NCBI GenBank assembly: GCA_002457555.1
Contig: NTJQ01000003.1
Coordinates: 1 to 64,000 of the forward strand
Length of the DNA stretch: 64,000 nucleotides
Direction: 5' to 3'
From: Marine Group II euryarchaeote MED-G37
GTDB lineage: Archaea; Thermoplasmatota; Poseidoniia; Poseidoniales; Thalassarchaeaceae
The position numbers and the translations under genes were made by a program. Numbering within the stretch: position 1 is the first letter of the stretch; each line of letters starts with the position of its first letter. The notes under the pieces were generated by a model, which was not told the origin of the DNA, searched no databases, and saw only the letters and a list, made by a program, of their open reading frames with translations. This document shows, piece after piece, positions 1 through 64,000 of the stretch.

Positions 1-1
1 A

Positions 2-370
2 ATGTCAAAGTCAGATCCAGGTAATGCAATCTTCGTTCACGATACGCCTAAGCAGATTGAGAAGAAGTTTCGCAAAGCATTCCTAGAGATTGGCAACCCT
101 GCATCTCCTGTATTCGAAATCGCCGAACATATCGTACTTCCAAACACCGGTAAATTGCTCGTTGAGCCTAAACCAGAATTTGGTGAACCTAGCACTTGGA
201 TTGACTTGGAATCGTTTGTTGCTGCAGTGAATAATGAGGAAATCCATCCATTCGATGCAAAAATGGCTGTTGCGAGGGGCCTAACGGAGGTTCTTTCGCC
301 CGTTGTAGAACATTTTCATGAAAACAATGGACTACTCGATGCTGTGAATAAAATCACCGGCTCGCAGTAA
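2..370 (+). CDS. tyrS: Tyrosyl-tRNA synthetase, C-terminal fragment (5' truncated by window edge)
   Basis: Begins at the class I aaRS KMSKS-type motif (MSKSDPGNAIFVHDTP), followed by a TyrRS-like C-terminal region. Confidence 0.8.
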   Translation: MSKSDPGNAIFVHDTPKQIEKKFRKAFLEIGNPASPVFEIAEHIVLPNTGKLLVEPKPEFGEPSTWIDLESFVAAVNNEEIHPFDAKMAVARGLTEVLSPVVEHFHENNGLLDAVNKITGSQ

Positions 371-459
371 CGCGATTCTAGTTAGGCCCTCTAGCCTGAT
401 TTGACGCCACAGGTATCATAACCCTCCCCTCACGGCGGGCGAGCGAAGGAGACAGGACT

Positions 460-2010
460 ATGGCAGGTGTTGGAATCGATGACATCGCAATTTACTTTCC
501 AAAGTTGTACTTCGATATGAAGGACTTTGCAGAATTCCGAGGTGCAGATTTTGGTAAACTCAACAAAGGATTAGGCCTCACCGCTATGGCGATTCCTGAT
601 GCCCACGAAGATACCGCTACCATGGGTGCAAATGCTTGTGCTAGACTAATTGATAGGAATCAACTTGATCCAAGGAAAATTGGACGAATTTATCTCGGTA
701 CAGAATCCGCTCTCGACGGTGCTAAGCCAACTGCAACTTACATTATGGATATGCTTGAACAACGCTACGATGATACCTACGGCAAGGAATGCTTCCGTAA
801 TTGCGATGTCGTCGACCTAACTTTCGCTTGTATTGGTGCGGTGGATGCAATGCACAACACCCTAGATTGGGTTGCTAGAGGTGGGATAGAGCAGGATAGA
901 ATTGGAATCGTGGTTTTTGCGGACAATGCAAAATACGATCTCGGTTCATCCGGTGAATATACCCAAGGAGCCGGAGGAGGCGCGATTCTCATTCGTCACA
1001 ATCCTCGACTCATCGAAATTCCTGATAATTGGGGGGTTTCTACAATGCCTGTCCACGACTTTTTCAAACCCCGAAGAGAGGTTGAGATGAAGACTGTAGT
1101 CGAGAATGTCCTTGACCTTGCGGAAGAAGCCGGAGAGCCAAAGAAAGAAGGATTGGTTGAGAAGATTTTAGCAATCCTTCCTAAGTCATCCAAGAAGGAT
1201 GACATCATGTTTGAATCGCATACTTTAAAGATTCACAAAGATACTCCGGTATTTGACGGTGCTTTCTCAAACCGATGTTATTCAGAATCGGTAAAGACGG
1301 CCTTTGTCGATTTCAGACAAAAGGCAATCAACTCTGGAAGATATGACCCTGGCGATGACCAAATTCTGACAGAACAGTGGAATCGAATTATTGTCCATCT
1401 ACCCTACGCATTCCAGGGCAAGAGAATGTTCCCGGATGTGTTCCGCCATGATAGGCGACATCTTCCAATGTGGGAAAATATAGTCTCTGTGATTGGCCCA
1501 GAACCTTTTCCTGAAGACTTCGAGGACTCACCTGAAGGGCTTGAGGAATTTGAGAAGGCCAACGATTCTTATCGACGTCTAATCTCAAAGACCGATGAAT
1601 TCAAGGAATTCGTTGAGAGAAGAATTGAGAAAACCCAAAGAGCTTCCAGTCTGATAGGGAATCAATACACGGGTTCGATTTTCCTTGCTTTGATGTCCAC
1701 CATGGAATCAGATTATTTGGATGGAACCGAAATGGAAGACAAGAGGGTAGGCCTTTGTGGATATGGTTCAGGAGCCAAGGCTAAGGTATTCGAGGGTATA
1801 GTGCAACCCCAATGGAAGGAAATTGCGAGTCGTTTTTCCTTGTTCGAAAGATTGTCCTCAAGAACACCCCTAGACAAGGATGTTTACGAAAGGTTGCATC
1901 GCGGCTCTCAGAAAGATTCAGTGTTGACTCCAACAATGGAATTTGCCTTGATTGGTATCGGTAGAGAAGGCAATCTAGAGGGTCATCGAGAATATAGTTG
2001 GGTGGAATAG
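460..2010 (+). CDS. Hydroxymethylglutaryl-CoA synthase (long form, 516 aa)
   Basis: Thiolase-fold HMGS motifs (GTESALDGAKPTATY, DLTFACIGAVDAM with catalytic Cys, YTQGAGGGAILI). Confidence 0.85.
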   Translation: MAGVGIDDIAIYFPKLYFDMKDFAEFRGADFGKLNKGLGLTAMAIPDAHEDTATMGANACARLIDRNQLDPRKIGRIYLGTESALDGAKPTATYIMDMLEQRYDDTYGKECFRNCDVVDLTFACIGAVDAMHNTLDWVARGGIEQDRIGIVVFADNAKYDLGSSGEYTQGAGGGAILIRHNPRLIEIPDNWGVSTMPVHDFFKPRREVEMKTVVENVLDLAEEAGEPKKEGLVEKILAILPKSSKKDDIMFESHTLKIHKDTPVFDGAFSNRCYSESVKTAFVDFRQKAINSGRYDPGDDQILTEQWNRIIVHLPYAFQGKRMFPDVFRHDRRHLPMWENIVSVIGPEPFPEDFEDSPEGLEEFEKANDSYRRLISKTDEFKEFVERRIEKTQRASSLIGNQYTGSIFLALMSTMESDYLDGTEMEDKRVGLCGYGSGAKAKVFEGIVQPQWKEIASRFSLFERLSSRTPLDKDVYERLHRGSQKDSVLTPTMEFALIGIGREGNLEGHREYSWVE

Positions 2011-2012
2011 AT

Positions 2013-3260
2013 TTACGCTAATATTCCATTTAGGGCTTCGATGAATCTGTCTACTTCTTCTACAGTGTTGTAGTGTAATAAACCTACTCGAAGAGCTCCT
2101 TCTGGCTCCAGTCCTAGTGCTTCCGACAATTCGAGGGCATAGAAATTGCCTGCCCAAGCAAAAATACCCTCCTCAGCCAGAGCTGAACCAATTTGCTCAG
2201 CAGTCATCGATGGATGTGTGAACGAGACAGTAGGTGCTCTGTATTTTGTCTTCGATAGATCGGTGACCCCCCATATCTTCAATCCATCAATTTCTTGTAA
2301 TCCATGAATCATATTCCAACACAATTCACTTTCATATTCTTCTATTGCAGAAAAAGCAACCATGAGTGCCTCTCTCCGACTCAATTCTTCTGTTGAAATA
2401 ACTCTACCTAGCCATGCTATATGCTCTATCGCAGCTAAAGTTCCAGCCATAGATTCATGGCTTTGGGTTCCGGTCATCCAACGAAATGGGACCTCCTCAG
2501 AAGATACGCGTAGCTTTGCTACAGGAAGTTCCGCAAGTCGATTGAATTTCCCCCAAAGAATACCTTGGTGCGTACCGAAGAACTTGTAAGATGAGCAAGC
2601 AAGATAATCGCACCCCATTTCCTCTACATCGATTAATCCATGAGGGGCATAATGTACCGCATCCACGAATACCTCAGCGTCAACCGAGTGAGCTTTCGAG
2701 CATATACCCTTGACATCGTTGATGGTGCCCGAGAAGTTTGAGGCAGCACCGATTGCAACCATAACTGTATTTTCATTGATATTTTCTTCAATACTTTCAG
2801 CACTATGAGTACAATCAGTAGGATTAATTTCAATCCATCTTATCTTAGCACCTGACCATTGGGCGGCTAAAACCCATGGGCGGACATTTGCATCATGGTC
2901 AGAGCGAGTAACCACAACTTCGTCCTCAGGACCCCAAGTACGACTGAGTGCGCTTGCTAGTTGAATTGTCAGACTGGTCATATTCTGTCCAAAAACAATT
3001 TCTCTATGGTCAGCACAACCCAATAAATCAGCGCATGCCCTCATTGTCTGTTCAATTAACTCATCAGTTTCTTTTGATGTGGCAAATGACATTCCGACAT
3101 TCGAATTTTGATGCAAAAGGTAGTGCTTCACAGCTTCTCCAACGGACTCAGGTGATTGGCTACCTCCTGGTCCATCAAAGAAAATCGCTTGTTGGCCATT
3201 AATCTGGCGCTTTAGGCCCGGAAATCGAGATCGAATTTGCTCTATCGGGTAATCGGACAT
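2013..3260 (-). CDS. Class V aminotransferase / cysteine desulfurase-like protein
   Basis: PLP fold: FFDGPGGSQSP, DAVHYAPHGLIDV, SSYKFFGTHQGILWG (PLP Lys). Confidence 0.8.
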   Translation of the reverse strand: MSDYPIEQIRSRFPGLKRQINGQQAIFFDGPGGSQSPESVGEAVKHYLLHQNSNVGMSFATSKETDELIEQTMRACADLLGCADHREIVFGQNMTSLTIQLASALSRTWGPEDEVVVTRSDHDANVRPWVLAAQWSGAKIRWIEINPTDCTHSAESIEENINENTVMVAIGAASNFSGTINDVKGICSKAHSVDAEVFVDAVHYAPHGLIDVEEMGCDYLACSSYKFFGTHQGILWGKFNRLAELPVAKLRVSSEEVPFRWMTGTQSHESMAGTLAAIEHIAWLGRVISTEELSRREALMVAFSAIEEYESELCWNMIHGLQEIDGLKIWGVTDLSKTKYRAPTVSFTHPSMTAEQIGSALAEEGIFAWAGNFYALELSEALGLEPEGALRVGLLHYNTVEEVDRFIEALNGILA

Positions 3261-3264
3261 ACCA

Positions 3265-4458
3265 TCACTCCGGGGCGATGGAGCGGTTGATTACAATCCT
3301 CTGAACTTCTTGAGTCCCCTCGTAAATCTGAGTTATTTTGGCATCTCGGAAAAATCGCTCAACCGGGAAATCTGTAGTATATCCATATCCTCCAAGAACT
3401 TGTACAGCTCTCTCAGACACCCACATCGCCGTATCGCCTGCAAATAACTTCGCCATGCTGGCTTCCGTTGAATGCCTAGGTCCTTCGTCCTCGTAGTGTC
3501 TTTGTTTTGCCCAAGCAGCCTTGTAGACCATGTGTCGGGCCGCTTCGGTTTGTGTAGCCATGTCGGCTAGATAGTTGCCAATACTCTGATGATGGGCGAT
3601 TGGCTTACCAAAGGCTTCTCGTTGGTGAGCATAGTTTAGAGCGGACTCGTATGCACCTTGAGCAATTCCAAGCGCCTGTGCTGCAATCCCAATTCTTGAG
3701 TTATCTAGGGCATTCATTGCGATAGGGAATCCTTTACCAGATTCTTTCAATACATTCTCGATGGGTACTTTACAATCTTCCAGTAATAGAGCACAGGTAT
3801 CCGAGGAGCGAATTCCTAACTTGTCCTCTTTCTTTCCAACACTGAAACCTTCCATACTTGAATCAACGATGAATGCTGTTGTTCCTCCATGCTTTTTGAC
3901 TCCGTAGTCAGGATGGTCTACATCCTTTGCAAATAGAACATAAATATCTGCAGAAGATCCGTTGGTAACCCACATTTTTTCCCCATTCAGAATGTAGTGA
4001 CTCCCATCATCACTGAGTTTTGCCCTACAACCTAAAGCCGCTGCATCAGTTCCTGCCCCCGCTTCTGAAAGTGAATATGCACCGATTTCCCCTGCTGCTA
4101 AACGTGGAAGAAATCGTTGCTTCTGGTCATCATTTCCGTGTAATGAGATGGTCATTGAACAAAGTCCAACATGCACACAGAACATAACTGAGAAAGAGGG
4201 GTCTACTCTGGCTAACTCTTCTATGATGATTGCTTCTGAAATATCATCGATGGGGTTTCCTCCATATTCTTCAGAGATTGTTATACCTTGTAATCCATAT
4301 TCACAGAATGTATTCCATTCATCTAGAGGTGGTTTTTGGTCTCGATCTCTTACCAAGCATGTCGGCGCTAGAACTTCCTCAGCAAAGTCTCGAACCATCT
4401 CTCGAATCATGCTTTGTTCTTCCGTCTCCGCGAAGTCCATATCTGTTCCCCGTACCAC
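3265..4458 (-). CDS. Acyl-CoA dehydrogenase
   Basis: ACAD signatures: YSLSEAGAGTDAAAL, QALGIAQGAYESAL, VLGGYGYTTDFPVERFFRDAKITQIYEGTQEVQR. Confidence 0.93.
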   Translation of the reverse strand: MVRGTDMDFAETEEQSMIREMVRDFAEEVLAPTCLVRDRDQKPPLDEWNTFCEYGLQGITISEEYGGNPIDDISEAIIIEELARVDPSFSVMFCVHVGLCSMTISLHGNDDQKQRFLPRLAAGEIGAYSLSEAGAGTDAAALGCRAKLSDDGSHYILNGEKMWVTNGSSADIYVLFAKDVDHPDYGVKKHGGTTAFIVDSSMEGFSVGKKEDKLGIRSSDTCALLLEDCKVPIENVLKESGKGFPIAMNALDNSRIGIAAQALGIAQGAYESALNYAHQREAFGKPIAHHQSIGNYLADMATQTEAARHMVYKAAWAKQRHYEDEGPRHSTEASMAKLFAGDTAMWVSERAVQVLGGYGYTTDFPVERFFRDAKITQIYEGTQEVQRIVINRSIAPE

Positions 4459-4563
4459 GGAGCAAGGTCACGTTGTTAATACATCGTAATTTACGATAAC
4501 TTGCATATTTGTGGAACGAATCATTCAAATTGGAGACCATAGGCGACCCGTTCGGAGATTAAT

Positions 4564-5073
4564 ATGTCTGACTCGGACTACTTCGAATTTGGAGTTGCTC
4601 ATGACCGCCGTTACACACTTGAACATCTATGGCTTCAATTGCTAGATGAGAAGGATGGTACGGTAAAGGTAGGAATGTCGGAATTCCTACGCGCAGATTA
4701 CGGAGATGTGGTCCGCGTAATTCTACCCCACCCACAAGATACAAGTGAATTTATCTTGGATGATGAAGGGACTCCAGGAATACGAGACGATGGAGAGGTA
4801 GACTCCAGCCCAGATTCAGTATCGACTGGTGACGAAATAGGCCTAGGAGAGTTGCTAGTTACTCTCCGTACAGTATCCGATAGAGTCTTGATTAATTCTC
4901 CGTTCCCTTGCAAGGTTCTCGAACTTAATGGAGAGGTCGAAGATAATGCAGATCTTGCAAATGATGACGCTTACGGGGACGGATGGTTTCTGATTGTTAA
5001 ACCTCATGATGATTTTGATGAGGACCAATTCTTAGATGCAAACGAGTATGTCGAATACTTGAGCGAATTGTGA
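4564..5073 (+). CDS. Glycine cleavage H-protein-like (lipoyl lysine apparently absent)
   Basis: H-protein-like frame: RRYTLEHLWLQL...VKVGMSEFLRADYGDVVRVILP...SPFPCKVLELNGEVEDNADLANDDAYGDGWFLIVKP. Confidence 0.75.
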   Translation: MSDSDYFEFGVAHDRRYTLEHLWLQLLDEKDGTVKVGMSEFLRADYGDVVRVILPHPQDTSEFILDDEGTPGIRDDGEVDSSPDSVSTGDEIGLGELLVTLRTVSDRVLINSPFPCKVLELNGEVEDNADLANDDAYGDGWFLIVKPHDDFDEDQFLDANEYVEYLSEL

Positions 5074-6303
5074 TTACGGCCAAGCTAAAGATGGCCAAGA
5101 ACCTGGTTCTTCTGACTTCCAATCAATTGTTTTCAGTAGCGATATTACTTCATCAGCATCAGAGAGGTTTTCTTCGATTTGTCTCCTGTGGAGCCATCCT
5201 TTTAGGCGCCCGAGTCTGATACCTGGTTCTAAACCAGTAAACATCATCAATTTCTCTCCATCAATCAAAGGTTTATTGCCTGCATTCAGAGGCTCAACTT
5301 TAGAAGATGCTTCGAGAAATTCTTCTCCTTTTTGGCCGAAGTATGCCATTACATCCTTCTTCATAGAATCCGACAAGGCTGCATTAAATCTTCTGAAAGA
5401 GTTTATTTCATGACTTAGGTCTTCACTTTGCAAATCGTGTAAAAATCGAATTGTCGAATATTCTTCATTGGATAATCTGAGAACCTGCTGGAGATGGTCA
5501 GCTAGGAGAGTTCCTGAACGACTGTCCCTAGAGCATAAAATCGCCAGATTTACTATCGGGGATTCGGAAAATCGCTCGATTGCAGAAAAATTAGTTTCTG
5601 GAATTATTTGAGGTAAGACTCCAAAATTCTTCATTAATTCAACCACCTGAATATTCTTCATTCCTTGAAAAATTCTCGATAACTCGGTCCACTTACGTTC
5701 CGACGAGACCTTTCCAAGCATGTGTAGATTATCTGTTATTGCAGCTTGTAAATCCTCATCCATATTTCTAAATCCTAATCCACCAGAATCTAGGAAGCGG
5801 AATGCTCTCATTATCCTCAGACCATCTTCAGATATTCTCGCCTGAGCATTTCCAACTGCACGAATAATTCCTGCATTCAAATCATCAACACCGCCAAATT
5901 CATCAATAATTGTACCATTTTTAGGGTCGAGAGCCATAGCATTAATGGTAAAATCTCGGCGGGCCAAATCATTGATAATATCATCACCAAATTCTACCTT
6001 GTCTGGTCTGCGGCCATCTCCATAGGTACCTTCACTGCGTAATGTGGTTACTTCCCAAGATTTCTCAGAATCTTCATCTAGTACCAAAATGGTTCCAAAT
6101 GCAGCCCCAACTGGAATAGTTTTGTCAAATAATTTCATTACCACACCTGGGTGCAAATTTGTCGCGATATCCATTTCTTTGGGTTTTAACCCTTGTAATG
6201 AATCTCTGACCCAACCGCCAACAATCCAAGCCTCACCATGCTCAGACAGCCGTTCTAGGACTCGCCTATCTGAAGTTGCGAGTTGGCTCAATAGGTCGTC
6301 CAT
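5074..6303 (-). CDS. cca: Class II (bacterial/eukaryotic-type) tRNA nucleotidyltransferase / poly(A) polymerase family
   Basis: GGWVRDSLQGLKPKEMDIAT nucleotidyltransferase signature; RRDFTINAMALDPKNGTIIDEFGGVDDL; RISEDGLRIMRAFRF. Confidence 0.88.
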   Translation of the reverse strand: MDDLLSQLATSDRRVLERLSEHGEAWIVGGWVRDSLQGLKPKEMDIATNLHPGVVMKLFDKTIPVGAAFGTILVLDEDSEKSWEVTTLRSEGTYGDGRRPDKVEFGDDIINDLARRDFTINAMALDPKNGTIIDEFGGVDDLNAGIIRAVGNAQARISEDGLRIMRAFRFLDSGGLGFRNMDEDLQAAITDNLHMLGKVSSERKWTELSRIFQGMKNIQVVELMKNFGVLPQIIPETNFSAIERFSESPIVNLAILCSRDSRSGTLLADHLQQVLRLSNEEYSTIRFLHDLQSEDLSHEINSFRRFNAALSDSMKKDVMAYFGQKGEEFLEASSKVEPLNAGNKPLIDGEKLMMFTGLEPGIRLGRLKGWLHRRQIEENLSDADEVISLLKTIDWKSEEPGSWPSLAWP

Positions 6304-6377
6304 GACAAGGCCTCTAGCGGTCTAAACATCAACCCGTCGGGCATTATGCCTATCTGTGATGTCCGTTTTCGAGGGTC

Positions 6378-6791
6378 ATGGAAGTCGAGTTGGTGCCCCT
6401 GGAGGTCCTTCGTCCTCATGAACAAATCATTCAAAAAAAGGTGGACCAATTAGAGCGTGTAACTGATCGTTGGAACGCTTACACAAAGCCACTTCTCCTA
6501 GATCGGGCAACCGGTACAATCCTTGATGGCCACCACCGATATCACGTTGCAAAAAGGATTGGTTTAATCTGTGTCCCTTGTGTTTTAATCGATTATTTGG
6601 AAGACGACTCTATTGAATTAGACGTTTGGCCTAATTGTGGTCGTGATTCAATCTCTAAACAGGACGTAATTGAGGCTGCACTTTCTGGTGATTTGATGAA
6701 TCCGAAGACAAGCCGACATCGCCTATCCGACCATCTTCCACCAATCGCTGTTCCTTTGTCTAGACTGAGACAACCTGCGATTGGTAATTGA
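6378..6791 (+). CDS. ParB/SerK-like protein (possible compact free-serine kinase)
   Basis: PLEVLRPHEQIIQKKVDQL, KPLLLDRATGTILDGHHRYHVAKRIG, C-terminal NPKTSRHRLSDHLPPIAVPLSRL resembles the SerK end motif. Confidence 0.7.
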   Translation: MEVELVPLEVLRPHEQIIQKKVDQLERVTDRWNAYTKPLLLDRATGTILDGHHRYHVAKRIGLICVPCVLIDYLEDDSIELDVWPNCGRDSISKQDVIEAALSGDLMNPKTSRHRLSDHLPPIAVPLSRLRQPAIGN

Positions 6792-6797
6792 GTAAAC

Positions 6798-7793
6798 TTA
6801 TTGCTCAGCTAAGAGATTATTTGCAGAGGATGAAATTAACTCCAAATCAGATTTAGCAAGTTCGCTAACAATAGAAAGAGTAGATTCGGAAATAGGCCTT
6901 CCGATTAAATCCTCGATAAGTTGCGAACGCATCTCTTCGGAGCGTGAATTATCGTTCAAAAGTTCGTCTCTTAGGCTTGCTCCAGATTTGCTCCTTTCTC
7001 CACGCAATAGACGAATCAATAACATCTCTGATGCATTGGATTTGAGCGTATCGGACAATCCCTCTATAGATGTCCAATCAGTATCTCGTAGGCTACGAGA
7101 GAAGCGATTTACGAAAGCAGTGTTAGGGTCTCTTATCCAGTACTCTATCCGATTTGGTGATGAATCAAGGAGGATACTAGCTATACGAGCCTTAACTTCA
7201 CCGCTTGATTCTGCAATCAATTCATTTAGTCGGTTTTCAATTTGTTCGTCGTAAGTCGACGAATCCTCTTCAATTATTCCAATTGCAGAGGCTCTAACGG
7301 TTTCTGACTCATCAGAAAGAAGTTGCAAAATAATGTTTGGATTCACTCTTTCCAAAGAAGAAACTCGCTGTGCAACAGCCCTTCTGACAGCCCTATCCTG
7401 GACAACTAGTGCTTCTGCAATCGAACTGTCATCAGAATTAATTCTAGCCTTCCAAGCAGCTAATCTGATATTTGACTCATCGTCGGATGAAAGTTTACCA
7501 AGGATTACTTGACCAGCGCCACCTGCTCTAATCGCAATCCTTGCAGCTAACAATCTTCTAGTGTTCTCTCGTGACTGGGATAGTTTTTCAATCAAAACTA
7601 GGTCTTTACTAGCGGCCCACTTTTCTATGGCCTCTAAGGCCTTTTCTCTGAACCAAGGATCAGGGTCATCGAGTAATTTTTCAAATCCATTCAATGCTTC
7701 CGGATCATTCAATTCGAATAGATGCCTTACGGCTCTTCGACGCTGTCTCACATCGCTGTGGTTCAACTTGGCCAAGGCAGGCCTTACACTCAT
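6798..7793 (-). CDS. HEAT-repeat-like protein
   Basis: Helical repeats: RRRAVRHLFELNDPEALNGFEKLLDDPDPWFREKALEAIEKW, etc. Confidence 0.7.
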   Translation of the reverse strand: MSVRPALAKLNHSDVRQRRRAVRHLFELNDPEALNGFEKLLDDPDPWFREKALEAIEKWAASKDLVLIEKLSQSRENTRRLLAARIAIRAGGAGQVILGKLSSDDESNIRLAAWKARINSDDSSIAEALVVQDRAVRRAVAQRVSSLERVNPNIILQLLSDESETVRASAIGIIEEDSSTYDEQIENRLNELIAESSGEVKARIASILLDSSPNRIEYWIRDPNTAFVNRFSRSLRDTDWTSIEGLSDTLKSNASEMLLIRLLRGERSKSGASLRDELLNDNSRSEEMRSQLIEDLIGRPISESTLSIVSELAKSDLELISSSANNLLAEQ

Positions 7794-7864
7794 ATTACTG
7801 GCGAATCAAAAGTATGACATGAACACTACGCACTTACGAATCGTAAATCTACAACGGTCTTGGC

Positions 7865-8905
7865 TCACGGAACTAGATCTTCATGACCTCCAACCATTGG
7901 AGGTTCATCATCATCCCAATCGGCTGGAGATTCTATGTCTATAGCCAGTAATTGTCCGAATAGAGGCCACATAGGTTGTAGCCACTCCATTTCTGCCATG
8001 AGCAATTCAAAAACTGGGTGCTCCACTAAATCGTCCTCGGTAGCGTCCTCGTTCAATGGTGGTATATCGGCGGGCATACCCCGAAGAGAATCCACTAATT
8101 CTTCGATTCTTTCAATGGTTTCATTATCTATTTCAACCATTTCAACAATAATGTTCAGTGCATCTTCGATATGTTCCGCAAGTGCTTGTGGGTCCAATGG
8201 GTCTCGTTCGGCCTCTGAAAGGTCCATTGGGCCAAAGATAACATTTCCGAGTTCCGTGTCCAACCAATCGTCGCCCTGCCTTTCTCGCTTCAGTAGGTTT
8301 TGTTGTATGGGTCCACCAAATGGCCCTAGAACAAATCCTCCTTCTTCCACCATACCTGCTACGGTTAGTGGAATTTCCCTCACTGCGCCAGTAATCAAAA
8401 CTCGGTCAACACCTCTAGTTGACTCGTCATTATCTTCTAGCGAGCGGACTGGTAAGACGCGAATCAGCCCTTTCGATTCATAAAATTCTAATCTTTCCTG
8501 CGTGTGGTATAGTACCTCCGGATGAGGTTCTAGAACAGTTACCATCCCGTCTTTTCCAACGATATGGTCGATTAACGCGGCTAGATATCCTCCTTTGGCT
8601 CCTATCAACAAGACATGTTGGCCAGTACGCAACTCAAGGTGGTGAAGTAGTGTCGCAATCATGTGTGGCGCGGAGATTGTTTTCGAGGCATCACTTTGAG
8701 TGATTAGAAAGGGAACAGGTCTATCATTCCAAAATCCATCCAATTCGTGGTCTGTAAAAGTCCCGATAAATACATGTTGCATGGCTTCAGTCACCTCATT
8801 TTCTAGAGGAATGCCACTTTTTCGTAATCTGTTCATCAGGTTTTCTAAGGGGTTCATAGGTTCGCCTTCAGGCAGTTTATTCCACCACCAATCATTTGAA
8901 CACAT
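7865..8905 (-). CDS. Protein-L-isoaspartate O-methyltransferase-like protein with C-terminal extension
   Basis: SAPHMIATLLHHLELRTGQHVLLIGAKGGYLAALIDHIVG SAM-binding PCMT pattern. Confidence 0.75.
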   Translation of the reverse strand: MCSNDWWWNKLPEGEPMNPLENLMNRLRKSGIPLENEVTEAMQHVFIGTFTDHELDGFWNDRPVPFLITQSDASKTISAPHMIATLLHHLELRTGQHVLLIGAKGGYLAALIDHIVGKDGMVTVLEPHPEVLYHTQERLEFYESKGLIRVLPVRSLEDNDESTRGVDRVLITGAVREIPLTVAGMVEEGGFVLGPFGGPIQQNLLKRERQGDDWLDTELGNVIFGPMDLSEAERDPLDPQALAEHIEDALNIIVEMVEIDNETIERIEELVDSLRGMPADIPPLNEDATEDDLVEHPVFELLMAEMEWLQPMWPLFGQLLAIDIESPADWDDDEPPMVGGHEDLVP

Positions 8906-8925
8906 TGCGTCTCCGTTCTCACTCA

Positions 8926-9001
8926 GGGCCCGTGGTCTAGGGGTTATGACGTCGCTCTTACAAAGCGAAGATCACCGGTTCAATTCCGGTCGGGCCCACC
9001 A
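8926..9001 (+). tRNA. tRNA-Val (anticodon TAC), CCA encoded
   Basis: GGGCCCG/CGGGCCC acceptor; TCGCT-CTTACAA-AGCGA anticodon arm; ACCGG-TTCAATT-CCGGT T-arm; CCA at 8999-9001. Confidence 0.95.
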
Positions 9002-9058
9002 AAAATCTACATTTTTCGCATGTGAAAGAGTCAAGAAGGACGGGCCGGGCGAACGGTC

Positions 9059-9745
9059 GTGGTCGAAGAGACTGCAGCGCTCGCCTCGAGGTTGAGCCGA
9101 AGACTCCGTAAGAGAGGGTGGAGCATTGCAACCGCTGAGTCTTGTACCGGTGGATTACTTGCCTCAACCTTCACAGATATCTCTGGTGCAACCAGTTGGT
9201 TTGACCAAGGTTGGGTGGTCTACAACAATGAAGCAAAAATGCGAGAACTTGGCGTAGAGAAATCCGCATTTGATCAAGGAGAAGCCGGAGCGGTATCTCA
9301 CCAAGTGGCTTTACAAATGGCTCGAGGAGCTCGTCATCGCTCTAATGCCGAGGTGTCAATTGCTATCACCGGTATTGCTGGACCAGGTGGAGCAACACCT
9401 ACCAAAGAAGTAGGACTTGTTCACATTGCTGTAACAGCCGGAGATCAATTCATAGTCCGCAGGAGAGATTTCGGGGAAAATGATCGTTTAGATAACAAGA
9501 AATCGTTCGTATCGTTCGCACTTAGGCTTTCTTTGGAACTTCTAGATCGAGTTGTAGAAGACGAGGAGCGTCTCGCCGCCGTCGAAAGTCGTGTTGAAGG
9601 CGACCAAGAACAAGAGCCTGAAACCCTGGATCCAAAGTCTGAGCAGTGGCAAGGAAATTTGTCTTGGGCAGATTGGGAAACTGAGACTGTAGCTGATGAG
9701 ATTCAGAAGGTGGATTTAGCATCCCTGACAGATTGGGACGAGTGA
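9059..9745 (+). CDS. CinA C-terminal-like / nicotinamide-nucleotide amidohydrolase
   Basis: ATAESCTGGLLASTFTDISGATSWFDQGWVVYNNEAK...ITGIAGPGGATPTKEVGLVHIA; GTG start. Confidence 0.9.
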   Translation: MVEETAALASRLSRRLRKRGWSIATAESCTGGLLASTFTDISGATSWFDQGWVVYNNEAKMRELGVEKSAFDQGEAGAVSHQVALQMARGARHRSNAEVSIAITGIAGPGGATPTKEVGLVHIAVTAGDQFIVRRRDFGENDRLDNKKSFVSFALRLSLELLDRVVEDEERLAAVESRVEGDQEQEPETLDPKSEQWQGNLSWADWETETVADEIQKVDLASLTDWDE

Positions 9746-9817
9746 CATTCGATAATTCGACTCTATGAGCCGTACTAGGCGATATCATCATGAGCGGTCC
9801 TGTGTGACCTATGGCAT

Positions 9818-11452
9818 ATGGCGACTGAGTCTTGGGCGGAAAAAAGTCGAATTCTCGCCTCCGCAGGCCTCGTTGTAATGGGTAGAGATGCCCAAACAAA
9901 GATTGAGCAGTTAACAAATCTCTCACCTTTAATCGAAGCAGCAACCGCAAGTAGTACTCGATTGTTGACGAGTCAAAGTATTGACGAATTACTTACGATA
10001 GTGCCTACTGAGGAAACCATTAATGAAGCCGAGGTATCAACTCAAAGAAATCCCCAAACACTGCAATCGACCTTGGCTAGGCCAGAAACGGGTCAAGCAA
10101 TTGGAAGGACGATAGCACCCATCACTCCAAATGAACCTTCACCTGTTCCTAGGCCACACGGATTAGACCATTACCGCATGCAAGATTTCCCTATGCAGGC
10201 TTCTGATATTGATTCTGAAATAGAAATTCATTTCGATATCACCGGTTCGTCCAAAACTGAAGGAAAGATGACCGATATTCAATCATTTTTCGGAGATCGA
10301 TTGAAGCAAATTCGTAATCAACTGATTTCAGGCGGAGCACTACCTCGTCGACCCGTTAGTATTGCAGAAGCATGGCGTAATCGACAGAGGCACACGTCAA
10401 AAGATTACGAAATCACTCTAGTTGGTCTTGCTTCTGAATCTCGATTTACTCGTGCAGGCAACTTGTCTTTTGCCCTAGAAGATGAAACCCAAAATATCCA
10501 GTGTTCGCTTCGTCCACCATCGGGGGCAGGCCCCCTTCATTCTGCTTTGGATGGACTGATGAATGATGATGTGGTTGGGGTTAGTGGACACTTTCTACTT
10601 GGACAAAGAAGTCCCCTATTCATGGTTAGCAATATCCATCTTCCCCCTATGAGGCAGCACTCCAAAGCTACAGCGGGAGAAGATCAAGCAGTCTCCGCTG
10701 CCTTCCTTTCCGACGTACACGTTGGGTCGAAGACATTCTTGGGCCCTCAATGGGAGAAGATGATTCAATGGTTCAACACTGATCCTTTAGCTCGAACTGT
10801 GAAATATTTCGTTCTCAGTGGAGATGGAGTAGATGGAGTAGGAATTTATCCGGGTCAGGAAAGGCACCTAGCGATTACAGACCTATTTGCCCAATATGGT
10901 GAACTAGCACGACTTTTGGAGGGTCTCCCTGATTGGGTGGATGTGATAATTTTACCTGGGAATCATGATGCGGTTCGCCCTGCCGAACCTCAACCTGCAC
11001 TAGACCCGGAAGTGCAACAGGATTACTCTGATGCAGTATTCGTAGGTAATCCGTGCGAATTCAGCTTACATGGGGTTAGGATTCTGTCATATCACGGAAA
11101 AAGTATCGATGACTTTGTCGCAGGTCTCCGTTCAGTGACGTATTCTAAACCAGAAATGGCGATGAGGGCGATGTTGGAAAGGAGACACCTAGCCCCCTCA
11201 TGGGGTGGAAAAACCCCCCTGTCCCCAGAACCCGAGGATAGAATGGTAATTCAACAAATTCCGGACATTTTTGTCACAGGTCACGTTCATGGCCATTATG
11301 TTGGAAATCACAAGGGTGCAACAATAGTTCACTCATCGACTTGGCAGGACCAAACCGATTACCAAAGGATGCTGGGTTTCCAACCAAAGCCATGTATTTT
11401 AACGGTCATAAATTTGCATACCCATGAATCGGCTAGCATACCCTTTGCTTGA
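9818..11452 (+). CDS. polB: Archaeal DNA polymerase II (PolD) small subunit DP1
   Basis: Calcineurin-like exonuclease motifs FLSDVHVGSKTFLGPQWEKM, SGDGVDGVGIYPGQE, ILPGNHDAVRPAEPQPAL, VTGHVHGHYVG. Confidence 0.93.
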   Translation: MATESWAEKSRILASAGLVVMGRDAQTKIEQLTNLSPLIEAATASSTRLLTSQSIDELLTIVPTEETINEAEVSTQRNPQTLQSTLARPETGQAIGRTIAPITPNEPSPVPRPHGLDHYRMQDFPMQASDIDSEIEIHFDITGSSKTEGKMTDIQSFFGDRLKQIRNQLISGGALPRRPVSIAEAWRNRQRHTSKDYEITLVGLASESRFTRAGNLSFALEDETQNIQCSLRPPSGAGPLHSALDGLMNDDVVGVSGHFLLGQRSPLFMVSNIHLPPMRQHSKATAGEDQAVSAAFLSDVHVGSKTFLGPQWEKMIQWFNTDPLARTVKYFVLSGDGVDGVGIYPGQERHLAITDLFAQYGELARLLEGLPDWVDVIILPGNHDAVRPAEPQPALDPEVQQDYSDAVFVGNPCEFSLHGVRILSYHGKSIDDFVAGLRSVTYSKPEMAMRAMLERRHLAPSWGGKTPLSPEPEDRMVIQQIPDIFVTGHVHGHYVGNHKGATIVHSSTWQDQTDYQRMLGFQPKPCILTVINLHTHESASIPFA

Positions 11453-11455
11453 ATT

Positions 11456-12193
11456 TCATTCGGGGAACTTTTCACCAAATAACGGCTCCCAAATCCTCCT
11501 AAGATCCTTTCCTTCAACAATGGGAACCCCTGCCTTTACAAAGTCTTCAGACCCTCTATTGGGAGCAGGATTGAATCCTATGAATCGAGACCCAGTAATC
11601 CTCATTGAAAGATCCGGACCTGAATCTCCAACTGAAACAATGTTAGAGGGGTCAATGGAATTAATCATAGCAAATTTTTCGACCATAATTCCTTTGTCAT
11701 GAGATTGAACTACAGTAGGCTTTGAACCAATCAACCATCCTTCTTCATCCCATTCAAATCCATTAGCGGCCCAATCGTTAACCTTGAGCATATTTGCAAT
11801 CGAACCGATTAACAGATCCACTCCTGAAGAGACAATAGCAACCAAAATGCCACGTTTTTGCAACTCGTCGACTACTTCCCTTGCACCGGGCATCAATTTG
11901 ATTCCTGAGTAACATCTCATGATATCATCTCGATGTATATCGGGCTGGACTTCTCTCCAAAGGCGGATATCATCCAAAACAAATTCTTCCTCTGTGACTT
12001 CTTTTCGTATGAATTTGGCTAGCATTTCTTTATTTTCCGTTCCGAAATAGTCGTGAATATTCTGCCATGATGAATCATTTGCAGCTAATACCCCATCACA
12101 ATCGAAGGCCACAGCCTTGACTCCCTTCATAATCTGCCCTGCATAAACGAAGGTGTTTAGATTCTGCGCGGCGATGGGTTGGATATATTGCAC
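11456..12193 (-). CDS. HAD-superfamily phosphatase, phosphoserine phosphatase-like
   Basis: AFDCDGVLAANDSSW, VSSGVDLLI, VSVGDSGPDLSM; real start probably at an internal Met (MKGVKAVAFDCDG). Confidence 0.75.
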   Translation of the reverse strand: MQYIQPIAAQNLNTFVYAGQIMKGVKAVAFDCDGVLAANDSSWQNIHDYFGTENKEMLAKFIRKEVTEEEFVLDDIRLWREVQPDIHRDDIMRCYSGIKLMPGAREVVDELQKRGILVAIVSSGVDLLIGSIANMLKVNDWAANGFEWDEEGWLIGSKPTVVQSHDKGIMVEKFAMINSIDPSNIVSVGDSGPDLSMRITGSRFIGFNPAPNRGSEDFVKAGVPIVEGKDLRRIWEPLFGEKFPE

Positions 12194-12214
12194 ACTTACC
12201 TTTGGGGTTGAGAC

Positions 12215-12472
12215 ATGGATGAAGGCGACCTCGCAATCAAGGTCAAAATGCTATTTTTTGGGCCTTTGGCCGAGTCCATGGGTCAGCGAGAAATAGAGGT
12301 CGCTTTATTACAGGGTTCAAGCGCTAGGGACTTAATCGATAGATTTCGTTTGACTCCGATGCTAGAATCAGGACTCAGAGTTGCAATCAATGGCATGATA
12401 GGAGCGGATTTGGATGCAAGTCTACCAGATGATTCAGAAATCGCATTCTTGCCGCCGGTTTCTGGCGGTTGA
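12215..12472 (+). CDS. MoaD/ThiS-family sulfur-carrier protein
   Basis: Small ubiquitin-like protein ending AFLPPVSGG (diGly C-terminus). Confidence 0.9.
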   Translation: MDEGDLAIKVKMLFFGPLAESMGQREIEVALLQGSSARDLIDRFRLTPMLESGLRVAINGMIGADLDASLPDDSEIAFLPPVSGG

Positions 12473-12549
12473 CTAAAAAAACCAACAAAATACTGTTTTC
12501 TTTGCCGAAGACTTTGAGAGAGGGCTGCCGCACCCAGCGGTTGAGAAAG

Positions 12550-12756
12550 ATGATTGGAAGCACTGAATTAATTATCATCGGGATATTGGCCATATTCCTT
12601 TTTGGTGCCAAAAGAATCCCAGAACTAGCAAGAAATTTAGGTAGAGCGAAAGGTGAATTCCAAGCGGGCGTTGCAGATATCAACTCCCCGTCTCGTGCAG
12701 AAATCGACATGGATCGTGGCGGCGTCAGCGACAATGTTGCCGACGAGAATGAGTAA
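12550..12756 (+). CDS. tatA: Twin-arginine translocase TatA-like subunit
   Basis: MIGSTELIIIGILAIFLFGAKRIPELARNLGRAKGEFQAG; listed ORF starts upstream at 12469, ATG at 12550 fits the family. Confidence 0.9.
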   Translation: MIGSTELIIIGILAIFLFGAKRIPELARNLGRAKGEFQAGVADINSPSRAEIDMDRGGVSDNVADENE

Positions 12757-12763
12757 TTTCGCC

Positions 12764-13282
12764 TCATTTCTTTTTCTTCAATCTCAGCGCCGCCCCACAA
12801 TCTCGGCAGTCATCGTATTGCTTCTTTTTTGCATTCGTTAATCTAGGGGCATCAAATTCTTTTCCACACCCACTACAAATCAAGCACCAAGACCAAACTT
12901 CGCTAATCCCGTCTTGGCTCACTCCTTGCCATTCGATTCCTAGGAGGGTTGCGATATTTTGCATTCTGTAATCATCTGTAATGAGTCGTGCCGATCTTTC
13001 TAATGCCAGTGAGAGCAAAGCAAGGTCGGTTTCAGAAATTCCACTAATATCTCCGCTTTGTTTCGCTGCATCTAAAGCCAAATCGATTGAATCTTGATTT
13101 GGTCGACAAAATACTAACCCCATACTCTCCAAAAGAGCGGCTCTATCAGGTGAAATTCGTATTAATTCGTCCTCCTGATGACTTACTATCAGACCGCCCG
13201 ATAATTCAGATATCGGCCAAGCGATTAGAGCAGCAGTGTCGAGCACACGCGCCTCGGCCATACTTAGGGCTAGGTGGACCAA
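12764..13282 (-). CDS. NOB1-like rRNA endonuclease (PIN domain + zinc ribbon)
   Basis: RVLDTAALIAWP PIN start; ETDLALLSLALERSARLITDDYRMQNIA; CLICSGCGKEF...CRDCGAAL zinc ribbon. Confidence 0.85.
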   Translation of the reverse strand: MVHLALSMAEARVLDTAALIAWPISELSGGLIVSHQEDELIRISPDRAALLESMGLVFCRPNQDSIDLALDAAKQSGDISGISETDLALLSLALERSARLITDDYRMQNIATLLGIEWQGVSQDGISEVWSWCLICSGCGKEFDAPRLTNAKKKQYDDCRDCGAALRLKKKK

Positions 13283-13360
13283 CCTATCAGGGGTGGGGTA
13301 GAGTTGTTGCCTAGCGACATAGGGCGGTAACCTTCATCGCGAATCGGTCAGAGGCCACGT

Positions 13361-13972
13361 TTGATGGACATCATCCCCGAGGGTCTTGTGGACTCTGCAA
13401 TAGAGTGGGCAGACGGTCTTGGATACCTAGGCCTTGCAATTCTAACATTCACAGAGGCAGCGTTACAACCAATCCCACCCGATCCTTTAGTTTGGAGTAT
13501 GATCCTAGACGCAAATAACGGATTTGTAGTAGCAACTGTAGTCTTGATTGCAACACTTTCCAGCGTTCTTGGGGCACTTGCAGGATATGGAATTGGTATG
13601 TACGGGGGAGGTTGGTTCCTAGAGAGATTTGTTTCTGAATCAACTATTGCGAGATTGAATGTATTAGTTGAAAGATATGGTTCTGCTGGAATATTCATCG
13701 CAGCGGTCTCGCCCATTCCCTACAAGGCTCTAGCTTGGATTGCAGGAGCTGGTCGAATGGACTTGCGCTTATTTGTGGCAGCAGGAATTGTTGGCAGAGG
13801 GCTTAGATTTGGAATTCCAGGTGCATTATTGGGGATTTATGGAGAGTCAATGAAATCCTCAATGACCGGTGTAGAAGGTGCGATAACCTTCAGCATAGTC
13901 TCAATTTTGGGTCTAATCATCGTGATTCCAGCATCTCGCTGGTGGAAAGGTCTCCTCGACGAAGAAGAATGA
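13361..13972 (+). CDS. DedA/VTT-domain membrane protein (YqaA-like)
   Basis: GYLGLAILTFTEAALQPIPPDPLVW...YGIGMYGGGWFLERF...AAVSPIPYKALAWIAGAGRM. Confidence 0.85.
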   Translation: MMDIIPEGLVDSAIEWADGLGYLGLAILTFTEAALQPIPPDPLVWSMILDANNGFVVATVVLIATLSSVLGALAGYGIGMYGGGWFLERFVSESTIARLNVLVERYGSAGIFIAAVSPIPYKALAWIAGAGRMDLRLFVAAGIVGRGLRFGIPGALLGIYGESMKSSMTGVEGAITFSIVSILGLIIVIPASRWWKGLLDEEE

Positions 13973-14018
13973 TTCTAACCAATTCGATTATTTGTGAGTT
14001 GTATCTCGGACGGTCATC

Positions 14019-14096
14019 GCTCCTGTGGTGTAGCACGGTCCATCATTCCGGGTTTTCATCCCGGCGACCCGGGTTCAAATCCCGGCAGGAGCACCA
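14019..14096 (+). tRNA. tRNA-Glu (anticodon TTC), CCA encoded
   Basis: GCTCCTG/CAGGAGC acceptor; CCGGG-TTTTCAT-CCCGG anticodon arm; CCCGGGTTCAAATCCCGG T-arm; CCA at 14094-14096. Confidence 0.95.
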
Positions 14097-14119
14097 ATTT
14101 ATTTCAATAAGAGCACAAA

Positions 14120-14617
14120 TCACCGAGCGAGGTTGTCAACCATCGCATCGATTGTCTCTGGATTCGCGTCTTTGTTTCTACCCGATGTCAAGGATCTTCC
14201 CATTACATCGGCTCCAAGGAAAGCGAACATACTTCGCATTGCCATGATTACATGTGCACCGCCTCCACCACTATGAGTAGCAAGTCCTACTGGCTTACCT
14301 GTGCACATCTTCCGAAAGTTCTTCCAATCACGTGAAAGCCAAGCGATTGCATTATTCAGTGTAGGGGGGAAAGATCCATTGTATTCTGGAGCCACAACAA
14401 TCCAAGCATCGGCATCGATCATTTGTTCGGTTAGTTCTGAAACATTGGGAGATTGTTCAGGGTCTGAAGAACGTGCGACGGTGAACATAGGTAAGTCCAT
14501 TGCAGCCAAATCAATTATGTCTGCATGGTGACCTTTGTCTTTCGCAACACCTGCAAATCTTTCTGCCAATTCTAGGTTGGTGCCGGAGGTCGCGGTAATC
14601 ACCAGGAATTTCACCAT
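14120..14617 (-). CDS. NADPH-dependent FMN reductase family
   Basis: ATSGTNLELAERFAG, VVAPEYNGSFPPTLNNAIAWLSRDWKNF, GKPVGLATHSGGGGA. Confidence 0.9.
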   Translation of the reverse strand: MVKFLVITATSGTNLELAERFAGVAKDKGHHADIIDLAAMDLPMFTVARSSDPEQSPNVSELTEQMIDADAWIVVAPEYNGSFPPTLNNAIAWLSRDWKNFRKMCTGKPVGLATHSGGGGAHVIMAMRSMFAFLGADVMGRSLTSGRNKDANPETIDAMVDNLAR

Positions 14618-14656
14618 GAGGGCGCGAGGGGCTATCCATACTTCAACAGATTAGTA

Positions 14657-15106
14657 TCATCGAACTTCAACAATTGAGGTTGGAATTCCTCTTTCAGCCG
14701 CTAAATCTATGACAATTCTTGTCCATTTACTTGTGGGCGAAGGCATCGCTAAAATATGCGATGCGCCTTTGAGAATTTTTTCTGTAAGAGTGTTTGGGGC
14801 CTCTCCCCTACCTCTATCTACCAAACTTCTAGTTTGGTCGCCCCATTCCTCGGAAAACACTGCGATTTCAATAGAACTATTGTCGGCCCACCTCTCTGCC
14901 ATGTAGTCTACTCCACTCGCACCTCCAACGATAATTAAATCAGGATACCCATTGTCTTCGACCCAGTGATTAATTGCGTTTTCAAACACTTCAAAATCAT
15001 AAAACCTACTACTTCCTACTATTGCAAGATTAATCACAGCACCGTCTTGATTTAAGTCACGTTTACCTAAAGAATCGACCACATCTTGTCCAGTCGTTGT
15101 TGTCAT
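14657..15106 (-). CDS. DUF2493 / SLOG-like Rossmann protein
   Basis: NLAIVGSSRFYDFEVFENAI, LIIVGGASGVDYMAERWA. Confidence 0.75.
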   Translation of the reverse strand: MTTTTGQDVVDSLGKRDLNQDGAVINLAIVGSSRFYDFEVFENAINHWVEDNGYPDLIIVGGASGVDYMAERWADNSSIEIAVFSEEWGDQTRSLVDRGRGEAPNTLTEKILKGASHILAMPSPTSKWTRIVIDLAAERGIPTSIVEVR

Positions 15107-15233
15107 TAATTACCCGAGACCAGTCTTAACGAATAAACATGGTCATTTTCCCGCTTCTTTTTTGGATTGTTTAGATAATATATCCCACCTATTGATATTG
15201 AGGTGTCTAATCGCCTGATCCAGAGGTTAAGTC

Positions 15234-16460
15234 ATGGGTCTAGACATCGAGGCTATTCGAGCAGACTTTCCGATCCTAAATCGGGTTTTGCCTAACGGCA
15301 AGAAATTAGTCTATTTTGACAACGCTGCTACCTCCCAAAAACCTCAGGTTGTTATCGATGCAATGAGTAGATATTACGAGGAATACAATTCCAATGCTCA
15401 TCGCGCTAATCATACCTTAGCAGATGAGGCGACCACTGCTCTAGAAGAAGCTAGAAGCAAGATTTCTCGCTACTTCGGCACAACCCCTGAAAACATGATT
15501 TACACAAGTGGAGCAACCGAGGCGATTAACCTAGTTGCCTATGGCTGGGCACGATACAATCTGCAACGAGATGATGTGGTCGTAGTAACTGAAATGGAGC
15601 ACCACGCAGATATTGTTCCTTGGCAGGAACTAAACAAAGAGAAAGGAATAGAGGTTCGATATGTTCCAATTAACTCTAGAACATTCACTCTCGATATGGA
15701 GGCCTTTGAAGTAGCCCTTGAGGGTGCTAAACTAGTCTGTGTAGTTCATACTAGCAATGTACTAGGGATCCGTAATCCCGTTGAGGAAATTATTCAGAAG
15801 TCTCAGGCAATAGGTGCCCGTGTGCTCCTTGATTGTGCACAGGGTGCACCCCATGAGAGATTATTCTTCGACAACATGGGTGCTGATTTTGTTGCCATTT
15901 CTGCTCACAAAATGGCTGGCCCAACCGGTATTGGTTGTATATTGGTAAAATCTGATGCGATGGCTGAAATGGGGCCTTTTATGACGGGAGGTTCAATGAT
16001 TAGAACAGTCTCAACAGAGGGAACGACCTTCCAAGAAGGCCATGCAATGTTTGAGACAGGTACTCCAAGAATTGCAGAGGCTATTGGGTGGGGAGCCGCG
16101 GTGGGATGGCTAAGCCAATTCGACATGAAGGAGGTTCACGCACACATACACGATATTTCCTCTTGGACCGCCGACCAAATGCTTGAGATTCCAGGAATTC
16201 GTGTCTTTGGCGACCCCAATCATCCAAACTCTAGTGGTGCAGTTTCTTTCTTACATGATTCAATCCAATCCCAAGATTTAGCGATTCTCTTGGATGAGGG
16301 AGGTTTCGCCGTTAGAACTGGGCACCATTGTGCTCAACCTCTAATGGATGCATTAGGAGTTCCATCGACAAATCGCGCCTCATTTTGGATTTACAATACG
16401 TTAGATGAGGCACAGGCCTTCGTTGAGCACTTGAGATATGTTTGTGAACGATTTGCTTGA
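15234..16460 (+). CDS. sufS: Cysteine desulfurase SufS
   Basis: YFDNAATSQKPQVVIDAMSRYYEEYNSNAHRANHTLA, SAHKMAGPTGIG, RTGHHCAQPLM (active Cys). Confidence 0.95.
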   Translation: MGLDIEAIRADFPILNRVLPNGKKLVYFDNAATSQKPQVVIDAMSRYYEEYNSNAHRANHTLADEATTALEEARSKISRYFGTTPENMIYTSGATEAINLVAYGWARYNLQRDDVVVVTEMEHHADIVPWQELNKEKGIEVRYVPINSRTFTLDMEAFEVALEGAKLVCVVHTSNVLGIRNPVEEIIQKSQAIGARVLLDCAQGAPHERLFFDNMGADFVAISAHKMAGPTGIGCILVKSDAMAEMGPFMTGGSMIRTVSTEGTTFQEGHAMFETGTPRIAEAIGWGAAVGWLSQFDMKEVHAHIHDISSWTADQMLEIPGIRVFGDPNHPNSSGAVSFLHDSIQSQDLAILLDEGGFAVRTGHHCAQPLMDALGVPSTNRASFWIYNTLDEAQAFVEHLRYVCERFA

Positions 16461-16511
16461 GTTAGGTTATTTACTCGTCATATTGAATAGAACCAACCGT
16501 GAGGGGAAGCC

Positions 16512-16937
16512 ATGGCGGTGAGGGGATGGCCAGAGCATCTCGACTCAGTAGTCGAGGAGTTTGAGGATTGCTTTGACTCAATGGAGCGTTATGAGTTGCT
16601 TTTTGAGTATGCAAAGAAGCACCCAAGCCCATTACCTGCAGATGAATGGGATGAAGATAACCAGGTCCACGGATGTCAGTCGAGAGCTCACGTCGTATGT
16701 ACCCTCGATCAATCGGGCAATTTCCTGATGCGTGCTGGTGCAGACGCGCAGATAGTTCAGGGATTGATGTCAGTAACCGCAATGGCGGTAAACGGCATGC
16801 GCCCAAACGAGGTGTCCCAATTGTCTCCAGACTATGCAGACGCAATGGGAATTCGAAATTCTTTGACTCCGAGTAGAGCAAATGGATTTATGAATATGTT
16901 TGAACGAGTCCGTTCAGAAGCCGAGAGGATGGTGTGA
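16512..16937 (+). CDS. sufE: SufE-like sulfur acceptor
   Basis: RYELLFEYAKKHPSPLPADEWDEDNQVHGCQSRAHVV (SufE Cys motif), LSPDYADAMGIRNSLTPSRANGF. Confidence 0.92.
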   Translation: MAVRGWPEHLDSVVEEFEDCFDSMERYELLFEYAKKHPSPLPADEWDEDNQVHGCQSRAHVVCTLDQSGNFLMRAGADAQIVQGLMSVTAMAVNGMRPNEVSQLSPDYADAMGIRNSLTPSRANGFMNMFERVRSEAERMV

Positions 16938-17242
16938 TTTTGGTCGACGAAGCAGCGATTCGAGAATCTCTTTTCGATGTAGAGGATCCCGAAATGAAAA
17001 TTTCAGTTATCGATTTAGGACTGATTTACGGTGTCAGAATTGATGGCGAGCACGCTGAAATTGATATGACTCTGACAAGCCCCGGTTGTCCGGTCGCTCC
17101 CGAATTAATGGCCGCGGTACACCGAGCAGCTCTCACTACAAAGGGCATAGAAAGCGCACACGTAAACCTCACCTTTACACCGCTTTGGGATCCAAAAATC
17201 CATGCTACTGAAGATGGAAAGTTTGAGCTTGGCGTATTCTAA
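16934..17242 (+). CDS. MIP18/DUF59 family Fe-S assembly protein (SufT-like)
   Basis: LFDVEDPEMKISVIDLGLIYGVRIDG...MTLTSPGCPVAPELMAAVH. Confidence 0.93.
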   Translation: MILVDEAAIRESLFDVEDPEMKISVIDLGLIYGVRIDGEHAEIDMTLTSPGCPVAPELMAAVHRAALTTKGIESAHVNLTFTPLWDPKIHATEDGKFELGVF

Positions 17243-18114
17243 CCCAATCGTATTTCAGCGGCTCTAATCGTATTGCTCATTAGCATCGAGATGGTCATTG
17301 GGCCAACTCCGCCTGGTACAGGCGTCATATGTCCAGCAACTTCTGATACAGTGGGGTCTACATCCCCTGCAAGACGGCTACCACTGTCTCTTGATTCATC
17401 AACGACTCGATTAATTCCAACATCGATTACTGTTGCTCCGGGCTTTATCCAATCAGACTGGACCGTTGCCGCCCGGCCAATCGCCGCCACAACTAGGTCG
17501 GCACTGCGACAAATTTCCGCAATATCTTTCGTTCTAGAATGAGCAATTGTTACTGTTGCATCGATGCCCTTCTGAGCCAGTAGTATTGCAAGAGGCATGC
17601 CAACTATCCTGGATCGTCCGATAACTACCGCCTTCTTTCCGATTAAATCGATGTTGGCGTCCTCAATAATCTGCATAACACCGGCAGGAGTACAGGGCAG
17701 CAAACCATCTACCTGACCCATTACCAATCTACCGAGATTAGTGGGGTGGAACCCGTCTACATCTTTTGAGGGATCAATTTTTGCGGTTATGGCTAATTCA
17801 TCGGTCCCATTAGGAGTAGGGCTCTGAACAAGTATGCCATGTACGGATTCATCTGAGTTTAGGTTTGCAACAACCCGCATTAATTGCTCTTGCGAGACAT
17901 CATCAGGAAGGTCAATTCTAGTACTTTTTATCCCACATCTTTCACAAGCTCGTTGTTTATTTCTAACATAGACGTGACTCGCGGGATCATCTCCAGCCAG
18001 TACAACAGCAAGATGAGGCTCAATTCCCGAATTCTTCAGTGCAGTCACCCTCTCGGCTAGATGCGCCTCAATACGCAATCCCAAAGCCTTACCATCCAGT
18101 ATAACCGCACTCAC
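17239..18114 (-). CDS. folD: Bifunctional methylene-THF dehydrogenase/cyclohydrolase FolD
   Basis: YVRNKQRACERCGI, GILVQSPTP, PCTPAGVMQIIE, GKKAVVIGRSRIVGMPLA, PVPGGVGPMT. Confidence 0.96.
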   Translation of the reverse strand: MSAVILDGKALGLRIEAHLAERVTALKNSGIEPHLAVVLAGDDPASHVYVRNKQRACERCGIKSTRIDLPDDVSQEQLMRVVANLNSDESVHGILVQSPTPNGTDELAITAKIDPSKDVDGFHPTNLGRLVMGQVDGLLPCTPAGVMQIIEDANIDLIGKKAVVIGRSRIVGMPLAILLAQKGIDATVTIAHSRTKDIAEICRSADLVVAAIGRAATVQSDWIKPGATVIDVGINRVVDESRDSGSRLAGDVDPTVSEVAGHMTPVPGGVGPMTISMLMSNTIRAAEIRLG

Positions 18115-18190
18115 GAATGAATCCCCCTCTTTATTGGACTTGACCTTTTTCTGAACACAGTCCGTCTTAGGCCTAATCGAGAGGGAGTAA

Positions 18191-18267
18191 TGGAGCCCCA
18201 GGAGGGATTCGAACCCCCGGCCGTCTGATTACAAATCAGATGCTCTACCAGTCTGAGCTACTGAGGC
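18191..18267 (-). tRNA. tRNA-Thr (anticodon TGT), CCA encoded
   Basis: Reverse complement GCCTCAG...TCTGA-TTTGTAA-TCAGA...CTGGGGC-T-CCA; one G-T pair in acceptor. Confidence 0.93.
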
Positions 18268-18375
18268 AGCACCCCTTGCTGACCACATTCGATTCTTGAA
18301 CCCTGCACATAGAAGACTAGCCAAAACAGGGCCAAGTTGAATGCCTAATCACCCCTCGGGATATCATCGATTACT

Positions 18376-18780
18376 ATGTCGAACTCAACTTCCCACAGGA
18401 AATTGAACTTGGTAATTGCTGCTTGGACCTGTATACTTCTTGGTGCAGGAATTGTGTTTGGTACCGCCGGAAATACATTTGCTATAGCAATAGGTGCACC
18501 ATTGTCTATCGCTGGAGCCGGATTGCTAATATTCGGATTAGGAATCCCAGATGAATCATCTGTAGACCCTGAGGAATTAGCCGCCTGGGCTCCAGAAGCT
18601 GTGAAAATGCCTGATGCCGGACGAGCTATGTATCGTGTAGATACTTCGTTAGATCCACCGATAAAAACCTCGATTCTGTGCGGCCGTTGTGGGCATTTAG
18701 AATGGGTTAATGGCAATAAACCAGCATTCTACAATTGCGTAGAATGCAAAACTACACTCTGGGTGGCGGAAGAGGAATGA
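18376..18780 (+). CDS. Small membrane protein with C-terminal zinc-ribbon-like motif
   Basis: Two hydrophobic segments then CGRCGHLEWVNGNKPAFYNCVECKTTLW. Confidence 0.6.
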   Translation: MSNSTSHRKLNLVIAAWTCILLGAGIVFGTAGNTFAIAIGAPLSIAGAGLLIFGLGIPDESSVDPEELAAWAPEAVKMPDAGRAMYRVDTSLDPPIKTSILCGRCGHLEWVNGNKPAFYNCVECKTTLWVAEEE

Positions 18781-18843
18781 ATGGCTTATTTCAAAGCAAG
18801 CATCAAAGCGAGATGGTATCAGCGAAGCATTTGAGGTGAGGAG

Positions 18844-20337
18844 TTGAGTCTGGGGAATAACGAGCGCAGAATGCTTCGAGCATTACTTTCAGATGCCTCC
18901 CGCAACTGGATACTTTCAGAAATTCTAGAGGAAACAGATTGGAATGATCAAGTCCACGTCGCAGGCGCAGGTCAAGCACTTCACGAGGCTGGACTTATCG
19001 AAATCAGTGAGTCCACGTCTCGCTCTGTGGGGCTTGGCGGGGAAGGTCAAAACGCCGCTTCAAATGGCTTGCTAGAGGCTCGGATTTGGAATTGGCTACT
19101 ACAGGCCGAAGACTCAGAGAGAAACATGCAAGGTTTGTTCTCAGCAGGTTTTGAACGCCATGAGGCCGGACCAGGTGTAGGTCTGCTGAAATCCTTAGGG
19201 GTAAAGGTAGAATCTGGATCTTTTCTCTGGGAAGATGAAAAAGAGATCACTGCGACTATAGAGTCGCGAACCTCATTCATCCTAAGCCTAGAAAATTCTC
19301 GGGATGATGCAGATTCTCTCGATTCTTCTTTGATTAACCATTTCCAAGGTAGAAAGGGCTTGATAGAAATTGAGGATACAATCACGAGGAATTGGACCTT
19401 AACTAAGGCAGGTGCTGAATACAACACAGAAGGCTTGGAGGAAGTTCAACAAATCGGTGAGATTACACCTGAACTTCTTCAAGGAGAATCTTGGAGAGAT
19501 GCAGAATTTAAGCCATTCGATGTAAATGCCCCAGCGCCGATTCCTGCCGGCGGCAGACCTCATCCTATGCAAGCTCTCATAGAGAGAATTCGCTCAGTGT
19601 TCTTGGAAATGGGATTCTCGGAAATCGAGGGTGATTATGTTCAATCAGCAGGGTGGAATATGGATGCTCTATTCATTCCACAATCTCACCCTGCTAGAAC
19701 CATGCAAGACACATTCTATCTGAACAATCCAGAGAAAGTAGAAGTCGCCCCTGAAATGCTTGACCTATGGGCTAAGGTGCATGAACATGGACACGACACA
19801 GGAAGCAAAGGATGGGGTGTGGAATTCGATAAAGAGGAAGCACAAAAGGGCTTACTGAGAACTCATACAACCGTCAATACAATACGTCATATCGCAGAAA
19901 ACCCACAGGTCCCAAGCCGAGTTTTTGGTATTGGCCGTGTATTTAGACAAGAGACAATTGATCGCACTCATCTACCAGAATTCCACCAAATTGAGGGAAT
20001 CATTCACGAACCTGATGCAAATCTTCCAATGCTGATTTCTACTCTCAAAACCTTCTATGCAAAGATGGGATATCCCGATGTTCGTGTACGTCCAGCCTAC
20101 TTCCCTTACACCGAGCCTTCCGTCGAGGTAGAAGTTTTCTGGCGTGGTGAGTGGCTAGAACTAGGAGGCTCTGGTATATTCAGGCCAGAGGTTACAGAGC
20201 CATTGGGGACAGAATGGCCAGTCTGCGCATGGGGGATGGGTCTCGAGCGACTTGCGATGCTGGTTCTTGGCTTGGATGATATTCGAGAATTGTACCAACC
20301 GGATCTTGAGCGACTATCTAAGATGCCGATACTGTGA
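18844..20337 (+). CDS. pheS: Phenylalanyl-tRNA synthetase alpha subunit
   Basis: HPMQALIERIRSVFLEMGFSEIEG, HPARTMQDTFYL, RTHTTVNTIRHIA, GIGRVFRQETIDRTHLPEFHQIEG, GWGMGLERLAML. Confidence 0.96.
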   Translation: MSLGNNERRMLRALLSDASRNWILSEILEETDWNDQVHVAGAGQALHEAGLIEISESTSRSVGLGGEGQNAASNGLLEARIWNWLLQAEDSERNMQGLFSAGFERHEAGPGVGLLKSLGVKVESGSFLWEDEKEITATIESRTSFILSLENSRDDADSLDSSLINHFQGRKGLIEIEDTITRNWTLTKAGAEYNTEGLEEVQQIGEITPELLQGESWRDAEFKPFDVNAPAPIPAGGRPHPMQALIERIRSVFLEMGFSEIEGDYVQSAGWNMDALFIPQSHPARTMQDTFYLNNPEKVEVAPEMLDLWAKVHEHGHDTGSKGWGVEFDKEEAQKGLLRTHTTVNTIRHIAENPQVPSRVFGIGRVFRQETIDRTHLPEFHQIEGIIHEPDANLPMLISTLKTFYAKMGYPDVRVRPAYFPYTEPSVEVEVFWRGEWLELGGSGIFRPEVTEPLGTEWPVCAWGMGLERLAMLVLGLDDIRELYQPDLERLSKMPIL

Positions 20338-21439
20338 TTGTTGAATCTTTACTTCCTCTAAAAATCTGTAATTCACTTCCGGAAACAACTGCCATTGTTA
20401 GTAAGGTCAACAATATAGCCCCTGAATTGGGAGGGTTGTTGAACCACGGGATTGCAATTAATCCAGACTCACTTGATTGTCCTTGACCACCTCCTTGGCC
20501 ACCTCCTCCGCAACCTTCTGGTGGAGGTCCAATGCCTGGTCCCCAAGTTTCTCCGTAACCAGAACAATCTGTATCCCCTCCTCCATCTTGTCCTGTGTCG
20601 TAATTACTAGTTTCAGCAATCCCTCTGTAACAGAGGATGAAGTAAGGGAATCCTAAGTCATCTTCACCATTCGCCCATGTTGAATGGTAGTGGTAAATCC
20701 CATCTGGGAAATCAGGTGTTGCACCATATTGCCCATTACAGGAATCTAAGTCACCCATGCCTGCAATATACTCATAATCTTCAATTCCGTTATACCCCGT
20801 TTCTCCTTCTTTCAATCGATATGAAGAAGTCATTTCTGATACTTCACCTGTATCGTCCCATCCTACAAATCCATAAATTGGATATCCATCGAAGGCAAAT
20901 CCGACTATCCCCGAATGTTCATTGAGTGTTCTTGAAGATTCTAGACTATAATCTCTCCAAGATTGGTCTTCATCGGGGTGCCAATGAACACAGTTGGCAT
21001 CTGCATGATAATGATACTCGCCTCCCGGGCCTGAGTGGCCATGACACAAACCGAGCCAAACATGTTGTCTATCTTCTTCATACTGCCCCTCTTGCCCAGC
21101 CACTGCATCTCCACCGGGGCCGTCTTCAGGGCCGAATATGGGTACTCCATTGACCGCGAAAGCGACAGCACCTCTAATTGGGGCCATTTCACAACCCTCA
21201 CTCGAGATAGAGGGGGTGCACTCAGAGTTATTTGTTGGTTCTAGTGGAATCGTCCAAACATGATCTTGTGAGGCAGTACAACATCCCGGCCCTGACTCTA
21301 AATCATGGGCTGGAATCCCATTTGCTTGAATCACAATGTGAGTTTCATTGTATTCGTAATCTAATGCACAAATGTGGTTATCATAGTCAGTAGTATTGTA
21401 GTCGTCAATACCTGCTATATCGTCTCCATGGCAGTGCAA
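20318..21439 (-). CDS. YHYH-domain protein, C-terminal part (in frame with upstream ORF across a TAG)
   Basis: GEYHYHADANCVHWHPDEDQSWRDYSLESSRTLNEHSGIVGFAFDGYPIYG and GIYHYHSTWAN; C-terminal TM; no Met start or signal peptide of its own (TTG 'start'). Confidence 0.8.
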   Translation of the reverse strand: MHCHGDDIAGIDDYNTTDYDNHICALDYEYNETHIVIQANGIPAHDLESGPGCCTASQDHVWTIPLEPTNNSECTPSISSEGCEMAPIRGAVAFAVNGVPIFGPEDGPGGDAVAGQEGQYEEDRQHVWLGLCHGHSGPGGEYHYHADANCVHWHPDEDQSWRDYSLESSRTLNEHSGIVGFAFDGYPIYGFVGWDDTGEVSEMTSSYRLKEGETGYNGIEDYEYIAGMGDLDSCNGQYGATPDFPDGIYHYHSTWANGEDDLGFPYFILCYRGIAETSNYDTGQDGGGDTDCSGYGETWGPGIGPPPEGCGGGGQGGGQGQSSESGLIAIPWFNNPPNSGAILLTLLTMAVVSGSELQIFRGSKDSTITVSAS

Positions 21440-21487
21440 ACTGTTATTCCAAAATTCAGCACGGTGAGCCTCCTCATCGTTGGGTTG

Positions 21488-22231
21488 CTATACAGTGTTA
21501 TTGTCTTCATTTGTAGAATTGCCGTCATCATTTTGCTGTTTTTCAACGATGTAATTTATGGTGGTTTTATCTGTAGAAAATATATTTTCTCCACAATTTG
21601 CTTCCATGGTAATTGTTAGATTTTCATTTAATTCTGAAAAAACCATGGAGAAAAGTCCGTCATCACCCATAGGAACGTTCAGCTGTTCTTGTTCAATATC
21701 AGAATCGGACCAAACAAAATCGCAAGTTTCAATCGATGTGTGGGATAGGTTTCCACTAAGAATAGCATCACTACCGTGAGCAATAGTGGTTGCAAAATTA
21801 TCAAGAATAATTTCAGCGTCCCCTTCATCTGGATACGAAATTGTAAATTGAGTTTCCCAGTTTGCCTCTTGGTTAAGGTAATCTCGCGCTAAGATGCTTA
21901 GTGAATGAGTGCCGGGGTTTAGTCCGGTAATGTCGACTACATATTGTCCATTTTTATCGAGGTAAGTGTCGGGTAATTTTGCATTATTCAAAGACACTTC
22001 AAGGTATATTTCATCAACAGATTCGTCGGTGACGGTGACAGTAACGCTCGTCACCTCTCCCACTAGGAAATCTCCAGGATTTTCCCCAGTAATTGCCGGG
22101 GGTCGATCTGAAACGTCGGTTTCCACTCCAATAAAGAAAAGTCCTAACATGACACTCCCAATCATCAGAAAGGCCAATGTTAGGCTCCGGAGCTGCTCTT
22201 TGTCCATACCCCCTCTCTCCACATTGAACAT
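21488..22231 (-). CDS. N-terminal signal-anchor + Ig-like segment, likely the 5' part of the YHYH gene
   Basis: N-terminal hydrophobic anchor (LTLAFLMIGSVMLGLFFIGVET), beta-rich region, ends ...NEDNNTV-TAG; same frame as 20318..21439. Confidence 0.65.
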   Translation of the reverse strand: MFNVERGGMDKEQLRSLTLAFLMIGSVMLGLFFIGVETDVSDRPPAITGENPGDFLVGEVTSVTVTVTDESVDEIYLEVSLNNAKLPDTYLDKNGQYVVDITGLNPGTHSLSILARDYLNQEANWETQFTISYPDEGDAEIILDNFATTIAHGSDAILSGNLSHTSIETCDFVWSDSDIEQEQLNVPMGDDGLFSMVFSELNENLTITMEANCGENIFSTDKTTINYIVEKQQNDDGNSTNEDNNTV

Positions 22232-22289
22232 AAAAAGTCAACTTGTATTTTTCTTACATGTATCAGAGATGCACAGGTATTCAAAAATT

Positions 22290-23348
22290 TCACTCTTTGG
22301 CTAGGTGTTGTAAATCTTCTACGAAGAGGTCCAATTCCCAAGCTGTACCTGTCCAAGCCAACCTCTTTCGCAATTGTTTGTCTAGGACAAAAGTCACTGT
22401 CGAGTGACCTATTTCGTAATCACCCAATGACTCCTCATGTGGATTTGTTTCCTCACCATCCTCTGAGCCTTCTAAGACACAGGATAGGTAATCTCCATTC
22501 GGGCGCTCATAGCCTTCATCGCACATACAATGAGCACTCGAACCTTCACCCATAACCCAGCCATGGTCATTACAATCTACACCTACCGGAAGCAGAGAGG
22601 TGTTTGCACCTGACGCAACCCAAGCTAGGTGGTCATCGTGTGTAGCGAATTGATTAAGATAGTCTTCGTCTGATTGTTGCCACGTCCAAGAGGTATGATT
22701 CCAATTCATCAACGTCCACCCTTCAGTCGAAAAATTGACTTCAGCAGAATTTCTCGCTTTGTTGTCTAAATCAGTGACTGTATCAGAAACGTGCAAATTT
22801 GAATTTAGAGAATCTACAACAATTGTGTCGTTGCTTGAATTCAGGAATACTACTCGATTCATTGCACCTTCAGGGGGAGCACTGGCTGCAATGTGTTCAT
22901 CGTCAACAATTACATTCCATGAGGAATAAACATCCAACAGAACACTCGGCCTTTCAGCCGTCAGGTGTGTCCAGTTATATCCTCTAGATTCAGTCCATTG
23001 GGACAGATGTTGCACTGTGTCTCGAGCGGGATCAATTGTAACTGAGACGAAGACAACATCATCACTCGCATCACCGAGATTTGCTTTTGCCCAAGCGATG
23101 TTTGCTGAAATTGCCAGACAAATATCGGGGCAACTAGTGTACACAAAAGCCACAACGATAACCTTTCCTTCTAGGCCAGAAAGAGTGAATTCCTGACCAT
23201 TTTGGTCAATTAGAGTGAAATCGGGTGCATCGGGGGGTTCTCGATATTCTATCCCATTGAAATCGAAATCATTGTCATTCTGCCCTAAACACCCGGATAG
23301 CATTATCGAAACAAGCAGAACCGCGAAGATTTTCCGACGCATTCTCAT
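22290..23348 (-). CDS. SCO1/SenC family lipoprotein with EGF-like Cys-rich insertion
   Basis: Lipobox MLSGCLGQ; VVAFVYTSCPDICLAISANI (CxxxC); conserved GHSTVTFVLD; insert CNDHGWVMGEGSSAHCMCDEGYERPNGDYLSC. Confidence 0.88.
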   Translation of the reverse strand: MRMRRKIFAVLLVSIMLSGCLGQNDNDFDFNGIEYREPPDAPDFTLIDQNGQEFTLSGLEGKVIVVAFVYTSCPDICLAISANIAWAKANLGDASDDVVFVSVTIDPARDTVQHLSQWTESRGYNWTHLTAERPSVLLDVYSSWNVIVDDEHIAASAPPEGAMNRVVFLNSSNDTIVVDSLNSNLHVSDTVTDLDNKARNSAEVNFSTEGWTLMNWNHTSWTWQQSDEDYLNQFATHDDHLAWVASGANTSLLPVGVDCNDHGWVMGEGSSAHCMCDEGYERPNGDYLSCVLEGSEDGEETNPHEESLGDYEIGHSTVTFVLDKQLRKRLAWTGTAWELDLFVEDLQHLAKE

Positions 23349-24076
23349 TCCTCAAGTAGGTACAGTATGTCTTCTAGGACCATTTCTGCATTCCAATCGG
23401 TGTCTCCCCACCAAACTCTTTGATTGAAATTTTGGTCAACGATGATTGTTCCTGTTGTATGGTCTACCCAGTAACTTAGTGGATGGTGCTTGACGGTAAC
23501 GGCGGCATCCTCCGACTGTTGAGTATCAACCCCACATCCTTCGTCGTCGACTTCTTCGCCTTCTGGCGTATCAGCACAGATATCGAACCCATCTGCCACC
23601 CCATCTCCATCTTGGTCTGAATCATAGGTGGTTAATCCAACATCAAAGTTAACCCACACCGGCTGTAATTCCTCCAAACTACCCGTAAGGTGTGGCCAAT
23701 GGAATCCTCGGTCATTCGCATATTGTTTCAGAACAGTGGAGTTGTCGGTCCACGGGTCTACAGTGATTGATAGGATTGCTACATCTTCGCCATACGCATC
23801 CCCTAATTGCTCAGCGACATAGTGTAAATTAGCACTTACTATTGGGCAAATGTCCGGACATCGGGTGAATAGGAAAGCGATAACGATGACTTTTCCTTCT
23901 AGTTCGCTTAAGGCGTAAGGTTCACCATTCTCATCAAGTAAAATGAAGTCCTCTACAGATACTTCTGGCTTTATTTCTTCACCGTAAAATGGGCTTTCTT
24001 CCTCCCCCATACATCCTGCCATCAGTAGACCAAGGGTAACAAGAATCACCGAAATTACACGTGAGTTAATTCTCAT
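23345..24076 (-). CDS. SCO1/SenC family lipoprotein with TSP3-like insertion
   Basis: Lipobox LMAGCMGE; AFLFTRCPDICPIVSANL; YWVDHTTGTIIVD; insert DSDQDGDGVADGFDICADTPEGEEVDDEGCG. Confidence 0.9.
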   Translation of the reverse strand: MRINSRVISVILVTLGLLMAGCMGEEESPFYGEEIKPEVSVEDFILLDENGEPYALSELEGKVIVIAFLFTRCPDICPIVSANLHYVAEQLGDAYGEDVAILSITVDPWTDNSTVLKQYANDRGFHWPHLTGSLEELQPVWVNFDVGLTTYDSDQDGDGVADGFDICADTPEGEEVDDEGCGVDTQQSEDAAVTVKHHPLSYWVDHTTGTIIVDQNFNQRVWWGDTDWNAEMVLEDILYLLEE

Positions 24077-24081
24077 TCTTC

Positions 24082-24672
24082 CTATTCCTCCTTTGCTATG
24101 TTATTCGAATCTTTTCTGAAATTGTTCCTCATTATCCAAATACAGGCGGCGGCTGTAAATGATAGAATTGCACCCACAAGTAAGATATTTTGTAACTCAA
24201 TTCCATCACTTGAATCAGATGGCTCTTGCCCACCTCCGGGCAAGGTAAAACCACCTTCTGGAGGTCCATTTTCTGTATGGTTATCCAATAGTATGGTTAC
24301 ATTGACAATATGCCATAGGGTTCCATTGTTGGAAATTTGTATTTCCAAAATGGTAGGGTAGTAGTACTCAGGGTCAAGCCATACTCGACATTCATCATCG
24401 GTAGTTATCGAATTTGAGGGGCCGGCCTCACACTCCCAATCTATGGTGCCATTTTTGCCTTCGGTAGAAAATGTAAGCGTACGATTTCTATCTACCACAT
24501 TGTAAAAAATCAAGGTATCATTCTGTTGAACGGAGGCTTCGTCAGGCTGTACTGAATTATTCCTCATGATGAACGCGAATGTGTTAGCACCATGTGCGGA
24601 TGCGGTTGGAGCCATCAATAACACAGCTACCATTACCAATGCGATTCTAACACGCATTAGTTTCCACCTCAT
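24082..24672 (-). CDS. Exported C-terminally anchored beta-rich protein (cupredoxin-like?)
   Basis: Signal peptide ending APTASA|H; C-terminal TM ILLVGAILSFTAAACIWIM. Confidence 0.6.
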   Translation of the reverse strand: MRWKLMRVRIALVMVAVLLMAPTASAHGANTFAFIMRNNSVQPDEASVQQNDTLIFYNVVDRNRTLTFSTEGKNGTIDWECEAGPSNSITTDDECRVWLDPEYYYPTILEIQISNNGTLWHIVNVTILLDNHTENGPPEGGFTLPGGGQEPSDSSDGIELQNILLVGAILSFTAAACIWIMRNNFRKDSNNIAKEE

Positions 24673-26630
24673 TCATCAGATGCCTCTACTGACCATAGGG
24701 CGGGATAATCATATCTTGAATCATAATCTTCGTCAAACTGAACCACATACACACCACTGACCATCTCAGAGATGAAAACGAATCCTCTTGGATCATATTG
24801 TAACCCCCAGTCGAATGGAATCATACAAGATGCCCAACAATCAGCCATATCGTAGCCGAGGGTATTCGTTGGGTCTTCTATCCAATCAGGTCCCGCCGGC
24901 AAGTAATATCCGAGGGTATGAGATGGCGCCAATTGAGTTATTGCTTGGAATCCTCTATCAGGTTCAGGGTAGCCGTTTTCCCATACTAGTTCATCCCAAA
25001 TATGACCGTGGTCGGTTATCCAAACACCTGCATGATAGTGTGTCCAATAGACGTGTCCACTCAACCCCGTATCTCCATTGTGAGGGCTGAATATGTATCC
25101 CCCTGGGATGTAGTGGTGCGGATGTGTTGTCCCGTCAGCTAGGATGCTTTCGCCTGGCAACTTCCACTTGGAAACTAAGAACGGCTTCGTTGGATCAGTT
25201 GTATCTATGGTCCAAATGAATCCTGTATGGTTTGCGTTAGATCCATATTCCGGAGCGATGTAAGTGTAGTGCCTCCAATTCTCGCTGTATGTAGCATCAG
25301 TAGGTCCTGTTCCACAATGTTCAGGCCAGGTCTCTACAGGGTCATATTCACTGATTCCCGAACAAATAAGATTGTCTTGTGGTACTGCATAGTGGATGTT
25401 GTCGTTTCCATCATTTGCGTTCAACCAAACATCAGAGTCCATGTTTGCATGGCCACCGCCATCAGGCCCATACCATCCTGCGTCATCTGTGGGGCAACCG
25501 AGCCAGCGACCGGTTTCTGGAGGCCAAGAAATACCCAGAGGGTCTGCAAGTTGGGGTGGTTCAGACACATCAACAAGTCTCAATCCAGCACCCCAGTATG
25601 AGACTGCCAACATCTTTTGTTTGGTTATCGGGTGTATGAAAAACACATTATCGTGATTGAAAATAGATCCTCCACAAGTTGTCTGAGGTTCGGGAGTGTA
25701 TCCTCCCCAACGAATGATTTCTCTGCTTGCGTTTTGTTGCTCATTGTTGTTTGTGGGATTCAGCCCTTCGAAATCGATTAGTGCATAGAATACTTGAGTG
25801 CCTTTGTAGAATGTTCCACTTGATCCCTCAACCATTTCTGGATAAGGGTCTGCACCGAATAGGAATAGATGACAATCATCTTGCCATAGGGCAGTTGGAT
25901 TCGCCGGCTCCCAATCGCAATAGACATGCAGGTCTTGGTTGTGGAAGCCTGCTGGAGGGTTATCCCATTCAGCGACCTTGATCGGACTTGTCTTGTCTCC
26001 AACATAAATCAGGTCAAGTCGATTTGCTCCGCTGTTGGCGTCATCATCATTTGGAATTGGGTCTAGTTCTGAGTTGGTTAATTCGTGATTTACCAAAACC
26101 CAATTATTGTCTGAGGTTACCTTGATGTCTATCATTCTAGCAATTTCTGCGTAGTAAGTTGATAATAGCCGAATATCGTTAGGTTTGCTGATATCAAGTA
26201 TTTCGAATTGGTTGTATGAAGACACGTATGCAAAGCATCCTCCTGTTCCATCTCCGTAAATTTCACAATCATCTAGGAAATTACCTTCGATTGCGATTTC
26301 GGAATTATCTCCTGGGGTAGGCCCTGTATTCTTGAATTCATCAAAACAAGGTCTTCCAGCCACGTTATCCAATTCTGCTGGAGGTTTGACATTTCCATCA
26401 CAATTCAGGTTGTGATAATCAATAAGTTGAGCATTTGGAGTTGCAAGCCTGTGAGAAAATAGATCATTGTGAGAATGATTCTCGTCTTCGATTTCAGTGA
26501 CGGGATCAATCCACTCCCAACTATCTGATTCATCGGCATCGGGTTCGAATACACCAATACAACCACTGAGTGGGGCTGCAAGCATAAGGAAAGTCATCAG
26601 AATCATGGGGTTTAGATAACTAAGAGTCAT
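24669..26630 (-). CDS. Secreted lipoprotein beta-propeller (LVIVD-like repeats), His-rich
   Basis: Lipobox LAAPLSGCIG; AYVSSYNQFEILDISKPNDIRLLSTY, GLRLVDVSEPPQLADP, FSPHNGDTGLSGHVYWTHYHAGVWITDHGHIWDE. Confidence 0.7.
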   Translation of the reverse strand: MTLSYLNPMILMTFLMLAAPLSGCIGVFEPDADESDSWEWIDPVTEIEDENHSHNDLFSHRLATPNAQLIDYHNLNCDGNVKPPAELDNVAGRPCFDEFKNTGPTPGDNSEIAIEGNFLDDCEIYGDGTGGCFAYVSSYNQFEILDISKPNDIRLLSTYYAEIARMIDIKVTSDNNWVLVNHELTNSELDPIPNDDDANSGANRLDLIYVGDKTSPIKVAEWDNPPAGFHNQDLHVYCDWEPANPTALWQDDCHLFLFGADPYPEMVEGSSGTFYKGTQVFYALIDFEGLNPTNNNEQQNASREIIRWGGYTPEPQTTCGGSIFNHDNVFFIHPITKQKMLAVSYWGAGLRLVDVSEPPQLADPLGISWPPETGRWLGCPTDDAGWYGPDGGGHANMDSDVWLNANDGNDNIHYAVPQDNLICSGISEYDPVETWPEHCGTGPTDATYSENWRHYTYIAPEYGSNANHTGFIWTIDTTDPTKPFLVSKWKLPGESILADGTTHPHHYIPGGYIFSPHNGDTGLSGHVYWTHYHAGVWITDHGHIWDELVWENGYPEPDRGFQAITQLAPSHTLGYYLPAGPDWIEDPTNTLGYDMADCWASCMIPFDWGLQYDPRGFVFISEMVSGVYVVQFDEDYDSRYDYPALWSVEASDE

Positions 26631-26693
26631 GTTCTCACCATTGGCTATGGCTTTGGCGGTATTCGTCGAGCAATTGAATGCAACGGTCCTAAG

Positions 26694-26712
26694 CGCCCTC
26701 TAAGAGAGGGCG
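26694..26712. other. Perfect triloop hairpin (CGCCCTCT-AAG-AGAGGGCG), downstream of the 26737..28512 gene; possible 3'-end element
   Basis: 8-bp perfect inverted repeat, 3-nt loop, intergenic. Confidence 0.55.
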
Positions 26713-26736
26713 TGGTTTAGGGATATTCTGGTTTAG

Positions 26737-28512
26737 TTATGTGTCCAGGGGAATGCCATATGGTACATCGATGTCTAGTTGGACGATGTATAGTCCAGTT
26801 GTGATGCAGGAAAGATAGGTGTATCCGTCGTGGTATTCAGCAGCCCATAGGAATGGAGTCCATCCAAAGTCGTAGTATGAACTATCCAGAGGAACTCCAT
26901 CTTCGCCATGAGGTAAGTGATAACCAATCGTAGCTTCCATATGAGCTACTGAACGATTCGTCCCTTCTTCTAAGCCTAAAACCATCAGAGTTTCAATGTC
27001 TACAACCCATAATCCTGCGTGGTAACTTGAGAGATATATTCGCCCATCCCATGCACCACCATAGCTATGGTCTGGCATATTTGGCAGACCGGTTTGGAAG
27101 ATTTCATGATCAGCATTGTGCGGGCTGAAGAGTAACCATTCATCTCCCGATGGGATGAAATGATCCTCGGCAAAAGGAATCTCATAACCATGGATTAACT
27201 TCGGCATGAAAGTGACTTTTCCGTTCAATACTTCGTAATCGGTGGTGTCTAACAAATACCCCATGCCTGTTCCGATTTCAGTTGAAAGTACTTCAGTGGC
27301 TAGGAAGGTCATGTGCATTTTTCCAGCAGGGTAGCCTAAGTGACTTGCATCCACCATCTTGTCAATTGGTTCGGCGTAGTGGATGTAGGAGGCACGTCCA
27401 CCATTTTCATTGCTTGTACAACCACAATCCATCTCTCCGTCTCCATCAAGATCGGCGAATTCCATCCAAGCCCCAACTTCAGGTGCTCTCCATGTACAGC
27501 CGGCTTGAGTACCACCGGACATACGACATAGCGAACCATGCCAGAGGTATTGTTCCGGACTATTCTGAGGGTGAGGTACGTCGCTAACATCGAAGATCCT
27601 CAGACCTGCTTCCCAGTATGCTCCATAGACGTAGGTGCGGCCATAGCGAGGATCACTCTGGTCCTCGCCAGGCCAAGTCTGAACAGTCATATCGTGAATG
27701 TAGATCCAACCTCCAAGAGTAGTTTCCCAACTTACTTCTGCTTCGCCCACCTTTACAATTCTAGGCAAGTCACCCCAAAGCCCGAAGTTTAGATGGGCGA
27801 TGGTAATTCCACCACAGGCATCTCCCTGGCCAACATCACAGGCTTCGTAATCTGGATTCGCCACGAAAATGTACCATTCACCATCAATCATGTGAGTGTA
27901 TAGGTTGTGAGGCCCGCTTGGGTGATCAACATCATACCAGGCATCGACAAACGTAGGGTCGGTCTTGTCAGTGACATCAACCAAAGTCACGGTAACTTGA
28001 GCAGGGTCCCCCCACTGACCAACATTAGGGTCTGCATTACCCGCATCTACCAATTGATTTTGAACAATAATGTATTCTCGGCCATTGTATTCAAGATATT
28101 TAACATCCAAAACTTGTGTATTTGGATCGACGTATACTCCTGTTACAGTAGTATTTGCTGGATTTGTAACATCGACAATATGCATTTCAGACCATCCGGC
28201 AAGATAGGCATAGGTTCTACCGTCGGGAGAATCAGCAACTTGTACTTCGGCATTACCTGGTGCAGTTAGTGGGTTGAACGAAACAGGTTGAATATTATCG
28301 GTGTATAAGACATGCTGACTTGCATTTCGATGATCATGTCCCTCCTCATATTGAATCAACGGATCAATCATTGAAGACGGTCCATCTGAGGTAAGTGAAT
28401 CTCCTTCTTCAAGCATCATTATCGCTACTCCTCCAATAAGCAAGGTAACCGCTAATCCCCCCGCGATAAGGAGCCGCTCGGTGTCCATCATCCGCCCGAA
28501 CGTCCGAGTCAT
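26737..28512 (-). CDS. Membrane-anchored secreted beta-propeller (LVIVD-like), paralog of 24669..26630
   Basis: N-terminal TM LLIAGGLAVTLLIGGVAIMM; AYLAGWSEMHIVDVTNPANTTVTGVY, GLRIFDVSDVPHPQN, FSPHNADHE...YLSSYHAGLWVVD. Confidence 0.7.
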   Translation of the reverse strand: MTRTFGRMMDTERLLIAGGLAVTLLIGGVAIMMLEEGDSLTSDGPSSMIDPLIQYEEGHDHRNASQHVLYTDNIQPVSFNPLTAPGNAEVQVADSPDGRTYAYLAGWSEMHIVDVTNPANTTVTGVYVDPNTQVLDVKYLEYNGREYIIVQNQLVDAGNADPNVGQWGDPAQVTVTLVDVTDKTDPTFVDAWYDVDHPSGPHNLYTHMIDGEWYIFVANPDYEACDVGQGDACGGITIAHLNFGLWGDLPRIVKVGEAEVSWETTLGGWIYIHDMTVQTWPGEDQSDPRYGRTYVYGAYWEAGLRIFDVSDVPHPQNSPEQYLWHGSLCRMSGGTQAGCTWRAPEVGAWMEFADLDGDGEMDCGCTSNENGGRASYIHYAEPIDKMVDASHLGYPAGKMHMTFLATEVLSTEIGTGMGYLLDTTDYEVLNGKVTFMPKLIHGYEIPFAEDHFIPSGDEWLLFSPHNADHEIFQTGLPNMPDHSYGGAWDGRIYLSSYHAGLWVVDIETLMVLGLEEGTNRSVAHMEATIGYHLPHGEDGVPLDSSYYDFGWTPFLWAAEYHDGYTYLSCITTGLYIVQLDIDVPYGIPLDT

Positions 28513-28542
28513 GTTGAAGTCTTTGCCGCAATACGGAGAGTC

Positions 28543-29148
28543 GTGAAGCGTACTGGCTGGTTGCTTGTAGTAGTGACATTGAGTCTACTAGCAAGCTCTT
28601 CTGTAACTGCTCATGATCAGAAAGAGTACACGGTTATCCTTGGGTCCGAAGGTGCCACACCTTCGTCAATAGACGCTGGCATTCTGGTCGAAACCGATTC
28701 AATTTTCTTCCGTAATCATGACTCGAGAGAAAATGCAAGCCACAGAATCCTAATTGATGCGGATTTGGATGGGGCTTTCGATTCTATTGATGATATCTAC
28801 ACTGATTGGATGTACACTTCCTGTGAATTAAACGAAACAGGCCACAAGGTCGATGAGAGTTGTAACACATCTACAACGGTCCTGTTAGCACCTGAAAATG
28901 GCTTACTTCCAGGTAACATATCAATGATTCATGAGATAAAATTCTACGAACAAGTCACGCAAACTCCGTTTTATGCTGTATTCTCGATAGACGACCACAG
29001 CCAACAAAATACACTTGTCCCACAAGAGCCTCATACACCTACTAACTCAGAAGAATCTGATTCTCTTCTCAGAGGTATCGTGGTGATTACAGCAGGAGTT
29101 TCCATTTTGCTCGCCTCACTATTGATTTCTCCTCGAAGCGATAACTGA
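28543..29148 (+). CDS. Exported C-terminally anchored beta-rich protein (cupredoxin-like?), similar layout to 24082..24672
   Basis: GTG start; signal peptide ending SSVTA|H; C-terminal TM GIVVITAGVSILLASLLI. Confidence 0.6.
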   Translation: MKRTGWLLVVVTLSLLASSSVTAHDQKEYTVILGSEGATPSSIDAGILVETDSIFFRNHDSRENASHRILIDADLDGAFDSIDDIYTDWMYTSCELNETGHKVDESCNTSTTVLLAPENGLLPGNISMIHEIKFYEQVTQTPFYAVFSIDDHSQQNTLVPQEPHTPTNSEESDSLLRGIVVITAGVSILLASLLISPRSDN

Positions 29149-29203
29149 GCCTCTCTTTACGACGGTCGAACTCAAGAACCCCTGCTCGGTCGGCAGGCTC
29201 ACG

Positions 29204-29280
29204 GGGCGCTTAGCTCAGCTTGGAAGAGCACCTGGTTTGCAACCAGGGGGCCGGGGGTTCAAATCCCCCAGCGTCCACCA
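29204..29280 (+). tRNA. tRNA-Ala (anticodon TGC), CCA encoded
   Basis: GGGCGCT/AGCGTCC acceptor; CCTGG-TTTGCAA-CCAGG anticodon arm; GGGGGTTCAAATCCCCC T-arm; CCA at 29278-29280. Confidence 0.95.
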
Positions 29281-30306
29281 TCAAGCTTCAATCCGAGGCG
29301 CAAGCTGATTGAGGATCTTCAGTAAGCCACGAAGAGTCACTTCACTGATTCCTGATACCTTGCAAACTTCACTTTGGGTTCGGGGTGAAGTGCTTTCTTG
29401 TGAGGCGCGATAGAGAATAACTCCAGCAATACCAGAAGGCTTCTTTCCTTGCCAAGATAGGTCTTCTCCAACCTTCTTCCACATATCTCGAGCAGCACCG
29501 AGGACTGTAGGAGGTAGTTGTAGGTCTGAATGGAACTTTTCGAAGTACTCCTGTGGCCCTGTGATGTGATGTGTACCTAAGTTTCTCGCAACTAACCTAA
29601 TAGTTCTCTTGAGCTCCTTTTGTTCGACTTCAGTTCTCATATCGAATGCTTCTGCAATCTCTTCAATTTTGCGAGGAATCCTTGCTTCGCGCGCTGCGAT
29701 GTAAACACAAGCAGCAGATACACCACGAATACTACGACCCGTTACCAAGCCACGTTCTACAGAGTGCCGGTAAAGAGAAGCGGCCTGTTGTTCAATCTGA
29801 GGAGTTAAGTCTCCACGGTCTCGTATGAATTGCATAGCAGTTGTCAGATTGCGAGCACGTGAGTCTCTGGTCTTGCTACGCTGGTCTATGCGCTGACGCC
29901 TTCGCCAGTCGCGAGCAGACTTTCCAGTTATCCCGTGGCGCTTTGCAGCCCCTGAAGTCAAGTCGGATCGACTGATTTCAGTGGACAGCCCTTTATCCGA
30001 AATTGTCAGTGTTGTAGGTGCGCCAACTCTACTTCGGTCAGCAGCATCCGAATGATTTACCCATTCTGCACCAGGGTCGATCATATTCTGAGCCGCAACA
30101 TATCCACATACAGCACAACTAGTTTCACCACGCACTACATCCGTGTCCCATTCATCACTCCCACAAACTTCGCAGGCACCAGATACAATCTCGGTATTCC
30201 TAGCTTGTGAAGGGCGTACACCGCTTACAAACGACTTCTTTCTTTTTGTCTTCTTCATAGTTCTCTTCTCCTTGGCCTGTCGGCTCTTAGTAACTCGTTC
30301 ATTCAT
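29281..30306 (-). CDS. tfb: Transcription initiation factor IIB
   Basis: CEVCGSDEWDTDVVRGETSCAVCGYV zinc ribbon, B-reader DPGAEW and two cyclin folds; start placed at internal Met (MNERVTKS), listed ORF extends to 30426. Confidence 0.93.
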   Translation of the reverse strand: MNERVTKSRQAKEKRTMKKTKRKKSFVSGVRPSQARNTEIVSGACEVCGSDEWDTDVVRGETSCAVCGYVAAQNMIDPGAEWVNHSDAADRSRVGAPTTLTISDKGLSTEISRSDLTSGAAKRHGITGKSARDWRRRQRIDQRSKTRDSRARNLTTAMQFIRDRGDLTPQIEQQAASLYRHSVERGLVTGRSIRGVSAACVYIAAREARIPRKIEEIAEAFDMRTEVEQKELKRTIRLVARNLGTHHITGPQEYFEKFHSDLQLPPTVLGAARDMWKKVGEDLSWQGKKPSGIAGVILYRASQESTSPRTQSEVCKVSGISEVTLRGLLKILNQLAPRIEA

Positions 30307-30338
30307 AGTAACTATTGGTTGTATAGTCCGAGTTATCC

Positions 30339-30347
30339 TATATAAAA
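30339..30347. promoter_or_regulatory. TATA-box-like element TATATAAAA between divergent tfb and gcvT
   Basis: Archaeal-type TATA sequence about 33 nt from the tfb start and 38 nt from the gcvT start; orientation not resolved. Confidence 0.5.
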
Positions 30348-30384
30348 CTTTGTCCTCTCTGTTTGTACGGATTTCACTAAAATC

Positions 30385-31599
30385 GTGGTATTGCACTCTA
30401 ATGTTCCAATAGAGAGATTCTTGCACCTATCGCTTCCGCAACGGGTTGTGTCAGATACTCCACCTGAGCGTACAGCGTTGTATGATTGCCATCTAGAGTC
30501 AGAAGCGAAGATGGTTGATTTCCACGGATTTGAATTGCCAATATGGTATTCCTCAATCCAAGAGGAACATCTTGCTTGCAGATCTTCAGCAGGAATGTTT
30601 GACGTTTCACACATGGGCTTGTTCTCCTTCAGTGGCGAAAAAGTCAGACAGTGGCTCGAGAGTATATCAACCCAGAGAGTTTCTTCCTTTGCTTCAGGCC
30701 GCTGTGGCTACACCCATTTCCTTGACCATGATGGGCAAATTATTGATGACATGATTTTTGCGATAAAATCAGATGATTGTGTATTAGGGGTGCCAAATGC
30801 TTCTATGGTTTCAACTATGTGGGATTGGTTCAGTGAATTGCTACCTAAAGATGGCTCGGTAACTGTAGAGGACCTATCAGATGAGACGAGTATAATTGCT
30901 CTCCAAGGCCCGAATTCGGCAAAAATTCTTACTGCAGCATTGGGCAATGAAAATAGTATTGGACGATTCAAGTGTCAGGAAATTGCTTCCAATGATTCTG
31001 GAATTACCGGTTGGATTCAAGGCACAGGTTACACTGGTGAGAGTGGTGCTGAAATTTTTGTTCCGAACGAACAGGCAGGCTTACTGTGGAATCTACTCCT
31101 CAAGTCTGGTCACCCTCACGGTTTGGTGCCTGTCGGTCTGGGTGCTAGAGATACTCTTAGGCTTGAGAAAGGCTACTTATTATCAGGCCAAGACTTCCTC
31201 TGGCCGGGTTTAGGAATACAACCCGATGAATCGTTACCCTCTGAATTCCTTACTCGCGACACAGTCGAGACAGCAGTCCCCTTTGGCCTAGATATCGATC
31301 ACGAATTTGTTGGCCGTAGTCGTGTTCTGTCATCACTAGACTCGGGAGTAAAGTGGCATGGTCTTCGATGTCTTGATAGAGGTCCTGCGCCTCGATTAGG
31401 GCACGCCGTTAAATTGTCTGATGACGACGAATCTGCAATACTGGGATATGTAACTAGTGGCTGTCCTTCTCCTTCTCTATCAAGAACGGGAATTGCTATG
31501 GCCTATCTTGAGAATGTCGAAATTGGTTCAGAGGTTTGGATCCAAGCCAGCCCAAGAAGGCGAGTAAGGGCAGAAATAGTACGCCCCCCTTTCGTTTGA
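30385..31599 (+). CDS. gcvT: Glycine cleavage system T protein (aminomethyltransferase)
   Basis: RTALYDCHLESEAKMVDFHGFELPIWYSS, GMFDVSHMGLFSF, GTGYTGESGAEIFVP, GARDTLRLEKGYLLSGQD. Confidence 0.93.
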   Translation: MVLHSNVPIERFLHLSLPQRVVSDTPPERTALYDCHLESEAKMVDFHGFELPIWYSSIQEEHLACRSSAGMFDVSHMGLFSFSGEKVRQWLESISTQRVSSFASGRCGYTHFLDHDGQIIDDMIFAIKSDDCVLGVPNASMVSTMWDWFSELLPKDGSVTVEDLSDETSIIALQGPNSAKILTAALGNENSIGRFKCQEIASNDSGITGWIQGTGYTGESGAEIFVPNEQAGLLWNLLLKSGHPHGLVPVGLGARDTLRLEKGYLLSGQDFLWPGLGIQPDESLPSEFLTRDTVETAVPFGLDIDHEFVGRSRVLSSLDSGVKWHGLRCLDRGPAPRLGHAVKLSDDDESAILGYVTSGCPSPSLSRTGIAMAYLENVEIGSEVWIQASPRRRVRAEIVRPPFV

Positions 31600-31686
31600 A
31601 TTAAATAGGATTCAGGCAGAGAATTTACCTCTGCGCCGGCGTAATACTCATGACCACTATTGGTCAGCGGATAATTGGGTGGACAT

Positions 31687-33492
31687 ATGAGTGCAAGATT
31701 TGAAGCGGTCGCACTTAAGAAGTTGCAAGAGATTATTCAGGAAAAAGGGATTAGTGCTGAGGCAATTTTCTCTAAATTCGATGTTAACAATGATGGAAGT
31801 TTAGATGCTCAAGAATTTAAGCAGGCAATAACGTCAATAACAGGTCAAAATGCTCCTGATGCAATAATTAGAGCCGTTTTCTCCGCTCTCGATAGTGACG
31901 GTGATAACGTACTCGATCTCGCTGAACTTCTAGCCTTGGCAGGTGGTGGACAGGCTGGAACTGTCTCCGGAGAATTCAATGAAATTACTATTCAAGGACA
32001 CACCATTCCAGAATACAATGGCAGTTATATTCGTGGAGAGGATATTAATGGGCAACCAAGTTTTTCAAAGCCCTCTGGTCATACACTTTACTTCTACAAT
32101 ATGTCAGCGGGTGGCGCTAAGTCTTGGAGCTTGCACAAACGTCGAACAGATGGTAGTAAGGATCACTATGATGGTGGATGGACCAGACCCCCGTCCTCTG
32201 GAGGTCTCCCCTTAGGCGCCAGAAGGTGGGTTGGCGTTGGTATGCTCACGATTACTGCAGTTGGCGAACGATTAACTCCTAACGCCGAAGAAGCGGAAAA
32301 TGAAGACACAACAGATATTCGAATTGAATTGGAAAAAGGAAGATACAAGTCAAACGAATCAATCTTAGTTAATTTCACTGGACCTACATTAGGTCCTGAT
32401 TCATGGCTAGGAGTTGTTCCTGCCGATATAGAGCATGGCGATTCTACGGTAAATAGATACAATCGGGTTTCGTATTTTGATATGGAGGGGCAATCGATTG
32501 GAACTCATATTTTCGAAAACCCAGGGGAGGGCGATTGGACAATCAGAATGAATGATGGTTCCGGCGATGAACTAGCTTATGTTGAGTTCAGCGTTGATTT
32601 GGCTCAAGTGGAAGAAATAAGCCCAATTCCAATGGAGTCTTCGCAAGCCAATCTAGAATTTACTTCCGAAGATGGATTTGACCCCGTGGATAAGATGATG
32701 TCAGATTTTGGACCTGAATTCAATAACGATCTAGAAAACTTACTTTCCAATCCAAACCAAAGCCTAGATGAGGCTAGAGCAGCAGCGGACGAAATGGCTG
32801 AAGATAAAATAAGTGATTTGCCATTCTTATTCCAAGCACCCGCGAGGAGAATGTGGTCAAATAATGCCGATTCAATCCTTACAAAAATGTTGAGGAATTT
32901 ACCTCCTCCGGAGGATGTAGCAAAGGCCGCTGCTGTTGCTAGCGCAGTAGGTATAGGTGCTGCAACTGTGGCTGCCCAGGCTGGATTGGATACACAAACC
33001 CCGGAAGAGGCAATCCTAGATGCGGTAGTTAATACCGTTGTAGACCATGCTGCCGAAGTAGTACTGGATACTGCATCTCCTACATATGAGTCGGTACCAG
33101 ATGCAATATCCTCTATTGAGGCTTTAACGGATACTGACCCAGAGGCTACAATCGAATCAAGCAGTCTAGACTTGCTTGCTATTTCCACAGCATTGAATCA
33201 ATCACGATATCTAAACGACCAAGTCGAAATCATCGAGTCGGCAAGCGGTAAAATCGCTCACGCATCAGTCCGAGTAGACAAACTTGAGAGAACCTTCTCA
33301 ATTGGAATCGACGATGAATATCGAGGTGGTCAGACAATAATTGGTAGCATAGATGGAGTTGGAGAAGTTGAAGTTCACCTAAAGGCATCAGCAGACATTT
33401 CTTCTATAATACCAAACCATAATTCTGACTTCGCTCTCTCACTCCACAAGTGGAACGGAATAAGAAAGAGACTGGAATTATACGCTCAATGA
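31687..33492 (+). CDS. Cytoplasmic EF-hand protein with additional beta-rich domains
   Basis: Two EF loops DVNNDGSLDAQE and DSDGDNVLDLAE; no signal peptide; ATG at 31687. Confidence 0.75.
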   Translation: MSARFEAVALKKLQEIIQEKGISAEAIFSKFDVNNDGSLDAQEFKQAITSITGQNAPDAIIRAVFSALDSDGDNVLDLAELLALAGGGQAGTVSGEFNEITIQGHTIPEYNGSYIRGEDINGQPSFSKPSGHTLYFYNMSAGGAKSWSLHKRRTDGSKDHYDGGWTRPPSSGGLPLGARRWVGVGMLTITAVGERLTPNAEEAENEDTTDIRIELEKGRYKSNESILVNFTGPTLGPDSWLGVVPADIEHGDSTVNRYNRVSYFDMEGQSIGTHIFENPGEGDWTIRMNDGSGDELAYVEFSVDLAQVEEISPIPMESSQANLEFTSEDGFDPVDKMMSDFGPEFNNDLENLLSNPNQSLDEARAAADEMAEDKISDLPFLFQAPARRMWSNNADSILTKMLRNLPPPEDVAKAAAVASAVGIGAATVAAQAGLDTQTPEEAILDAVVNTVVDHAAEVVLDTASPTYESVPDAISSIEALTDTDPEATIESSSLDLLAISTALNQSRYLNDQVEIIESASGKIAHASVRVDKLERTFSIGIDDEYRGGQTIIGSIDGVGEVEVHLKASADISSIIPNHNSDFALSLHKWNGIRKRLELYAQ

Positions 33493-34409
33493 CCTGCGAA
33501 TTCGAAAGCTTCCTCTAGCATCTCTTCTAGACTGATTTGAGGTGCGAAGCCTAACCGCATCTCTAGGTCTCTAGCGTCTACAATGCCGAACACTTCTTGT
33601 GAATCATCCTGGCCATATTCTGATTCACACCCAGTCTTTTGATTGTAAATCGCAGCAACCTCAGCCATACTGATTGCCTTGCCGGAACCAACGGAGATGC
33701 TCTCGCGAGTAGGCGGAGGATTCTCTAACACAGCACCGATTACCGAGACTAGGTCTTGTACATGAACGAAATCTTTCACATCTGAGCCATCTCCAGGGAT
33801 GTTTACCCAGCCCATCATACATTCCATTGCCCATTGATGTAGTAATCCATTGCCTTCTGAACCATCGAGAAGAACACCTTGTACGTTTGAAGCCCGAATA
33901 ATGCTAACCGGTCTCTCGGCTTGGGCTCTCTCTAGTGCCATTTCTTCCATCCATAATTGGCCTTCAGCTGCAGTATCTCTCGGAGAGAGTGTAGAATCAT
34001 ATCCGTAGTACGGCTCATCGGGCTTCCACTGAGGGTGCACTCTGAGAGTTCCAACGATGATTAGGTGCAATTCACCATGGCGATCTACAGCATCTAGAAT
34101 TGGCCTTGATTGCTCACGCATCCTAAGTAAAGTTTCTCGGTCATCTCTGCCAAAAGCAGAGTCTGTTGGTTTGGAATTAATGTGAACGATTGCAGTGCAG
34201 GATGTAAGCAATGCATCCAGAGTCATTGAGTCTTCCATAGCCTCCGGTGGAATCTCAACAGCCGCGTCTCCAAGCATCTCCAATATATATGGAGCAACGA
34301 AGTGGTCGGGTGCGCTAACAGCGACCTTCATAGTATCACCAATACCCGACCTTCTTCTATAACCTAAGAGTGTGTCGGTAAGTAGTGTTTGATTTGTTGA
34401 AGCAATCAT
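33486..34409 (-). CDS. NAD-dependent epimerase/dehydratase family (SDR-like)
   Basis: Extended-SDR-like content: SIIRASNVQG, DFVHVQDLVSVIGAVLENPPP, SVGSGKAISMAEVAAIY. Confidence 0.75.
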   Translation of the reverse strand: MIASTNQTLLTDTLLGYRRRSGIGDTMKVAVSAPDHFVAPYILEMLGDAAVEIPPEAMEDSMTLDALLTSCTAIVHINSKPTDSAFGRDDRETLLRMREQSRPILDAVDRHGELHLIIVGTLRVHPQWKPDEPYYGYDSTLSPRDTAAEGQLWMEEMALERAQAERPVSIIRASNVQGVLLDGSEGNGLLHQWAMECMMGWVNIPGDGSDVKDFVHVQDLVSVIGAVLENPPPTRESISVGSGKAISMAEVAAIYNQKTGCESEYGQDDSQEVFGIVDARDLEMRLGFAPQISLEEMLEEAFEFAGH

Positions 34410-34463
34410 TGAAGCACCACCCGCAATTCAGACAGACCGCCCGAGGGCTAGAGGTGCGCGCTG

Positions 34464-35831
34464 ATGGACCAATTACCAAATTTAGGTAGAGAGCAAGAGA
34501 TGCTTGATTCCATGGGTCTCAAGTCGATTGATGACCTATTTTCGGACATACCAGAAGAAGTCCGTAGAATGGACCCACTACCTCTCCGAGGGCCACAATC
34601 AGAAGAGGAAATTTGGGCTGATGCACAACATTTGCTAGGAGCCAACATAGACCTTGACTCCAGACCTTCTTTCCTTTCTGCAGGTTTGGCTCGAAACTTT
34701 GTTCCAACCATGGTGCCGATGCTTGCAACTCGGGGAGAGTTCCTCACCTCCTACACTCCTTACCAGCCTGAGGTCAGTCAAGGGATGCTACAGGCTATGT
34801 GGGAATTCCAAACGATGGTATCTGAATTAGTAGGATTGCCCGTATCAAATGTCTCGATGTATGATGCTAGCACAGCTGCTGCAGAAGCCATAACTACTGC
34901 TGTAAGGGTAAAAGGACGCAAAGCGACTCAGAAAGGAGTTGTATACGTTTCACAATTTGTACCACCTCATCGATTGTCTGTGATAGAGAATTACACCCAA
35001 GGCGTTGGTATAGAATTGCGTACCCTTGAACATAATTCTGATGGTATGGTAAACCTAGAAGCCGCCTCAGCGGCAGTAGGTGCTTGTGCGGTTTACGTCG
35101 AACAACCGAACGCCTTTGGGGAACTCGACGAAGGAATCACTCAGATGAAGGAAATAATCGGTGAAAATACTGCTCTAATCGTCGGTGTTGACGCAGTCTC
35201 TCTTGGTATAGTGGAGGCGCCTGGAAATTATGGCGCCGATATCGTAGTCGGCGAAGGCCAGCCATTCGGTATCGGTCCTACTGCAGGAGGTCCAATATAC
35301 GGACTATTTGCCTGTAAGAAGGAATATCTTCGGCTAATGCCAGGAAGAATTGTTGGGAAAACCCTAGACGAAGATGGAAAGGATGCTTTCACTCTAACTC
35401 TGTCTACTCGCGAGCAACATATTCGCCGCCACCGAGCAACGTCGAATATTTGTTCAAATGAAACCCTCATCGCTTTGATGGGAGCAATGCATATGGCATT
35501 GCTTGGACCAGAGGGTTTGGAGAAATTAGCTCTTCGTGTTGCGGCGACAACAGAAGTCACCAAGCAAGCCATAAGCGGAATTTCTGGAGTGGAATTAGTA
35601 GACCCAAACACACCTAATTTCCGCGAGTTCGCTGTAAAACTACCTGGTAATGCTGCTGATGCAGTTGCTCACATGGATGCGGCTGGAGTCCTTGGGGGAT
35701 TTCCTATGGGCGAATGGTGGGATTCAATGTCTTCGTGCTTGCTTATCGGCTGCGACGAGCGCACTACACAATCGGATATTGAGGCCCTAGTTTCGGCTCT
35801 TACGGCTTGGGTTGAGGAGGAGTCAGCATGA
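34464..35831 (+). CDS. gcvPA: Glycine dehydrogenase (decarboxylating) subunit 1
   Basis: FLTSYTPYQPEVSQGMLQAMWEFQTMVSELVGLPVSNVSMYDASTAAAEA; FTLTLSTREQHIRRHRATSNICSNE. Confidence 0.96.
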   Translation: MDQLPNLGREQEMLDSMGLKSIDDLFSDIPEEVRRMDPLPLRGPQSEEEIWADAQHLLGANIDLDSRPSFLSAGLARNFVPTMVPMLATRGEFLTSYTPYQPEVSQGMLQAMWEFQTMVSELVGLPVSNVSMYDASTAAAEAITTAVRVKGRKATQKGVVYVSQFVPPHRLSVIENYTQGVGIELRTLEHNSDGMVNLEAASAAVGACAVYVEQPNAFGELDEGITQMKEIIGENTALIVGVDAVSLGIVEAPGNYGADIVVGEGQPFGIGPTAGGPIYGLFACKKEYLRLMPGRIVGKTLDEDGKDAFTLTLSTREQHIRRHRATSNICSNETLIALMGAMHMALLGPEGLEKLALRVAATTEVTKQAISGISGVELVDPNTPNFREFAVKLPGNAADAVAHMDAAGVLGGFPMGEWWDSMSSCLLIGCDERTTQSDIEALVSALTAWVEEESA

Positions 35832-37324
35832 GTGATATCTTCGAGTTTAACGGAGCGAAGGGATCCGGCTGGTCGCAACCGGAACCAATGAAGGAGGGGG
35901 CGATAAACGCTGTTCCGAGCTCTTTACGCCGCAGTACACTTCCTCGATGGCCTCGAGCCAGTGAGCCAGAATTAGTCCGTCATTATACATGGTTGTCACA
36001 ACGAAATTTTGGAATAGACAATGGATTTTATCCATTAGGATCATGTACAATGAAGCACAATCCAAGAATCAACGAGAGGATTGTTCAACTGCCTGGAATC
36101 GATCGGATACATCCCTTACAACCCGAACATCAGATCCAAGGGTTACTGTCGATTTTCTATGAGATGCAAGAAATGTTGGAAATTTGTGCCGGAATGGACC
36201 AAGTCACCCTACAACCAGTTGCCGGGGCGCAAGGTGAGTTTACAGCGATTCGATGTATTCAAGAATATCATCGTCAAAATGGAGATATCCAACGAGACAA
36301 GGTGATTGTGCCTGATTCCGCTCATGGTACAAACCCCGCATCGGCAGCGATGTGTGGTTACGAAATAGTTGAGATTCCAAGTGGCGAAGACGGCCGCTTA
36401 GACTTAAGTGCACTAAGAGCGGCAGTTGGAGAAGATACAGCCGCGATGATGATTACCAATCCAAGTACACTGGGGGTCTTTGAGCCAGATATCGCCGAGG
36501 CGGCAGAGATAGTCCACTCGGCTGGTGGACAAATGTACTATGATGGTGCTAATTTCAATGCAATTCTAGGCAAGACTGACCCCGGTAGAATGGGATTCGA
36601 TGCAGTACATTACAATCTTCACAAGACCTTCAGCCAGCCTCACGGAGGTGGGGGTCCAGGAAGCGGTCCGATCGGAGTCAAGGCCCATCTAGCTGATTTC
36701 CTTCCATCCCCAATTGCAGATAGAGAAGAGACAGAAGATGGGGGAGCTACCGGAGATGGTTACCGCTACTTTTGGCGATCCCCAACCAATTCTATCGGTA
36801 AGGTACAGCAGTGGCACGGGAATTCCGGCGCGGTTGTTCGAGCATGGGCATACTATCGCCGCTATGGTAGAGAATTGGAATTGATGAGTGAGCACGCTGT
36901 TCTGAATGCTAATTATCTCCGGCATCAAATCATGAACCCAAACCAAGAACATCAGAATTCCATTCACTCAATGCCGGTTGATGGGGCACCCTCAGAGGTG
37001 GTAAAGCACGAATTTACTTTGAGCATGATGCCACTAAAGGAAACTACTGGAGTTACCGGAAAGGACATTGCAAAACGACTACTCGACTATGGGTACATGT
37101 CTCCAACACTTTACTTCCCAATGATTGTGCCAGAATGTTTGATGATAGAACCAACCGAAACCGAAAGTCGAGAAGTATTGGATAAATTTGCCGAGGATTT
37201 CCTGACAATTCTTTCAGAGGACCCAGAAGTGGTTCAAACAGCTCCACACACCACAGATGTTAGGCGCGTAGATGAGGTACTAGCAGCCAGAACCCTAGTA
37301 TTGCGCAAAGAGTTCGATGATTGA
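35828..37324 (+). CDS. gcvPB: Glycine dehydrogenase (decarboxylating) subunit 2
   Basis: GFYPLGSCTMKHNPRINE, DSAHGTNPASAAMCGYEIVEIPS, DAVHYNLHKTFSQPHGGGGPGSGPIGV. Confidence 0.96.
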   Translation: MSDIFEFNGAKGSGWSQPEPMKEGAINAVPSSLRRSTLPRWPRASEPELVRHYTWLSQRNFGIDNGFYPLGSCTMKHNPRINERIVQLPGIDRIHPLQPEHQIQGLLSIFYEMQEMLEICAGMDQVTLQPVAGAQGEFTAIRCIQEYHRQNGDIQRDKVIVPDSAHGTNPASAAMCGYEIVEIPSGEDGRLDLSALRAAVGEDTAAMMITNPSTLGVFEPDIAEAAEIVHSAGGQMYYDGANFNAILGKTDPGRMGFDAVHYNLHKTFSQPHGGGGPGSGPIGVKAHLADFLPSPIADREETEDGGATGDGYRYFWRSPTNSIGKVQQWHGNSGAVVRAWAYYRRYGRELELMSEHAVLNANYLRHQIMNPNQEHQNSIHSMPVDGAPSEVVKHEFTLSMMPLKETTGVTGKDIAKRLLDYGYMSPTLYFPMIVPECLMIEPTETESREVLDKFAEDFLTILSEDPEVVQTAPHTTDVRRVDEVLAARTLVLRKEFDD

Positions 37325-37343
37325 TATCCTGGACTGATATCAA
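37321..37343. other. Inverted repeat TTGATATC-CTGGACT-GATATCAA overlapping the gcvPB stop
   Basis: 8-bp perfect stem with 7-nt loop. Confidence 0.5.
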
Positions 37344-37346
37344 TCT

Positions 37347-38243
37347 GTGCGAACCAAATATGAGCAACCCGACGGGATAGTCGTGCAGGCCGCTCGCGAC
37401 TCAGACTGGTTAAGGGGCGAATCTCGTTGGTATCCTGCCAGCGAATCCACGCCTGCGAATCTGGCAGGAGAAGAAAATCCCGGCGGAAATTGGGAATTAG
37501 CCTCAACTTCAGAAGTTACTAGAGGTTGGATGAGACAGAGATTGAATCCTTTAGGTCCAAGAATACTGTATACAACAGCATGGGCTCCGTTTTTCTTAAT
37601 CGCTTCTGTCTTACCTCTAGCATTTCCAGATCGCACTCCCGATGACCAATTGGTAGCAATCTCATTGTTCTCAGTTAGCTGGTTTCTATTGTTAACCGGT
37701 TTTCGTAGATTGCAAGAGGGTTTACCAATTCCAGTTGAGGGCTTTTTGGAAAAATTCTATCCTTTTGACATTGCACTAATCCTTCCTGCTGCAATAATTT
37801 TCTCATTACATATCGTCATCGATAGCCGCTTGGGTTGGCTTTCATTTCTGCTTTTTGCCCTTGCCCAATATCGGACCATACAGAATATCATTTTAGTGGC
37901 CGGTCAGAACTCTGCTCGTTGGCTTCTTCCAATCAATCCAGAAGACTATTCAAAAGATGTGCTAACTGAGGGTTGGATAGTTGTTTCAAATAATTTCAGA
38001 ATCGGGACACTCGCGCAATGGGAAGGGCCCCTACCTGAATATGTAGCTAATTTAATCGGAGTAACTCGAGGAGATTCGAATTTTGTGGCCTTCACTCTAA
38101 TGCACCGTGTAGGAACGATACATGACGCATTTTCGGACACATTTATTTCCGACTCTCGATTTGAGTCTCTTCTATTTTCACCACCTTTGATGATTGCTGG
38201 AGAGGCATGGTCAGAGAGGTTTCTTGCACCAACTGAGACATAG
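37347..38243 (+). CDS. Hypothetical membrane protein
   Basis: Several TM-like segments; GTG start. Confidence 0.6.
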   Translation: MRTKYEQPDGIVVQAARDSDWLRGESRWYPASESTPANLAGEENPGGNWELASTSEVTRGWMRQRLNPLGPRILYTTAWAPFFLIASVLPLAFPDRTPDDQLVAISLFSVSWFLLLTGFRRLQEGLPIPVEGFLEKFYPFDIALILPAAIIFSLHIVIDSRLGWLSFLLFALAQYRTIQNIILVAGQNSARWLLPINPEDYSKDVLTEGWIVVSNNFRIGTLAQWEGPLPEYVANLIGVTRGDSNFVAFTLMHRVGTIHDAFSDTFISDSRFESLLFSPPLMIAGEAWSERFLAPTET

Positions 38244-38285
38244 ATTTGCAGTCGTTGCTTTCGGCAGGCATTTTAACCGACTGTT

Positions 38286-38771
38286 ATGCGTTGTGGCATG
38301 GACATATGTGTTGTTCTCGGCTCCAAGTCTGATATGCCAATTGCTGAGAAATGTAGAGGGGTGCTGGAAAAGTTCGATGTCAGCTACCAAATTAGAGTTG
38401 CCTCGGCCCATCGAGCTCCCAAATATTTGGAAGGAATAATTCAGAAAGCAGAGGCCGATGGCTGTCAGGTTTTCATTGGAATGGCTGGTGTTGCGGCTGC
38501 CCTTCCTGGAGTTATCGCCTCCATGACCAATAAGCCAGTAATCGGCGTTCCTGTTGGCGGTAAGGTGCCTCTTGACTCGCTCCTATCTATCGTTCAAATG
38601 CCACCGGGAATGCCTGTAGCAACTGTAGGTGTTGACCGTGGAGATAATGCAGGTGCGTTGGCTGTACAAATTCTTGCTACTTCTAATGGCCCTCTAGCCG
38701 CAGCCTATGCTGATTACAGGTCGGCTATGACTGCAAAAGTCATTTCAGATGATGAGTCGATTCAGGGGTGA
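38286..38771 (+). CDS. purE: N5-carboxyaminoimidazole ribonucleotide mutase PurE
   Basis: [55 protein letters not shown]. Confidence 0.95.
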
Positions 38772-39724
38772 AGCCATTGATGAACACCCAGATGCTAGTC
38801 GATGAGGCTATCGAAGCGCTGGATTCGCAAATTAATGACACTGCAATCATTGCCTGTTCAGGAGGTATTGACAGCACGGTTGCAGCGGTCTTGGCCCACC
38901 GTGCTGTGGGAAGCCTTCTGCATTGTGTCTATGTCGATACTGGATTTATGCGTAAAGGAGAGACCGAAGAAGTTCGTGAGATGTTCAAGGAAATGGGCAT
39001 TGATTTACAGGTCGTCGATGCTTCCGATCGCTTCTTTACCAACCTAGAAGGAGTTACAGATCCTGAAGAAAAGCGTAAGGTCATCGGTGAACAATTCATT
39101 CGCGTGTTCGAGGAAGAACAAAGCAACTGTGGGGCAAAATTTCTGATTCAGGGAACTATTGCTCCAGATTGGATTGAGTCAGGTGGTGGTGAGCGGGACG
39201 TCATCAAGAGTCACCACAATGTAGGAGGGTTACCTGAAGATGTTGATTTGAAAATTGTTGAACCACTGCGAGAATTTTACAAAGATGAGATTCGTCAAAT
39301 CGCTAGAGAACTTGGTATCAAGTCAAGTGAAAGGCAACCATTTCCAGGTCCTGGATTGGCGGTTAGAGTACTTGGAGACTTAACCCAATCTCGTGTTGAG
39401 GCCTGCCGGGAAGCCTGTCATATTGTTGAGACTCGATTACTTGAGGCAGCGGCTGAAGGAAAATGTGACCTTCCATGGCAATATTTTGCCGCTTTACTAC
39501 CTGTTCGTTCCGTCGGTGTTCATGGTGATGCCCGGGTACATGGAGAAACAGTAGTTGTACGCGCAGTAACAAGTCTCGATGGTATGTCTGCACGTTACTC
39601 TCCAATACCACATGACGTGCTTGCGGGAATCAGCACCGAGATTACTAATTCGTTGAAGGGACAGGTGAATAGAGTAGTCTATGATATCACCCATAAACCA
39701 CCAGGTACCATCGAATGGGAGTAA
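38768..39724 (+). CDS. guaAB: GMP synthase, ATP-pyrophosphatase/PPase subunit (split archaeal-type GuaA)
   Basis: [70 protein letters not shown]; no glutaminase domain. Confidence 0.94.
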
Positions 39725-39778
39725 ATACACATCCAATTTCTTCTAACTTCACTAGCGATTGATTGATGAATGAATGTT

Positions 39779-39793
39779 CCAGCCGCAGGCTGG
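39779..39793. other. Triloop hairpin CCAGCC-GCA-GGCTGG immediately upstream of tRNA-Asn
   Basis: 6-bp perfect stem, 3-nt loop, ends at the base preceding the tRNA. Confidence 0.5.
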
Positions 39794-39869
39794 GCCGACA
39801 TAGCTTAGTTGGTGGAGCGGTGGACTGTTAATCCACAGGTCGCAGGTTCGAGTCCTGCTGTCGGCGCCA
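39794..39869 (+). tRNA. tRNA-Asn (anticodon GTT), CCA encoded
   Basis: GCCGACA/TGTCGGC acceptor; GTGGA-CTGTTAA-TCCAC anticodon arm; GCAGGTTCGAGTCCTGC T-arm; CCA at 39867-39869. Confidence 0.95.
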
Positions 39870-39870
39870 C

Positions 39871-42510
39871 TCAATCCCTTCGTGCGAAAGCCGCAAGGCT
39901 AAGCATGGAAATTGCAGTCAAGAGCCCAAATCCGGGCAATAATCCACTATCCTCCTCTTCATTACGGTCACAAATTCCATCTTCATCAGAATCCTCTGGA
40001 ACACTATTAGCATCGGTGGAAATTGTCAAGCATTGTTGTTCTGCATAGTCTGACCATCCATCGTTATCGTCGTCGAAGTCCGAATTATCACCTTCACCAT
40101 CTCCATCGGTGTCTTTGTGCTCTAATGAATCGAATTGGAAATCGTCGAATACATCGGCGACACCATCATTGTCATCGTCATCGTCTAATTCGTCACACTT
40201 ACTATCTCCATCGAAATTTGATGGTACAGAATCAATGTCTAATGGATCGGAGGCGCAGGCTGATTCCTCATCATCTGAGTATCCATCATTATCATCGTCT
40301 GTATCAGAATTGTCGGTTACCCCGTCAGCATCTGTATCAATTGGTGAAGATGAAGTATCTAGAGGGTCATAACCAGTCGAAATTTCATACTCGTCACTCC
40401 AGCCATCGTCATCGTCATCATCATCGGAATTATCTCCAATTCCATCGCTATCGGTGTCAGTGGTTTCAAGTGGATTATCAGGAAATGAATCTTGTTGATT
40501 ATCTACCCCATCGCCATCTCTATCGTTGTCGGAATTGTCTCCGGTCCCGTCACCGTCTATGTCGCTAGATTCAAATGGATCTAGCGGAAATACGTCATTC
40601 ACATCCTCCACTCCGTCTCCGTCATCGTCAGAATCCAAGTAGTTACATTCAGAATCAGAATCAGAATCAATCGGGGTAGACTTTTCATCAAGAGAATCTG
40701 TTGAGCAATTTGCCTCATCTTGGTCTGTCCATCCATCGCCGTCATCATCATCATCTTCGTTATCCCCAAGACTATCCAAGTCAGTATCGAACCATTCCGC
40801 AGCATTCATCGGGAATACATCATTATCATCTGTGAATCCGTCATTATCATCATCATCATCGACTATATCACAAATCATGTCACTATCAAAATCATCTGGC
40901 AAAACTAAACTATCTCTAGGGTCTGTGCCACAAACCACTTCATCTGAGTCCATCCATCCATCATTATCGTCATCTAGATCTGCATTATCTCCAACGCCAT
41001 CCATGTCGGAATCAGAAAATTCTGTAGCGTTCAATGGAAACAGGTCATTGACATCTAAGACCCCGTCTCCATCGTCGTCATCGTCCTGCGAGTTACAATT
41101 CCCATCTCCGTCCGTATCTGTGGGATACTCAGAACTATTCAGGGAATCGGTTAGACAATAATTCTCCACCTCGTCATCCCAACCATCTCCGTCATCATCA
41201 AAATCAGAATTATCTCCTAAACCATCATTATCCGTATCTATCCATTCTGTAGAGTCTAGTGGGAAGTCATCGACGGTGTCGTTGTATCCGTCTCCATCAT
41301 CATCCAAATCTTCAACATCACAAATTCCGTCTGAATCTGTATCAGTCGGATAACTCTCGAAATTGGTGGTATTTGTTCCACAAAGAATCTCGTTAATATC
41401 TGACCATCCATCATTATCATCGTCTGTATCTAAAGAATTACAGGTGCCATCAGAATCAGTGTCAACGGGGTATGATGTAGAGTCGATAGAGTCAGTTCCA
41501 CAGGCTACTTCATCAGAATCCTGCCAACCATCTCCATCGTCATCATCGTCCAAGTAATTGCACGCACCGTCACCGTCGGTATCGATTGGTGTGGAACTAG
41601 AATTGGTCGGGTCTGTGTTGCAATTTAATTCGTCAATATCATTCCACCCATCATTATCATCATCGAGGTCTAATGGGTCGCATATTCCATCCGAATCGGT
41701 ATCGGTTGGGGTGGAACTGGAATCGGTAGAATTACTGCCACAGTCATCTTCATCCGAGTCACTCCAACCGTCATTATCGTCATCGGTATCCATTGAATCA
41801 CAGGTGCCATCGCTATCACTATCATCTGGAATTGAGCTGGCATTATTTGGATTAGAACCACATGCCTGTTCGGCACTATCGCTCCAACCATCGTCGTCAT
41901 CATCAGTGTCTACTGGATCACAGATGCCATCACTATCAGTGTCAGTGGGTACGCTAGAGCTGTCATTGGCATCTGTACCACATGCCCCTTCGTCAGCATC
42001 ACTCCAACCATCTCCGTCAGAATCCGATGCCTCTTCTGCGAGGCTCCAAGAATCTGTGCCATATCCATCGCCTCCGGTATTTCCATTACCGTTTACAAAA
42101 TTTACAGACAAATCGAATGTGATATTACCTGAGCCGGATGAAGGAGCGGTCCAATCTACAGTCCATGTTCGTGCGTTTGAATTACTATGGGTGACTTCAC
42201 CATTCGAAATCTGGGCGTTAGAACCAGGGTTGCTAAAGCCACCTGAATCTACATCTAGGTTGAACCCTCCATCACTCCCTGATGGTCCACCAGTTCCCCC
42301 TATGGTCAATCCATAGGTACTACTTGCAACATACCCATCAGCCGGCAACCCAGACAAACTAGGAGTTACTTGGTTTGCTCCACCACCATGGCAGGCACAC
42401 CCATTAGATGCTTGTCCAGTTATTCCACCTGAGTACCCAAATGCATCTTGTGGCACGGCTAAAACAAGTAGTAGAATCAATACCAATGATACCTTACGTC
42501 GAGAAGTCAT
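39871..42510 (-). CDS. Secreted giant TSP3-repeat (Ca-binding) protein with N-terminal anchor-V-like domain and PGF-type C-terminal sorting tail
   Basis: Signal peptide; GCACHGGG...GGFNLDVDSGGF; many DTDSDGICDPxDxDDDxDGWSD repeats; tail LLPGFGLLTAISMLSLAAFARRD. Confidence 0.85.
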   Translation of the reverse strand: MTSRRKVSLVLILLLVLAVPQDAFGYSGGITGQASNGCACHGGGANQVTPSLSGLPADGYVASSTYGLTIGGTGGPSGSDGGFNLDVDSGGFSNPGSNAQISNGEVTHSNSNARTWTVDWTAPSSGSGNITFDLSVNFVNGNGNTGGDGYGTDSWSLAEEASDSDGDGWSDADEGACGTDANDSSSVPTDTDSDGICDPVDTDDDDDGWSDSAEQACGSNPNNASSIPDDSDSDGTCDSMDTDDDNDGWSDSDEDDCGSNSTDSSSTPTDTDSDGICDPLDLDDDNDGWNDIDELNCNTDPTNSSSTPIDTDGDGACNYLDDDDDGDGWQDSDEVACGTDSIDSTSYPVDTDSDGTCNSLDTDDDNDGWSDINEILCGTNTTNFESYPTDTDSDGICDVEDLDDDGDGYNDTVDDFPLDSTEWIDTDNDGLGDNSDFDDDGDGWDDEVENYCLTDSLNSSEYPTDTDGDGNCNSQDDDDDGDGVLDVNDLFPLNATEFSDSDMDGVGDNADLDDDNDGWMDSDEVVCGTDPRDSLVLPDDFDSDMICDIVDDDDDNDGFTDDNDVFPMNAAEWFDTDLDSLGDNEDDDDDGDGWTDQDEANCSTDSLDEKSTPIDSDSDSECNYLDSDDDGDGVEDVNDVFPLDPFESSDIDGDGTGDNSDNDRDGDGVDNQQDSFPDNPLETTDTDSDGIGDNSDDDDDDDGWSDEYEISTGYDPLDTSSSPIDTDADGVTDNSDTDDDNDGYSDDEESACASDPLDIDSVPSNFDGDSKCDELDDDDDNDGVADVFDDFQFDSLEHKDTDGDGEGDNSDFDDDNDGWSDYAEQQCLTISTDANSVPEDSDEDGICDRNEEEDSGLLPGFGLLTAISMLSLAAFARRD
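40020..42030 (-). repeat. Coding tandem TSP3 array (DxDxDGxxD type) in 39871..42510
   Basis: Repeated GAT/GAC-rich codons (ATCxxCATCGTC on + strand) through most of the gene. Confidence 0.85.
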
Positions 42511-42542
42511 TGCAGCACGGCGTAATCATCGCCTTTTGGCCT

Positions 42543-45392
42543 TCACTGTCGCCTGCGTCCGACAATCATCGCTGCACCTAGCATTGCTAAGGTTGCCAAA
42601 ACTAATCCAAATCCAGGTGTGTTGTTGTCATCTGAAACGTATTCTGGACCATCTGTATTGTCGGAATCTAACTCATCACAAATCTCGTCTCCATCGATAT
42701 CGTTTGGTACTGATGTTGAATCCATCGAGTCACTACCACAGGAGTCTTCGCTAGTATCCAACCAACCATCTCCATCGTCGTCGTTATCTTCGTTGTCTCC
42801 TAGGCCATCGATGTCTGTGTCCAACCACTCATTAGGATTATCTGGGAATACGTCGATATCGTCTCCGAATCCATCTCCATCATCATCTGGGTCTTGATTA
42901 TCACACATTCCATCATCATCAAGGTCGTCTGGTACCAATGTTGAATCCATTGAATCTGAACCACAATTATCCTCTATGTAGTCAGGCCAACCGTCTCCAT
43001 CATCATCATTGTCTGAATTATCACCCTCGCCATCGCTATCAGTATCCAAAGATTCACTTGAGTCATTCGGGAATGCATCAACCGAGTTATCTATACCATC
43101 GCCATCTTTGTCACTGTCTAGAGTATCGCATGTACCATCATTATCCATGTCACTTGGGATTGAAGTGGTGTCCAAAGAATCCGAGCCACAATCTAACTCA
43201 TATTGGTCAGTGTATCCATCACCGTCATCGTCGTCGTCTACAATGTAATTAGTCTTGGATGAACAATCGTCTTCAGGTTGACCAAGTATGTCTATTCCCG
43301 TGTAGTCATCAGGGAGCCCATCACCGTCTGTATCTGTGGATACGCATACGTCTAGTGGGTCAAAATCCTCCTCATTTCCGACTCCGTCAGCGTCAGCATC
43401 CAAATCCATGGAATCACATATCATGTCTTCATCATAATCATCTGGAGCAGAGGTCTCACTCAGAGGGTTGCTTCCACATGTTATTTCGTCGTCATCGCTC
43501 CAATCATCATCATCGTCATCTGTATCTTCATCATTGGTTATTCCATCTGAGTCAGTGTCGGTTTGAGAGGGTGCACATCCATTAGCGTAGATATTGTTGT
43601 AATCCTCTGGTAGAGTATTGGAGCACATATCATCAACATCATTGACTCCATCACCATCGTCATCTTCATCTAAAGAATTACAGGTGCCATCGTTATCAGT
43701 ATCTGAAGGAACGGACATCCAATCCCATTGATCGCTACCACATTGATTTTCGACACTGTCACTGTAACCGTCACCATCATCATCTAGGTCAGCATTTCCT
43801 CCAATTCCATCTCCGTCAGTATCATTCCATTCGTAAGGGTCGAGTGGGAATGCATCCTCGGAATTGATAACCCCATCTCCATCATCATCAACATCTAATG
43901 CATCACATGTTCCGTCTCCATCAGAATCTACAGGGACATCATTTACGTCGAGCGGGTCGGATCCACAATCTTGTTCGTATTGGTCAAGATGCCCATCTCC
44001 GTCATCATCGTTGTCTGAATTATCGCCTTGGCCATCTCCATCCGTATCTGTGTCCTCATTAGCGTCTAATGGAAAAGCGTCTGCAGAATCGTCTACACCG
44101 TCACCATCATCGTCAGTATCTGCATTATTTCCGACCCCATCACCATCGGTATCAGTATCTTCATTCGGATCTAGAGGGAATGCATCATTGGAGTCATCAA
44201 TTCCATCTCCATCATCGTCTGAATCTAATCCATCACATGTTCCATCACTATCTGTGTCGGCTGGAATACTCGTCGCATCAACCGGGTCTGATCCACAATC
44301 ATTCTCTAACGAATCACTGTAAGAATCTCCATCATCATCATCATCTGCATTATTGCCGATTCCATCTCCATCAGTGTCCGTATCTTCGTTTGGATCTAAT
44401 GGGAAATCATCGGCGGAATCATCGACTCCGTCGTTATCGTCATCAGCATCCGCGTTATCTCCAATTCCGTCTCCATCATTATCCGCCCATTCACTGGCAT
44501 CGAGAGGGAATGCATCGTTGACATCTAGGTAGCCATCATTATCATCATCATCATCTTCTATCAATGTGGTAGTGGTTCCGCTTCCTGAATTAGCACTTGT
44601 GAATGTCACATTATCGAAATATACTGATTCCGATTGTGAATTACAATTTAATTCAAATTCTAAATTACCTTGCCCAAGAGAGCTAATGTTTGAACTAAAA
44701 CTAGTCCATATTCCCATGTAAGAGATAAAACCGCCGTTATTGCTGGAACCAGTTGCGCCGGAGACATTTAGCAGTTCAACTGTCGACGAACTTCCAACGA
44801 ATCTGATAATTAAGTTGTCTGCGGCTTCGTAACTATTGCCCGATCCACCTTGGACAAAAATATCGAAAGTAACAAAATCGGCGGTAACATCGTCAAGAGT
44901 TAGCGTGCTAATTCCATCTACATCACCCATCTGGTATCCTTGAGTACCATCGGTGTAATTTCCTACTGTGCCTGCGTAGTTTGCAGTTCCAAAGTAGTCA
45001 CCATCGGTAAGCCCTACACTCCCTGTAGATGTGTAAAACATGGTGAAACCCATTTCGTTTCCAGTTGTCTGATTGTGTGCCACATGAGGCTCATCGACAT
45101 TATTCCAAAGGAAGTAATCCGACAGTCCGTCTCCTGTGTCGAAATACTTTGAACCGTTAGTAAATGGATCTTCAAATGATGTATAGGCTACTGTTCCCGA
45201 ACTGCCAGGGCAGCTGATTGTATCTGGCATTCCATCTCCGTCGGTATCGGTATCTGCACATGGGTCATTAGGGAAGTCATCAGCAGAATCATTCACTCCA
45301 TCTCCATCAGAATCTGTTGCCATTACATTTGGAACCCATGAAACCATGAGTAGGGCAATCAATAGTACGAGTGGCTTAGGGGTACTGGTCAT
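42543..45392 (-). CDS. Second secreted giant TSP3-repeat protein with N-terminal jelly-roll-like domain and PGF-type C-terminal tail
   Basis: Signal peptide VLLIALLMVSWVPNVMA; TSP3 array; tail NTPGFGLVLATLAMLGAAMIVGRRRQ. Confidence 0.85.
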   Translation of the reverse strand: MTSTPKPLVLLIALLMVSWVPNVMATDSDGDGVNDSADDFPNDPCADTDTDGDGMPDTISCPGSSGTVAYTSFEDPFTNGSKYFDTGDGLSDYFLWNNVDEPHVAHNQTTGNEMGFTMFYTSTGSVGLTDGDYFGTANYAGTVGNYTDGTQGYQMGDVDGISTLTLDDVTADFVTFDIFVQGGSGNSYEAADNLIIRFVGSSSTVELLNVSGATGSSNNGGFISYMGIWTSFSSNISSLGQGNLEFELNCNSQSESVYFDNVTFTSANSGSGTTTTLIEDDDDDNDGYLDVNDAFPLDASEWADNDGDGIGDNADADDDNDGVDDSADDFPLDPNEDTDTDGDGIGNNADDDDDGDSYSDSLENDCGSDPVDATSIPADTDSDGTCDGLDSDDDGDGIDDSNDAFPLDPNEDTDTDGDGVGNNADTDDDGDGVDDSADAFPLDANEDTDTDGDGQGDNSDNDDDGDGHLDQYEQDCGSDPLDVNDVPVDSDGDGTCDALDVDDDGDGVINSEDAFPLDPYEWNDTDGDGIGGNADLDDDGDGYSDSVENQCGSDQWDWMSVPSDTDNDGTCNSLDEDDDGDGVNDVDDMCSNTLPEDYNNIYANGCAPSQTDTDSDGITNDEDTDDDDDDWSDDDEITCGSNPLSETSAPDDYDEDMICDSMDLDADADGVGNEEDFDPLDVCVSTDTDGDGLPDDYTGIDILGQPEDDCSSKTNYIVDDDDDGDGYTDQYELDCGSDSLDTTSIPSDMDNDGTCDTLDSDKDGDGIDNSVDAFPNDSSESLDTDSDGEGDNSDNDDDGDGWPDYIEDNCGSDSMDSTLVPDDLDDDGMCDNQDPDDDGDGFGDDIDVFPDNPNEWLDTDIDGLGDNEDNDDDGDGWLDTSEDSCGSDSMDSTSVPNDIDGDEICDELDSDNTDGPEYVSDDNNTPGFGLVLATLAMLGAAMIVGRRRQ
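42680..44560 (-). repeat. Coding tandem TSP3 array in 42543..45392
   Basis: Repeated DTDGDGxGDNxDxDDDGDGxxD units with interspersed CGSDPxDxxSxPxDxDxDGxCD variants. Confidence 0.85.
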
Positions 45393-45493
45393 GTGTTCCG
45401 GAGTGTGGCTGGGATTGAAATAAATGACTACTGTGAATTCTTGTAATATAGAGCGACCTAGACCGTCATACTCTTTGACCGAGCGTTCAAGGA

Positions 45494-46780
45494 TTGGATA
45501 TGAATCCTAGAGAGCAGGTAGATGCGGTAATGCAAGCTAGTGCGTCTTCCGGTCGCCATTATCGCAATTCCATTCCTATGATTGCTAGCGAAAATATACT
45601 TTCTCCTTTGGTTGCGGAAGCCATTCAAGGAGACCTTCATGGTCGCTATGCAGAGGGTCTACCAGGTAAGCGATATTATCAGGGATGCGACGATTTTGAT
45701 ACTATCGAAAGCATCGGAATAGACTCTGCAAAACGGGTTTTTAATTGCCAATTCGCAAATATTCAATCAACTTCTGGAACGGTTTCTAACATGGGGGCCC
45801 TCAAGGCCTTGACGAAACCTGGTGATACAATTACGGCAGTTTCGACTGCAGATGGGGGCCACATATCACACCACCCTATGGGTGCTGTGGGTATGAGAGG
45901 TCTCAATCTTGTCACCTATCCATGGGATGAGGAAAGGATGGAACCTGACGTAGACGCGGCTTCAGCGATAATTCGTAGTGAGCAACCGGAACTATGTTTG
46001 TTCGGCCAATCAGTTATTCTGTTCCCTATTCAGTTACAAGAATTAGCCGATGTAGCTCACGAGGTAGGAGCTCGTGTGATGTATGATGGAGCCCATGTCT
46101 TGGGGCTAATCGCAGGCGGGGAATTTCAAGATCCACTTCGAGAAGGCGCCGATGTCATGACAGGTTCAAGCCACAAGACTTTCCCAGGCCCTCAAGGGGG
46201 TTTTCTACTAAGTGATTCAGAGGAGGAATCATTGCAAAAGAAGCTCAACAATGCGATATTTCCAGGGGTCTGTTCATCATACCATCTTCACCATGTAGCA
46301 GGTAAAGTTGTGGCAATGGCAGAGTTTGAAGCTCATGGCAAACAGTACGCTCGAGATATAGTAGTCAACGCAAGAGCATTGGGTTCTGCTTTAGCTGAGG
46401 AGGGTTTTGATGTGATCGCTGAAGAACGAAATTTTACTGCGAGTCACCAAATATTAACCCGTCATGGAGGACCTGATTCAGGCGCTGGAAAGAGAGCCGC
46501 CCAAAGGCTAGAAGATTGTGGAATTATTACCAATATGAACATGCTTCCTGGCGACACTAAGGCAATGTCTGGCCCTAGTGGTTTGAGGCTTGGTACACCC
46601 GAGTTAACTCGAATTGGAATGGGTGCCAATGAAATGATAGATGTTGCAAAATTCTTTGCCAGGTCACTGTTATCAGAAGAAAATCCAGAACGTATCAAAT
46701 CCGATATCGCTCAATTCAAATCCGAATTCCAAACAGTGAAATATGCAATTCAGGAAGGCCCTGCTTATCCTGAAATGTAA
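45494..46780 (+). CDS. glyA: Serine hydroxymethyltransferase
   Basis: IPMIASENILSPLV, RYAEGLPGKRYYQGCDDFD, MTGSSHKTFPGPQGGFLLSD (PLP Lys), GPSGLRLGTPELTRIGM. Confidence 0.95.
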   Translation: MDMNPREQVDAVMQASASSGRHYRNSIPMIASENILSPLVAEAIQGDLHGRYAEGLPGKRYYQGCDDFDTIESIGIDSAKRVFNCQFANIQSTSGTVSNMGALKALTKPGDTITAVSTADGGHISHHPMGAVGMRGLNLVTYPWDEERMEPDVDAASAIIRSEQPELCLFGQSVILFPIQLQELADVAHEVGARVMYDGAHVLGLIAGGEFQDPLREGADVMTGSSHKTFPGPQGGFLLSDSEEESLQKKLNNAIFPGVCSSYHLHHVAGKVVAMAEFEAHGKQYARDIVVNARALGSALAEEGFDVIAEERNFTASHQILTRHGGPDSGAGKRAAQRLEDCGIITNMNMLPGDTKAMSGPSGLRLGTPELTRIGMGANEMIDVAKFFARSLLSEENPERIKSDIAQFKSEFQTVKYAIQEGPAYPEM

Positions 46781-46810
46781 TGGTAACATCGATTGGTTAG
46801 TATTTATCAC

Positions 46811-46827
46811 GACCACCATAGGTGGTC
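46811..46827. other. Triloop hairpin GACCACC-ATA-GGTGGTC between glyA and the M60-like gene
   Basis: 7-bp perfect stem, 3-nt loop, 30 nt after the glyA stop and 6 nt before the next ATG. Confidence 0.55.
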
Positions 46828-46833
46828 GGACAT

Positions 46834-49800
46834 ATGAGGACAAAGGCCGCCACGTCCGTCCTCCTCACAATGCTGATGCTATCATCAGGCTGTTTGGGTC
46901 TGTTCGGAGATTCATCCGTGGAGCCCGAGACCATTGATTGTGAAGTGCAACCAAATCATCCAGATTGTATTGAGGAACAGATAACGGAAGATGATTGTAG
47001 ACCAGATCAAATCTTCACAGGATCCGAATGTCGTCAAATGCAAAAGCCAGAAAATCTGTCTTATGGTTTGAGTATGGTATCTTTAACAATTGGAGAAGAA
47101 ATGCAATCATTAACGCCTTCATTTACAGGGGATGGCCCTCAATTTTGGATAATAAATCCGAGCCTTCCCTTAGGGATCATATTCGACAGAGATAGTGGAG
47201 TGATTTCAGGCACCTCCGAAGAAGTAAGTGAATCAATTAGATACACAATTATCGGGTCAAATGCAGTAGGTTCAACGAATGCATGGATTGACCTAGAGGT
47301 AATTGTGAATTCACCTACTGCAATCAGTTACCTAGAACAAACACTTGCTTGTGAGTTAGGCAAACCTTGTGGAATTTCCGCTCCAATTCACGAGGGAGGA
47401 ACGCCCGAGGATTGGACGGTATACCCACAATTACCTAATGGAATTTCACTATTTGCCGACGGCTCAATTTCTGGAACCTCTAATCAATTGGGTGATTCTA
47501 ACCATACAATAAGCGCCGCAAATATGGCAGGTTCAATTGAAACTACAATACGAATAATCATTCTCCACGAAACTCCAATGGGGTTAGGGTATGGAAGTAA
47601 CAATTTGCAACTTAGTATAGGTGATGAGGTACAGGTAATCCCTTCTACTACGGGCGGAGAAATCGTCTCATGGTCTGTAGAGCCGCCATTCCCTGAGGGA
47701 CTCAATTTAATGCAAATTGATGGTTCAATTCGTGGCTCGCCAACAGAGGTTCAGACCCTAACCATGCATAGGATTACGGCTTCTAACTCAGGTGGTTCGA
47801 TTTCCGTTGATGTTCTAATCAGTGTTGCCGATATGCCTGTGTCAAACTTGTTATACAATCCTTGGGAACATGATTTAAGAATTGGAGAACAGATTTCTAT
47901 TACACCGTCATATTCTGGAGGGACACCCGATTCATGGCAAATATCCCCTAGCCTACCTTCAGGATTCCAATTCAATTCAGCTAATGGTACAATTTCCGGA
48001 GTCGCCAGTGAAGTACAATCATCTTGGGAATCTTGGACAATCTGGGCGAACAATACCGGAGGATCAACATCTACTATTTTCAAAATCAAAGTTACCAGCA
48101 TGGCTCCTGACCTGATATCATGGGAAAATAATGAGTATATTCTAGAATCTAATCAGAGTATCTTTATTCAAGCAAATAACGATGGTCCGGAAATCGAATC
48201 TTGGGAAATCGAACCACAACTTCCAGACGGCCTCAATCTTCTTGATAATGGCAGTATCTTTGGCACGCCAACACACAATACTAATTGGATAGAGTATACC
48301 GTTTGGGCAAATAATTCTGGAGGGTCAGTGGGTCTTAATCTTTGGATTGTGGTTCATGATTTGAGGGCGGATCAAGAGGAATTGTTACGCGGAATGGGGC
48401 AAACCAATTGGGGTGGCTGGCCATCTCCAATTCTACCAATTGGAGAGTGGTCTTTTCCCGTTGGATTTGCTGAAGGTGGCTATACAGATAGTATCCCAGT
48501 TATCTCTGCGAGTCATGTTGGTAGAGGCAAGATGCTAGGATATGGTCACGAAAGTTGGGTGGATGGCGCGGGAGTCGAAGAGACAGAATTCTCACTACGT
48601 GCTGTTGAGTGGGTTTGTGGTGAGAACGCGAACGTAGGTCTCGCCTATGGAGCAGGATTCGAAGACTTCGAAGACGAGTTACAAGCCGAAGGACACACAG
48701 TACATCTCTCAGTAACACCCGCGGACCTTACTGGAATAGACTGTCTATTGGATGAATTTTGGAACGGGCACGACGACCAAGATAATCTGAATTTAATCAA
48801 TTTCATGCTTGCAGGAGGTGGGCTAATAATGGGTGGTCACGCTTGGTATTGGTCATACTCAAATTCAGATGTGGCTCACAATTACCCCGGTAATAAGATT
48901 GCAAAAACTACCGGTCTTTTCGTCTCTCAGGCTTGGGGTTACAACAGTGTCAATCTAACCGAAATCCCAAATCCTTTGGCGAGACCGCAATCCGCGATCC
49001 AAGCGATTTACGATGACCGCATAAATAACCAAAAACTCTCTATTAATGACGCTTCAATAGCCGATTCTACACTCTCGGTTTGTACTGGGGTTGTGAGTTT
49101 AGATTTCCATGATTTCTGGACTCCACTTCGAGATACAGTTAACGCAACAGGATGGACAGTAATCGAATATGGGACTCTTTGGCAAAATGTTGGACATAAC
49201 ATCGGAAATGACCCAGTCGCCGACACGCTACTCAGGGTCGAGGCTGCGCTAACACAAGGGCTTCCAGCGAACGAATTACCAGCACATCCTAGCCATGTGG
49301 AATTTCCTGGCGAAGTGCCTGCAAATGCTACTAGAGTGACAACCACTGTTTCAGTCGATGGTAACCAAAGTGGCCTTCCGAGTAACTTTGGTTATGCGGG
49401 CGCTAGAGCTCATGTTAGGATGAGTACAGGACTATACGCAGCACCTGGAGAAGTTGTGACGGCAACGCTTCCTTCGGAAATAGTCGACTCAGGAACCTAC
49501 GTCTTGGTAGGGGCCCATAGTGACAAGTTGTGGTCAAAGAGCCAATTACATCGCCATCCAGAGATTGTCAGATGGTGGTATGTTGATGATGTTAGTATGG
49601 AGGTTGGAAATGCCTTCGGGGGGCCGATTTACATTGCAATAGAACCGGGTTCTACATTGGGCGATTTCCAAGTTAATTTCACAAATGCGGTAGAGGCCCC
49701 GATGTTTGTTCTTGGAGAGACTTACGATTTTGAGTGGATATATTCGGAAAGCGATAATCCCGCTCCTTGGGCCGAATTGGTTTCGGATAATTTCATTATG

Positions 49801-50835
49801 ACAGTTCCAAGTCATGAAATTCGGGATTTAACAAATCCAACAGATTTGATGGACTGGTGGGATATTGCTCTAGAAATGGAGCATGAATTGTATGGCTTCT
49901 TACCGTGGCCAAGAGTTGAGCGAGCCGTCTTTGATGCTCAGATATCAGCAGGTTGGATGCATTCTGGATATCCATTCATGGCTCATGATTTGAGCGTAGC
50001 AGGAGTAGTCAATGTATCCTATATGTCAGAGAACGGAGATTGGGGGATGTTCCACGAATTAGGACACAACCATCAATGGATGCCTTCCACGCTTCCGGGG
50101 ACAACAGAAACTGGATGCAACTTTGCTAGTGTCTATCTGATGGAAGATTTGGTTGGAATTGAGGGTCACAACGCAGTTGACCCAGCTCAAAGAGCAAATC
50201 GTATGAGGGGCTATTTTGATGATGGTTCAAATATAGCCAATTGGTCTGTTTGGACTGCCTTAGATACCTATTTGATAATCAAAGAAGAGTGGGGTTGGGA
50301 TCCGATAACTCAAGCCTTAACTGTATATTACACACTACCTGCGGCAGAGGTTCCAACAACTGGTGATGAGGAATTCAATGCCTGGGTTTTGCATCTTTCA
50401 AATACAACGGGGTATAATTTAGCTCCTTATCATGCTGCGTGGGGATTCCCACTTACACAGAATACACACGATTCGCTTACCCATTTACCAATCTGGGTAG
50501 ATGATCCGTTACGAGGAGAATATTTCACCTATCAAGCGATACTTCGAAACTTGGGTGTTAATAATACCACATCCAGCAGTTCAACATTTAGTTGGGAAAC
50601 TTACGATAATGGGACAAATACCTCACTAACAGTTTACTACGGACCAATGGATATGGGTAACCAATCTTGGGTTTGGGCCAATAGTGCATCCTTAGGCGAC
50701 TCAGCAGTTGGTTGGTCAGATTACGAAATTACAGGCTTATCTAGTAATTCTACGTACTACGCCAGAGTCAAGGCATCGAGTGAAATTGGAGACACTTGGT
50801 TCGGTCCTGTTAATTGGACTACATCCAGCAATTGA
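46834..50835 (+). CDS. Secreted lipoprotein M60-like (TCAF/enhancin-type) metallopeptidase with putative Ig (He_PIG-like) repeats and C-terminal FnIII-like domain
   Basis: Lipobox LMLSSGCLGLFG; five Ig-like repeats (W.I.P.LP.G......GSISGTP); zinc motif NGDWGMFHELGHNHQWMPSTLPGTTE. Confidence 0.85.
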   Translation: MRTKAATSVLLTMLMLSSGCLGLFGDSSVEPETIDCEVQPNHPDCIEEQITEDDCRPDQIFTGSECRQMQKPENLSYGLSMVSLTIGEEMQSLTPSFTGDGPQFWIINPSLPLGIIFDRDSGVISGTSEEVSESIRYTIIGSNAVGSTNAWIDLEVIVNSPTAISYLEQTLACELGKPCGISAPIHEGGTPEDWTVYPQLPNGISLFADGSISGTSNQLGDSNHTISAANMAGSIETTIRIIILHETPMGLGYGSNNLQLSIGDEVQVIPSTTGGEIVSWSVEPPFPEGLNLMQIDGSIRGSPTEVQTLTMHRITASNSGGSISVDVLISVADMPVSNLLYNPWEHDLRIGEQISITPSYSGGTPDSWQISPSLPSGFQFNSANGTISGVASEVQSSWESWTIWANNTGGSTSTIFKIKVTSMAPDLISWENNEYILESNQSIFIQANNDGPEIESWEIEPQLPDGLNLLDNGSIFGTPTHNTNWIEYTVWANNSGGSVGLNLWIVVHDLRADQEELLRGMGQTNWGGWPSPILPIGEWSFPVGFAEGGYTDSIPVISASHVGRGKMLGYGHESWVDGAGVEETEFSLRAVEWVCGENANVGLAYGAGFEDFEDELQAEGHTVHLSVTPADLTGIDCLLDEFWNGHDDQDNLNLINFMLAGGGLIMGGHAWYWSYSNSDVAHNYPGNKIAKTTGLFVSQAWGYNSVNLTEIPNPLARPQSAIQAIYDDRINNQKLSINDASIADSTLSVCTGVVSLDFHDFWTPLRDTVNATGWTVIEYGTLWQNVGHNIGNDPVADTLLRVEAALTQGLPANELPAHPSHVEFPGEVPANATRVTTTVSVDGNQSGLPSNFGYAGARAHVRMSTGLYAAPGEVVTATLPSEIVDSGTYVLVGAHSDKLWSKSQLHRHPEIVRWWYVDDVSMEVGNAFGGPIYIAIEPGSTLGDFQVNFTNAVEAPMFVLGETYDFEWIYSESDNPAPWAELVSDNFIMTVPSHEIRDLTNPTDLMDWWDIALEMEHELYGFLPWPRVERAVFDAQISAGWMHSGYPFMAHDLSVAGVVNVSYMSENGDWGMFHELGHNHQWMPSTLPGTTETGCNFASVYLMEDLVGIEGHNAVDPAQRANRMRGYFDDGSNIANWSVWTALDTYLIIKEEWGWDPITQALTVYYTLPAAEVPTTGDEEFNAWVLHLSNTTGYNLAPYHAAWGFPLTQNTHDSLTHLPIWVDDPLRGEYFTYQAILRNLGVNNTTSSSSTFSWETYDNGTNTSLTVYYGPMDMGNQSWVWANSASLGDSAVGWSDYEITGLSSNSTYYARVKASSEIGDTWFGPVNWTTSSN
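47060..48360 (+). repeat. Five putative-Ig domain repeats within the M60-like protein
   Basis: Repeated motif SWxIxPxLPxGLxLxxxxGSIxGTPxExxxxxxYTIxAxNxGGS. Confidence 0.75.
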
Positions 50836-50838
50836 AAA

Positions 50839-51906
50839 TCAATTACTTACTCTTCTTAGTAACTCTTCGAGGCTTAATTTTGGACAGTAGCGCTGGTGTA
50901 AATTAGCGACAGGAATCCAGATTAGTGTATGTGCAAATGTGACAATAAAAGCCTCGGGAACAGATAAAAGTGGTTTATTCATCATGTATTCTGCAGCAAC
51001 CCCGAGAATCGCAAAGTGAAGGACGTAGATGGTCAAAGTTAGGCGTCCAGAAGCTTCTAACACACTCAAATCAATTAGTCTATTCTTGGAATTTCGCAGG
51101 AGTAATTCGTTTGCAATAAGAACGAACATTGCAGTTATGAAAATGAAGAATGTTGTTGCGGGGAAGAATGTCAAAATCGCATCACCTTCGGTTAGTGCCC
51201 AAACCTTTCCTGAAGTAAATGACAGCCCTATACTAACCAAAAATATAATTCCACCTATTGCCATTATGTTCTTTCTAGTTTCAAAATCATTTTCAGATTC
51301 TGCAATTATTGCGCCTAAAGTCGAAAACGCTAACCACGGAAAAACAGGGTACGTTCCATTGACTAAGAGCCGGTGACTCCATTCTCCAATCCCCGTAGAA
51401 TCAACCCTTGAGGCCCAAGATGATTCAGAACCATTGTATTCTCCAAGAAGTAGTGGAGTTAGCGCTAGTAACGAAAAAATTGCAACTAATTGCTTACTAG
51501 TAAATCGAGAAATTACGGGGGCGAAAACAGCAGCGATTGCAATTAGGGTTAGAACACCTGGAGTGTGCCATTCAAATCTCCCACCTCGGTCAATAGCAAG
51601 TAGAAAATTGACAAGAAATTGACAAGCAGTTAGAATTACTACTCGTGGTAAAACCCAATTTATCCAAGCGGTGGAATTTAGGCCATTGGCAAATCTTTTC
51701 TTAGCCCCACGATGCATTCCCCAACCTGAAACAGTAACGAATAGTGGAGCGGCCATGCCTCCAAATGCAGCAGCAACGAATGCGGCGGGATGGCCAACAG
51801 TGATTCCTTCAGGAGGCAAAATTGCTGCTGTGTGAACTTCGACCATGAAGAGAATTGCAACCGCTTTCATTTGATCGATATAACCTAATCTCATGCACTC
51901 ACCCAA
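50839..51906 (-). CDS. DUF1624 / heparan-alpha-glucosaminide N-acetyltransferase-like membrane acyltransferase
   Basis: YIDQMKAVAILFMVEVHTAAI...GGMAAPLFVTVSGWGMHRG; multiple TM segments. Confidence 0.65.
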   Translation of the reverse strand: MGECMRLGYIDQMKAVAILFMVEVHTAAILPPEGITVGHPAAFVAAAFGGMAAPLFVTVSGWGMHRGAKKRFANGLNSTAWINWVLPRVVILTACQFLVNFLLAIDRGGRFEWHTPGVLTLIAIAAVFAPVISRFTSKQLVAIFSLLALTPLLLGEYNGSESSWASRVDSTGIGEWSHRLLVNGTYPVFPWLAFSTLGAIIAESENDFETRKNIMAIGGIIFLVSIGLSFTSGKVWALTEGDAILTFFPATTFFIFITAMFVLIANELLLRNSKNRLIDLSVLEASGRLTLTIYVLHFAILGVAAEYMMNKPLLSVPEAFIVTFAHTLIWIPVANLHQRYCPKLSLEELLRRVSN

Positions 51907-53176
51907 TAATCTGAGAAATTCGAGATTCTACACTTACCTGCTCTATCGAGACCGAAAAAGCAGAGGATATTTTCTCCGACAAACCATCAGGCAATTCCTT
52001 GCGATGATAAATTACAATCAATGGGTCACCAATCTCGACTTCATCACCAACTTGGGCTTCTATAATCGCCCCGACAGCATGGTCTACGCTGTCTGTCAGA
52101 GTTTTCCTACCTGAGCCCAATTCGAGACAGGCGAGTGCAATTGACATCGCATCAATATCCTTAATCCATCCTTTTTTCTCAATGTAAATCTCGGTTGAAA
52201 ATAAATCATCTTCTAGTAGGCCCAGTGAACTTAGCATAGCGTGGTCGCTTGCAAAGTCATCACGATTACCTCCTTGAGATTCGACCATATCTAGGAATTT
52301 TGTGAAAGCGCTACCATCATTCAAAGAATTATGAATCATTAATGCGCCTTCTTCCATGTTTTCGACAATCCCCGATGAAGCCAATAAAATCCCTGCCTGA
52401 ACACAAACCAGTTCTTCAAGGTCATGCGGCCCACGACCACAGAGAGTTTCAACAGATTCAACTATTTCGAGCGCATTTCCTACTGCGCAGCCTAATGGTT
52501 GATCCATGGTTGAAAGGACTACAGAAGTAGCAATACCCATCCCATTCGCTGCATCTACCATCGATTGGGATAGCGCTTCGGCTTGTTCTCTTTCGGCCAT
52601 GAATGCGGCTCTTCCATATTTTACGTCTAGAACCAAAGCCGAAAGTCCCTCAGCGGCCTTTTTCGATACGATTGAGGAGGTGATTAGTGGAATAGAAGCA
52701 ACAGTACCTGTTACATCGCGGAGCGCGTACATGCGCCTATCGGCGGGAACTAGTGACTCCGTTTGTCCAACCATTGCAAATCCAATTTCTGCAACTTGTT
52801 TTTGAAGTTCATCTATGGATAGATCAACGCGGAAACCTGCTATACTTTCCAGTTTATCCAAAGTACCTCCAGTGTGCCCTAGGCCTCGCCCGGAAATCAT
52901 CGGCACTTTGAGTCCACAAGCGGCCAGAGCGGGAGCTAAAACGATAGAGACCTTATCTCCAACCCCACCCGTTGAGTGCTTGTCAACAACTAGATGGCTC
53001 CAATCTTTTGGCCACGCCAAAACCTTTCCTGAATCCCTCATTGTTTTGGTAAGAAAGATTGTTGAGTTTTCATCGAGTCCGTTTTTGAATACATTTCGCA
53101 ACCAATCGATGACCTGTTCATCACTAAGTGAACCATCGACAACTCCATTTACAATATCAGCGATTAAATCGCTCAT
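51899..53176 (-). CDS. deoA: Thymidine / pyrimidine-nucleoside phosphorylase
   Basis: VVDKHSTGGVGDKVSIVLAPALAACGLKVPMISGRGLGHTGGTLDKLESI; ALRDVTGTVASIPLITSSIVSKKAAEG. Confidence 0.93.
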   Translation of the reverse strand: MSDLIADIVNGVVDGSLSDEQVIDWLRNVFKNGLDENSTIFLTKTMRDSGKVLAWPKDWSHLVVDKHSTGGVGDKVSIVLAPALAACGLKVPMISGRGLGHTGGTLDKLESIAGFRVDLSIDELQKQVAEIGFAMVGQTESLVPADRRMYALRDVTGTVASIPLITSSIVSKKAAEGLSALVLDVKYGRAAFMAEREQAEALSQSMVDAANGMGIATSVVLSTMDQPLGCAVGNALEIVESVETLCGRGPHDLEELVCVQAGILLASSGIVENMEEGALMIHNSLNDGSAFTKFLDMVESQGGNRDDFASDHAMLSSLGLLEDDLFSTEIYIEKKGWIKDIDAMSIALACLELGSGRKTLTDSVDHAVGAIIEAQVGDEVEIGDPLIVIYHRKELPDGLSEKISSAFSVSIEQVSVESRISQIIG

Positions 53177-56100
53177 ACCTCATCCTCGCCGTATTCATCG
53201 CGTAATTCTTCGATACTCATTCCTTTATCCAATAGGGATTGAACCTGGTCTCGATCAAGTTTTTCGAAGCCAAAGCCATCTAAAACAATCCGACCGTGTA
53301 CTCCATCATCTCTACCCTCTGTCAACTCCCTCGTGTCTTCGGATGTATCATCGAATCGAGTGCCTTTGAGAATAGCTTGTTCAGCATTAACATCATCGAA
53401 TCGATAACCGGAATCGTCGATTAGTCGAGAATCGGTTTTTGTACCGGGTCTCCTTACCATTGTTAGTCCCGCACCAACTAAAGAAATCGCTGCAATTACT
53501 GTCAGTGTCAATAGAAATTTTGCCCCCGGGGTAGAAAGTGGGTCATCTCGAACATTGTCCTCTATCCACCCTCCATTTTCTCCATCATTGTTTTGTTCAT
53601 CACTGACATTGGTATTGTTTCCTTCACCATTGTTGTTGTCGATGATTTCTTCTTCATCGCACCCAAATTGTATGCCATCAGGTATCCCGTTATCATCAAC
53701 ATCATTGGAATTCATGGCAACTACTGGAGACCGTCCTAATGATTGAGCAAATTCAGCTTCCTCGCCATCTAGAATACAATCGTCATCCGTGTCATTGTCA
53801 TTTGGATCACCTCCCCAAAGGTACTCATTCAGATTATTCAAACCATCTTCGTCTAAATCTAGTGATTGCTCGCTTAGAGCGGTTCCAAGTATTGCTGCAG
53901 AATGCCGATTCAAACCGTATTGAATCTCCCACATATCTGGTAGAAGATCTCCATCTGAATCTGTGGTTGTGTCAAGACGAGACCAATCCTCATCGAATGA
54001 TTGCAAATACTCAGAGGCAAGTTCTTGTCCATGAATTAACACTCCCATTTCTCTATTTCTCAATGCGGCGCTTGAACCCCAATTCATGCTTCCAATAAGA
54101 ACGCTCTCCCCATCAATTATTGCACCCTTGTTGTGAAGTTTGGTAATTGTGTCTGACCAAGCCATGAGTCGTGCTGTGACATCAAGGCCTTCGGTTGCAT
54201 TCCAATTTGTATTGAATAGGTTCACCGCATCCCTAATTTCATCATCCACATCGGCATAAAAGCCATTCAATAGTAAGCGGACTTGGACTCCTCTCTGAGC
54301 TGCTTGGTAGATTGCTTCGATAATTGGATTATCACCGAATCCCCAATACCAATCTAAGTCTAAATATTGCAATGAGAGTTCAATGGTCGAATCCGCCGAT
54401 TCAATCATTTCGATTATTCCATCTACACAATCGTCTGGACATGTCATCAATTGCATTTCGAAAGGTCCAGAATATAACTGAGTACTAGTTTCTTGAAATG
54501 AGCCACCATTGGCATCTTCCATTTCCCAATCGAAAGTTGGTGCATGATTGGATGAGTGTGGTGATATGTGCAGGTGGTTTTCATTTTCGTCCCATGATAG
54601 ACGAGATAGAACCAATTCAGCAAATGAATTTGAATTGACAATTACTGACCACTCTCGATTCCCAACCCCATCTGGAGGTAGGCTTGTATCCTTCCAATTT
54701 CCTGATGAAATCCATACACTTTCCGTATCCCTCACAGCAACCTTGCTGTGGATATAAGAATATGGAGAACTAATCAAACTCGGGTCTTCCATCCAGAGAA
54801 CGGTTGCTCCTGCATCATGGAGAGTTTGAGCGTGTCCTTTTTGTTTATTTTTGGTGCTACTTCCATCTAGTATACCTTCTTCTAGAAGAATTGTTACAGA
54901 AACACCTCGGTTAATTGATTCTAGTAATGCGGTCGTCAGGTCTGGACTCATAAACTGGTAGACATGTAGATGAATCGATGTTTCTGCCCCCCCAATCCAA
55001 TGCATCAAGTCATTGAACGAAGTGTCTGGGCCGATTGAAGCTGAGACAGTCGAGGATTCTTCTAAGGTGATTTTTCCTCCATCACAGAATGTAGAAGCTC
55101 CAATTCTAATCCATCTATACTCCCAATCTTCCCCTGTGTTTGTGTCTGGATTATCTCCACACCCAGATCCACGCATCAAAATCAACCCCGGAGTTCCATC
55201 CCCTGGTACTGAAATAGCGCCGCCATTCCAACCCTCGATTTCAGCATCGCCGCCTCCGTATACAACCGCATCAACCACAGTTCCATTTGGAGATTTTAGT
55301 TGGAGAGCGCTTCCTGAATCGACAAGCCAAGGCATATTGTTCATCACAACATTCCCATCAATGGCAGATATGCCTCCATCCAAAAATAGGTTGTCCGGAT
55401 TTTCGGTTAGAACAATCGACCCTCCTGCAGGTATCAATAGTTCGTTGAATGTTGATATCCAGGGTGTTGTGGACCTAATGCGTTCTATGGTCCAGCCAGT
55501 TAAATTTACAACTTCATTACCCAAATTACTCAATTCAAACCAATCGTTATCCCGGTTAGGTACTTCACCCGGCATAAGACGAGTGAACTTGACATCATAT
55601 TTTCCATTCCATTCTGAAGGTTGTAAATCAGTAGGTGTTTCTGGATTATTTTCGTCATCCGAACCTCCAATATTTTGGCTTCCTGGGGTTGATTGTTCTG
55701 AGTCAATCCACTCCGCGCTTCCGTTAGATGGTATTTTGGAAATTCCATTTGACGCTTGCCCTGTGGTTACTTCGTCAACTACACCACCTTGTTCATCTGT
55801 CAGGAAAATAGTCTCTCCAGCGTTGTTTATTCTTAGAGTTCCAATTTCATTTTCAGCAATAACTGCGTATGCTCCTGCTTCGATGTGATAAGGCGTAGTT
55901 AAATCACTAAATCCTACCCAACTAGTTTCATTGATTGGATGTGTCCATCCGCCAATATCGACAATTGTCCAGCCCTCAAGACTCACAGAACTAGACCCGG
56001 TATTGAACAACTCAACCCATTCACCCTGAGGAAAGATTCCTTGATCTGAGCCATCCGCATTAGGCATTATTTCGTTAATACAAACTACGCATGAGGAATT

Positions 56101-56220
56101 TTTTATGGCCTCTCGATTTTCTTTAGAATCATCGATTTGTAGAATTTGAGAGGAGCCTAGTACACTTAGTGTCAATACTGCAATGATGACTACTGCTAGC
56201 CTTGCGGGACCCCTTTCCAT
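53173..56220 (-). CDS. Secreted, C-terminally TM-anchored protein with two lamin-tail-like domains, two PLD domains and a TSP3 segment
   Basis: CINEIMPNADGSDQGIFPQGEWVELFNTGSSSVSLEGWTI (LTD); YIHSKVAVRDTESVWISSGNWKD and KLHNKGAIIDGESVLIGSMNWGSSAALRNRE (PLD HxK); C-terminal TM and acidic tail. Confidence 0.88.
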   Translation of the reverse strand: MERGPARLAVVIIAVLTLSVLGSSQILQIDDSKENREAIKNSSCVVCINEIMPNADGSDQGIFPQGEWVELFNTGSSSVSLEGWTIVDIGGWTHPINETSWVGFSDLTTPYHIEAGAYAVIAENEIGTLRINNAGETIFLTDEQGGVVDEVTTGQASNGISKIPSNGSAEWIDSEQSTPGSQNIGGSDDENNPETPTDLQPSEWNGKYDVKFTRLMPGEVPNRDNDWFELSNLGNEVVNLTGWTIERIRSTTPWISTFNELLIPAGGSIVLTENPDNLFLDGGISAIDGNVVMNNMPWLVDSGSALQLKSPNGTVVDAVVYGGGDAEIEGWNGGAISVPGDGTPGLILMRGSGCGDNPDTNTGEDWEYRWIRIGASTFCDGGKITLEESSTVSASIGPDTSFNDLMHWIGGAETSIHLHVYQFMSPDLTTALLESINRGVSVTILLEEGILDGSSTKNKQKGHAQTLHDAGATVLWMEDPSLISSPYSYIHSKVAVRDTESVWISSGNWKDTSLPPDGVGNREWSVIVNSNSFAELVLSRLSWDENENHLHISPHSSNHAPTFDWEMEDANGGSFQETSTQLYSGPFEMQLMTCPDDCVDGIIEMIESADSTIELSLQYLDLDWYWGFGDNPIIEAIYQAAQRGVQVRLLLNGFYADVDDEIRDAVNLFNTNWNATEGLDVTARLMAWSDTITKLHNKGAIIDGESVLIGSMNWGSSAALRNREMGVLIHGQELASEYLQSFDEDWSRLDTTTDSDGDLLPDMWEIQYGLNRHSAAILGTALSEQSLDLDEDGLNNLNEYLWGGDPNDNDTDDDCILDGEEAEFAQSLGRSPVVAMNSNDVDDNGIPDGIQFGCDEEEIIDNNNGEGNNTNVSDEQNNDGENGGWIEDNVRDDPLSTPGAKFLLTLTVIAAISLVGAGLTMVRRPGTKTDSRLIDDSGYRFDDVNAEQAILKGTRFDDTSEDTRELTEGRDDGVHGRIVLDGFGFEKLDRDQVQSLLDKGMSIEELRDEYGEDEV

Positions 56221-56271
56221 TAGACTTACGTCCAGTGTTCAGCGGTTGAACCCTTCGCGCAAGCGCGCCCA

Positions 56272-56290
56272 CGGCTGGCTTTGCCAGCCG
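56272..56290. other. Triloop hairpin CGGCTGGC-TTT-GCCAGCCG between the CD36-like gene and the PLD gene
   Basis: 8-bp perfect stem, 3-nt loop, 15 nt after the stop of the minus-strand gene at 56306. Confidence 0.55.
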
Positions 56291-56305
56291 GAGTATAGGG
56301 TAGCC

Positions 56306-59050
56306 TCAATCTTCGTCTTTTGATACAGCAATCGGTCCCATGCCGCCGAATGCCAGAGCTCCCACAGCAATCATAGCTATGCTTGCAACATACAATACTG
56401 CAGTCACAGAATCAATTACAGCTGTGCCTTCTAATTCACAATCCCCACTGCCGCCGAAATCAGTCCAGTACATTGGTTCCATGTTATCCAGAACCCGACA
56501 CTGGAAGGTTTCAGCATCTTCATCTGCAATTTCCGAGAAAGTATGAATCTCGAAAACCGGATGTGTGTCTACACCCATCTCAGGATTTAGCATTCCAGGA
56601 CCTCTTAGGTCTAGGTGGAACATAGAGACAGATTTCCCGTACATCGCTACTTGGGTAACTGGCTCTACCTTGATATCCACATTTGAACCAAAGTATACAG
56701 GTAATGCACCTGGAAGTACATCAACAAAGGATGCAGACCCAATTAACTTGGCTTGTATTTGGTTTTGTGAAGGATCTAGGTTTACTGTGTGTGCCCTCAT
56801 TTCAATTCCCTTGTATGTTTCCATGTCTCCAGGTACTGATTCCGCCATTGCGTATCCTACAAGATTCACCCTAAACGGGTCATCACTATCTGCGACACCA
56901 CCTACTGCCCCAGCTACTACGGTATTTTCGTTACCGACGTGGGCGGATAGTAATCCAAGAGTGGAAGTTTCTCGGTGTGGTGCCCTCCATGGTAGATGCT
57001 CTGTAAATCCATACAATTCACCTTCTTCACAGGGATACATGCCACTTGAATCAGCATCTGCCATTGTACCATCGGAATTTAATTTGAAATCACAAAATCC
57101 ATTTCCATCGGAGTTGATGTAACCTTGAAGCAATCTTTGTCCCATATTGTCTCCTTTTGTACTTGCGATATATACATCATAATCTCCAGTGGTAACGCTA
57201 TCTGAGCCGAAATATGTTTCATTTGTTTCGAGGCTTACCCAACCTAGGGCCATATTGTCAGGTTGTTCGTAAACAACATCGGCCACGATAATATCTCTCC
57301 AGCCAAACAACCAGTTATCGACTGGCTGCGTGATGTAAGCAGAACCGCCGTATTGGAAGCCCAATAGCGCGCCAATAACTTGGTCGAACATGAAGTCTGC
57401 AACCCAACTACGGACCGCAACGGCGTCACTTTCCGAGATATCATACAATCCAGCCACATACGCATCATTCCAATCGGTTGTTTCCGCCCCTTCTTCTGCA
57501 GGCAGGGTACTTCCCGATAATTCTCCATACATGAAAATACTAGCAAAATCAGAAGTCAATGCATAAGGAGATGTGTAGAGGATTTCAGTCACCTTAGCAA
57601 CATCCATATCAATCGTACCTTCGAATTCAGCTCTGTTCAAGCCAATGGGTATGTAACCACCAGCAATAGGCTCTTCACCTCCGAAGGAAATTTGCCACCA
57701 ATCATCAGCATTCAGTGTACCTTGTCCACCCGCAAGAATCATCTCAAATTCAGTTGGAGTACCAACCATCCCTATCCATTCACCGGCATAGTCAGACAAT
57801 CCCAACAACTGTGTTAGTCCAATACCATATGTTGTCATTGTACCAAATAGGTCACCTTGTGCGCCTAATAGGAAGAGGGCGATTCCATTTAGTGGGATGC
57901 CACTGTAGTCCGAAACCGAAAGAAGTCCGTTTGGAATTTCAGCGTCGGGTGTTCCAAAAATTACACCATTCAAGACATCTGGGTTGGTAATGTCAACTCC
58001 ACTGACTTCGTTCAATCTCTCTCGTAGGTTGTCTACTTGGGTCAAATCAGCCATACCTCCGGCGGATAGGAATTCTTGTCCAGCAAGTGCATAAACAGCC
58101 CAGTCCATGTGAGTTAACTCAACAGGATCCGTAGAACCATATCCAAGAAGTGCTGCACGCATTGGAGTGACCGTTTCGCTTGGTTCTCCCATGCCCGCAA
58201 TCAGCATAGGTCCTATTTCACAAGTTAATGCAATACAAATTCCCGTTGAAGGGTCAACTGCTGTGTGAAGGATTGAATCTGCTGAGAGGGAGAAATCTGG
58301 ATCCATTACACCCATTCCAGAGGAAGAATTCCAATTATCATATACTAGGTCTAGAATAACAGGGGCGGCTATTGCTGCTGCTGTTGATTCATTGTAACCT
58401 GCATCTTGTAGTGCATTCTCATACTCAGTGACCATGCCGTCTATTGATTCAGCCGCCCAAATCGAAGGGGCCCTGTTTTGCAAATCATTGGCAATCATGT
58501 TGTTAGCGAATCCCGCCTTAGCAAACACTTCTCCATAGATGATTCCAGTTGAAATCCCCGCAATTCTTTGTGTATTCCAAAGGATGTTAACTTGAGTTAT
58601 TTCGGTTGAACCTGGTACAGAGTTGTGTGAATCTCCATTTTCATCTATCCAAGCACAGTTCTCGCACCACTCAAAACTATCATATTCAGAATAAGTTATC
58701 TCACCAGCATCGTAATCGAAATCTAGGATTTCTCTGGTTGTAGTAACCTCATAGATGAAAGGACCCATTTTCGTAAATTCATGTGCTTCACCTGCATCTA
58801 CCCCATCCGGGTTATCAAGAGAGTATGCAAAGTAAACTCTCTCAGAGGTCGAAATAAGCCATTCGTCGTCATAATCTGCAGTGTAGTTTTCGTTTCCGTC
58901 GTCATCATAGCCATCATAGCCATCGGCTACAACATCCTGAACTCCAGCCTCAACTTGCCCTGCTACGAAGGGCGCTAATGCTAGGAAATTAATTGCTATT
59001 AGCATAAGTCCGGTTGTTACTATTACACTTGCCTTTTGTTGGTTGTCCAT
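56306..59050 (-). CDS. CD36/LIMP-2/SR-B-like two-TM membrane protein (914 aa)
   Basis: N-terminal TM, RVYFAYSLDNPDGVDAGEAHEFTKMGPFIYEVTTTREILDF, GSASFVDVLPGALPVYFGSNVDIKVEPVTQVAMYGKSVSMFHLDL, C-terminal TM. Confidence 0.65.
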   Translation of the reverse strand: MDNQQKASVIVTTGLMLIAINFLALAPFVAGQVEAGVQDVVADGYDGYDDDGNENYTADYDDEWLISTSERVYFAYSLDNPDGVDAGEAHEFTKMGPFIYEVTTTREILDFDYDAGEITYSEYDSFEWCENCAWIDENGDSHNSVPGSTEITQVNILWNTQRIAGISTGIIYGEVFAKAGFANNMIANDLQNRAPSIWAAESIDGMVTEYENALQDAGYNESTAAAIAAPVILDLVYDNWNSSSGMGVMDPDFSLSADSILHTAVDPSTGICIALTCEIGPMLIAGMGEPSETVTPMRAALLGYGSTDPVELTHMDWAVYALAGQEFLSAGGMADLTQVDNLRERLNEVSGVDITNPDVLNGVIFGTPDAEIPNGLLSVSDYSGIPLNGIALFLLGAQGDLFGTMTTYGIGLTQLLGLSDYAGEWIGMVGTPTEFEMILAGGQGTLNADDWWQISFGGEEPIAGGYIPIGLNRAEFEGTIDMDVAKVTEILYTSPYALTSDFASIFMYGELSGSTLPAEEGAETTDWNDAYVAGLYDISESDAVAVRSWVADFMFDQVIGALLGFQYGGSAYITQPVDNWLFGWRDIIVADVVYEQPDNMALGWVSLETNETYFGSDSVTTGDYDVYIASTKGDNMGQRLLQGYINSDGNGFCDFKLNSDGTMADADSSGMYPCEEGELYGFTEHLPWRAPHRETSTLGLLSAHVGNENTVVAGAVGGVADSDDPFRVNLVGYAMAESVPGDMETYKGIEMRAHTVNLDPSQNQIQAKLIGSASFVDVLPGALPVYFGSNVDIKVEPVTQVAMYGKSVSMFHLDLRGPGMLNPEMGVDTHPVFEIHTFSEIADEDAETFQCRVLDNMEPMYWTDFGGSGDCELEGTAVIDSVTAVLYVASIAMIAVGALAFGGMGPIAVSKDED

Positions 59051-59157
59051 TGTATCACTCTAACAGTCGACGTGCGCGGTAAGGAAATAAGCGATTCTAT
59101 TCCCATGTTACCTAGTGTTAGTAAGTACACCGACCTGATTCGGCTAAATTATTTAAT

Positions 59158-60813
59158 TCAAGCAAAGCCAAATGCATCTAATTCTCTAGCGAAGGTGTAA
59201 ATCATGATAGGCACTAGAATAACTCCCATTCCATGTGACCTTCGTATTCCAATTCTAGGTGCCATAAGTCCGATCATGGTTCCAATAACTAAAGTTCCGA
59301 CTCCAATCCAATCTGTTGAAATCCAAACTAAAATTGTAATGAAGGCACTTACCGAAATCACTAGGTTTCTGAGAGGGACCAATTCGTGCATTTTCAACAT
59401 ACCCTTTCCAACCTCAATCATTACCGGAACAGCAAATAATCCCGAGGCTACAGTAATAGCCAGAAGTCTAACGAAATCTGCAGGTGGTTCTACAGCATTC
59501 CACATATCGATTGGATACATCATATTGAGTGCTAATGCCGCTCCAGACCGAGGTCTTCCTACCATGTATAAGAAGCCTAGAACCATCACTGTAACAGCGG
59601 TGTTGACTGAGGACAGAATTGCAATAATTTCCAAGTCTCTTTGTTGGTTATTGTTCACTAAATCTAAGTCGGGTGTGGCGCCTGCTTCGGAAAGAGCCTC
59701 TTGGAATAACAAACGGTCATCTTCCGCTAGGTCTTCCATACCCTCAAACACCATCATTTGGGGCATCTGTTCAAATCCAGGCTGAGTTCCGTGCTCGAAG
59801 TCTGCTGGTATGTAATTTGGATCGGTCAATTTACCCCAAAAGTTTCGAGCGCTCATAACCACGACAGTTGCCTGAGCAGCGGTCATCCCGGGAAGGATAG
59901 CCATTACTGAGGATACAACTGCTGAAAGGAATGTTGGAACTGCCAGGGGTTTAGGATCAGGCATTTCCCAATTTTGTTCTTGTGGAGGAATCTCACTTGT
60001 TGTTACATAGATGTCAATTAGGTTTGCAATTCCGAATAATCCCGCCAAGCTTGGGAATAGTAGTGAGGCGGATGGAATTCCGACGGGAGATCGAGCAGGT
60101 AACTCGAATACAGCCCATCCATAAAATCCAGTGAGTAAGAAATAGGCTGTAGCGACTAGTATTCCAGCGGCCCTCGAGCTTTCTCCAAGTCGGAAGTCGA
60201 TTGCATCATATCGTCTTCGAATACTGAGTCGCCCCATCGGTATCGTAAATTCGAATGGTTTTTTCAATGGCCATTTCAGTCTCTGAGTTATTTTTTGTGA
60301 CCATACTGGCCATGGCAATCGAGTAGTCTCAGTCAAAATTAGGAATATAGAAATGAATAGTAGAAGCCATGGTAATTGTTCACGGCTGGCTTCATACAAA
60401 CCTAATCCGGGGTTTTCACCGAAAAGCAAGCGCGCGACAATCAGTAGAGGGATGGACATCAGCATACCCATTTGCGAGCCGCGAGCGGAATATGCAACAC
60501 CTTGAGCAGCTTGGCCCGAAATCAACATCCTGTGGCCTGGAAGTAATGCAAGTGCCATGTTGTCGTCAGGTGCCCCAACTAATGCACTTGGAATGTAATT
60601 CAGGAATGTGTGGACAGTTCCACAGGCGACGATAATTCCTGCAACCGCATCTAGAGGAATTCCTATCCCCACCGCAACAGGAGAAAGTGACAAGGCAATC
60701 AAAGCAACGTTATTGACGTGGAATCCCGGAATCAAGCCGGTTAAACAACCAAGGAATATTCCGAATATGAATGACCCGATTAACCAACCAAAATCGATTA
60801 ACCAGGGGTCCAT
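59158..60813 (-). CDS. TctA-like (DUF112) multi-pass membrane protein
   Basis: FLGCLTGLIPGFHVNNVALIAL...GTVHTFLNYIPSALVGAPDDNMALALLPGHRML; SSVMAILPGMTAAQATVVV. Confidence 0.85.
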   Translation of the reverse strand: MDPWLIDFGWLIGSFIFGIFLGCLTGLIPGFHVNNVALIALSLSPVAVGIGIPLDAVAGIIVACGTVHTFLNYIPSALVGAPDDNMALALLPGHRMLISGQAAQGVAYSARGSQMGMLMSIPLLIVARLLFGENPGLGLYEASREQLPWLLLFISIFLILTETTRLPWPVWSQKITQRLKWPLKKPFEFTIPMGRLSIRRRYDAIDFRLGESSRAAGILVATAYFLLTGFYGWAVFELPARSPVGIPSASLLFPSLAGLFGIANLIDIYVTTSEIPPQEQNWEMPDPKPLAVPTFLSAVVSSVMAILPGMTAAQATVVVMSARNFWGKLTDPNYIPADFEHGTQPGFEQMPQMMVFEGMEDLAEDDRLLFQEALSEAGATPDLDLVNNNQQRDLEIIAILSSVNTAVTVMVLGFLYMVGRPRSGAALALNMMYPIDMWNAVEPPADFVRLLAITVASGLFAVPVMIEVGKGMLKMHELVPLRNLVISVSAFITILVWISTDWIGVGTLVIGTMIGLMAPRIGIRRSHGMGVILVPIMIYTFARELDAFGFA

Positions 60814-60822
60814 CTAAACACC

Positions 60823-62412
60823 TCATCTGATATCTATACAGAATTGCATTGTATTATCGACAGAATCTTCGGTGGTTGATAATCTGCCTGTCCAATCAAG
60901 AGGTCCCTGCCCCTCAGTTTGGCTAGACTCAGTGCCGTCTCCTAGTAAACAGACACTTTCGTCTGAACCGGATCTCTGAATCCACTGGTTACCATCCTCG
61001 TCCATAATTGCCTCCCCGTTAATAACCACAAGTTTTCCAATATCCCATTTCCATGAATTGTAACCATCTCCCCAGTTTAGAGTAGTTGGTGCTGGTGCTT
61101 GACCGAGAGTCCAAGAACGAGCTTCAAGAATCACTCGCCCCTCGCTTTCTGACCAAATTATTGTAGCATTGAAGCGGATTGATTGACCACCCTCAATATA
61201 TTCTGCGTGCTCACCGATTAGATGTATTCTGAGTTTGGTTTGCCTAGAGAAGTAATCTGCACCGTCTCCAACATATCCTTTGTCATAATCTGGAGATATA
61301 GGGTCTGTAATCCATCCTTCAAATGTATGATTCTGATTTAGATAATCAAATGGATTCTCAGCAACATCGAGTAGTGGCGTTACATCATCTCCAAAGTTGC
61401 CAGCAGCATTTTCGGCTGAGTATCCGTCAAGCCTTAGACAAATGGTTGCTTCATCCGTAGACCAAATTAATCGTCCAAACCATTTTTGTTCAACACCCTC
61501 TAATCCCTCATCTACAACATCCTCTGAAGGCAATAAACAAAGTCGGTCTGTAGGTGAATTTCCAATTAACCACCAGCTACCTGATGATTGAGTTGATGTT
61601 CCATCTATTGATACGTTCTTACCAACTTCATAGGTCAACGTGTAGGGTTCTAATTCCCAAGATAAGTCAACAACCGATCCTTCGTTAAGAACTTCTATGG
61701 CAGTTGCTTGCACAAGTAACCTCCAACGTAGAGAACGTTGGTCATATTGTAACCAACCAGATATTTCCACATGACTTCCGGCTTCAATCCAATCTATTAC
61801 TCGCCCCTCCACTTGCATATACAATAAATGGTCTGCGTTACCATAAGAGGGGTTATCCATAAGACTCAATGAATGATATGTTACATCAGGCTCAAGAGGT
61901 TCGGACAAATAGCCGTCTACTTTTACAGACATGTTGGCAAATTCTTGAGGATTCATTGCAACTTCGACTAATTGCATAGCGGTATATTCTACGGAGTCGC
62001 AATCCGAATCAGCACATTCTATAGCGCCGTATCCATTGGATGACAACCAAATCCGACCGTTCCATTCAGTCACTTCTCCTTCGACAGTAATTATCGTTCC
62101 AATTGGAGGGATATTGTTATCTCTGTCTACAAACCATCGAACTTCGACTACTGAGTGGCCATCAACTTCTCGAACTTGCAAATCTATCCTGTCTGCCTGT
62201 TCACCGTAAGGGTCTACAACGAAACTGGTCAGCACCCCTTTGACCTTGACGGTCTCTCTTGGATATTCGTGAATTTCATCTATGTCGATAAAATCCGGCT
62301 CACGGATTACCGCGTAGAAATTCATTGTTGATACTAGCAAAAGAGATGTGAAGAACATCACCCAGAGCTTCGCCATGAGTCCCGGATAGGTTTCTAATGC
62401 TTGAATATTCAC
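60823..62412 (-). CDS. Membrane-anchored extracytoplasmic protein with repeated OB-fold-like segments
   Basis: N-terminal TM; repeats such as ETVKVKGVLTSFVVDPYG...IGTIITVEGEVTEWNGRIWLSSN and HVEISGWLQYDQRSLRWRLLVQA. Confidence 0.55.
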   Translation of the reverse strand: MNIQALETYPGLMAKLWVMFFTSLLLVSTMNFYAVIREPDFIDIDEIHEYPRETVKVKGVLTSFVVDPYGEQADRIDLQVREVDGHSVVEVRWFVDRDNNIPPIGTIITVEGEVTEWNGRIWLSSNGYGAIECADSDCDSVEYTAMQLVEVAMNPQEFANMSVKVDGYLSEPLEPDVTYHSLSLMDNPSYGNADHLLYMQVEGRVIDWIEAGSHVEISGWLQYDQRSLRWRLLVQATAIEVLNEGSVVDLSWELEPYTLTYEVGKNVSIDGTSTQSSGSWWLIGNSPTDRLCLLPSEDVVDEGLEGVEQKWFGRLIWSTDEATICLRLDGYSAENAAGNFGDDVTPLLDVAENPFDYLNQNHTFEGWITDPISPDYDKGYVGDGADYFSRQTKLRIHLIGEHAEYIEGGQSIRFNATIIWSESEGRVILEARSWTLGQAPAPTTLNWGDGYNSWKWDIGKLVVINGEAIMDEDGNQWIQRSGSDESVCLLGDGTESSQTEGQGPLDWTGRLSTTEDSVDNTMQFCIDIR

Positions 62413-62530
62413 TGAAGGCTAGCAGAGATTTTCGATCAAAATTCAGCTTCATCGGGTACTTTACAGGACCGAATTTCTCTCGCATCAAGAGAATAAGGTT
62501 CATCTCGCAGTTATTGTCGAGTGATGAGCA

Positions 62531-62607
62531 GGACCCGTAGCTCAGTTGGTTAGAGCGCTCGGCTCATAACCGAGTGGCCATCGGTTCAAATCCGGTCGGG
62601 TCCACCA
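62531..62607 (+). tRNA. tRNA with CAT anticodon (elongator Met or Ile2), CCA encoded
   Basis: GGACCCG/CGGGTCC acceptor; CTCGG-CTCATAA-CCGAG anticodon arm; CCA at 62605-62607. Confidence 0.93.
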
Positions 62608-62749
62608 AAATCTCCTTCTTTGAATCGTCTATTTCGAGCAAAAATACCAGAAAACTATCACAGATTCAAATTAGAATAAGTGGCTAAAAATTGCAATACA
62701 GCGAAGCCAACGGTGCTAACCCCTAAATACGGCCTAAGTCGGCCAGAAG

Positions 62750-63691
62750 ATGATGAGCACTGCAAGTAAGGTTCGTCCTGCCCTGATGATATTGGTAGTG
62801 TACTTTCTCAGCACATGGGCTGCAGCTGCACCCGTTCAGGCTCAAGGAGCAGTTCCAGACATCACCTTGACATGCGACCAACCTCAACCAATTGACGTCT
62901 ATCCGGGCGCTACGAGATCAAGTATAATCAACTGTCGAATTGAGAATCCAACCGTCCACCAAGAAAAGGTAAGGATCCAAATTCAAGCTGGAGTTCTCGC
63001 GTTCTCAGGTCCCGCCACTATGTCAATAGGAGGAGGCTCAGAGGTATCATTCCAAGTACTCGTAAGGGCTGAGCTCCGAGCTCCTGAAGGACAGCATCAG
63101 GTAACTGTCAGTGCAGAGGTGACGATGGCGAATGGAGTTCCGGTAACCAGCGAACCATCGGCCGCTAATGTCATGGCGATTATCCGACAGTTCAGTCGAC
63201 TTCGAGTGGCCTCGGAAGTAGCCTTCTTGCAATTACGTCCGAAGGTCGATTATAACTTGGTTTTCGATGTTTATAATGACGGAAATGCTCTGGATCGATT
63301 CAATATTCAAATCGACAATTATGACCAATTGAACGATGATGGATTCCAACTAAGCATCCCCTTGGTCAGCGTGGAAATTGAATCTATGGCCCCTCCTGAG
63401 AAGATTCGAGTTCAGATGAGGACTCCGAAGAACCAAGGTTGGACGGATACATATTTCTCCTTACAGTTCAAGGCGACGTCTGAATACTCTGTTAGGACAG
63501 AGGGTATCCCGAATTACCAAATTCAAACGATGACCGTTTACATCAGAGGAGTTTACCTTCCAGGCTTCGAATTGATTGGTACTTTGATGATTACCGCTCT
63601 AGCAGCGGCTGCATTTGCAGGTCGATCTACAAGACTAACCAATGATGAGGAATCAGACGAGTTAGAACCGCTAGATGCTCGTTTGTTCTAA
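62750..63691 (+). CDS. Secreted cell-surface protein with two Ig/NEW3-like domains and PGF-type C-terminal anchor
   Basis: Signal peptide, CRIENPTVHQEKVRIQIQ... and VYNDGNALDRFNIQI; tail YLPGFELIGTLMITALAAAAFAGR. Confidence 0.7.
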   Translation: MMSTASKVRPALMILVVYFLSTWAAAAPVQAQGAVPDITLTCDQPQPIDVYPGATRSSIINCRIENPTVHQEKVRIQIQAGVLAFSGPATMSIGGGSEVSFQVLVRAELRAPEGQHQVTVSAEVTMANGVPVTSEPSAANVMAIIRQFSRLRVASEVAFLQLRPKVDYNLVFDVYNDGNALDRFNIQIDNYDQLNDDGFQLSIPLVSVEIESMAPPEKIRVQMRTPKNQGWTDTYFSLQFKATSEYSVRTEGIPNYQIQTMTVYIRGVYLPGFELIGTLMITALAAAAFAGRSTRLTNDEESDELEPLDARLF

Positions 63692-63711
63692 CTGATGATA
63701 GCATATCTTCT

Positions 63712-63726
63712 GCCACCTTAGGTGGC
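63712..63726. other. Triloop hairpin GCCACC-TTA-GGTGGC after the 62750..63691 gene
   Basis: 6-bp perfect stem, 3-nt loop, 20 nt after the stop codon. Confidence 0.5.
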
Positions 63727-63780
63727 ATTGGGTTGATAACCAACGCTGATGACGCCTCGCCCAATTGAGAGGTTACTGGT

Positions 63781-64000
63781 ATGAGTGATGGCGGATTGCT
63801 TCAGAAGGCTATGGACGTTCAGCAACCGGCAGATGAGGTAGTCGCCGTAGCGGTATCTTCCTCGAATGAATCAGGAGATTCTCCAAGTATTGGTAATATC
63901 CTTGGGACAATTGGGTTAGGGATGGTTTTACCATTTTTCTTTTTGATGTGGTTTGGCGGGATAATTCCAGTAATCCCCTCCAGTTTGCTTTCGTTGCTTG
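63781..64000 (+). CDS. Small membrane protein, 3' truncated by window edge
   Basis: Open frame from ATG 63781 (MSDGGLLQKAMDVQQPADEVVAVAVSSSNES... then hydrophobic IGLGMVLPFFFLMWFGG) to the window end; not in the supplied ORF track. Confidence 0.5.
   Translation, partial: MSDGGLLQKAMDVQQPADEVVAVAVSSSNESGDSPSIGNILGTIGLGMVLPFFFLMWFGGIIPVIPSSLLSLL

Follow-up and report, generated by a model that had tools for sequence, protein, structure and literature searches.

A highly divergent CD36-superfamily protein with a large helical head in Marine Group II archaea

CD36 and LIMP-2 (SCARB2) belong to a receptor family (PF01130) that is usually deemed eukaryotic. The apex helices of LIMP-2 bind protein cargo. 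Three ectodomain disulfides are a trait of the animal members, and membership of PF01130 in Pfam carries no such requirement. Few archaea are as abundant in the surface ocean as those of Marine Group II (MGII), which are uncultured. Lipid handling is found in both related groups of known function, CD36 (fatty acids) and the actinobacterial LmcA/PgfA (crosslinking of a TMM analogue; PMC8972800, PMC9678360); in LmcA, the three-helix bundle of the apex is reduced to one helix (PMC8972800). Passages of three reports describe MGII as fatty-acid degraders (PMC6336850, PMC6461757) and count beta-oxidation genes among those they transcribe most strongly in situ (PMC9723583); those passages name no protein for fatty-acid entry into MGII and make no mention of CD36. 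In the literature searched, no published description of a CD36-like protein in MGII or other archaea was found.

The window analyzed here, a stretch of 64,000 nucleotides, contains an uninterrupted minus-strand reading frame (56306–59050; ATG at 59050, stop at 56306) encoding a CD36-like protein of 914 amino acids (P0001). The contig that carries the gene is 121,837 bases long and comes from a genome bin of 1.28 Mb (completeness 79%, contamination 0.1%) whose host belongs to the Thalassarchaeaceae (MGIIb). An N-terminal transmembrane (TM) segment at about residues 8–28 (58967–59029) and a C-terminal TM helix at residues 874–901 (56348–56431) were located by hydropathy (best 19-mers 2.16 and 2.26, respectively) and by an AlphaFold2 model, in which helices 3–43 and 874–901 bracket the ectodomain; the hydropathy threshold was passed at the N end in 85 of 87 family members and at the C end in 83 of 87. 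The protein closes with a short, acidic cytoplasmic tail of 13 residues (902–914; 56309–56347), assigned from its sequence and from tail length across the family. The ectodomain comprises an N-terminal part of the CD36 core with the motif NPDG..GPFIYEV (residues 60–166; 58553–58873), an all-helical head inserted within the apex of the CD36 fold (residues ~167–540; 57431–58552), and a C-terminal part of the core (residues 541–866; 56453–57430) that carries the motifs NWLFGWRD, KGI, PGALPVYF, EPVTQ, and IADEDAETF and shows beta-strands in the model. The initial annotation had given the frame the same coordinates and had proposed an archaeal origin, an ectodomain between two terminal TM segments with a short tail, and a central region of ~350 aa; hydropathy, the model and the taxonomic placement bear this out, the central region measuring 374 aa here and 355–457 aa across the family.

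The resemblance to CD36 and LIMP-2 that had been proposed from sequence by eye is upheld by profile comparison. The protein scores 30.7 bits against PF01130 in two matched stretches (curated Pfam cut-off, 26.5 bits), and the same model was matched by 38/38 relatives sampled across the order (best E 1.6e-20); families other than CD36 were matched by at most one of the 38 relatives scanned. When the family profile was compared with all PDB sequences, LIMP-2 (1.5e-5) and CD36 (4e-4) came first, followed by one non-significant entry. A phmmer search of PDB with the single protein aligned LIMP-2 to residues 545–632 at a non-significant E of 1.5; divergence from CD36 is therefore deep. Since alignment of the full-length family to the CD36 profile misruns through the insertion, the latter was omitted for profile-profile comparison with CD36 plus LIMP-2, which then gave a score of 62.9 and a collinear alignment of the whole ectodomain, against a maximum of 21.8 (mean 16.0, s.d. 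2.5) for 60 column-shuffled CD36 controls. Taken by part, hhalign scores were 50.4 for the N-terminal part (control maximum 21.4) and 30.0 for the C-terminal part (control maximum 23.1), whereas the insertion scored 18.4 against a control maximum of 18.9, which is noise. The N-terminal match covers PF01130 positions 54–134, and the C-terminal half of a relative exceeds the Pfam cut-off on its own at positions 141–257; the insertion thus splits the CD36 domain at profile positions ~134–141, between "NLAV" and "LLWGYRDP" of CD36 at the membrane-distal apex, with collinearity on both sides. The three motifs first picked out by eye (NPD..GPFIYEV; PGALPVYFG..VEPVTQ; IADEDAETFQCRV) each lie in the place expected from CD36, and two more align that had not been listed, NWLFGWRDIIV with ELLWGYRDPFL of CD36 and the family consensus KGIP(V/M) with KGIPV. 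NCBIfam holds no family for this protein, no relatives were found in viral contigs, and no viral structure was a significant match. We regard the 914-aa protein as almost certainly a true, highly divergent homolog within the CD36 superfamily.

The AlphaFold2 model, built from a 66-sequence alignment, has a mean pLDDT of 84.9 and a pTM of 0.73; residues 158–567 are almost all helical and well predicted, and the remainder is largely beta. In a Foldseek search of the PDB, LIMP-2 and CD36 were the only matches with E < 0.001 (probability 1.00, E 1.9e-5 to 1e-3), which answers in the affirmative the question of fold raised by the initial annotation. TM-scores to these structures are low (0.38–0.40 by target, rmsd 8–9 Å), so that the match owes its significance to local 3Di similarity and to sequence. 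Such modest values would be expected given the large insertion and an identity of ~11%, and they are the main weakness of the model-based structural case. Next after LIMP-2 and CD36 came LmcA of M. smegmatis (probability 0.93–0.97, E 0.035–0.07, not significant), then noise. LmcA has independently been likened to CD36 and LIMP-2 (PMC8972800), so that CD36, LmcA and the archaeal family form one structural neighborhood.

The head is a single all-helical block of ~380 aa (pLDDT mostly 79–97) that has neither a Pfam match nor a CD36 signal; the Foldseek search with the full-length model gave no PDB relative for it. Sequence and profile comparison gave no signal for an internal repeat or a duplication of the core; an apparent match of the head to the N-terminal piece was discarded, as it consisted only of the 34 residues common to both cut pieces. 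The mean frequency of the majority residue is 0.62 in the core and 0.55 in the head. Conservation of the core does not fall below that of the head, which points to a function retained by the core itself. Net charge of the head is −6.7 to −15.5 per 100 residues in all members (K+R median 2.6%), whereas the CD36 apex has 4 K/R against 1 D/E; polyanion binding through an apex of this kind is therefore unlikely. The entire ectodomain is acidic, as are some neighboring secreted proteins, so the acidity of the head is partly a matter of lineage style. The only cysteines of the C-terminal half are C653, C674, C851, and C871, and by profile alignment none falls at a CD36 disulfide position. With neither the cationic apex nor the three disulfides of animal members, the label "scavenger receptor" first attached to the protein does not carry over, and the reading it implies is weakened.

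The gene was found in 52 of 59 near relatives. A Pfam-model search across the phylum detected it in 65 of 293 genomes (56 over cut-off), every one of them from two families of a single order, with none elsewhere among the genomes sampled, and it was absent from all 14 control genomes. A search of 340 genomes from the class with the family profile matched 257, the matches listed all lying in two families of the Poseidoniales (Marine Group II), so that the question of breadth raised at the outset is answered by order-wide presence. Chance resemblance, or contamination of a metagenome bin with eukaryotic DNA, would account for the non-significant single-protein search; it is hard to square with PF01130 matches in every relative sampled, with shuffled controls that score far lower, with a single-exon gene embedded in conserved gene order, and with a distribution that includes a one-contig genome (G036) and assemblies titled isolates AG-404-A19, AG-422-I18, and AH-287-M04, which are single-cell genomes by name. 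We consider it exceedingly improbable, and refuted by the genome counts and controls. When two human sequences serve as outgroup to the family tree, the stem is very long and deep support is weak, and therefore no direction of transfer is claimed. Two copies occur in some genomes. In genus g3, two CD36-like genes lie head to head (L061, 5422–10664; L063, 2492–7251; L062, 7513–11837), each belonging to a different main clade of the tree; one of them nests among Poseidoniaceae sequences, which suggests a transfer within the order. The second copy of G036 (L074, 8547–11236) is split into two overlapping frames of 578 and 331 aa, by its sequence apparently a frameshift or a decaying copy. Two contigs filed as "Pedosphaera sp." and "Gemmatimonadetes bacterium" (L161, L172) contain the gene within the gene order of Thalassarchaeaceae; their source bins are probably misnamed or mixed.

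Many Thalassarchaeaceae share the gene order OB-like, TctA, CD36-like, PLD/lamin-tail, thymidine phosphorylase, acyltransferase, with gaps mostly of 60–110 bp. In the window, all on the minus strand, a TctA-family membrane transporter (59158–60813; PF01970, E 5.8e-39) lies 107 bp upstream of the CD36-like gene, and 9 bp beyond it is a probably secreted OB-fold-like protein of 529 aa (60823–62412), recognized from a weak PF01336 match below cut-off and from conserved order. Downstream, 85 bp away, is an extracellular enzyme of the PLD superfamily with lamin-tail domains (53173–56220; PF13091, PF00932), present in this position in 31 loci; it has two intact HxKx4D motifs, its nearest PDB entries are mitochondrial cardiolipin hydrolase and the endonuclease Nuc, and it may thus be a phospholipase or a nuclease. 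Related genera have the CD36-like gene but neither TctA nor PLD; in g4 and g2 loci a divergently oriented gene of the Acyltransferase family (PF01553) adjoins it, and in Poseidoniaceae the neighbors are unrelated, with no lipid gene among them. Given lipid-type neighbors in some lineages and unrelated ones in Poseidoniaceae, the neighborhood hints at lipid handling and is no proof of it. Two plus-strand genes of the window lie farther out: the most constant upstream neighbor of the cluster, a divergently transcribed 313-aa protein with a signal-like N-terminus, a hint of an Ig-like fold and a C-terminal TM segment (62750–63691), and a secreted protein of 1337 aa that combines He_PIG/Ig repeats with a peptidase domain of the M60 (enhancin-like) type (46822–50835; E 4e-55) and whose proximity to the CD36-like gene is conserved across many Thalassarchaeaceae.

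The explanation that we consider the best, and hold with middling confidence, is a surface tunnel of the CD36 superfamily, topped by a helical head, that takes up lipid for beta-oxidation. Fatty acids or other amphiphiles freed outside the cell would be captured by this two-TM surface protein, the lineage-specific head of ~380 aa acting perhaps as a lid or docking module; the beta-barrel core, through a putative lipid-conducting cavity, would lead them to the outer leaflet of the membrane like a channel, and flipping followed by acyl-CoA ligation would then feed beta-oxidation. Acyl-CoA dehydrogenase was found in 39 of 39 relatives. Genus g7, of the same family, lacks the gene in all ten genomes listed (G023, G033, G457–G464), and acyl-CoA dehydrogenases are present in the one tested (G023); fatty-acid breakdown therefore does not need the CD36-like gene, and g7 offers a natural comparison group.

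Three other functions were weighed against lipid uptake, and we rank them as lipid export, then protein binding, then partnership with TctA. In the first, the protein would work outward like LmcA/PgfA, receiving a lipid or a lipoglycan from an exporter of the RND/MMPL type and depositing it in the outer leaflet or a surface layer. LmcA is the next Foldseek neighbor after CD36, the C-terminal half of one relative matches PorA/DUF3068 below threshold, and MMPL-family exporters were found in 5 of 5 Poseidoniales genomes tested; MMPL matches in 12 of 14 control genomes, however, make their presence uninformative, and none of the annotated neighborhoods has an MMPL gene next to the CD36-like gene. 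PF11271 (PorA/DUF3068) was over cut-off in none of 12 genomes, with one sub-threshold match of 18.7 bits; by sequence the family is nearer to CD36 (38/38) than to PorA (1/38). We know of no outer membrane in MGII archaea, a further point against outward trafficking, which on balance we judge unlikely even though PgfA works with MmpL3 (PMC9678360).

A receptor or adhesin resembling LIMP-2, whose head would bind a secreted protein or particle surface with lipid passage secondary or lost, appears slightly less probable again. The part that binds cargo in LIMP-2 is here expanded about tenfold, and surface and secreted proteins are plentiful in the Thalassarchaeaceae neighborhood; conservation of the barrel core nonetheless equals or exceeds that of the head, and every member has an acidic head where the CD36 apex is cationic. 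Attachment of MGII to particles, proposed in one report (PMC6336850), would fit such a role. Improbable, in our view, is a carboxylate uptake unit in which the CD36-like protein replaces a missing TctC and hands an amphiphilic carboxylate to TctA: in 33 fetched loci TctA is the immediate upstream gene and shares the strand (gap −32 to 111 bp), the order also seen in the window, but other loci have a divergent, unrelated neighbor, Poseidoniaceae loci have no member of the same TctA cluster, and CD36 proteins that feed TctA are not known to us.

Lipid uptake thus remains our preferred reading, and an order-wide conserved CD36 relative gives MGII a concrete, testable candidate for it. That the protein belongs to the CD36 superfamily and has a new architecture is well supported, and a family usually assigned to eukaryotes is now placed in an archaeal lineage, beside bacterial LmcA structures. 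A bolder view, which we offer tentatively and think rather doubtful, is that the superfamily was not a eukaryotic invention, that a single superfamily of lipid tunnels has deep archaeal and actinobacterial (LmcA) branches, and that the MGII member, its head having a fold unseen before, is the protein still missing for fatty-acid entry. Compared with LIMP-2 and CD36, its best profile and fold match, the archaeal protein shares two TM helices, one large ectodomain, a short tail, and the collinear motifs NP..GP(F/Y).Y, L.GW.DP, KGIPV, PVY, EP.TG, and IGDE.A..F, but is about twice as long through the ~380-aa helical block at the apex, is very acidic, and has no cysteines matching the sites of the three CD36 disulfides. 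FadL is an outer-membrane barrel; FadL-type importers share the proposed task, movement of long-chain fatty acids across the surface, whereas FadL is non-homologous and the archaeal protein has two TM helices in a single-membrane host. LmcA/PgfA (DUF3068/PorA, PF11271) of Actinobacteria is likewise a membrane-anchored, asymmetric beta-barrel with a CD36-like structure (PMC8972800), from another phylum and envelope; its apex is reduced, whereas that of the archaeal protein is hugely expanded, a natural variant of the CD36 fold with the apex enlarged about tenfold.
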